The notes beneath the pieces are model-generated. The model ran no database searches. It was given only the letters and a program-made list of their open reading frames with translations, and was not told the DNA's origin. 64,000 nucleotides of DNA from Thunnus maccoyii (Eukaryota; Chordata; Actinopteri; Scombriformes; Scombridae): contig NC_056542.1 of NCBI RefSeq assembly GCF_910596095.1, positions 28,774,957-28,838,956 on the forward strand, in the 5' to 3' direction. The stretch's first letter is position 1. Every line of letters begins with the position of its first letter. Position numbers and translations under genes: made by a program. Positions 1 through 64,000 of this stretch are shown one piece after another.

Positions 1-29
1 TGTATAATGTTATTGCTGTTGTTTAACAG

Positions 30-15009
<14,980 letters not shown>

Positions 15010-15524
15010 AGGTTCGACAGAAAAGAGTTTAAAAAAGGAAAAAAAGAAAAACATGTTTACTGTTGTGTAATATTTACCTAGCTCCATTTTTGTAGATTTA
15101 TTTTTTGTCTATACAATTTTATGAAATTCGACATACTGTCGCTATCTCCCCAGGCGGTAATATTTGTTTGTGTTGTGAACACAAACAGCTTGTTATTTTT
15201 ATTTCAATTTTTATTGTTTTTTTTCTTTTGTGTTAATGAAGAAGAGGTATACAGTCCAGAACATTCCTGCATTGGCACTGTAAAATGTAAAGCCCACAGC
15301 TCCGCTCTATTGGCTTCAACCTTTGCTTACAAGGAATTTGGCCTGACAGAAAGCTGTCTGCCGAAACCCAGCCAAAGATGACAGCAGTAGTATTTAAAAG
15401 AAGAAAAGAAGACACTGTGATTATAATTTTTTTCCTTCCCTAGAAAAGTACTATCACTGACAGTTCACTGCTGCCTTTGTGGAAAGTCCTTTTTTTCTTG
15501 TACAGGGGGAGTAGGGAATTTCAA

Positions 15525-15530
15525 AATAAA
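15525..15530 (+). terminator. ubr5: ubr5 polyadenylation signal
   Basis: AATAAA lies about 515 bp after the ubr5 stop codon and is followed by a T/G-rich stretch. The 15010-15550 segment is therefore the likely 3' UTR. A second AATAAA at 15661-15666 could serve a longer form. Confidence 0.6.
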
Positions 15531-15550
15531 CTTGGATGCAAATAAGTTGT

Positions 15551-16600
15551 CCAGTCTTGATTTTCTTCAGTGCTTTAGAAGTGGTGGGGAGTACATGTTA
15601 CATTATTGTGAGAAGAGGCTGCATACCTGTGACAAAGGAACAGTAACACTCCATTATGGGAATAAAATCACAGAATAACGTGAATCTCACTGCACAGCTT
15701 CATATCCTATTGTCACTATGTACCAAACATAAGGCTTTCCAGAGCTGAAATAGAGGTGGCCTTGAAGGCTTGATATATGTAAAATACTGTGGTATGACTA
15801 GTACAAACAAAAGTTTGTGTTGGTGTCTCAAATTTACCGTTTTGTGGATTAATTTATAAACCCACCACCACCAGTTTAAATGTTAAAAGGCTAATTTCAT
15901 GTTACATATCTGATAGGGTTTACCTGGAGGAATTTTTGGATTACTGGGTAATACTGTAGTTAGTATCATGATTTGTAGTAGTAGTGTTTTACAGTTTTGC
16001 CTCAGATTTGTAGAGTGAGGGAGTCATTACATAAAATATAAAAGAAAAAGCTCACAAAGTGTTCCAAAATAATCCATGTATGGCTATAAAATATTAGAAA
16101 CCACAGAGTAAGTGCAACACTGTCTCACGGCATTTGACAAAATACACTAAAAACAATCACCACTGCTACTTATGTAGTAGGGCTGGAACATTTTTGAACC
16201 GAGACTTTTAGCCAATCAGCATATGAGAGCAGTCATTGCCCCGCCCATTTCATTTGGAGCTGTCACGGCCCGTTTTTGATGCCTTCAAATGACTTTGTTC
16301 AAAAAAGGAATTTAGCGTACTCAGTTAATTAGACTGAAAGTCAGACTTTATAGGACACCCGGAATGTCGGAGTGATATTTATTGTCTTGTCAACAACAAA
16401 TAGCAATAATACGATGCAACAAATGCTGTTAAATAAAATATAAAGTACTTCCATGCCTCTTAAACACCTGGTAAATACGTTATCTTTAAAATAACAGTAT
16501 CTACCAAAACAATTAATTTCGTTGACATTGTTTTTCATTAGTATTAATCAGACTTCTACAATTTGCATCTATGGTTTACAACCCGGAAACTGTAATTTAC
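15551..16600. other. ubr5-mtdh intergenic region
   Basis: About 1 kb without a gene. It contains a CCAAT motif within an inverted pair near 16211-16219 and a GC box (GCCCCGCCC) at 16238-16246, roughly 700 bp upstream of the mtdh start codon. These could be promoter elements of mtdh, but the transcription start is not visible from sequence alone. Confidence 0.45.
16211..16246 (+). promoter_or_regulatory. CCAAT box and GC box upstream of mtdh
   Basis: GCCAATCAG (16211-16219) and GCCCCGCCC (16238-16246) are classic NF-Y and Sp-family binding motifs lying 19 bp apart. They sit ahead of a CpG-richer stretch that includes mtdh exon 1. Assignment to mtdh is by position only. Confidence 0.3.
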
Positions 16601-16946
16601 AAGTGTCATTGAAGGCATCACTTCTCCTCCAGCGCAGACGGAGCCATATGAGGTGAACCTGCTCCACTGGCGGCCACAGTAGATCCATGGTGGTCAGCCG
16701 ACGGTGGTATATTGTTTTACGATGATATTAGGTAGCTTGCTGGCTAACTAGTTTGTTACCACAGAGTTTACAAGATTTATCTAGCTAGCTAGTTGTCTAG
16801 CTAGGCCGATGTTGCAGGCGGAGGAGGGAGTGAATTTATTGTTTTCCATCATGACAAAGTCGTTCCGTTATTTTTAGCTAGCACTGCAGCTAATAGCGGC
16901 GAGCAAAGCGTGACTAACCGGCCTGTTGTGTGACAAAACAATAGAG
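16600..16946 (+). promoter_or_regulatory. mtdh: mtdh 5' UTR / CpG-rich promoter-proximal region with upstream ATGs
   Basis: This stretch is richer in CpG than its flanks and holds several ATGs ahead of the main start. One at 16687 opens a 12-residue frame ending TGA 16723-16725; another at 16809 opens a 22-residue frame ending TAG at 16875-16877. If transcribed and unspliced these would be upstream ORFs. Repeated CTAG motifs occur at 16781-16803. Confidence 0.4.
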
Positions 16947-19900
16947 ATGGAACCGTGGCAGGACGCGGCCTCCCAGCAGGTCAAGCTGCTTACAGCTCGT
17001 CTGAATGAGCTGTTGTCTAAAGGCCTGGGGCTACTGCGCTCCGAACTCGGCGTGGATTTGGGACTGAAGCCGGAGCTCATTCCGCCATGGGTGATCCTCT
17101 TAGCGGCATGTACTGGACTGGTGCTGATGTTCGCCCTGTGGGCCTCCGCCTGCCGGGCTCTCTTCAAGAAATCACCTGCCGTGAACCCCGTGGATGACGG
17201 CGTAGAAATAAAGCGAAGTGCCAGTAAACCTGTCAAATCAGAGGAGCCGAAGAAAAAGAAGAAGAAGGCAGAAAAGGTATGTATCAGCTGAATTAAACCT
17301 TTCCTTTCTTCATAACCTCGCCGTTAGCGAGGCTAGCTGTCAAGCTAACGCCCCAGTGACAGTTGAAGCCAGTTGCTAGTTTTCGACATGGCTATAGTGG
17401 CTTGAGGTGGTTTTATATATTGTAACACAGCTGAAAATTGTTATGGCCCGCTTCATTTTAACTTCACATGTCCTTCTTAGAAATCCCAGCCTAATGGGAG
17501 AGCAGTTGCCGAACCACAGGAAGACGCCATAGTGTCGGAAGAGATAGTGGTGCCACATCACCAGCCGCCCCCACCAGAAGCCAAGGCTGACAAGGCTTCA
17601 GAGGTAATGTGCTATACCTTTTGTGATGGATGTGGCCTGTTTGTGTTTGTAAGGGGTTGCACATAAGTCGCATTATTTTTGGGGTCCTCTTCAATGAAAA
17701 GCAGTTGGGGAAAACTCCACGCTTTCCCACTGTCACCCTGCAATGATGCAACCAGACCAGCTGCCAGTGTTAGGTTACACTTTTTAACTTGCAGATGCAG
17801 CAAAATCCTAGAGGAAGACTCCTGGCTCAAAGCAGTACAAGGTGTGGCGTTTGATCTAATACTACTCTCCGGATACCACAAAGCAACACAAACTGTGGTC
17901 CTAATGGCACCGGAGTCAGAAGACTTAACTGTGCAGACACCAAGAGATGGAAATAGTGCTTACAAAAAGGGAATGTAACAGATTTAGGGAGTCTTGGACA
18001 GTGTATGTAGTTGCACTTATAAATAGACATCGGTTGAGCATGCTGATTTGATGGACTGTCTGTGGTTCAGTAAGCATGGGGTCTCTTGCTCAGTTGCAGT
18101 TCTTGGAGATGAAATCATATGTGCTGCATAGTGCCATTCCAACATTTCTTTCAGCACAGTGTAATAATTAGGTTTCTTTGGTTATAAACTGGCTCTTTCT
18201 TCTCCCCTTTGCCCTTTTATTTCTTTTCTTTTAGGTAAAGAAGTCCAAGAAGAAGGCCAAACAGACTGTAAAGGAGACAAAGACAGTGACTGCAGATGGC
18301 AAAGAACCAGAAGAAGGTAAAATATTATGACTCACACTATAATTGAGTTTTTTAGGTCAAAGTCGTGTCTGGGAACGGAGTCCTGTTTTCATTCATTTTT
18401 ATTTATTGTGCCAACATTTTCAGTAACCACATCATTGCTTTTACTTAACTCTGTAATGAATTTGAATGCGACCTGGGTTAAAGACTTGCTTTATACCTGA
18501 CTTATTGCGTTGAGAATGGGGCCAGTCTCAGCCTCTTTTTTTCCCAACTAAATCTATTGAGTTTGTATTTGAACAGTTTCTGCATCCATTCCTTCATCCC
18601 CCTGCCTAATCCATACTATATTTCCCCACTAATCCCATAATGAACCTTTGTGGTATTTTGCAACTAATTCCAAACCGCACTCAATGTTACTTTTCAGGCA
18701 CATGGGAGACCAAGGTCAGCAACAAGGAGAAGCGTGAGCAACGCAAGAAGGACAAGAGTTCCAGTGATGGCTCTGCCAGTCCGGGAGGAGGGAACACACC
18801 TGTGAGCGCTCCCCCAGAGCAGCCCAAGGCCTCTGCAGCCCCCCCACCTGCCAGCCAGAAGAAGAAAAAAGGTCTCTCTTAACTCTTAAAATGTGTATAT
18901 TTGAATTTAGGTTGTGATTTCCTTCTTTCGCTTTAAAATTGTGAGGAGGGAATGAGTTTGCAAAGGTTTTGTGTTTCTTGAGTGCGTACATGCACACAAA
19001 GGGCGGACCCTCAAGACCATCTTGGATAAACAGCCTAATTTGGCATCTAGAGAGAGATCTGTCTATCTCTGCCTGTTGTTTCTGCATAGGCTGTTTTTGT
19101 GTTTGGTTGGTCTCTTGTTGACAAGACAGACTATAAATACAAGCATTAGGGGACTTTCATAGAGTCTCAAGTGAGTTTTCCCTGAAGTGTTTGTGTGAAT
19201 GTGCTTCACAAACAGGTTGATATGGAAGGTGCATTTGGCATATATTGACCTTTTTCAATCCTTTTTTTTTTCTCAGGAGAATCCACTAAAGCGAAGGCAG
19301 AGAAGGTTGAGGCTGTTGTAGCTCAAGGTACTTATCAACAGAAAAAGCTCCACACATTGCTTGACACCCTGAGCACTGATCTCTCATCTTTGGTCTGTTC
19401 AGTTAATCATAAGTTCACATGCTGCTCTGGGAACTCCAGTATTAGATGTGTTGCTAACCTGATCTGTGTTTATTCTGGCTGAGTATCAAATGTTTCTGCT
19501 TTGGTGTTAGTTAACAGCAGCGAAGCGGCACCAGTGGCCGCTGGTGTGACTGACATGGCGGTTAAGGTTCCTTCTCTCACTGCCGCTCCAAAGACGGGCC
19601 CCTGGACCACCAGTAGAGAACCAGCGTCACTGTGGAGGGCGGAGATCGATGGTAAAAATATTACAACTCTGCTGCTTAACTGCTTGGTTGTTGCATTAGT
19701 GTTATTATTTTATGAAGCAATTAGTAATGCCTGCTAACCTCTATCTCAGCAGCTGTTTTAAAAACTATATTAGTGTGGCACTAATTGGATTCACTGAAAG
19801 CGATGGTAATAAACTGATCAAGACTTGGACAGATGTGACTAATCCACTTTAAACATTGTCTCTTAGGGACTGTTGTTATAAAATCCTTATAAACCTCCTA

Positions 19901-22900
19901 GAAAAATATATTTGAAACATATCTATAGTTATTAGGTGATGTGTAGTTAAATAGGAAAACAAAAAAATAGCATTTTTACCATAAATCACATTGGTGTTCC
20001 ACCAAAACCCTGAGTTTAGGTATCTGGAGTCTTGGAAGAGAAAACATAGGAGTGGTGCATCCATAGAGTTTAGAGTTTGTCTAATTATGTTTTTTGGAAG
20101 AGTAAATCTAGCTCCACTCCTCTGTTCTCATTCACCACCTCTCCGTAAAAATTTTAGCAAAGTAGAAGAACTGGCTTTTTAAAATCAAGTAAATACTGAG
20201 ATTCATTTATTCATATTTTCTTTGATCATGGTTAGTCAGTCTGCCCCTCACTGACACTGAAGCAAAGTTTAGACAACCCTGAACAGTGATCATTCTGTTA
20301 TTTTGAAAGTTTGATGAAATGAGGCTGTGTTTGCTTAAGTCTCTTATTTAATTTAGTTTTTATTAGATGAACCTAACCTGAAGTTAAAGTTCTTCCAGGC
20401 AAGAATTTTCAGTGTTAGATTAGAGCTACAGAAAAGTCTACTCCAGTTGAACATGAACAACAACTCAGAAACTGCTTGGATTTTCTCAGCTCCTACCGTG
20501 ACTAACAAAAGGCCAATCAGATTTGATTGACATCGTGTCAAAAGCTAGAAAATTACATCTCTGGTTGGAGGGGAAAAGATAATTATCCTTTAAATAAGGA
20601 GCTAAAAATAACACTAGTCTGAACAATTAGGGAACGGATGTTTTTAGCGATACAAAACCTAATCAGTCCTCATCAACACACTTCACTGATTGATAATTGC
20701 TTTATTTATGTCGATCACTAGTTAATTGTGTTGTACGGTGATGTCTCAGCGTCTGTGGAATGTGTTTGTTGTAGAGTCGTGGACCGTGATTGACAGGGGG
20801 ATGCAGACAACAGATCTGAATCTGGTGTCCTTCACCAAACTGGGAGTCGGTAAGTATTCAGTAAATGGATTTAATGATTGAAGTTTAACTTGACTTCCTG
20901 TGCAGCAAGTTGAGTTACTGTCCCTCATGTCTCTAGAGCCCAAGCCTGTGGGTGACCTGCCCTGGCTCAATCAGCCCAGAGTGGATGATGAGTGGTCTGG
21001 ACTCAGTAAGGATGATATATTAACTTTCATCTGTCCACTTAATCTAACCTTTTACTTAACCTTGTAGCCACAGCGATCCTTCTTTGCTCTAATCGTTTTC
21101 TGGCTCCGACGCGTCGTGTTTTTCAGACGGTGGTTCAGTCGACCCCAGCTCTGACTGGAACGCCCCCTCTGAAGCCTGGGGCAACTATGAAGAGCCCACC
21201 CCGGTGCCCGCTCACGCTCAGGAGCAGCCTCTCCCTGAGCCCGCTAAGGTTAATCTGCTGAGTGCCGCTGCTGTAAGTACACACAGGCTTGTGTGAAAAC
21301 TGAGCATTATGGGAGGTAACTAGAACTTTAAAAAACAACAATCCAGTAATAGATAACTCCTCTGGGCTCAGGCCTCAGGACAGCTGTCCTGGTTCTTCTC
21401 CTTACTGTTCACTCTGCAGCTCATAGAAGTGACTCAACACTTTAGATTGAACACACACACATGTTGTTTTGTTCTTTTATTTCAGAATATTACAACCCCT
21501 GCACAACCACAGTACACCCACACACACGTTTATTAATTCTCAGGAGTTTGTGGATGTGGACAGACCAGACTTAAACGCTTTTCATGGCAGATATTTTTGC
21601 ATGAAAATATAGCTGCAAAATACTAACATAATTTAGTTATAGTGGGCTTGCATTGCTGTTTGCCACTGTGTCTTTTTTGATATGACCACCAGATGGCGTC
21701 AAAGTAAGAGCTTTTAAACACCACACATAGTAGCTATAAATATGCTGCATAACCCAACTCTCCCTTTGTCCCTTCTGAAGCTTAGTTTCCAGAGTTCTTG
21801 GTCAGAGTTAAGGGTTATTACTGGAAATGATGAAATTTGACATAATGTCTACTCTGTCTTTTTTTTTTTTTTTCTTGAGTCTGTTCCTGTTTTGTCTCTG
21901 AGTCATGTTTTTATCTGTTTCTCAGGACGATGATGAGGATGAGAAGGACAAGGGAGAGCCTGCCGCTGATGGAGCAGCTAAAACTAAAAAGAAGAAAAAG
22001 AAGAAGAAGAAGGCTGCTGAGGAGGGAGGAGCAGGACAGGTCAGCTAGTCAGAATACACAGAACCACACACAGAGTGTAGAAATGGAAGCAATTAATTTG
22101 CTAATCACACACTATTTATATGGTTAAATGGCAGTTTGTACTTTGATATATTACAGGATGCATCTAACTTATATAATCCAATAATGACATGTTGTTGCTA
22201 AATGCTGACTAACGTCTATGAAAGACGTTTCATTTTTCTGGTAGATGTTTGACATTCAGGAAGCTTATTGATTGAAGTTCACCTAATTCACATTTCTAAA
22301 GTTTACCATGAATTGTCTTGTCAGCCTGATGTAAACTCAGCTTGTGTCCTTGTTTCCTGTGCAGGGCGAGGTGCCAGAGAAGGAGGCGGCACCTGCAGCC
22401 CCGGTGAAGAAGCAGCCAGCACCTGTTCAGGAGAACACTGCTGCCGTCCAGCCTGTCAAAGCAGCTGCTGTTGAGGTCAGTGAAGGGATGCCACGGTGAG
22501 GAAGATTTCCTACCGGTTCACTCGTGACAACTAGTGGTGTAACAGAACGTAGTTGATCCGTACGGATCGCCCCCCACAGTTCAGCACGCATGTGAACCGC
22601 GGAGTAACTGCAAAATTTAATGTCTCATTTAAGACAAAATGCTGTAAGCACAATTCATGGACAGACAGTACGTCACTAACTGGGATTTTGAAGAGCAACG
22701 ACCAAACCAGCATCTAACGGGTCTGAAGTGACATCTGCAGCTATGTTTACATGCTGTTCAATGTGCTGCAGCTGAGCAGCTAATTAGCTATCTAGCTGTT
22801 AACTGACATTAGCGGTGCACTTTTCCCCGGTTCATGTTTGTTTGTTGACTCGTTCAACAAGCTGCAGGACAAGACGTGTGTTCATGTTTGTAAGTTATCA

Positions 22901-23912
22901 TCAAGTTTTGATGATGTGGACACAGAATGTTGTTTCATTCACTACCATGTTTAAAAGAGGAAGGTATCAGGCCTCATATTGCTATTTAATTTAACAATTG
23001 AGCTTTGAACATTTTATATATTTTAGGATTTCATTTAAACATCTTGAATGTTGTTTTCATTTAAGACCATGGGCAAAAGTTCCAAGTGTTTTACAGAATA
23101 TATGGAAAGCAAAGTTTTATTTGTCTTCCCCTGTGATACGATCTGTGACCCGTGAGTTTTGTGATCCGTTGCACCCCTAGTGACAACACTGGTGTTCACC
23201 AGTTACACCAGACATTTTACAAGATCAGATATTTATTGATGATGCTCAATATCTGTAGAGTGTTTACTTTATCTTACTACTAACTGTTTCCTTTTTTTTT
23301 TTTTTTTTTTTAAGGCGCGAGTGGAGCGACCAGTGAAGGACAACATATCCCAGAAACCCCCTGTCACACAAGTGCCACAGAAGCCAACCGATGGAGAGCC
23401 CACTGCCAAGCAGAACAACCTTCCTGCTCCAACACAACAAAGTAATCACAGCAGTCTGTCAGATGCAATACAAAGTCATCCAGAGCACAGTCTACTACTT
23501 AACAATGAGCAATTTAGCTTCACGATATTTCTCAGGGATACACCTTAAAATGTCTATAATCTTCTTTTTTTCTTTTTTTTTTATTGAGCCATGAATTCTG
23601 AGTGTCTTTCCACATCAGCCGTCTTTTACAGTGTCTAACCACTACTTTTGTGTTGATGGTCAGTTTAACATTATGGCATCTTAACAGCTTAAGCAGTTTT
23701 AACAGCCAAGCATCTGGGATTTCCTTCATTTTCTTTTCTTTTTTTGAACGTATTGAGCTGCTAACTCAGCTACAACACAAGTGACTGTCAAATCTCTGTG
23801 TCTCCAGCGCAGACATGAAGAGTTGGACAGCAGCTGCTCATGGCTGGTTATTTTGCTTGTATTTCTTCTTCATTGTCGTCCATCCAACTAGTCTGGTAGT
23901 GATAGCTGGTAG

Positions 23913-23947
<35 letters not shown>

Positions 23948-24455
23948 GTGTGTTGAATAAATGACTTATTTATAAGACACTACGTAGTCATATTTTCAAA
24001 TCTCCAGTCAGCTCTTAGCACTGACTTAATGTAGGGCCCTATTGTGTTATCTTTTTAAAAGGGGGATATATGTTAATAACAAAGGTTCGGAGGAACAATC
24101 AGGTAACGTCATTTATCTGAATTAGGCCCACAGGGCTAGCATTATGTTTAACAGAGGCGTCTGAGCCATCACAGCACCTGCTCTCAACTCATCCTCACCA
24201 CCTTCACATCCACACCTACAGTTCAAAGATAAAATCATTAAATCTGTTCTCAGCAGTGAGCCAAAGGGATGCGTGACCCTGCTGACTTGAAACAGCTTGT
24301 TCATCACTTATAAAAACTTTGAAAACTAATTTAAGAATCACATGTTTAGAGTTGTGTGACTCATCTCCTTCTTTTGTTTTCCCCCCACAGAAAAACCTGA
24401 GGAGAGCCAAGCGCCCAAGCCAGCAAAGAAGAAGAAGGCAAGGAGAGAGACATGA
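16947..24455 (+). CDS. mtdh: Metadherin (LYRIC / AEG-1), complete, 13 exons
   Basis: Exons 16947-17276, 17481-17603, 18235-18316, 18698-18871, 19277-19327, 19511-19651, 20775-20849, 20937-21005, 21127-21272, 21926-22039, 22365-22475, 23315-23441 and 24391-24455 join in one frame into about 535 residues (human 582). The N-terminus MEPWQDAASQQVKLLTARL is followed by an LGVDLGLKPELIPPWVILL membrane-entry segment and one hydrophobic helix (about residues 48-70). Lysine-rich nuclear-localisation-like blocks follow. Exons 8-9 carry the Trp-rich segment DDEWSGL...SDWNAPSEAWGNY that in mammals binds SND1. The protein ends KKKKARRET, identical to human. Metadherin is an ER/nuclear-rim and nuclear scaffold tied to RNA-induced silencing components and NF-kB signalling. 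The start ATG is the first one in frame with the conserved product. The gene is on the same strand as ubr5. Confidence 0.95.
19652..20774 (+). other. mtdh intron 6, no gene seen
   Basis: A 1,123-bp AT-rich intron. No exon-like open frame, repeat with clear ends or RNA gene was recognised. Confidence 0.6.
22532..23179. mobile_element. Non-autonomous hAT-like DNA transposon with 8-bp target duplication
   Basis: The element begins TAGTGGTGTAAC and ends GTTGCACCCCTA; the two ends are inverted repeats matching at 10 of 12 positions. It is bracketed by a perfect 8-bp direct repeat, GTGACAAC, at 22524-22531 and 23180-23187. An 8-bp target duplication and a T/CAGGGGTGCAAC-like end are hallmarks of the hAT superfamily. 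At 648 bp with no transposase frame it is a deletion derivative. It lies in mtdh intron 11, between exons 22365-22475 and 23315-23441. Confidence 0.8.
23442..24390 (+). other. mtdh intron 12 with long T run
   Basis: This 949-bp intron holds a near-pure T run at about 23915-23943 and T-rich tracts near 23561-23582. No coding frame or RNA gene was recognised. Confidence 0.5.
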
Positions 24456-25381
24456 GACCGAGTCCACTCTGCAGACCTCTGTATGCAAAAGACTTCATAT
24501 CCTGTTTATGCAACACCTTTTATGAGAAGAACTTTGAGCTAAGGTCTACATGATGGACTTACCTTAAAACTTGTCTGGAAAATGAAACCAACTTTTAAGC
24601 AGGTCGAGTGTCAGCCGGTGGATCATTGAAAACTGAACCTAGATGCAGTGCAATCTAATGCGGTGTTAATGATTTTTCAGTATGCATTTGATACTCTGAT
24701 TCTGTCTTCTAATTCCACTGAATCAAATAACTGATTGAAGGAGCATTATTGTAGTAATTAGAAACGTAGAAAATACTGATCATGTTTAGAAATTTGATGT
24801 TGTGGTGGCTAACGACTGGAGTTTACTGTGTAGAGAATGAAAACGGTCAACATGCATCAGGTCACCCCAACACTGGGCCGTGATGTTGACCTGGCCTTTG
24901 CTTTGCAGTCTTTTATTTTGCTCTTAACATTTGTGGGCCATGATGGTACAGTGAGCGCCGCTGCGAGAAAAGAGCGGACAGATCAAATGTTTATTTCAAC
25001 AGCAGCCTCAATGTCAGCGGTTACGGCTCAACAGGGTGTAAACATTTGTGACCTAAAGGAGACATGAGCATCGTAGGATGCAGAAAAGGGAATCATGTCT
25101 GCTCTGTATTTTTTTTTTTTTTTTTGTTGCATTATTACGTGTGACGACGAAACATTTCAGCTGATTCACTCCATCTGGTTTGTCCCATGTCTGATGTTGT
25201 GCTGCGGTGTGTCGAGACAACTGTTTCCTTGCTGTTTTTACTATCTGTGACTGCTTTGTGGCCGGAGCATTGTGGGAGCCTCTGATCATAGATGTACCAT
25301 TGCAGTGTCATCAACCTCTTCATGATTTTCCACCTGTGGTTGATTCAAAAGTCTTCAGAACCTTTTGTAAAACCTGTTTGT

Positions 25382-25424
25382 AATAAAAGAAAAGTTAAAG
25401 CCATATGTAAAAAGACTAAATAAA
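25382..25424 (+). terminator. mtdh: mtdh polyadenylation signals
   Basis: AATAAA occurs at 25382-25387 and again at 25419-25424, about 930-970 bp after the mtdh stop. The 24456-25440 stretch is the likely 3' UTR; it has a T run near 25109-25125. Confidence 0.6.
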
Positions 25425-26129
25425 GGCCAGTTTTTCTATATTCAGGCTTCTTTTGCAAGGATTTTTTTTTTTATGTCACTAAGCCACTACTGCGTGAAGA
25501 TTAATGAGACAGGATGACAGTGACCAGGCAGGTCATTTGTGCTGTCACTCAAAGAAATCTAATGCTCAAATGATTTTAATCATCAGTACAAATAGATTTT
25601 CATGAGCTGTCAGGTTGAAGCTTCAGGCTTGCCAGCTGCCCTTGAGGAAATTGAAAAGAACAAAGATTAGGCCATTAATATAATTCATGATTTCATGGGA
25701 AATCCGTAAAAGAGGAGTGCGTCATAGTTAGACTAAAGGAGGAGGAATATGTAAACAGTGCTATGGGACTGTCTAAATGTGCGACCTGTAATTTCTGGAC
25801 TGAAAGTACTTAATTTGAGCCTCCTCTCTGTAACTTTCTGGAAATGACGGGTTACATCACCGGATCTGATCCTATCTCATCTGTCACACGCTCCCGTGTT
25901 TGTGAGCAGGACGCAGTGAGTCGCTGTTCAGCTGCGTTAAGTTGCCAGAGATGATGAGAGGAATACCGGAAGTAAGATGTTGACGTCAAAATAATCGCGT
26001 AATGTCAAACCATCACTACTGGTAATACTGGTCTTAAGAAGTCAACATTGCATCACCCCTTTTACAACTGAGGTGACCTTTGATGCCTACGCTGGACATT
26101 TTTCATGTGTTGAGAGAAAGACTAGACAA

Positions 26130-26600
26130 TATGTAAAGCTAAAACAACTAGCTGATTGACTTAAAAGCTGCAACTATTTTTGATAATTATATATCATTTT
26201 ACAAGCAAAAATGGCCAACAAAAATGTTTTTGGTTTCATGTGATACAAAACAAGCAATATAAGTCATCTCATTTGTGACATTTTATAGATTAAACAATTA
26301 ACCAAGAAAATACCAGTTAGATTAATTAATAGTAGAGGTGAAATGAGTAATCAATTAATCAAGTAGTTAATTAGAGCAGCCAGACAGACACTGGTGCCAG
26401 CTTTTAGATATGAAAGACTTATTGCTGTTCTGCAGTTATTAGGCTACTGTTGTTGCTGCTGTCACAGGTATATTATAGTTGATGAAAATTTGTTTTTTTT
26501 AGACAAAACAAGCAATATGAAGGATTGGATTCTGGCAAATTATGAGCTTTGTTTTAATAGACAAAATGATTAATTGATTTATTGAAAAATCAGTCAGCAT
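26130..26600. repeat. Degenerate interspersed repeat of a common teleost family
   Basis: The text around 26160-26345 (GCTGCAACTATTTTTGATAA, then GATTAAACAATTAACCAAG and AATCAATTAATC) matches, in decayed form, a widespread fish repeat that I recognise by its GATTAATCGATTAATC-like core and TTTTATAGA phrase. Ends are not clear. It is the main content of the 1.5-kb mtdh-laptm4b intergenic region, which otherwise shows no gene. Confidence 0.45.
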
Positions 26601-26996
26601 TTTCATTGTTGCAGGCAGCTCTTATAATGAAATCTATGCCAATATAAATGATGATGATGAATGAGACAAATATGGTTTGTAATAGACCATTCAAACCAAC
26701 CTAGTGTGTAATTTCCATCTTTATACTTTTCTGAATCAGACAGGTTTAACAGCCTGTGTCATAATGCTACATGTAGAGGAGGGGAAAAATGCATCACATG
26801 CAGCATATTATGGGATGCACTACTGCAAATGGAGGACATATGATCCCATATCTGCAATGCATCTAGTTAAGAATAGGAAAATGTCATTTTGCCCAAAGAC
26901 ACAGTTGTTTAATGTCCCATAATAAACATGTTTGTTACACTTGATGCTACAAATGAAAACACAACACAAGTTTATTATCGGGGTTTTATTTTGAAT

Positions 26997-27004
26997 CCGG
27001 AAGT
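26997..27004 (+). promoter_or_regulatory. ETS-type motif in the laptm4b promoter region
   Basis: CCGGAAGT is a consensus ETS-family site, about 190 bp upstream of the laptm4b start codon and at the edge of a GC-rich, CpG-containing block (27015-27190). A direct repeat of ACGCTGACTT follows at 27017-27040. Such sites are common in promoters without a TATA box. Confidence 0.35.
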
Positions 27005-27194
27005 TATATTTTACCTGACGCTGACTTAACGCTGACTTGACGCTGGCCGCTCCGCTCCGTTAAGCTGCTCACGGTGATAAGTAACGGACAGGTCAGAGGC
27101 AGGCGGATCCTGTTCGTCATTCCTCAGCGGAGGACGGACGCGGAGCGGACGTAGCTGGGACAGCGGACTCTCCTCTTCACACACAACAGGCAGG

Positions 27195-30100
27195 ATGATG
27201 ATGATGATGTCCCCGTGGGACCGCTGGTACTCCACCAGCTGCTGTCTGTGTTGCCATGTCCGCACAGGAACCATCATCCTGGGCGTCTGGTACATGGTGA
27301 GCACCGCCTATCTGTCTGTCACTCACTGCATCCATCAGGGAAAACATGACCTCATCAGAAACGACTCATTATATATTCAGATATTTTATGATCTAATCTG
27401 CATTTTTGTGTGTTTTTCATCATTATAAACATCTTGATTCTACTTATGATTATTTATCTTCTTTTAGTTTATTTACTTGTAGAGGCGAATATAGAAAAAA
27501 GTAGAACAAATCTTAAATTAACATAAGGTTAAATTTGTTTTTGGACTGAATGAAAACTATGTTGCCTTGATTATGTGTCATTCAAATCTAAATGTTGAAA
27601 ATGAATGAATTGTCAGTTGTGTTCAATGCACCAGTCTGTCAGTGTGAGCATGCAGCAGGAGAGGGTTAACTAAACCAAACACCACATGTGGAAAAATCCT
27701 CTGTCCTCCCTATGAATAAATTAGCAGCGGGCCTCTTCAGGTAGCAGGTTTTGTGTCAGGCTGCCTATTGACTGCAGAGAATTTTCCATTACATTCACCT
27801 GATCAATGGGGATGTATGAGTCATCTGCATAATGAGCTGCACCGGCCAGACCAAAACAAAGGCTTCTGTACTGTATGTGCCTGGACTTAGAGGTTTTACA
27901 GTAGATATACACGTTTAACATCACTACACTATCTCTAGGCTTAATCATCATCTTTGTGGTTTCTACAGCCACTACCTGAAGAAAGTCAGAGTATATAAAG
28001 ATTAATATTTCCTTATTTTTCCTGCATCTCATGATGAATTCATTACACGTCAGCTGACAGAATGACACACTGCCCGCCGCCTGCTCATCCATATTGTTGC
28101 CTTTATCTGCCCATATGTTCTCTGTCCTTAAGCTCATCAATGCCGTGGTGTTACTCATCCTGCTCACAGCGCTCAGTGATCCTGAGCAATACCACCTGAC
28201 CAGCGCTGAATTGGCCAATGACCTGGATGTCATGGATGACGCCAGTAAGTAGCCCAGAAGGCCAGTGTTTTACAGTAGATAGCTCAGAGCTGTAAACTAG
28301 CTTGGAGAGGACAGGACTACATTATGTATTTTGTATTGTCATATATTTACTGATTTTCTCACATATAATCACATCTAATGTGGTTCAGTAAGCAGCTTTT
28401 TCCTGTTAGAAATCAGCCTCTGTAGTGCCTCTGTTGTATCTGAAACTAAATCCCCGACAATTGACTGTGACAGATGACTTAATCTCTTCTCGCGGGCTCA
28501 TAGGCTCAATTGTGTTGTCAACTGATTAATAGAAGGATTTATTATGTTATTAGAGGGACCTCACACATTTGTCCAGACGATGGTCAGGACCTCTTTTTAA
28601 ATCAAACACCGCAGACATGCACGCCCAATGTCCATCTGTGCAGAGCATTTGAAAAGCCTTCTTAACAGACCAGGTGTACACTGGAACAGTCTGACTGGAG
28701 GCGGGCCACAATGTGAGCTGCTGGTAGCCTCTGATTGGGAATGACTGTATTGTCCCAGTTCCAGGAGATTAGGCTGTCCGATGATCCATTACTGCAGGCT
28801 GGGCCAGCTGCTGCCACCCCTGCATTAGTCCCACACTTGACCTGAAAAACGACTCCCTCTCGTAGGATCAAGAAACACTGTAATGTGGTTCGGTTGTTTC
28901 AGCACTGCAGAATGATCATGTCTGACAAGAAACCAGCTGAAGTGACAGTTGTTGTGTGTTTTTTTTTTACTTTTTATGCTTCTGTCACTCCATATGGGTC
29001 GGAGATATGCAGCTGATTTCACTGAATAATAAATATGATAATCAACTGCAAGTGATTCAGGACCTTATTGATGCTTTTCCTGCCAAATAACTCAGTGTGT
29101 GTTTGATATCTCGCCTTTGTTGACAAAGGCACTTGTCATCATTTTTGGTGCATTGGCTCAAAAATATAATTCAGAACAGCATCAAAGCCTGTTCAGCAGC
29201 GCATCAAATATTCAAAACAGATAGATAGGATGAAAGAATAAGCCTGTAAGGTAATGAACAGTGCTCTGCTATTACCCTGCTATTCTGTTGTTGATGAACA
29301 CTGGAGGGACAAAATGTTGGATTTATTGCTCCATGTCACACTAACTGAAATTAGAAATAGTTTGACTTTAAGGGAAATATGTTTATTTGGAGGTGCCTAT
29401 AGTCAGGAGGCAATTAGCTTAGCTGAGCATAAAGACCGAAAGCAGTGGAAAAGAGCTGGTGTGTCTCTTTCCAAAGTTATCAAATACACCTATCAACACT
29501 TCAAATCTAACATCTTTACATTTCTGTTTGTGTACAAATTAAACAAAGCTAGTCCCCGTGCAGTTTTTATGCTAGCTTTATAGCTTCATTTAGCTCATTG
29601 TTTTGGTTTTACAGCCCACAACTTTTTTTGGTTCATTCTCACCACTCTCAGCAGCTGTTTTAAGCAAACAAGCTCTAAAAATCCCCACTGTATAAAACCT
29701 GCCCAACACCAGACTTCAGACAGACAAAGGTAGCGGATATTATTTATGGTGGAAACCAAAAAAAAGAGCTCAAAGGAGAATATTGGAGTTACATTCATCA
29801 GGTGGGCAGAATCACTGCACCAAACGAATGCTAATGTTTCTCTTTATCTATGTAAACAGGCAACTTTTTGTTAACAAGTTTGTCATATCAACTTAAAAGG
29901 TGATAATGTGTCACTACTCTCAAGTGGCCCAAAAAATCTGTTATTGCAGGTGGAAAACTTAATCGACTTTTGATGCTAGGCGAAGTTTCTCCTATTGACA
30001 GCATACTGGTTTGTATAAATAATTGGTGTTTGATTTTCCAAAGACCTGATTCAGCCCCCACATATGAAATGCAGCTAAATTATATTCTGGGAAAGCGTCA

Positions 30101-33100
30101 AATTCTTTTATGAGAAAACATGATTCATCCTGTGGCTCAGAGGTGCTAAATATTCATGATCAGTTCATAATAGAATCTATTTTCATGGCATTTTAATGGG
30201 TCACAGGACACAAATGTTCTGCCACTGAATAAACTACTTTTCCTTGTATCGCTGCATGTATTTTAATTCTGCCCTGTGTCATCCTTATGTAACAGAATGA
30301 TTAGTTCTGTTATTTTGAGTTGATATGAGGTCAGGCTGACATGTACTGTAGCGAATCACATAGTAGAGGTTAATTCCTTGTCTGGTTGACAGATGCAGCA
30401 TGTCATTTATCTTAAAAACATTTTTTTATGCGGATCAACCAGACATGATGTTGTAAACATTTTTTGACTTGGAATTAAACCTGCCTTTATCAAAGTGACC
30501 TTACACTCACTATGACTACACCTCTCTCTGATCCAGACATGTGCATTGCCTCAGCGATCTCTCTGCTGATGATACTCATATGTGGGATGGCAACATATGG
30601 TGCATACAAGGTAAACTAATGATTTATTTGTTTTTTAAACAAAATGTTCTGCACTCTTATACAATGATTGTGTTAGTCAGACTGCAGAGGTGGAACTCAA
30701 CTAGATAACAGTCATTTAGAGCAGGTGTTGTGATGGAAGTGAAGTGATTGTCAGACTGAATGATTATTAATGTTGCAAGCTACGGTGAAAATGTTGCTGA
30801 AGGGCACCATTCTACTGCTTTTATGCACATAAACTGCAGCTATTTTTAGAGTCTTCTCCTGTTTTATTATTTCAAACACACTGTAATCTCCCTGCAACCT
30901 AGTTCAAGCTCTGATTTATGTCCAGAGAGTTGCTTAAAGAGCTCAGCTTGATTCTCTGCTCTCAGATCCTAAATATCCTAAATACCTAAAACAGATATCT
31001 CTGTTTCAGCTGCGTGCCGCCTGGATCATCCCATTCTTCTGCTACCAAATATTTGACTTTGCTCTCAACACCCTGGTCGCTGTCAGCATTGTGGTTTACC
31101 CGAACACGATACAGGATTACCTGCAGCAACTGGTAAGAAACCTCTCAAGTGAAGTCAGTGACACCTAATAGGGTGTCACTGACTTTTTTTGCAGTTCACA
31201 AAGGTTTTTTCAAAAGCACTTGCCATTCAATCATCTCACATGTCAGTATCGATGCACAGCCACAGCTGCCTTTACTGTCTAATGAGTGGTACTCTGTAAC
31301 CTCAAATGAACTCTTTCTGACCCCTCTGCAGCCTGATAACTTTCCCTACAAAGAGGAGATCGCTGCTCTCAGTAATGTGTGCTTGGTCCTCATCGTGCTG
31401 CTCTTTATTGGCTGTATTCTCGGCTTCAAGGTAAAGTTTGCTTCCCTTCTTTTATGTTTTTATTCTGCAGCAGGTTTTTGCAGGCCTGCTAAGCTCACAA
31501 CACATTTTCTTAGAGCAGATGTGGCTTTATATTGACTTAAGTGGGGTGAAAATGAATTTGCTTTGACCAATCCTGAGGAACAGACACCTCAAAAAGTACA
31601 AGACGTGTTGAATCATAGTTCCAGTTGACCTTTTTCACAGCAGTCATTTTTAGTTGTCACAGTAGGAAAAGCACAAGTGTTACTAATATCATTAACAATG
31701 GCTCTGCTCTGTTGAAGTGTCCCAGTAAGCCATGACAGTGTGACAGTGAGCAAGCATTCACATTACCAGTACAATACAACTGTGACGTGTCACAATGTCC
31801 TCTGTGAAAAAGGCTGATGAAAATATTTCTGACTGATGACAGTAGAAATAATACTAAGTTTGGTTTGATGCTGTTGGCCTTTCTGCATTACTGGAACAAT
31901 TTAATATCACAGTGACTAATTACTTGTTCAATCAGTCTTTAGCCAAACTAGTGGTGTGGCTCTAATGACGGCAATATCTCAGTCAGCCCAACACTTTGGT
32001 GCACACTGAAATATCTCATCAACTGTTCACTGTCACAACATTTTGTACAGACATTTATGGTCCCAGAAGATGAGGCATACTGACTGTGGTGATCCTAGCA
32101 CCATGACATTTACATTTTTGGCTTTAAGTGAAATGTCTCTGGATGTTGGTTGTTGTGGTTATAATGCAACTCTGCCAACAACCAAAAATATTAGTATTTT
32201 ATAACTACCAATGTAAGTCTGAGATTTCAAGACAAACATCTTTTAACTGCAGCCGTTGATAACACAATAATATATTTTGTATTAACATAGATAAGAGAGT
32301 TTTCTGACTTGAAACCTCATATTCCCTCAGAGTTTGTATTTGTATCAGCAGTGGTGTCTGGAGTCATTTCAGGATGATGCAGTAATTCACTTTGCACAAT
32401 CAGCATCATTATCACAGTGTCAGTATCATTTACGTTGGAATGTGAGGTAAATTGAGTGATCTCTATTGCAGCAAATGGCTTTCTGCAGATTCCTGCGGAG
32501 GCTGTTAAAATAACTTAGCTGCCAGAGCTTTAAGGGGCTTCTTAATTGGGTTATTATAGAAGTTTGAGCTCTAGGTTTATTCGATGCTAGTGGCTGTAGC
32601 AGATGGTGTTGTGTTCGGCCGGGGAGTTCCAGCAGCAAGCTGCCTGCTGAGAGCCAGATTGTTCCTGGATGAGAGAAGACAACAGGAACTGGGGTTTTTG
32701 GTACCCTGAAGTGATGTATGACCCTCAGATTTAACCTGAAAACAGAATCTGCATTCAACAAGTGAGAGAGTGGATTATTACTTATATTTTATGTGGTTTT
32801 CTTTCCGAGTTTAACCTCTGTTAGTGAGAGTGTGTTTGGACAGGACAGTCTCTCCAACGCAATGAGACATGGTGTGCAGGACACTATGTTGTCATGGTGC
32901 CATCTGTGTCTGCTGGTGTGCAGAAAATACATGACATAAATGTTACATCACAGCTTCCCTGCGGACCAGATGACCTAATTATATTTTAGAACACCTTGGT
33001 ACATTCATTTGCAGAATAATGAGGAAAAGCAGATTTTGTTGAAACTACAGTACTGTTGGAACTGTGCTTGAAAATACCAGCTATGTGCGATGTGAAGACA

Positions 33101-36100
33101 AGTATACTCATATGATAAATTGGCTGAATTTATTAATTACCATAACCTATGTAGTATTATTGATTTGCTGAATAATAGATCATATTGGATATTGACTTTA
33201 TGCTGTTCACAATTCTAATTTGTGTTTTTGTTCACTCTGTTTGACATCAGGCTTACCTGATAGCATGTGTGTGGAACTGCTACAGATACGTAAGCGGCCG
33301 AGGCACCTCTGAAATCCTGCTCTATGTTACAACCAATGACACAACGGTAAGTCACGTTGGATAATCTGTACTCAAAATAAACTACAGTGCTCATGTTCAT
33401 GGTAATGAAGGAACATGTCACCCAGTGTAATGCTGTGATTTTTAATAGTATTTGGACAACAATGGAGCTCTACAGCATAGAGGAATAAGACAAAAAATAT
33501 AGATTATCACCAGACTTATTCTTTAAACAAAAGATGGAAGAACATTGACACCGGGCTGAGTCAATGCTCTGTTTAGCTGTTCAATTTTCTAGGAAATCAC
33601 ACTACGGTTAAGTAAAACTGTAGAAAAAAAAGGACTTTTCTACCTTTTCTTCCTGTCAGACCACCTGTGTGAATGCTAGTAACATTTTCCAATGAGCTGT
33701 TAACTCAACGTCTTTCTAGAAAGCTCAACAGATGTCTGAGGGCTTTCACTTCAACGCCAATAATACAGACATTCCTCGTGTGCAGCTGAACAAATACTTC
33801 TGTCAGTGTTAACTATAAGATAAATATTTTCGCAACAGATTATAATGTCCGACAAGCCAAGCGAATGATTTACAAGTCAGCGGATATTAATGAAATGTAG
33901 AGGTTCACCATATAAAATGAACACATCAGATTAAGTTTAAAAAGCAGCATTGTACGTGTGAGTAATAATGTATGTATATTGCTACCATATTCACAGTCCA
34001 TTATACTGCCTTTTATGTCTATATTTTCATTTAGAGAGCCAACATAAAACAAGACCTGATCTTGATTTTCTGCTTTATTCTTCTTCCAAAGGAAACAAAA
34101 CAAATGCTGTGGAAAAATGATTTCCTTATTCTTTCCAGACCGCAAGTCACGTTTTTTATCGTCTGTGTAGGCTTCCTCTGCTCCGGCCATCATGGCAACT
34201 GTAAAGTCATCATGTTGGGGGAGGAAGGAAGTATAAAGTTGGGCTATCAGAGCAGATATTACACAGGCTAGTATGCATGGATGATCAGAGTTAGAAGGAG
34301 AGATGAGGAGCCATGCTGGCGAAGCCATTATGACGGTGGCTGAGGCACAGTAGTAGTACAGTAAGAGAACTGTGGTGTCCTGTTGCTCAGGTCTGGCTGC
34401 TACAGCGCCTGCTGCCCACACACCTATTATAACTACTGTACTTATACTTTGACAGAAAGGAGAAGAAAAATCAGGCTGTAAAAACACCAATGACTTGTTT
34501 TGACTATCGCAAAATGCAGTTGTGAGGAAAAAGCGAATATTTTTGGTTTTCAACATGAACTCTCAAGGAGCTGGCTTCCCCTTGAGACCATATTTGATCT
34601 TGCAGTACATCGGCTTTCACAGGTATTTTGAGAAATCTGTACTCTGCAGTCTGCAGCTTAAGACTCCTCTGAGTGTAACATTCCACACAATTGGAAACAA
34701 TTCATGACACTCAACAGCTATATACACTGTATGGCTTAATGTAATGTTTTGGGTCTTTTAAGAAACAGAGACTTCCACAGGCTCATGATGTGTAAAACAC
34801 CTGAGCTGTAAAGAGAAAAACAGGAGACCGCTCTCCAAACAAACTGACATCATTAGTGAAAAGTGCCAGAGAACCTGCAGCCTGCCCCTTTATTTCCTGA
34901 CGTTAGCTTCACCTCTGCAGGTATGCTTTTTCAATCAGAGCCAGGCATATTCAATTGGTCCTTCCCACAGACTGCAGGCAGGTTTGTGGCTTTTGGTTAG
35001 CAGCTTGCATGGCTACACATCAGTTATACTGTGGTTGTGTCAAGGGTCCACTAATGCATTCCATACGAGTCGAATTCCTGGACGTACACACTCACACCTA
35101 CACAGTTAGGTGCTTTTTCCGACAATAAGTGACCCTTAAAAGTCCTCATAGAAAAAAAGATGATTTATTTCTCTGAATGACGTTGATATAGGTGATGATT
35201 CAACCATTAATTAGTCAGGCACTCTTGAGATTTCCGGCTTTCAAACTTTCTAGCTGGTATTGGAACAAAGGATTACTTGTGAGACTCTTCGCCATTGCTT
35301 TGCATTTTAACTGATCAACAACAGTAGAACAATAAAAAGCCCCATTCTGAGACTGAAAGAAGTACATGATAATGAGGTGTAGTAATTACAATATTTGAAT
35401 GGCTGTATATCCTCTCTGTTAGACATTTCTGTTGGATCTGCAGCCCTCATCAGCCAGCTTTTTATTTCTGTCAGTGACAGGCCACTTCAGTTCAATATAC
35501 ACATACACATATTGATTTGTGTAGAAGGAACCATTCACCAATAGAGTCTGTTAAAGGTTATTGATTATTTAATGACCAAGTACTCCTTAAAAGATGAGAG
35601 TGGTTTATCTTCACAAAGGAAAGACTGGGCCTGTCTTTATTGACTGAAACCCTCAGTGACTCATTATTTTAAATGTGAGTTAGGCTGGTCAGACACACGG
35701 TGTTGTTGCATACAAAGTCAACTGAACCATTAAGACGGCCGACAAGCCTGTTTGCCATGGTGTCAACAGCAAAGCCAGAATGGGTGTTGAGTCACACCTA
35801 AGATGTTCTGACTCCACACAGCGTTAGCTTTGCTTTCCTGCTGATGTTGATTAACTGAGAAAGAGGAAGTGTAGATTCACACATTTGTTGGAAGGAAACA
35901 CTTTCTTGTGAATGTTGTTAAGATGTGTGAACAGGTTTATTATAGCAATCGTGATAAAAACACTGCATTTCTACAGAAACATTTGTGCTTTTTGGAACAC
36001 AAACCAACAGGGAAACATCAGAAATCCTTGGAAATTAGTCAGTTAATCATTTTGTCAAGTAACAGGACACTCAGCACTGAGCAGGGACATCTGTCCAACA

Positions 36101-37322
36101 GAAACTGTTGTCCAACTGCAGAACAGGTGGACCCAAATGCAGGAGACTGCAGGCAGAGCAAGGCTGAAGAATACCTTCTTTATTTTAGACTCATGCAGGC
36201 AAAACAAAGCTGGCAGATCAGCACGAAACAGAAAGAGAATATAGAACAAGGCAGAGCAGAACAAAGGATCCAACAAAACTGGACTGAAAAACCAGGACTT
36301 AAATACAAAGTAAACTGACGAGGGGATGAGGTGCATGTTGAACAGGAGAATAAGAAAGGAGCTGACAGGCTGGGAAGTCACAAGGAGCAGGGCAGGGCTA
36401 ACGAGGCGTGAAGCAGGGCAGGTGTGGCGCACAGGAACACAGAAGGGAAACACAGAACAAACAGAAAACCAAAAAACCCAGAAAACACATTATAACCATG
36501 CACAAACCATCCCAGAACTCACATGAACACAACTTAAGTGCATCTGTCCTTCTTCCCACTAAGTGCAGTCTTAAACAGGCAGGAAAGCCTGAGGGCATCT
36601 GGTGGAGGGACATAAAGCCAGACTGGGACAGAACCATAACAAACTGTGGCTTATCTGTGATGCACATGGACAGCCATCAGCTCAGCGGTGCAGTACTCAC
36701 CGCTTACTTTTGCAAGCTGCTAGTATGCTACACTAAACTACACTGCACTATGCTAAATATTTTTTCATCTGATTTATTCTATTGTTTTAGTCTCAAAGTT
36801 CTTCGTGTCAACCCATTGAAGTCTCTCTGTGTATGAAATGTGCCTTGTTGCCTTGACCTACATACTTGTGTTACACATGTTACATAATCAGATTTAGTTA
36901 AAATCCTGCAGTTTAGCCTCTTTATTAGGAAATCATGATGGTTACTATGCCATTTGTTCTCTCTCTGGGCTTATGAATATTTGTCTTAATCCAAAGCACA
37001 GTTTTATAGTTTGTTTCTTCTGTTTGGAATTACACCAAACCTGCTGTAATATTATGCAAATTTAACAAAAACATGTTTAGACACTGATAGAACTAAAATG
37101 ACTATAATAGGCCATAATAATGTATGCTGTGATTCAAATTTTTAGTTTGGCACAAGTGATTTTAAATTGCACCTGCTGTCTTGTAAAGCCGAATATTAAA
37201 AGCGCTCATAATATTTTCTCCATTTCCTTCTTTATTTCCAGGTGCTGCTACCCCCGTATGATGACAGTGTCAGCATCCCGCCTAAGCAGGCTCCTCCACC
37301 CTACTCCACTGCTACAGCATGA
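27195..37322 (+). CDS. laptm4b: Lysosomal-associated transmembrane protein 4B, complete, 7 exons
   Basis: Exons 27195-27296, 28133-28244, 30537-30610, 31010-31132, 31332-31430, 33251-33346 and 37242-37322 join to 228 residues, close to the 226-residue human short form. The N-terminus [20 protein letters not shown] has the Cys-rich cytosolic segment of the family. Four hydrophobic helices follow, including [27 protein letters not shown] and [16 protein letters not shown]. The C-terminus keeps two PPxY motifs (LLPPYDD and APPPYST) that in mammals recruit WW-domain NEDD4 ligases for lysosomal sorting. LAPTM4B acts in late endosomes and lysosomes on ceramide, amino-acid and EGFR trafficking. Five consecutive ATG codons open the frame (27195-27209), so the exact start is uncertain by up to four residues. 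LAPTM4A is the main alternative; position next to mtdh and matn2 favours 4B. Confidence 0.96.
29377..29590. repeat. Degenerate teleost interspersed repeat in laptm4b intron 2
   Basis: The phrases TTAGCTTAGCTGAGCATAAA, CCAAAGTTATCAAATACACC and a following ACACTTCAAATCTAAC match, with many changes, a repeat abundant in percomorph fish genomes. Intron 2 (28245-30536, 2.3 kb) shows no other gene-like content outside this and the adjoining copy at 29590-29905. Confidence 0.45.
29590..29905. repeat. Interspersed repeat, copy A (paralogous to 43590-43985)
   Basis: This stretch is recognisably similar to 43590-43985. Shared landmarks in the same order are a CAGACAGACAAAG phrase, an ATCAGGTGG phrase, AATGCTAATGTT and a TATCAACTTAA end. 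Similarity is interrupted by indels, so the copies are old. The class cannot be told from sequence alone. Confidence 0.55.
31985..32170. repeat. Degenerate teleost interspersed repeat in laptm4b intron 5
   Basis: The run CACTTTGGTGCACACTGAAA, then TTTTGTACAGACATT, ATGGTCCCAGAAGATGA and TGACTGTGGTGATCC is a decayed copy of a repeat family I recognise from percomorph genomes. Ends are unclear. The rest of intron 5 (31431-33250) shows no gene. Confidence 0.5.
33870..34556 (-). other. 228-codon antisense open frame in laptm4b intron 6, function unknown
   Basis: The minus strand is open for 228 codons here, the longest open frame in the window that is not explained by a recognised gene. The middle, about 34130-34450, is richer in G+C than its flanks and would encode three hydrophobic stretches (for example [14 protein letters not shown] and [14 protein letters not shown]) followed by an acidic/basic tail. 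I recognise no family. It has no evident promoter or splice context and may be chance; it could also be a decayed exon or retrocopy. Confidence 0.15.
36109..36641 (-). mobile_element. Probable solo LTR with 6-bp target duplication
   Basis: A 533-bp block begins TG and ends CA on either strand and is flanked by the identical hexamer AACTGT at 36103-36108 and 36642-36647. Read on the minus strand it starts TGTTATGGTTCTGTCCC and carries a poly(A) signal (AATAAA, about 36178-36183) late in the element, as expected of an LTR. No internal retroelement genes are present on either side. It lies in laptm4b intron 6 and resembles a family I know from many teleosts. Some open frames across it are by-products. 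Confidence 0.65.
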
Positions 37323-38270
37323 AAACATTCCCAGGATCCTGCTGACTGGACCTTGCTGATAATGAAACCCCAGCAAAATGTATGCACCACACTGCCTCTC
37401 CAGTGTACAGTATATTCATGGATATATTGTTGCTACACACACATACAGTACAATACACCATGCATGCACTGACACGTACAAAGCCATCTCACACACCACT
37501 ACCACCACCGTGACCTCTCACCCCTTCTTGTTATTTATTGATGAACTCATATACTTGCTGTAACTCTTCCATGTATCCATCCCGTCTCTGTTAGTATAAT
37601 TCCAGAAATGATGTGCATTTTTATGCATTTGGATCTGGGTGAAATAACATATGAAAGCACTAGAAAGTTTGATAGATGATAGATTATATATATTTTTATG
37701 AATTCTCTTTATGCTCTGTGTGTACCTGTAATAGTATTTTGTGAATCCGACCTTTGATAGACATTAACTTATGCACAACTTCAAAAACTGACGATTTTAT
37801 TGCCCACAGTAATGCGTGACTAGTCGTCAAGTGTTTCCTGTTTGTCTCTGCTCGTGATCAGGGTTGGATTGCCTTCATTCATAACTTTCTCTCTGATGGG
37901 GTGCACTTTAAAGTATGTGAAGTGTCATCTTGACTGGAAGTTTCCCAAAGAAATGCATCTGCCTGTATTCTGACATGATCAAAGAGCAACCTAGTGTATA
38001 TCGAACATATCACCTTCTTTTATTGTTATATTCATCTGAAGACAGAATCGTCTTGTGTGTTGAGTTGTGCTGGTTGACCTTCATAACTTTTAAATGTAAT
38101 GTAATTGTGTGTTTCTACTGATTGATGAGAAATGTCTTGGGTTGCTATTTATTTATTTTGACAGTGCAGACTGATCTGGAATCAGTTTGTTCTTTGAAGT
38201 CATGATGAATGAGTTGCTCATGAGAAATTGGTGTAATGACTAGATCGGGCCTCTCTACGTTCAGGAGCTC

Positions 38271-38276
38271 AATAAA
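38271..38276 (+). terminator. laptm4b: laptm4b polyadenylation signal
   Basis: AATAAA about 950 bp after the laptm4b stop is followed by a TG/T-rich stretch. Another AATAAA is at 38433-38438. The 37323-38300 stretch is the likely 3' UTR. Confidence 0.55.
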
Positions 38277-38439
38277 TATGGACCCTGTGTGTTTTTTCAA
38301 TTAAGCTGATGGGGCTTCTGGTCTGTGTAAACACGCAAGTCTGTTGCACCAGATGCAGTTATTGCCAAGCTGCTCCCTGGACATAAAATATTCTGCGAGG
38401 ACACAAAAGTCAAAGCTGAGGACTGCTGCTGTAATAAAG

Positions 38440-39640
38440 ATGTGACATTTATTTGTCTATTAAAATTTCACCAACAGATGTTTGTGTTTCGTTTGCATAT
38501 GAAGTAGAAGCTTTAGCATGAACTCAAATATTTTGTCTCACATTTTTGTACCGAGGACCAAGTTGAGGAAAACTTAAAGTACATTACTTAACATATACTT
38601 ATTAATGTGGGCGTTATTTAGAATCATTTAGAAGAAAAATGTGCACTGCTGACACTGACTCTGTATCCTCAGCTGAAATGGCAGATGTGGCCCTGGAAAC
38701 TATTTGTAAGAGGTGACTGCTGTGTATAAAAGTTCATTGTGTGGCGGGCAGGTACCCCCAGAGTGGTTGGAATAATGATGACTGCCCTTACCAGGTCTTT
38801 CCATAAACTGCTGCACAACTGGGGATGTGGATAGTTTATCCAAACATCACTCATAAAATTACATGTTATGTGACTTTTACAGTAGCTTTTAGTTGGACTG
38901 TCTGACAACATGAATTAATGGTATTTTCTCTTTGACTTCAAATATGTTTTCCCTGTGAGATCCTGGCTTTATAACAGCTTATTCTCAAATGGTTTTGAAT
39001 TATTCAGGTTATACTGTAGGAATAAGCAGACAAATCTGCACAAATGCAGACTCTGAACTTTTAAATATTATTTAAAATCAGGTAGAAATAATTGTCTCCA
39101 CATTTTCGTCTCATAAAACATGTCACAAACAAATACAAACCTTGTGAGTTGTGCACAAAGATCCAGCTAAGTCAGGGCCCTTAAATGTCTCAATTCAGTG
39201 CCTAAAATTTCTTTTAATTTGTAAAATGAGGGATTAAGTTGTCTAAATTAATCCTAAAATTAAATTAACGCTTAATATATGGACAGACTGATGAGTACAA
39301 GCAAGATATAGAGCTTGACTTTGACTCAAATTCAACTAGTTTACCCCTTACAGTTACTTATTCCATGCCCATTCTACCTTAATCTTCATATGAAACATCT
39401 AAAGAGGATTTTAAGATATATTCAGGAGTTCAGTCTCAGCTATCAGGAATCAAAGTGAGTAAAATTATCTGGAAGAAACATACTGTTTTTTAAAGTTAAA
39501 CAAGAGGCGTCTCTGTGGTTGGAGTCAGAGGCGAAACAGGGGGAGTAAACAGAGAAACAGAGAGTGGATGGAGTAAGGGGCAGAGCAATGCAAGTGCCTG
39601 AACAGATACAGAAAGACAGACGGCTGGGATATATGCATGT
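38440..39640. other. laptm4b-matn2 intergenic region, nothing recognised
   Basis: About 1.2 kb of AT-rich sequence with no coding-like frame, RNA gene or clear repeat. Confidence 0.5.
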
Positions 39641-39733
39641 TCACAATCTGGAGCTCCTTTCTTGACTCTTTGCTGGGATTTATTCAGAAACTTTATTTGC
39701 AGGAGTTGAAAATTTGTCGGTCTTGATAACAAG
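39640..39733 (+). other. matn2: Candidate non-coding first exon of the matrilin gene
   Basis: A strong donor (AAG|GTAAGT) at 39733/39734 ends a stretch with no start codon in a useful frame, about 2.4 kb upstream of the exon with the signal peptide. A TATA-like GATATATGC is at 39629-39637. A spliced 5' UTR exon would fit, since the coding exon appears to have its own acceptor at 42117-42118. The left edge is a guess. Confidence 0.35.
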
Positions 39734-40107
39734 GTAAGTAGTTTTTAATTTATTGTCCTGATAATAAATGGACATTTTTATACTGGAGCAATACCTTCTT
39801 TACCTACATATAACTTTTTTTTGTTAAGAGAAGTAATAATTTTTCTTCAACTTTTTTATTTTTAAAAACATGGAAAAAATGTGGATTCACCAGCCGCCAC
39901 CTGTTCTGTATTTACTTAAGGTCAGGCAACATTTTCTTTTGGCTGCATCATGAAAAGCCATCAAGGTCTAAAATGTGCAAAACAAATCAGTTCCCATGAA
40001 ACATCGGTACATGCTGTTTTGTATTTCATAGTAAACACACATCCTTGCCTTTAATTCATGAGGAAATGTAAGAGGTGTTGCTCTGTGATGAAATCCAACC
40101 ATCTCAG

Positions 40108-40108
<1 letters not shown>

Positions 40109-40158
<50 letters not shown>
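40109..40158. repeat. (CA)n microsatellite, about 25 units
   Basis: Uninterrupted CA dinucleotides between the candidate non-coding exon and the first coding exon of the matrilin gene. Confidence 0.95.
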
Positions 40159-40160
<2 letters not shown>

Positions 40161-41224
40161 TTAGGAAATTAATAACTCAGTTTTATTTTAAAGAAAGTGT
40201 AAAAGGACACATTTTTGTTCTTACTTTTCCACAGATGTATGAGTTGTTTATCACAATCCCTCCTTATCACAGGCTCAATGTTTTGGAAAATGTATTAAAT
40301 GAACTGCTTGTTGACCCATGTTGATGACAGAGAGATTTGTTGAGAGTGAGACGTTTAAGGCTACTGTAAAGCTAGTACATTTCTTATACAGACTGGCAGA
40401 TTTGAATGAACCCACTGTCAGACTTGTGGCAGAGGGACATCAAACAGATGTGGGGTCAGGGGTCGACAGCTCTGTGTGGGATGCAACATAGATATCTGAC
40501 CCCTGCAGGTCTCAGGTCAGCAGATCCCATATACATGTCTATGTGGGACTGTTCATCTGCCGGAGCTGTGAACAGACCGAGCTCTGAGTCAATGTCATCA
40601 CCCTGAACAGTGTTGAGAGAGCTGAAATCCTGAAATTACTGAACTTACGTGCTAAGACTCCTCCTAAACGACCAATACCATGTCATTCTGTTTGTGAATG
40701 TGGGTATATTTGCTATTTCTACACTGATCAAAGACTGTTTTCAGACAGCAGTGGAGCCTGCAGTCGGAATGTGACAGATAGTGAACGACTCTCCTGAGGA
40801 CTGGATAGGGAAACAGTCTGTGGGACTTTTCAGCCTCTCCTAAATCACTTCAAGCCACCTATGCAGCAAAATACCCAGAAGCCAATTCTTATGTAGTTTA
40901 GTCGACTTCATGTGAGGACAGATGGGAAAACATGACCTTCCTGTGTAGCTCACACTTGTTCAGAAACACAATCCCAGGTGGAATGCTGCCATAAATTAAA
41001 GTAGATATGTTCGATTTACAAATATAATATGGCATTTGAAATTAGCTGCTTCCTGTGGCTCTGCAGGTACTTGTGTGTATTACAACTATACGCAGTAAAA
41101 TGTGAAATCTGAAGCTGGGTGGGTCAAATATGCAGGAGGTGAAAGTTCTCCCTATTTATATCCCTCCTCATCATTAACGTATATGTATCACTTCACCAGT
41201 CACCTCACTGACAGTGTCACTATA

Positions 41225-41430
41225 TTTGTTTCCTACACCACGGAGGTTGTGTTTTTCAGTCCTGCGTGCTTATTTGTTTGTTTGTCTGTTATTTGACATG
41301 ATATCTCAAAAAATAATTAGAGATTTCAGTAAAATTTGGTGGACACAGGAAGAACTGTTTTTTAGTGTGAATAACGCCATCATGTGGCCATTTATAAAGC
41401 ACATTACATGAAGTTCAAGGTTCAAGGAAA
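41225..41430. repeat. Degenerate interspersed repeat in matrilin intron 1
   Basis: GATATCTCAAAAAATAATTA followed by a TTTCAGTAAAATTTGGTGGA phrase resembles a repeat common in fish genomes. Ends are unclear. The rest of 39734-42118 shows nothing gene-like besides the CA repeat. Confidence 0.4.
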
Positions 41431-42136
41431 GAAATATATAGAAAATGGATACTTGTTTCCATGTTAAGAGATTGTTAACCAATTTTGAAAACAGTTCTTT
41501 TCAACATTCCTTCAACAAATTTCCTCCAAATGTCATTGAATTTGGTATGTCTGGATTAGCCTGAAAAAGTTATGTATTTGTATGTGTCATACCATTCTCT
41601 AATAGCTGGTATCCACACTGTTCTGGGTGCAGCCTATTGGAAATAAACCACCATTTTAATTGTGCAGTTACAGCAATGACAGGTGCACACATCATGCTTC
41701 TCCAAGCAATCCTGCAGACTTGTATGGCTTTACACCTTTAGGTTGTGATCCAGCAACATAATACATTTTAATTCCACAAATCAGTGGTTATAAATTTGAT
41801 TCATAATAATTAAAATTTTTGCATAATTCATCTTTGTACAAAGCCCTAATATTTCCAGACAGGATTTATGTATTTTCCAAAAATCATGGCCACCACTACA
41901 CACTGTGTGTATTTTGATGCAGAATTTGATCTGGAGACACATAAAAAATATCTAAAAAGAAATTCTATCATCAAAATAACACAATTTCCTGCTCGTCCTT
42001 TTTTTTAATCTCTCATTCTCTATTTTGTACTCTCCACTCAAGCAGGCTCTGCTTGTATTGCATTGTGGGAGTATTATCATCAACTCTTAGTGCTTTCCTC
42101 TCTTTATAAACGCTGCAGTTGTCACTTCTCATCAGA

Positions 42137-45100
42137 ATGAGGTCCCTGGCCCTCGGCCTCTTCTGCCTGTTGTGCTGTAATGCAGTTCGGCTGGACAGAA
42201 GGCATCCCAGACCCATCACAGCCAGAGGGCAAAATGAGACTACTGTCCAAACCAAAGCAGTGGGTAAGTGATCAGTTGCTGACATGAATGTATATTTATA
42301 TCTGTTTTACCATCTGCACATTTGTCCAACTCTATCTAAGATACAAAGTCAAACAGCTTTCTTTAGATTTTGGTCCAAACTTGGTTTCCAGATCTCAAAC
42401 TACCTCCATGTCTTTGGTCACAGAGAACCCTTGCAAAGGCATCCCACTGGATTTCGTCTTTGTCATCGACAGCTCCCGAAGTATCCGCCCCAATGACTAC
42501 GAGAAGGTCAAGACATTCATCATCAACCTGCTTCAGTTCCTTGAGGTCGGCCCTGATGCCACGCGGGTCGGTCTGCTCCAGTATGGCAGCGTGGTCCAGA
42601 ACGAATTCTCCCTCAACACCTTCACCACCAAGGCTGAGGTGGAGAAGGCTGTGAGGAGCATGAAGCACCTTGCCACAGGAACCATGACAGGTCTGGCCAT
42701 CCAGTACACCATGGAGACAGCCTTCAGTGAGGCAGAGGAAGCACGACCAGCAAACCTGCACATCCCACGAATCGCTATGATTGTGACTGATGGGAGGCCT
42801 CAGGACACAGTGGAGGAGATTGCAGCTGAGGCCAGGCAGGCCGGCATTCAGATCTTTGCTATTGGAGTGGGCAGGGTGGATATGAACACATTGAAGGCCA
42901 TAGGGAGCGAGCCACACTCTGAGCATGTGCACCTGGTGGCCAACTTCAGCCAGATAGAAAGCCTCATCTCAGTGTTCCAGTCCAAACTGTGCGGAGGTGA
43001 TGAATCCCATCTACATTTCAGTTTTTATGCCTATGTCCCTTCTCATTTAAGCATGTTTGTTTGCACCCTTTTGTTTGAGTGTCTGTGTTTGTGTGTGTGC
43101 ATGCATGCATTAGGTTCAGAGATGTGTGATGTGGTGGACCATCAGTGCCAGCATATCTGTGTGAGCAGCCCTGCCTCTTACAGGTGCAAGTGCAGGAAAG
43201 GTTTCACCCTCAACCCTGATGGCAAGACATGTAAAGGTGAAGGATCTTCTTTCTCTGATCTGATGTGTTCTTTTTAAAAATGTATTCACACAGGAAAAGG
43301 TGACTTTTCTTTTTGAGCTAATCTTTTCATCCCTGGAGGCTGGCTGCAACTAGTCTTCTTGGTTACAAAGCAGCTTTACTTGGAAAACATGACAAAGGGA
43401 AGGACTAAAGGGGACTGAAAAATTAGAACCACTATTGTATCCCCACAATGAATTCCTATATAGTAGAGACATTGCAGGTCATCTGTTAGTACTTTAAAGC
43501 AGCTATAATAAATATTTATATTAAATTTATATTAAAAATGCATCATATGACTGCTTTGTTCAACCAAAATCAGCTTTAAAGAACATTATGGTGTCCTTCA
43601 GCTCTTTGTTTTAGTTTTCCAGCTGCAGCTTTTCCTGTTTTCAGCACTTTATCAATGTTGTTTTGGGCTGCAGCAGGCAGCTGCTTTCAGCGAAAAAAAA
43701 GCTTTAAACCCAACCATACACTACCTGCCCACAACCAAATGCCAGACAGACAAAGTTAGTGACTAGCTGGTGAATATAGTGGTGCATTTAACCACTAAGA
43801 GCCAAATATTTCCTTCAGAATCCCCAAAAAGCAAAAATTAGAGTGAATAATCAACTTACATTAATCAGGTGGACACAAACATGACTCCAAATGAATGCTA
43901 ATGTTCCTCTGTGTCTGCTGGATGTGTATCTCTTTGGTTACAAGTTCACCATATCAACTTAAGGTAATATATGTCAGTGTTTCTGTTTACAGCTTGTTTT
44001 TACTGCCCCAAAGTGGCCAAAATCTGTTGTTTTATTCTGCAAACTCCAAAGTAGATGACAGTTGGATTTCTCTCCATGTTGCCATTCTGCAGCTGAGGAT
44101 ATGTGTGCTGTGGTGGATCATGGCTGTGAACACATCTGTGCCAACCTGCCTGATGGTTACGAGTGCCGTTGTCGTCCAGGGTATCAACTCAACATAGATT
44201 TGAAGACGTGCAACAGTAATAACACCTTTCTTACTTTCCCAGGCACTCCACTCTTCATCTCCCTCCATGTTTTTCCTCCTCCGTCACTGGTCGGCTTACA
44301 CTCTTCTTTCACCTCCTTTTCTTTTACTTCTCTTTTACTCTTCTACAGTACCCCAAGCTTTACACCATGCTTTTACTCCGCAGATTTACATCCTGACTTC
44401 ATCTGGTTGGTGTCGATTGATTCTGCTTTCCTTATATACAGTCCATTAATCAGTCTTAAACCACCATAAATACACAAGTACACAAAACAACATAATCATA
44501 ATGTTTTTAGAATTGTTTTACAACATACCATGTTTACCCTTTATTGATTATGGACACTGCCCATATCAGCAATATAGCCAACACATTTGATGAATAAAAC
44601 TTGATGTACTGGAATAGAGTTGTTCAATGTGTTTAGTTTTGATGGACTTCCAATCCAAATCAGAGCCAGCAGTCTTCCTGCCAGTGATGTCTCTCCACCC
44701 ACTGTTGGAAAACTTCCGTTTTGCTTCTCAAGTGAATGTTAACAGAAAGGGAAGTGGGGGAGATTTCCTGAAGGAAGTGTGCTTTTGCAATCATCAGAGC
44801 AGCTGCTAAGATGCAGAGGTGTATCCAGGGTGTCAAAGTATCACTGACATCAAAACAAGAATATGGGTTCACAGCTCAGCATCTTTTAAATAGTCTTTTT
44901 GAGAATGGATTTTTGTGCACGACAGATTCTTCTCTTAACTTTGTGTGTTTTGTTCTTGTATACTAAGTGTGCATGTGTTGGTCTGAAAAGTGTTATGCAT
45001 ACAGAAAAAAATAGTAAATACAGCAAGAAGGAGAAGAAGAAGAAGAAGAAGAAGAAGAAGAAGAAGAAGAAGAAGAAGAAGAAGAAGAAGAAGAAGAAGA

Positions 45101-48100
45101 AGAAGGAGTTGTAGAAGAAACAACATTGGTTTTACTGGAAGTGGTGCTACAATAGTATATGGAGACATATTTATAGCAGTAGTAATGTAGTGCTATTATC
45201 AGTAGCAGTAATAGTTGTAGAAGCATTACTTTAATAAACAATTAATCCCCCACAGAAATAGACTACTGTGACTTGGGGAACCATGGCTGTGAGCACGACT
45301 GCTTCAGCGTTCCAGGGTCCTACATCTGCAGGTGTAAGAAGGGCTATGTCCTCAATCTGGATGGCAAGACCTGCAGCAGTAAGTTCTTTTGGTGATCTGG
45401 TAAGATGACTGGAAACACAGTCACCTTACAGCAGCAGCTGTGCAAGAAGGTGCAGTTTGAGACAGGCACATTTGCATGCACTCACAACTTGAGCTGAATG
45501 AGAAATAAAGTCAAGCATCAAATGAGCTACATTAAGCTGCCACAGACAGTGAATAGTGAAGCATTAACAAGAAACAATCCCTCTGCTCTTTTCTGTTTCT
45601 CACCCATTGACACCCAGAGATTGATCACTGTGCTGATGGCACCCACGGGTGTGAACAGGAGTTTATGAACACAGAAGACTCATGTGTGTGTAAATGCAGA
45701 AAAGGCTACACACTCAGACCTGATGGGAAAACATGCAAGAGTAAGTGTCCAATGCTTCTTTTCTCTTATTACTGTTAATTCAACAAAGAAAGGAAGATTT
45801 TCTTTGTAATTTTGTGTTCCTACAGCAGCTGCACACTATGAAGTTTGAAAGTTAATCATATTCAGATCCTTCAACATTATTTATATATCACTGATACACT
45901 GGAACAATATAGTAAAGATATATATACATGTAATTTTGCATTGATTGGGATCATGAATTTTGCCTTAATGAATATGTCAGAAGTCATACTAGCAGCAACT
46001 AGAGGCTGTTATATTCATTATACTCCACAATATGAAGAAATTCAGCTCTGAGAGAGCTAGCACAATAAGTAGGGTTCATCCTTTGGGGGCAATAAATATG
46101 CACAAAAATGTGGAAATGTGAAAAAATGAATATTGTCTAAAGATGCTTCATTATTATCAGTTGGATATTTGTTGTGTATTTTACTACTGTATATCCAATG
46201 TCACAAAACAGATGCAACATACTGTGTTTAACATCACCATCTTTCTCTGCCAAAAATGATTGATTGCAGAGGTTCACTACTGTGCCCTTGATACCTTTGG
46301 ATGTAAACAGGAGGTTATGATCTCCGATGAGTTATGTGTTTAAAGGCAGAAAAGGCTACACACTAACATCTGATGGGGAAATGTGCAAAAGCGCTATTCA
46401 ACATTTAATCACCACAGGTGGTAAATGCTTTTCATGAGTCAGAATAGGTTTTATAAGTAATTATTCTTAGTCTTACCTAATAAACTGACTACTTCCTGCA
46501 GAGATTGATCACTGTACTGACGGCAGTCACGGGTGTGAACAGGAGTTTATGAACACAGAGGACTCCTGTGTGTGCAAATGCAGAAAGGGCTACATACTCA
46601 GACCTGATGGAAAAACCTGTAAGAGTAAGTGTCAAATGCTTCTTTCCTCTTATTACTGTTATTTTTAACAAGCAAGGATTTTCTTCAAAATTTCACAGTG
46701 AGGTCTTATTGATTTACACCATGTGTGATGTTATATAGCCTTCATTCATATCTATTATTGATGTCCTATTTTGACCTGTTTTGCATCAGAACTACAGGAC
46801 TGTGTGAACAATTTGTCTCTGGGGTTGACGCCATTGTGCAACACGATCACAAGCATGTTTACTATATCACAAGAAGAAACTTGATAATTATTTGATTATC
46901 TTGAATCTTGAAAAGTCAGACCTTACTTCATGATGTTCTTACAGGGCCTGTACACGATACAGTTTTACAGTTGATCATGTTCAGATCTAATCCTCAACAT
47001 TATTTAGCTATCTGGGATTACATTCATCCTCTGTGGATTATGAATGAGCTCAGTAAATTTTGTACAATTTCATACAACCTGTCCATGAGATTTTGATATT
47101 TCTAATATCTAATAATTCTATACATTTTGGCCTCATAGTGACAGTATAGGAGATGTCAGGGGGTCACCAAAATCACTCATCTCACTCACTCATCCATTGA
47201 CGATAATAAGTGGCCAGTAGCTTTTAACATAGTGTATCTGACTTTGAAAAACAAACTTAAAAGACTGATGCATTTCAACATGATAAAAAATAATACCATG
47301 CTTAATTGTTGGCTCTTGGTTTATTGTTTAAAAAATCCTGTATAGCCCATGTCACAGAAAACAGACACACATCTCTCTCTACTAAAATGATTCATTGCAG
47401 AGTTTGACTACTGTGCCCTTGATACTGCTATAAACTGGAGGTTAAGAACACAGATGGCATGTGTGTGTGTGTGTAAATGCAGAAAAGACTATGTGCTCCA
47501 ATCTGATTGGAAAACATGCATGAGTTCTATTCATCTGTTTCTGACTCATGTATTTAAGACGCAGATGTGATACTTTTAATCACCACAGTAGTTATTTGAT
47601 TTTCTCAGTAATAACTTTTTTTTATCCTGTCTGTTCTTTAACCAATTATTCCCTGCAGAGATTGACCATTGTGCTGACGGGAAACACGGCTGTGAGCAGG
47701 AGTTTATGAGCACAGAGGATTCATGTGTGTGTAAATGCAGAAAAGGCTACACCCTCCAACCTGATGGGAAAACATGTCAGAGTGAGTCCAAGCTCAGTCA
47801 TTGTCATGAATATTTAGTAAACTGCAACCAAGGGATGTGATGTGGATATTCAAAGTCAATGATTCAGTGAGTTACTACAGAATAGAATTGCCTTGTATAA
47901 GATAATAGTTAAAAAAATGTCAGCATAGCAGAAGATAGAGTTGATAGTTGTGAGAGGCAAAGTCAACAAAATTCAGAATATAATCTTTCATCTGCAAATG
48001 TTGACACAACAGTTTCTATCTTCTATTCCAGTATTTATATGTTACATAATTTTGGATACATTTTGAACTGGTTGTGAGGTCAGTTTTAATCCCAGCGCTT

Positions 48101-51100
48101 GCTAAAATTCTAGTTTTCCCCTCCCCCCTCACTAACAACTCTGTACCTCCACAATGTGTCATATAAATAAGCTGTCAACATCATGTTCATCGTTGTTAAA
48201 CTCATAAGTTTGGATCTGTGCCAAACAGTGGACTGTGGTTGTGAGCACCAGTGTGTCAGCACCACAGACTCCTACATCTGCAGATGTTTTGAAGGATTCA
48301 TGCTGGCTGAGGATGGAAAGAGCTGCAAATGTGTTAAATCAACCTTCTTTGATAGAGATACTTTCTTTTAAACTTTCATTTACACTAAAATAGTCACAGT
48401 AAAAAGGACTATTTGTTGTAAAACATGTATTTGATGTTCTTGTTTCTGACAGAACCAGATTGTGGTGATAGAGTCATGGATCTAGTTTTTGTCATTGATG
48501 GCTCCAAGAGTCTGGGCCCTGCCAACTTTGAGCTAGTAAAGCAGTTTGTAAACGCTATTGTGGACTCGCTGGACATCTCCAAGACAGGCACACATGTTGG
48601 TCTTCTTCAGTACTCCAACAAGGTCCGCACAGAGTTCACCCTGGGCCAGTACACCGCAGCGCAGGACATCAAACGAGCTGTGGCCCGCATGGAGTACATG
48701 GGGAGAGGATCCATGACTGGCTCAGCCTTACGCCACATGTTTGAGCTCAGCTTTTCAGCCAAAGAAGGGGCCAGGCCGAACATCCCGCGTGTCAGCATTG
48801 TGTTCACTGATGGGAGATCACAGGATGATGTTTCCGAATGGGCTAATAAAGCAAAGAACTCTGGTACACTTGTTATCTCGCCATCCAGATGCACTGCAGT
48901 CTCAAATCAAACTATTAATTTCAAATATTCATTCTTTCTAGCAGCAGTTCTCTGTCATTATCCCGTTTTCTTTTACTTTCAGGAGTCACAATATATGCCT
49001 TGGGTGTTGGCAAAGCCATTGAACAGGAGCTGAGGGAAATAGCATCAGAACCTGATGAGAAGCACCTTTATTACGCTGAGGATTTTGAGAAAATGGGAGA
49101 AATTACTAAGAAGCTCAAATCCAGGATATGTAAAGGTACTCCACACATGGCTGAACCACTTTGCCAAACAGGGTCTCCAAAATGGTGGCTTAGTTAAAAT
49201 GTCTAAGAATGTCAGATCAACAGTTAAAGTTCAGTTTCCTACAAGCCAGTTTCTTAAAAATGTAGTTTTCAACACTTTCTTCTATTACAATAGTGCATCA
49301 CTGCCACCTACTGCTACCTTAATGATCACTGATCGGATCAGAGCAGCAGCACCATGCATTAGTCTATATCACCTAAATCATCAGTTGTCTCTGCTCTGCT
49401 GTCATAGTAAAGACTGTATTTCATCCACGTTTACTACATTCTCTACAGGCAGAGACAGGAAGGGAAGCCTGCAGGGAGAGATTTGAAGAGATAGGGTGAG
49501 AAAAAGGCTGAAAGAGAAAAGATAAGAAAAAATATTTTCTTTATTTTCTCCACAGACAAACCAGCTGATGAAAACATGTGCCATTGTGAGAACGTGATAA
49601 TGTTTCAAGACCAGGTCACCAAGAAACTGAAGAACCTGGTACAGAATAATATCCTTTTCTGAATAGCTGTCTATCTCAGAGACACATTAACATTCATGTT
49701 TTTCTGGTAATTTAAGTCAGCTCTGCCTCTGCTAAAGTATCTGCCAAAGGTAATCATCTGTAATCATAGAAGACTAGTGCAACTGCATAGACAACTATCC
49801 GCTGCAACTGTTTCAAATCAACAGGAAAACATAATGTTAAAATCCTTCCTGTGATTTTGGTTTTGAGTCTGGTTATTTGCTTTCAAGGATGTTTTTTCAG
49901 GGCAGACTGTGCTGTGCTGAGAAGTGACCAACAATGCTGATGAGGGCAAAAATGATTTCATGTGTCAGCTGTGCACTTTGAAGTACTTTAAAATAAATAA
50001 ATAAATAGAAATGTATTGGGCATTTTATGCCTTTATTAGATACGGGCAGTAGAGTGAGATGACAGGAAATGAGGAGAGAGAGAGATGGTTTTGGTGTATT
50101 ACATGCAACAAAAGTCTGCTGCTAGAACTGAACCAAGGACATGAGGCCAAAAATAAATGGAAATTAAATCAATATGTGTCTGTAATGGATTAGTAAGACC
50201 AGTAATATGCACATATTGACTCAAAGTCCAGCTGAAATTAAATTGGCTTTTTGTCTACTACAGCACACATATCTGCTCTGTAAATCACTTGTCCTGTTCT
50301 CCTTTGAGAAAAAAATCTGAAACCAAAAGGGAGAAATCTATATTTTCAACTCTTTGATTTCATGATGTTAGTTTTACATTATTTTGATGAAATACTGTTC
50401 CATCATCCGCTTACGTAGCTGGTCCTTATTTCAACACAGCAAATCAAATCTTTGAATGAAGTGATAACGTGGCGTTTGATCAGAGGCAGAACAGACAGTC
50501 ACACTGAGCCTGATAGCATCCTGCTACACAACACAAGAACCACAGACTCTGAACAACAACCCATGTTAGCTTCCTTCCTTCTGATCTAACTTATAAACAT
50601 GAAATCACGTCTTGTCCTGCACCTTAGCTTGTTGAACAAGCCACCAAACAAACAATCACATAGATGCTGGTTTGGTCACTGCCCTTCAAGATTCCTGTCT
50701 GTCCATTACTTGGAACTATTTGCAGTTTGTTTACTTTGTCTCTGTTCTGTACGGTGTAATACCGATAGTCTGCCAGTAATGTCAATCAAACAAGCCTCTG
50801 ACACGCCTCCCCAGCCGCTGAGACAAAAAGGAGAATTTCTGATGTTTCCCTTAAGACCTTTTCTCTTCATTCTAACAATACAAAACTATTGATACATTTA
50901 AAAACTATGATGACATTATTTTTGACTGCAAAGAGGGATAATTAAATGTGATTCCAGTTGGACTTTAAAGGTGCAGTGTATAGGATTTAGTGATATCTAG
51001 TGGTCTACGGGGGGGAGGTTACAGATTGCAGATTACTCCCCCCCCCCCCCTTCCAAGTGTGTAGGAGAACCAGGTAGCCATGGAACTCCTGAAAAACGTG

Positions 51101-51842
51101 ACAGGGCCAGTGTTTGGTTTGTTTGTTCTGGGCTACTGGAGAAACATGGCGGTGCAACATAGCAGCCTCCATGGAAGACGACCTGCTCCCTGTGTAGAAT
51201 ATAAAGGGCTCATTCTAAGGTAACAAAAACACAATGATTCTGTGCTAAACAGAACTTGAGGCATTGTTGCAGTTTCAAGTTTTTGGTTTCACTTTAAAAT
51301 CCATCATGTGGAGCAAGTAGAGGAAACAATAGCTAATAAATACAAGGTGTGCCAGATGGTGCTCAGTTGCACCATTGAGACTGATGATGCCACAGACCTA
51401 TGCTACTTGTAAGATGGCAAATGTTTCTTTGAGAATGGAAGATCTTACTTTGTCATTAAAAGATATAAGCCTTCCTTGAACAGTGGTCTAAAATCATCTA
51501 AGGAACTAAAATGGTGTTGATGTTGTATCTTACAATCAGTGTACACCTGTGACATCATCAGTCTAAGTGATGCAACTGAGAAGCAATCAGCTGGCACACC
51601 TGATTTATTATTTGTTGTTTCCTGACACCCCTACCTGCTCCTGATGATAGAGATAGTTTGAGAAACCCTTTTTTTTTTGGAGTAACTCTCCTCTTATATA
51701 TTTTAAATATCAGTGGATTTCCTGGTTTATAGAACTCTGTAGGTTGTGTGTTTATTTGGATCTGCTACTTTCTTTAACATGCCCACTTGAAGCCATGTCA
51801 AAGAAGCTGGAGACACTTGAGAATCAACTTGTGCACAAATGA
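42137..51842 (+). CDS. matn2: Matrilin, by synteny matrilin-2, complete, 13 coding exons
   Basis: Exons 42137-42263, 42424-42996, 43114-43236, 44093-44215, 45256-45378, 45618-45740, 46502-46624, 47659-47781, 48229-48330, 48459-48863, 48983-49135, 49556-49648 and 51787-51842 join to about 748 residues. The order is signal peptide ([16 protein letters not shown]), vWA1, seven EGF modules, vWA2, a short linker with CHCEN cysteines and a C-terminal coiled coil. This is the matrilin design: oligomeric adaptor proteins of the extracellular matrix that link collagen fibrils and proteoglycans. The coiled coil forms the oligomer and the CxC cysteines cross-link it. Human MATN2 has ten EGF modules and a unique segment of roughly 75 residues before the coiled coil; that segment is absent here. 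Lying between laptm4b and erich5 points to matn2; matn4 is the alternative on protein features alone. The exact borders of EGF7 and vWA2 are uncertain. Confidence 0.86.
42424..42996 (+). CDS. matn2: matrilin exon encoding vWA1
   Basis: A single exon encodes the whole first von Willebrand factor A domain. The MIDAS metal site is complete: DSSRS (DxSxS), the Thr of [11 protein letters not shown] and the Asp of IVTDGRPQD. Most residues match human MATN2 over [19 protein letters not shown] and [20 protein letters not shown]. It follows the signal-peptide exon 42137-42263, whose product after cleavage is a short basic N-terminal tail ([15 protein letters not shown]). Confidence 0.93.
43114..45378 (+). 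CDS. matn2: matrilin EGF modules 1-3 (three 123-bp exons)
   Basis: Exons 43114-43236, 44093-44215 and 45256-45378 are each exactly 123 bp and start and end in phase 1, so any number can be skipped or duplicated without breaking the frame. Each encodes a canonical matrilin EGF: C-x6-C-x3-C-x8-C-x-C-x12-C, for example [12 protein letters not shown] then [18 protein letters not shown]. All six cysteines are in standard positions, in contrast to EGF4-6. Confidence 0.93.
43590..43985. repeat. Interspersed repeat, copy B (paralogous to 29590-29905)
   Basis: This copy lies in the matrilin intron between EGF1 and EGF2. It shares ordered landmarks with copy A in laptm4b intron 2, ending in a TATCAACTTAAGG phrase. 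Confidence 0.55.
45033..45105. repeat. (GAA)n trinucleotide repeat, about 24 units
   Basis: A pure GAA/TTC run in the intron between EGF2 and EGF3, oriented with the purine strand as the transcribed gene's sense strand. Poly-Arg, poly-Lys and poly-Ser/Leu frames over it are artefacts of the repeat. Confidence 0.97.
45618..45740 (+). CDS. matn2: matrilin EGF4, atypical cysteine spacing
   Basis: A 123-bp phase-1 exon encoding [20 protein letters not shown] followed by [20 protein letters not shown]. The third canonical cysteine is Phe (EQEF instead of EHxC) and a new cysteine appears seven residues later (DSC instead of DSY), so the module still has six cysteines. Acceptor and donor (GTAAGT) are good. 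Confidence 0.9.
46270..46390 (+). pseudogene. Decayed matrilin EGF exon B1
   Basis: Preceded by a normal TTGCAG acceptor, this stretch encodes [20 protein letters not shown] before a TAA stop at 46347-46349. Compared with its 123-bp sister exons it has a net 2-bp deletion near 46345, after which the ancestral RKGYTL frame resumes, and its donor GT has become GC (after 46390). It is an exon relic and is not expected to be spliced in. Confidence 0.8.
46502..46624 (+). CDS. matn2: matrilin EGF5, atypical cysteine spacing
   Basis: A 123-bp phase-1 exon with [20 protein letters not shown] and [20 protein letters not shown]. It is nearly identical to EGF4 and has the same Phe for the third cysteine and the same extra cysteine. 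Splice sites are consensus. Confidence 0.9.
47401..47523 (+). pseudogene. Decayed matrilin EGF exon B2 (open frame, weak splice site)
   Basis: This 123-bp stretch after a TTGCAG acceptor has no stop codon, but compensating indels changed its middle: the second canonical cysteine is gone ([20 protein letters not shown]). Its donor is AGTTCTAT rather than AGTAAGT. It matches relic B1 in its first 25 bases. It is probably dead, but because its length and phase are right, inclusion would keep the frame. Confidence 0.65.
47659..47781 (+). CDS. matn2: matrilin EGF6, atypical cysteine spacing
   Basis: A 123-bp phase-1 exon with [20 protein letters not shown] and [20 protein letters not shown]. It is the third member of the A-type set. 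Unlike EGF4 and EGF5, the intron after it (GTGAGT donor) does not match the duplicated intron sequence, marking the end of the block. Confidence 0.9.
48229..48330 (+). CDS. matn2: matrilin EGF7, shortened, 5' border uncertain
   Basis: The only acceptor close by that keeps the frame is CCAAACAG ending at 48228, giving a 102-bp exon that encodes [20 protein letters not shown] then [14 protein letters not shown]. Canonical matrilin EGFs have six residues between the first two cysteines; here there is one. The DNA just upstream (48213-48228) still encodes DLCQTV, which aligns with DVCQAI of human EGF9, so the exon probably began near 48208 in the past. The donor GTGTTA at 48331 is weak. Confidence 0.65.
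48459..49135 (+). CDS. matn2: matrilin exons encoding vWA2
   Basis: Two exons, 48459-48863 and 48983-49135, encode the second vWA domain. MIDAS residues are present: DGSKS, the Thr of [11 protein letters not shown] and the Asp of VFTDGRSQD. The second exon reads [20 protein letters not shown] and [20 protein letters not shown], close to human MATN2. The first exon has two candidate acceptors 6 bp apart; the distal one (AG 48457-48458) is used here because the proximal one would create a stop codon at the junction. Confidence 0.85.
49556..51842 (+). CDS. matn2: matrilin linker and coiled-coil exons, split by an AT-AC intron
   Basis: Exon 49556-49648 encodes [20 protein letters not shown] then [11 protein letters not shown]; exon 51787-51842 encodes [18 protein letters not shown] and the TGA stop 51840-51842. 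Joined, they give heptad hydrophobics that align residue for residue with the human ending LTQRLEEMTQRMEALENRL. The CHC pair matches the CKC of human MATN2, cysteines that form interchain bonds. GT-AG splicing does not join these exons in frame; the AT-AC border does. Confidence 0.9.
50968..51250. repeat. Degenerate teleost interspersed repeat
   Basis: AGGTGCAGTGTATAGGATTT near its left end, then CCAGTGTTTGGTTTGT, GAAACATGGCGGTGCAACAT and GGGCTCATTCTAAGGTAAC, matches a repeat that I recognise as very common in percomorph genomes. A G run (51009-51015) and a 13-base C run (51038-51050) lie inside. It sits within the AT-AC intron. Confidence 0.6.
51302..51646. mobile_element. Foldback / MITE-like element with ~95-bp inverted arms
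   Basis: Left arm about 51302-51396 and right arm about 51545-51646 are inverted copies of one another. They share, in order, GGAGCA, GGAAACAA, AATAAAT, AGGTGTGCCAG, TCAGTTGCA and GACTGATGATG. The spacer is about 150 bp and has no coding content. Arms differ by small indels, so the insertion is not recent. Such structure is typical of non-autonomous DNA transposons; no clean target duplication was found. Confidence 0.75.
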
Positions 51843-52027
51843 AAGGCTGAGACTCGTCCTTCCCCCCTCTTAACTGTGGCGTGGCATTTCACGGGATCCC
51901 TTTAATCCTGCTTGACGAGCTACACTGAAACATATGCAAATGCAATGCTTTCTACTGAAGCTATTTATACACTTTTGTATACAGCACAATGTATTATTGC
52001 TTAAAATGTTCTTTGTTATGTAATCCA

Positions 52028-52033
52028 AATAAA
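52028..52033 (+). terminator. matn2: matrilin polyadenylation signal
   Basis: AATAAA about 185 bp after the stop codon; a second AATAAA is at 52064-52069, followed by a T-rich stretch. The 51843-52090 stretch is the likely 3' UTR. Confidence 0.6.
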
Positions 52034-52089
52034 AGTAATATGTCTTTGTACAGTAGATTGACAAATAAACATTTTACAATCACATTTTT

Positions 52090-52686
52090 GTTTTTTTTAG
52101 GCTTTGTGATTATTACTATAGGTAACATTTAAACAATCCCAAATTCATCTATGGTACCTAATTATCACAACAGACAGAACTTAATGAAAGCTGTTCATTC
52201 ATATGCAAACTCCTTACCTTCAAAAACACTACAAAAATAGTACCACTCTATAAAGAGCTGGGTACATGTGCTACCCTAAACATTACCACAAGGTGGTGGA
52301 TCTCTTCCAGAGGGGACACTCCTAGGAAGGGGAGGACACACACTTCATGCACACATGTTTGCCTCCTCCTCCCCCTGTATGAATAGTGTGACTGTGAGCA
52401 GGAGGCAGTCAGGGAACATTCAGCAGTAGTGCCTGCACTGCTTAGCTGCTCACAACAGATCGTTGTCTGGGGCAAGAGGGCAGCAGGCCATGCATGAACA
52501 CACAGACAGACAAGGGGAGATAATGGTGCCCAGCTACTCTTAGGAACTGAAGAGAGCTTAGCTGTCCATGTTTTCACTGCCAGACACTCTCTGTCTTTGC
52601 TAACAGAGAGCAGTGGGACTTGTGCTCGCTCCTGTAATAGGTTCCAAGTTTTTTCATTCATCTGCTTCATCTGAGCTTTTACAAAC
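52090..52686. other. matn2-erich5 intergenic region and erich5 5' UTR
   Basis: In human the RPL30 gene lies here. No ribosomal-protein exon or snoRNA-like sequence is recognisable in this 0.6 kb. The right part is probably the erich5 promoter and 5' UTR, but no clear motif was found. Confidence 0.45.
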
Positions 52687-55600
52687 ATGGGGTGCTCCTC
52701 ATCCAGTGCACAGACTGTTGATCAAGAGAAAAGACCAGGCACAAAGCCAGAGGAGAGCAATGGAGACACAGTGGGTAAGTAGTGATCACTCATGTAGTTT
52801 AAATGTTTAAAAGTGTAATTTATGTGTGTGTTTTTAGCCTGTTCTCTATACATTTTTCTCAAGATAGAGGATGTAGTTGTGCTAAGTTACTTTCAGTCAG
52901 TCAAGACCATTGCTGGCTGTTCTGGTACACCGTGTGCTTTCTCACTCTACTCTGCTGCACAGCACAGTACAGTACCTCTATGGGTAGAATTATTCATGTT
53001 CAGCCATTTTCTCATAAATGATGAAACATGGTTGTTATTTTTTGCCTGAGATCCACTGACAGTGTGTTGACAAAAACTGTAAACTGCATTACATGATTTA
53101 TTGATGAAATGAGACCTGAGAGGGAGTTGACCTGTGTGCTCATGCTTTGTTCGCTGCCTCATTCCATAAAGCTAATTGAGCATTTAGATGAACCTAGATT
53201 AGTAGAACTTTTAGCTGGGACTGAGGCAAGCCCCCTGATGTTGTGATATTAGGCTTTACAAATAAAATTGACTTGACTTGACTTGAACTCTTATAGAAGC
53301 TCTGTACTAAAGCCAGCTGGGAGTGTTTAGCAGTTCATTTTTCAGCCTGAGGCAAGAGTTGCAACCCAACCTGTTTGCTGCCATTCTTCAGTAGTCAAAT
53401 TTATGACTTAAGATATTTTTCACACACTAAAAATAGCTTTTTTTCTACAAGATCAAACTGATATGATATAAAAGAGAGTGTGTATCTGCTTCATGCATCC
53501 AAAATTTGCAAGCAAAAGGTTTCTCAAAAAGTCAGTCACTTAGGTGCATTCCTTAACATGCATGCAGAGATTATAATCTAAGTGTTTGAAATTCTCTCCA
53601 GGAATTTACAGCTCACAAACAATAGATGCAGGATTGCATAGGAGAAAGAGGAAAGACTAGAGGATTGATGCCTCTTTGAAAAGTACCCGCATGTTATCCG
53701 GCTACTCTGAAATTCCTCTGCATGGGACAGCTAAGCTTGGCTCTCTCAGTTTTGCATCTAAGCATGTAGTCATGCTCCATATACGAGAGACATGGTGAGT
53801 AATCGCCTTGGTTTGTTTGGCTTTGCAAATGTACTCTGTGTTCAAGTCTGTGTAGACGCCCACCGAGAGGCCAAACACAGACTGATTGTCCATTCACTGG
53901 ATTCACTGGTCCAACCTACTGGCACATGCCTGTGTCATGCCAGGCACGGCTTCATGTACAGTGTGTTCTGACTGCCTCTCCCCTCATACAGTACATACGA
54001 CATGACAGTCACTGCCCTTGTTAGAAAGTGCTCCTCTTTGTGTGTGATTGTTGATGCTTAAGTCAAGTTGGCACATTTGAATGAGGAAAAGCTTGATTAT
54101 CATTTTTGAGCAAGTGAACAAGCAAACACGTGTTATGTGCTTATTACACTTAGCAGGACTTTGTCATAAAAAACACTTCCTGTCAGAAACAGCCTTTCCA
54201 TCTTCCACTATGTCACTGTGTGATGTTTGTGTCAGGGCATTGTCCCTCCAGCCAACTGGCTATATGGTGACCTGTAGAAGCTCGGGTCCTTTTCCAGGGT
54301 CTTACATCACCTCAACAAGAAAACCAGTTATTGTACTCTTTGCCCAGGCAGGCTTCTCCAATGTGGCTGAATGAGTGGAGGTTGAAATAATACAGTATAC
54401 AGTCTGTCTAACAAACCAGCTGTATGCCATCCAAGCCACCACTGGTCCCATCCCCTGTCCGGGCCCCCTGTCTGTCCCCCTCCCCTCCCTCTGTGCTCCT
54501 AGCCAGCCATGCCACTGTTTTGACTGGGATCTCTGTCATCTTTGGCTGGTAAATCATGTTGACACACGAGTCATCCATGCCTGGAAAGGCTGTCTCTGTC
54601 TCAACCCAAACACATACACATTCACACTTTTCAACAGTGGTTCAGGCCTACAATGCAGACAACAGCTTTTCATTCTTTGTGATAGTTGGTGTTGGTGTGC
54701 AGAAGAAGTAAACTGTCGCTTAAAGAACTTGAAAACGCTTTAAATCTTTTTAAAATTTAAAGTAAAACATAGTTTTAAGGGATATGGAGGTTGTAAAAAG
54801 CTACCTAAAAACACATCTACTTTTACAATTCTACACTCAATTGTGAAAAAATATTACACTGCACCTAAATACTATTCTGTGCTACATTCTCTCTTCCACA
54901 GGCTCATTTTCATTTGAGGTGCTAGGCCGTCACATTCCCTTCCACCCATCACTCTTGGCTCTTTGTACCACTTCTGACAGACAAATAAAATCAGGAAGCT
55001 GCAGCTTCCAAACTATCCACCCATTCAGCTAGCTGAACCCTTCTGGTTTGTCTCATTTGTGAACAATGTCCACCCGCTGTTTTTGCGACAAAGTTATTTT
55101 TGAAATAATAAAACAGACTGAAAGTTTCTGTTCGGCTGTTGTGACTCCTGTAACTAAGATGTGTGTTGCAGTTCCTGACATTTGAGTTGAAGTATCCAAG
55201 CACACTATTGTTCCTCATCTACTGTAGTTTTGCCCAAGGGCTGATAGCTTGTTCACACCCAGTTACAAGAACATGGGTCAGGGCATGAAAAAAAAGGTAG
55301 GGTGTCTCTCCAAAGGCAGCAAAGCTGAAAGTCACGTGTATTTTATTTCCTCTGAGAGTGCCTTGTGTGTCCTCGGGGCTTCAGACAAACACAGGTTTCA
55401 ATAAATCATATTTTCAACTAAGGAAATGAAAGGTTTTCTCTAGCACGCATTCTCTGTGCCTTATTGTCCATTGCCTGCAGTATCTCCTGCATTCCCTGTT
55501 GAGCTGAACTACAATTCTGCTGTTTTATGGGTTTAGTTTTATGTTATTTGGACTAAAAGAGAGTTTAAGTAATTTCTTAAATGTATAAATGATCATCTAC

Positions 55601-57381
55601 ATGTACATAACAATGTGTTGTTGTGTGTGTTATGTTTATGTAATATCTTGGTTTTTTTGTTTTTACAGTTTATCTATAAATTAAACAGTTTTCAGCTGGT
55701 TATCATTTTGCAATCAGTTTATAAATAAATACAATTCATTTATTCAAGAAAGGACATACAAAACACCTTCCAATATAGCACTTAACGCTTGGATGACAGA
55801 ACGTCAGAGCGCTAATAAGATTGCTGTCCTGACAAATGTGGTCATTTATTAACAAAACTATTCAATTCATAGATTAGCTCAAGGACACTTTCAGACCCCC
55901 CACAATGTTTCCAGCTCAGTAAAATGAGAAATCTTCTTAAAAGCTCTTTTGTTGCTCTTTGTTGCCATGTAGTTAGCGTTACACATTAACAGGACGTCAC
56001 TACCTGAACAGAATGATGCTTGCCAGTCGTAAATCCTAATCAAGCTTGTCTTTGCTCCCCCCTGTGTTGACAGCAGTCAGAAACGGCATCATCGCAGAAG
56101 ATGCAGAAACCATCGAGGACCAGATGCAGCTGCCTGTGCAGAGTGCCTTACCAGATGATCTTCAACCGGGAGCTGATGATGAGGCGGAGGCTGTGTTAGT
56201 GGCCCTGGAGGCACAGGAGGATCTAGGCTCTGGGGAGGACCTCCTGGCTGCTCCTGAACCACAGCCAGAACCTGTCACCCCTGAAGAACCAGCTTCAGCT
56301 GCTGCTCCAGCAGAAGCCACTACTGAACCTGAGGCTGCTGTAGTGGTGGAGGCACCACCCCCTGTGGAGGAAGTTGTCCCTGTAGAAACTATAGTGGCTG
56401 AGGCTCCTCCTGAGGTCAAAGCCATTGTTGAGGCTACAGAGGAGGCCCCTGCTGTGGAACCTGTTGTACCAGTGCAGGATGAGGCCCCTGCTGTTGTTGA
56501 AGAGGCAGCTGCTGTGCCAGCTGAGGCCGTGCCTGAAGTTGCAACCCCTGCTGTTGAGCTTCCTGTAGCAGAGTCTGCAGAGGCCCCAGCGGTTGTGGAG
56601 GAAGCAGTAGCTGTTGAAGTGGCTGCTCCTGTGGAAGCAGAGGCTCCAACTGACAATGCTGCAGCAGTTACTGCCCCAGCAGTGCCAGCTGAATCTCCAG
56701 CTCCAAGTGAGGCTTCAGCAGCAGCACCAAGTGAGGCTGCAGCACCAAGTGAGGCTGCAGCACCAAGTGAAGCTGTAGCTGTACCAGCTGAGGCTCCAGT
56801 ACCAGGTGAAGTCTCAGCACCAGCTGAATCCTCGGCACCCGTTGCGGCTGCTGAGCCTGTAATAGATACAGCGATTGCGGTGGCGACTATTCCAGAGATG
56901 CCTCCATTATCTTCAGCTGAAGCCCAAGCTGAGCCTGCTGCAGCCCCTGCTGAGACTGCACCACCAGCGGAAACTCCCTGCCCTGCAGAAGCTGCCTCTG
57001 CTCCAGCACCAGAAGCTAAACCAGCTGCTGCTGAGCCAGTTCAACAGGCAGAGGCTCCAGCAGAAGTAGCCCCAGAAGTTCCACCAGCAACTGTGACCTC
57101 AGAGTCAGCGGCGGACACTGCAGCCCCAGTGGTGGGTCTTGTGGTTGAACCCACCCCAGCAGAATCTAAAGCACCCTCAGCACCAGCCCCTGCCGCTGAT
57201 CCAGCCCCTGAACCCTCACCTGAAGGTATTGACTGATACCCCAATGTTGCTTTCTCTAATCTTGTCAGATATTTTACATTGTTTCTTGACATATTCGCAC
57301 AAAGAAACGTCTTGCCCTGCCTTTTTAGTCATCTCTCTATATCAATTATTGAAAAGAAAAAAGATCCCCAATTTTTTATTC

Positions 57382-57475
<94 letters not shown>

Positions 57476-58943
57476 TTAAATCAGATTGTACAGTGCAAAG
57501 TTAAACTATTAACGTCTGTAGGGTGAGAATATGTCTTGAGTGTTTTCATGACAGGTTTGCTGGCTCAGTAATTTACTCAATTTAACACAGCATTGTTTCC
57601 TGACAAACCTGTCATGCTAACTTTTTCAGGGTGTCATACCATGTTATAACCTGCTTGATATGGTATGAATAACAAATTCTGACAGACTTTTTGGGAGGAG
57701 GTCAAGCACTGTAGCATTGCCACTGGCTGAAATAGCTGAGAGATCTATGCAAACATGTGTTCGGCAGTAAGCATGTGCATACAAGCAGAAAGAGGTGAGC
57801 AGGCAGAGCAAATACTTGGTGAGAAAAGACTCAGATAAGAAATTCTTGTTTACATCCAAGTAAACAATTAATGGTCCTTCACATGTCAGAAAAGCCAATC
57901 AATCTTCTCACCACAGATGGCCAAAGTAAGATTCTCAAAAGACAATGTTTTACAACATCACCCCCTCAAAGGTGCTATTATTGGTTACTAAGCAGGTATC
58001 CAACACATGGATGGCTAACGACGTCAAACACCCAGTGAACAATCTTTCATATTGGTTCCTGTCTGTACTCCTGTGATTGGTTGGAGCTGACAGGATGAAC
58101 AGGATATTGTTGGGCTGTGAGGCTGAACAGATAAGGCAGTGTGAGAAATAGAAAGCAGGCACACATACTGAAAGCTTGTCTTGAGTGTGTCGATTATAGC
58201 AGGAGCATGTTGTCAGCACAACAGCTCCAGTCACGCAACTCTCTCTTATTGTGCTCTATTGTTAACTGCCTACAGAATAATCATGCTCTGCTGCTTCGAA
58301 TTACATAAGACAACGCAAATGCTCTACGAGTCTGACCGGATTCCAACCATCATGCAAATTAGTAGAAATACTAGAAGTAAAGGCTCATTTTAAAGAGAAA
58401 TTCAGTCAATTGTAATGTGCTTGAGATTACTCTGTATGATTCTCATTCACTTTTACACTGTTGCATCCATTTTTATCTCATTTAGAACATGTAATGATGC
58501 CATGTACTGGAAACTGTGTTATCTTAGTACTGAAACTAATAAATCTTTAACAGTGATACACATATAGCAGCAGCTAGTATGTATATATATTTTACGTGCT
58601 TGACCACAATATGTGGAATTTTACACCTTTCCATTACAAAGCACACAGTTCTCTGGTTAAAATCTATGAAATATCCTATGTGTACACCGTGTACTACTAT
58701 GAAATTAAATGTGCCTCCAGTGGTCAGTTGCCTTGTGTAAGACAGAGATCATAGTTTTCAGTTCAGCCTGCACCCCACTCTTGACTCAAAGAGAACACGT
58801 TGTACTTTTAGGACAGAGACGCCCCTCCAGGCAGCACGTGTAGAAAATGGCCTGATGTGAGACATATTGCATAACTTTTATGAGACTTTTTCTCTGGGGG
58901 CTTTAGCTGTGTGCCAGACCAATTACCATACTGTATAGTGTGT

Positions 58944-59010
<67 letters not shown>

Positions 59011-59291
59011 TGTGTGTTCAGAGGCCTAGTAAATCACTAGTAAACCAGCTCAGCAGAACCAGATGTGGTCAAGAAGGAATGCTAGCCAGCTACTTCTCAT
59101 CTGTGGGGTGTTGTGACAGTACTGGTCTGATGATAGTAAACTCATATATCAAACAGGCTTAGCATGAATGACTAGAATCTCTCTTTTTGTGAATGAAAAT
59201 GTAATGTATTCTTTTTCTTCTTCTTTTCTTCTCTGTGCGTGTGTGTGCAGCGGTGGGCACAGAGAGCGAGAAAGCCAAAAAGGAGGACTGA
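52687..59291 (+). CDS. erich5: Glutamate-rich protein 5 (ERICH5), 3 coding exons
   Basis: Exons 52687-52774, 56074-57225 and 59251-59291 join to about 426 residues. The N-terminus MGCSSSSAQTVDQEKRP carries a Gly2 N-myristoylation signal next to Cys3, a likely palmitoylation site, matching MGCSSSA of human ERICH5. Exon 2 begins RNGIIAEDAETIEDQMQ and then is a long Ala/Pro/Glu/Val-rich, acidic low-complexity stretch. Exon 3 ends ESEKAKKED. No catalytic domain is visible; the protein is probably disordered and membrane-attached, with unknown function. Assignment rests on the N-terminus, the acidic composition and the position between matn2 and rida. Other acylated acidic proteins (GAP43/BASP1-like) have similar composition. 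A further splice at 59295/59627 lies in the 3' UTR. Confidence 0.82.
53217..53287. mobile_element. LINE (L2-like) 3'-end fragment
   Basis: TGAGGCAAGC, then TTGTGATATTAGGCTTTACA, AATAAAATTGACTTGACTTG is the well-known tail of a teleost L2-type retroposon, ending in short tandem TTGAC repeats. Only the tail is present. It lies in erich5 intron 1 (52775-56073), whose other 3.2 kb shows no recognised gene. Confidence 0.65.
56724..56777 (+). repeat. 18-bp coding tandem repeat in erich5 exon 2
   Basis: Three copies of GCACCAAGTGAGGCTGCA encode repeated SEAAAP-type hexapeptides. The flanking sequence is built from looser versions of the same Ala-Pro-Glu unit. Confidence 0.85.
57391..57472. repeat. 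Compound (CA)n(TA)n microsatellite
   Basis: A CA run followed directly by a TA run, in erich5 intron 2 about 165 bp after exon 2. Confidence 0.95.
58939..59017. repeat. (TG)n microsatellite, about 39 units
   Basis: A TG run with one interruption near 58948, about 230 bp upstream of erich5 exon 3. The rest of intron 2 (57226-59250) shows no recognised gene. Confidence 0.95.
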
Positions 59292-60491
59292 GTTGGTAAG
59301 AGCAAAACCACGAACCACACTTAAACCCAATGCAAACGCTGCAGGATCAGTTTCACTTTGCTTTAAATTTTGAAATAGTTCAATTACATTCAAAGGCACC
59401 CAGAAGAACTGTAGATACTTTCTATACTGCTATGAAGATACATTACCCATGAACAACTTTTTCAGTAAAAACTGGGTGCACAGAATAGAGAGGTGAATTT
59501 TTAATTTAAATATCAGTCATATGATCTTTGATGATGCTGACAAACCTAATGCAATTAAAACACTGACTACTGACTATGAACAGTGGATTTATAATGTCTC
59601 TTTCTCTGTTCTTTGTCCTCTTTCAGGCAGAAGAGATTCACCGAAATAACAAACAAAAACCCAAAGCTACAAATATAAAGGCAACTGGAGGAAAAACATG
59701 ACAAAGCAACAAAACAAACACTACATTTTCAGTAATGTCTTATCAGCTCTCACCAAACTGTACACCACATACATTAATATGCACGGTGCCTTAACATGTA
59801 ATTTAGGAAAGATCGGGATTTTTCCTACATTTGTAAATATAAACTTTACAATTAGTTTTTCTACTGAGACCTTGAAGTGCCTGGAGCCACATACTGCACA
59901 TGTAGGCATTCGTACTGAAAGTACTATGAAAACACATAGGACAGGTAACATGAGACAAGTGGGTGCAATACTCTGTGAAATCTGTGAACTCTTTCTGTAG
60001 AGATTGTTAACTCATCAGAGACTAGAGTGGCAGTGTGCTGAAGTGTAGTCAAGGATGCTTGCAGAAAATCCTTAACTATTTAAAGTAGCTGCTTCTTTGA
60101 GGAATACAAGCCAAACACAACTGTGAATGAAACGATGTAAAGACCTCGAGGAAACAGACACACCAAACTGGGTGAATGAAAGACACATTTTAAAAGATCA
60201 CAACTATGACGTAGAAGTTTTAGTGTAAATTCTGCCATAATACCACGTCTTCATTTGGTGTTTACACAATATTTTAAGAGCAGCCTTTCTAATAAGGTTG
60301 ATTTATTTAATAGGAATGACAGTACTAAGTGTTGAGTAACAGAGTGTACAGTGTAATACTGATAAGCACTACTGTAGGTCAAATCCATGTTTTCTTCATG
60401 TTTTTTTCTTCAAAATCCCTGTGTTGGTTTCCATGGTTAAATGATGAATAAAATGTGTTTTTATGTTTTGAGGATGTGTTTGAAGAATAAA
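59292..60491 (+). other. erich5: erich5 3' UTR, spliced, with polyadenylation signals
   Basis: A donor GTAAGA follows the stop codon at 59295/59296 and an acceptor TTTCAG ends at 59626, so the UTR appears to be split by a 331-bp intron. AATAAA occurs at 60447-60452 and 60486-60491; another at 61003-61008 could end a longer form. Confidence 0.55.
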
Positions 60492-61019
60492 AAAAAAACA
60501 TGCAAATGATTATATTGATATGCAGACGATAAGTAATAATGTGATGAACCATAGCCGGGTTGAGGATGCAGATGATCCAAGTTTATTCACCGACATGTCA
60601 TCTTGCTGTTCCATGAAGCCATTTTGTGCAGCTGCACTGTAGCTGGCAGATGTTCATGAAATGATCTTCCTGAAAATAAAGGCGTTTCAGACTAGATTTA
60701 AAGACACCATGGAGCCTGGCAGTGCTGACGTCATATGCACATTGGTTTTGGTTTGAGTGCATTTATACGTACATGTGTAGCACAGTAAGAGATCACCTAG
60801 TGGAAATGATTTATAATTTATCATTAGTTCTACATGCTGTGTTTAAAAAGAGTAAAAATCTTGTGTAAGTGTGTGAGATGAGATGGATGTTGCGGGAACA
60901 AAAAATTCTTTTGATGTCTGTTATCTTTTTTCATGTTTTTTCCTCTGTAATATATATTCACTTTCTGAGCCTTGTCTATGATTCTGCTAACCTAGTGTAC
61001 AGAATAAAGTTTTACTCAC

Positions 61020-63060
61020 TAATACACGTGCTTTTTTTTTTTACTTAAATGTGGCCATGTTTTAGTGTATGGCAACCACAATACATTTCATATTTAAAGG
61101 AGCATGCACACATAAAAAATCCAACATGGTCCAGCTACCCTGGGATAATGTAGGTGGCCTTTAAAAAGAAAAACAGCTGTGTTTTTCATCATATGGTCTT
61201 TAGATCCACAAGGCAGATTCATTTTAGAATTATTTCAGGTGAATGACTTCATATCTATTCACTACACTGTAATTTTTTTTGCTGTCTCATCACCCTCACT
61301 ATTAACTGGGAAAGTATTCTCTAGCAATTCAAATTAATAATGTTGGTATGTGCACCAAACGTGCCCAGGCTCAACCACATATCATTTAGAATAACTTAAT
61401 AGTTTGCATGAGAGCTGCCTCAGTGCCAGCAATCTCAGTGAAAATATGAATGTGCTGGATAAGGGATATCTAAAATAGATAAGCAAGGAGCAAACAGTGT
61501 GCAGGTTTATCTACAACCCAGAAATACAATAGTTGATTTCAAAGACTAAACCCCACACCTGACACATTTATCCAAACAGGAGTTATTGAATCAACATTGA
61601 AATCAGCTGTATTTCGTGAAGTATGTGTTAGTCTTTTTGTAGAAATGATTTTTCTGTTGAGTTCAATTTTAAGCCAAATCAATGAAATATATCTTTGGTG
61701 TACTCTCTGTACTCTCAGTGAATGTCAAACATGATTAGACCAATGATCAGAGAAAGACTTCTGCAATCTATAATCTATTAGAACCCATGATCTGGCTCAG
61801 AAAAAAGAAAGAGAGGCATCAGATGCAAAAAAGTGATAATTTAAAATGCTCAATATGTGTGAAAACAGGCACTAAATGGCATGAAGAACAATTAAATGTC
61901 TTGGATCAGCAGCTACTCTGGATTGCAACATGTTTAAAGCTTGCTGATCTTCCTCAGGCACCATCAAAAGGCTTATGCTGACGTGTCTCTGAAAGTAGAG
62001 AAAGGCAGGAAATGACACGGTAAATATGTCATGCTGAGAAAATATATACAAAACAATAATGGGATGCTTGTTAAACACAAGAACAATATGTAAGGGGTGG
62101 AACATGCCAAATAACATGTAGTCACTCACTAAGCCAAAAATATGTCAAAATAAGGTGATTAGACACAATATAGAGAACTATACAAGAGGGGATTAGTATT
62201 GCTTGTACTGTACTGTGTGTTAATCACTTATCCTGCACTCAATAAAATAAAAAAAACAAACAATAAAAAACAAGAAGGGATTAGATGAAACAAGATAGAT
62301 TTAATTCCTCACTAAGCCCCTGGGGAGACACTGTTCTCAGGCTGAATATCCATCTGCATCCATTTGAGAGGAGAGGCGACGATCAAGCTCACCATCTCTG
62401 CTTGTGGGTGCAATGAACACAATAACACAGAACTGAAGATCAGTGGAGGAATATCCACATTGGATAAAATGTGCTGCAAAGGTTATGATCTGGCATATAA
62501 TCCATACTGTCCTTATGCGTGAATGGGTTTCCATCCCACATCAACAAATATCGAATATATAAGAAGTAATACTGTATAAGGGCCAATCACCAACTGAGGA
62601 AGACACATAGCGCAAAGTCATGAGATTAAGGAAATAAATCACCATTTAAGTAAATTAAAACATTTATTATTGAGTTATATTTAATCATCTATCATCTGGC
62701 ATAATAAGAGAGGATACACTGTCATGGGTATGGCTGGTGACAACACAGGCTGATGGTGTAATTCAATGCAGCAAACAAGCTTAGATACTTTTCAGCTATT
62801 GTGAGTGAAACGTGAGCAGAGGGAATTTAAAATGCATTGTTGTCAGCAAACGTGTCTCATCAATGTTAATGAAGGAGGAGAAAGTACCCTGAGACTGACT
62901 GCTGGTCGTCTGCACGGTGACCTGGTCAACAGGTTTGACAGCACTAAGTCACTATATACCTTACAAAAGGTGAAACATCTATAATAAAAATGATTAGTGC
63001 GATACAGGAGTTCTTGCTTAGACTACAAATCAAGGATCATATTTTTCAGTGATAATGAGT
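61020..63060. other. erich5-rida intergenic region, nothing recognised
   Basis: About 2 kb, AT-rich, with open frames no longer than 85 codons and no recognised exon. Parts (around 61900-62650) look like decayed repeat sequence, but I could not assign a family. The rida 3' UTR on the minus strand probably ends within its right edge; TTTATT (minus-strand AATAAA) is at 63071-63076 and 62663-62668. Confidence 0.45.
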
Positions 63061-63094
63061 TTTCAAATGTTTTATTGTTTGATAGATGTTCTTG

Positions 63095-63311
63095 TTAGGA
63101 AGCATCGGTCACAGGGCCCAAAACAGCAACTGCTTCAATCTCAACCAGTCCACCCTAGACAAACAGAGAGAATATTGATGGATAGCAGCTTTTTGTTTGG
63201 TTCAATCCAGTAGAGAATCAGTGGCGACAAGTATAAATCTTCATCAAATACTCACTCTGGGAAGAGCAGCAACCTGGTAGGCAGCTCTGGCTGGGAAGTT
63301 GGTGGTGAAGA
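63095..63311 (-). CDS. rida: 2-iminobutanoate/2-iminopropanoate deaminase (RIDA), last two coding exons
   Basis: On the minus strand, exon 63256-63311 encodes FTTNFPARAAYQVAALPR and exon 63095-63154 encodes GGLVEIEAVAVLGPVTDAS with a TAA stop at 63095-63097. These match the human RIDA C-terminus (NFPARAAYQVAALPKGSRIE, then AVAIQGPLTTASL). The Arg of the PARAAYQV motif, which binds the substrate carboxylate in the RidA family, is present. RIDA hydrolyses reactive enamine/imine intermediates made by pyridoxal-phosphate enzymes. The upstream exons lie beyond the right edge. It converges on erich5, as in human. Confidence 0.92.
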
Positions 63312-63653
63312 CTAAAGAAAGCAGCACATGAAATATCAGGACAACAGACACATATTTAAACACGTTTATGTTTAATGAAACTGACACGTGGACCAGCTGT
63401 GGTGAAGTCCCACAACTGGTCTGTCTACAAACACACTCAGTAACTAACTACAGTCTGACATGAAGACAGCAGTGTAGAAAGGTTTGTTTTCTGATTTGAC
63501 TCAACATGAAGTCAATCTTAGTGTTTCATTAAAAATCAAACACTGACCAGTCAATGTAGTCCATGATGTTCTAATCAACATGTTCACACAAAATGTTCAT
63601 TTTGCAACTTTCTGTCACTGACTGATATAAATCAAACCTTGACTGTCTCAGCA

Positions 63654-63760
63654 ATGAAAGCACCGGTGTAACTAATAACACTAATTAGAGCTCTGTCCCA
63701 CTGTCCCAGTCAGCCTGCACAAGCAATCATTAGTCTTATTAGTTACACCCGTGCTTTCAT
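63654..63760. mobile_element. Short palindromic element in a rida intron
   Basis: The arm at 63654-63686 (ATGAAAGCACCGGTGTAACT, then AATAACACTAAT) is repeated in inverted form at 63729-63760 with two or three mismatches. The spacer is 42 bp. The whole could fold as one hairpin and resembles a small MITE. Confidence 0.65.
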
Positions 63761-64000
63761 GCTATGACATGTTTCTTCTGAAAAGATCTTTTGTTATGTG
63801 GCCTAAATCCAGTTTATGAAAGCTTTTGTGTTTGTTGTTCTAAACATCAAGTGTCAGGGCAGTCTTCATTAAACAAAATCCTCTTGTGCACTGGAAATGA
63901 TGTGTTTTTTGGTAAACACTAACAGCATGGGTAAACAGACAAAAAAAAAATCTAAATATTAAACCCTTGGGAAAATATTTTGCTTTGTTTGTAAGTTTTA

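Follow-up and report, generated by a model that had tools for sequence, protein, structure and literature searches.

In EGF modules, the six cysteines are nearly fixed. In the DNA analysed here, a stretch of 64,000 nucleotides from Thunnus maccoyii (contig NC_056542.1; hereafter the window), three consecutive EGF modules of one protein lack the third cysteine and carry another further along the chain, which raises the question of whether these modules are errors, exons on their way out, or working domains in which a disulfide has moved.

Gene structure and neighbourhood

A complete matrilin-2-like gene occupies 42137..51842 on the + strand, where 13 joined exons encode 746 amino acids with no internal stop and all 12 introns are phase 1. 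Its exons are listed here together with two decayed EGF exons, B1 and B2, that lie among them:

42137..42263, +, first coding exon of matn2, with start codon and a signal peptide by appearance (spliced frame)
42424..42996, +, VWA1 exon (PF00092, 5.9e-52; spliced frame)
43120..43236, +, EGF1 exon, canonical (Pfam, cysteine spacing, spliced frame)
44093..44215, +, EGF2 exon, canonical (Pfam, cysteine spacing, spliced frame)
45256..45378, +, EGF3 exon, canonical (Pfam, cysteine spacing, spliced frame; AlphaFold control)
45618..45740, +, EGF4 exon (A1), Cys3 to Phe and new Cys two before Cys4 (spacing, donor, spliced frame, AlphaFold)
46270..46390, +, decayed EGF exon B1 (Val in place of Cys3, Cys present ahead of Cys4, frame broken by a two-base deletion and a stop, donor GC)
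46502..46624, +, EGF5 exon (A2), changes as in A1 (spacing, donor, spliced frame)
47401..47523, +, decayed EGF exon B2 (Val in place of Cys3, no Cys2, indels present, donor weak)
47659..47781, +, EGF6 exon (A3), changes as in A1 (spacing, donor, spliced frame)
48229..48330, +, EGF7 exon, Cys3 present, one residue from Cys1 to Cys2 (spacing, donor, spliced frame)
48459..48863, +, VWA2, first exon (PF00092; spliced frame)
48983..49135, +, VWA2, second exon (PF00092; spliced frame)
49556..49648, +, first of the two coiled-coil exons, upstream of the AT-AC intron (PF10393; spliced frame)
51787..51842, +, second coiled-coil exon, the last of the gene, containing the stop (Pfam, spliced frame)

For the splice between EGF7 and VWA2, the gene model pairs the donor GT at 48331 with the AG at 48457-48458, which leaves the frame open; the nearest upstream AG was rejected as an acceptor because it would bring in a stop codon. 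Pfam places two VWA domains in the protein with the EGF tract between them, and scores the matrilin coiled coil PF10393 at 42.9 bits against a cut-off of 26.3. The last intron (49649-51786) is a minor (U12-type) AT-AC intron running from ATATCC to CCCAC and separating both coiled-coil exons; minor introns are reported for all four matrilin genes (PMC6865273). VWA domains on either side of an EGF tract, a C-terminal coiled coil and an AT-AC intron, the criteria for a matrilin, are all found in the gene. A search of the VWA1 exon against viral contigs and genome contigs gave 5 and 59 pattern matches, with no confirmed relative.

Upstream of matn2, MTDH/LYRIC lies at 16.9 kb (PF15686, 1.8e-45) and a HECT ubiquitin ligase fragment (PF00632) at 13179-13610 of the window, where the adjoining ORFs (13179-13610 and upstream) presumably belong to a UBR5-like gene. 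The ORFs at 30.9-31.5 kb, between MTDH and matn2, we take to resemble LAPTM4B; Pfam gave no match to them. Downstream, a long ORF at 56040-57233 has a high content of Ala, Pro, Glu and Val and is presumably ERICH5, judging by its position; a 65-residue piece near its start had no Pfam match. MATN2 is described as close to LAPTM4B in human, mouse and Tetraodon (PMC1464127), and a table of that paper enters a dash for zebrafish matrilin-2. The gene is taken as matn2 of a ray-finned fish, and the initial annotation's name for it holds as matrilin-2-like on the basis of the Pfam domains and the neighbouring genes.

The relocated cysteine and its maintenance

EGF1, EGF2 and EGF3 all have the canonical spacing C-x6-C-x3-C-x8-C-x-C-x12-C, as the initial annotation had it. 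EGF4, EGF5 and EGF6 resemble them in length (about 42), in the places of Cys1, 2, 4, 5 and 6, in the ending DGKTC or DLKTC and in the phase 1-1 exon, but all read C-x6-C-x3-F-x6-C-x-C-x-C-x12-C, that is, C-x6-C-x10-C-x-C-x-C-x12-C. With residues numbered from the Glu of EIDHC, Phe16 takes the place of the third cysteine and the new Cys23 stands two residues before Cys4, where EGF1, 2, 3 and 7 have Tyr. The relocated cysteine is real: the exchange and spacing already proposed for these modules were confirmed in three exons, and the outer coordinates given for them, 45618 and 47781, are exactly exon limits. Presumably, human MATN2 has an EGF module CEQLCLNTEDSFVCQC, and the change would then be an exact exchange of Cys and Phe, one base each. 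A literature search for the relocated-cysteine pattern brought up no paper that was recognised from titles and abstract openings among the matches listed.

The three exons are each 123 nt long and phase 1 on both sides, and their donors carry 7/9 consensus bases, a score that none of the nine EGF-type exons exceeds. Their modules score 26.9, 24.4 and 28.5 with PF14670 (cut-off 33.4), against 42-49 for EGF1, 2, 3 and 7, and 22.5, 19.5 and 17.1 with the calcium-binding EGF family PF07645 (cut-off 27), below the cut-off in every case. EGF7 is also non-canonical, with one residue between Cys1 and Cys2 (MDCGCEHQC) against the usual six, and keeps Cys3. Neither this departure nor the decayed exons B1 and B2 figure in the initial annotation. 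A run of 27 AAG triplets occupies 45025-45105, in the intron separating EGF2 from EGF3.

Repeat and BLAST searches order the array as A1-B1-A2-B2-A3. B1-A2 with its intron matches B2-A3 at 70% over 429 aligned positions; for A1 plus its 3' flank against A2 the figure is 87% over 198. B1 has Cys1 and Cys2, Val at the place of Cys3 and a Cys two before Cys4; its downstream part contains a two-base deletion and then a stop, and its best donor is a GC with 4/9 consensus bases. In B2, which contains indels, Cys2 is gone and Val again stands at the place of Cys3; the B2 donor scores 2/9. Judged from these features, B1 and B2 are decayed and A1-A3 retained. Cys3 is missing in 5/5 copies. A1-A3 and B1 clearly show the Cys ahead of Cys4; in B2 it falls in a TGTG run with indels and is less certain, though probable. 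Because the decayed sisters lack Cys3 and carry the new cysteine, B1 clearly and B2 probably, the cysteine change predates the array. The A and B copies thus support the initial annotation in deriving the three exons from duplication and in holding the change to be the older event.

The A copies differ pairwise at 12, 16 and 20 of 120 nt, with the six cysteines and Phe identical in all three. Replacement and silent differences are 3.0/9.0 (A1-A2), 5.0/11.0 (A1-A3) and 7.5/12.5 (A2-A3), each pair offering some 98 replacement sites and 22 silent ones, giving dN of 0.031, 0.053 and 0.080 and dS of 0.585, 0.813 and 1.100, respectively. Fisher tests on rounded counts return p values of 7e-6, 2e-6 and 2e-6, the three pairs not being independent. 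No ages are assigned to the copies, since each dS value draws on so few silent sites (about 22) and since A1 and A2 are less diverged in the alignable part of their 3' flank (51/62 identical) than at those sites. Since the differences are mostly silent and all six cysteines are retained, EGF4-6 look to be maintained as protein by purifying selection, which bears out the earlier view that the change has been kept.

Likeness of the three copies at the protein level could also arise from an assembly or sequencing error, or from one error spread by gene conversion, but this is scarcely credible given the mostly silent differences among the copies and the loss of Cys3 and the new Cys in a decayed fourth copy. 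Assembly error was rejected because three copies with 12, 16 and 20 differences share both changes, and gene conversion as the sole cause of their likeness because divergence is far greater at silent than at replacement sites. That EGF4-6 are following B1 and B2 into loss, with modules that mis-fold or exons that are skipped and that survive by chance alone, has somewhat more in its favour: 2/5 copies have already decayed, and with phase 1-1 exons skipping keeps the frame. It is nonetheless improbable with dN far below dS, six cysteines intact and donors at 7/9, and random substitution rarely preserves both the frame and the cysteines. In simulations of 20,000 copies per substitution level, an open frame with six cysteines was kept in 2.0% at 23 substitutions, 0.1% at 45 and 0% at 70; another run at 70 gave 0.005%.

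Disulfide pairing in EGF4-6

In a canonical matrilin EGF module, Cys3 (residue 16) lies in the first strand of the main hairpin and is bonded to Cys1, and residue 23, in the second strand, is an aromatic that packs against the next module. For EGF4, AlphaFold predicts an EGF hairpin with strands at 15-18 and 23-26, so that Phe16 and Cys23 fall in opposite strands, with low confidence around Cys1; EGF folds are among the structure matches. The initial annotation held that the 1-3, 2-4, 5-6 pattern would have to shift. This does not follow: the new Cys is flanked by Cys2 and Cys4 as the old one was and remains third in order, so the same pairing can persist. Pairing between chains, which was also proposed, is possible and is favoured by nothing here.

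The reading to which we give a little better than even credence takes EGF4-6 as functional EGF modules with the fold preserved: Cys1 is bridged to the opposite strand of the hairpin, the change is older than the array, and selection acts on the A copies. The third half-cystine would have shifted from strand 1 to strand 2 of the hairpin. The predicted strands would set residue 16 opposite 25 and 18 opposite 23, placing 16, 23 and 25 on the same side, and Cys1, orphaned by the loss of Cys16, could reach Cys23 by a slide of its segment, the 2-4 and 5-6 bonds presumably unchanged. The pairing order would thereby be retained, with the anchor of Cys1 moved towards the hairpin turn. Cys23 was probably gained first, giving seven cysteines with two candidate partners for Cys1, and Cys16 lost second. 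A single ancestral exon would have undergone both changes and afterwards been duplicated into A-B-A-B-A, the B copies decaying and the A copies coming under selection. Phe16 may replace the aromatic missing at 23, although this is not firm because the decayed B copies have Val at 16.

The target pattern of the hydroxylase AspH in EGF modules is C-x-N/D-x4-Y/F-x-C; it is broken in EGF4-6, so the modules are expected, from their sequence, to be spared AspH modification. Matrilin assembly is stated, from earlier work, to be unaffected by EGF repeat number (PMC2427018).

Different pairing inside the module, for example 1-4 with 2-3 or 1-2 with 3-4, is unlikely. Cys23 and Cys25 are two residues apart and could swap partners, but Cys2, Cys4, Cys5 and Cys6 are in their normal places, a 3-4 bond would link residues 23 and 25 in a strained ring within one strand, and nothing here favours such an arrangement. 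Precedents for unusual pairing exist in thrombomodulin EGF5, bonded 1-2, 3-4, 5-6, and in the EGF form accepted by AspH, which has a 3-4 bond and a ten-residue ring (PMC6817910). Thrombomodulin EGF5 deviates from the usual disulfides as EGF4-6 do (PMC6817910), yet there the pairing differs, while in EGF4-6 the position of a cysteine differs and the pairing order may be unchanged.

A slightly better case, though still a small chance, can be made for bonds of Cys1 and Cys23 between neighbouring modules or oligomer chains, cross-linking the EGF rod. EGF4-6 are consecutive in the protein, the canonical residue 23 is an aromatic contacting the next module, and AlphaFold is unsure of the placement of the Cys1 segment. 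NOTCH3 modules with an odd cysteine number form disulfide-bonded multimers (PMC8991201). The cysteine number per module is even here, however, the change goes back to one exon that predates the array, and with bonds running along the chain neither Cys1 of EGF4 nor Cys23 of EGF6 would have a partner. That such bonds have given this lineage's matrilin-2 a disulfide-laced EGF rod is a shade less probable again; if true, it would be a new means of stiffening or cross-linking matrix filaments. Matrilin assembly is stated, from earlier work, to be unaffected by EGF repeat number (PMC2427018).

Comparison with other EGF systems and significance

By sequence and fold, the best matches to EGF4 include coagulation factor X EGF2 and EGF modules of the LDL-receptor family; the two alignments compared, with factor X and LRP4, have Cys3 and show no Cys two before Cys4. 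The exon 6 unit of Jagged-1 (EGF1-2) likewise has unusual cysteine spacing and still forms the EGF topology, with short loops and an extra N-terminal bond (PMC2725086), whereas in EGF4-6 the Cys2-Cys3 loop, normally of 3 residues, has 10, the Cys3-Cys4 loop shrinks from 8 to 1, and Cys2-to-Cys4 remains at 12. Single gain or loss of a cysteine in NOTCH3 EGF modules leads to disease, and the CADASIL mutants share with EGF4-6 a cysteine gained or lost (PMC8991201); the mutants have an odd number and form multimers, while EGF4-6 combine loss with gain and keep the number even.

The change in EGF4-6 is unusual and kept, and the structural inference first drawn from it is too strong. Because loss and gain are both retained in three EGF copies, re-bridging in evolution is possible, and an EGF module may be re-bridged via a seven-cysteine step. 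EGF4-6 are a small natural test of disulfide movement, with the canonical control EGF3 in the same chain, and suggest that a normally fixed fold can be re-bridged without being lost.
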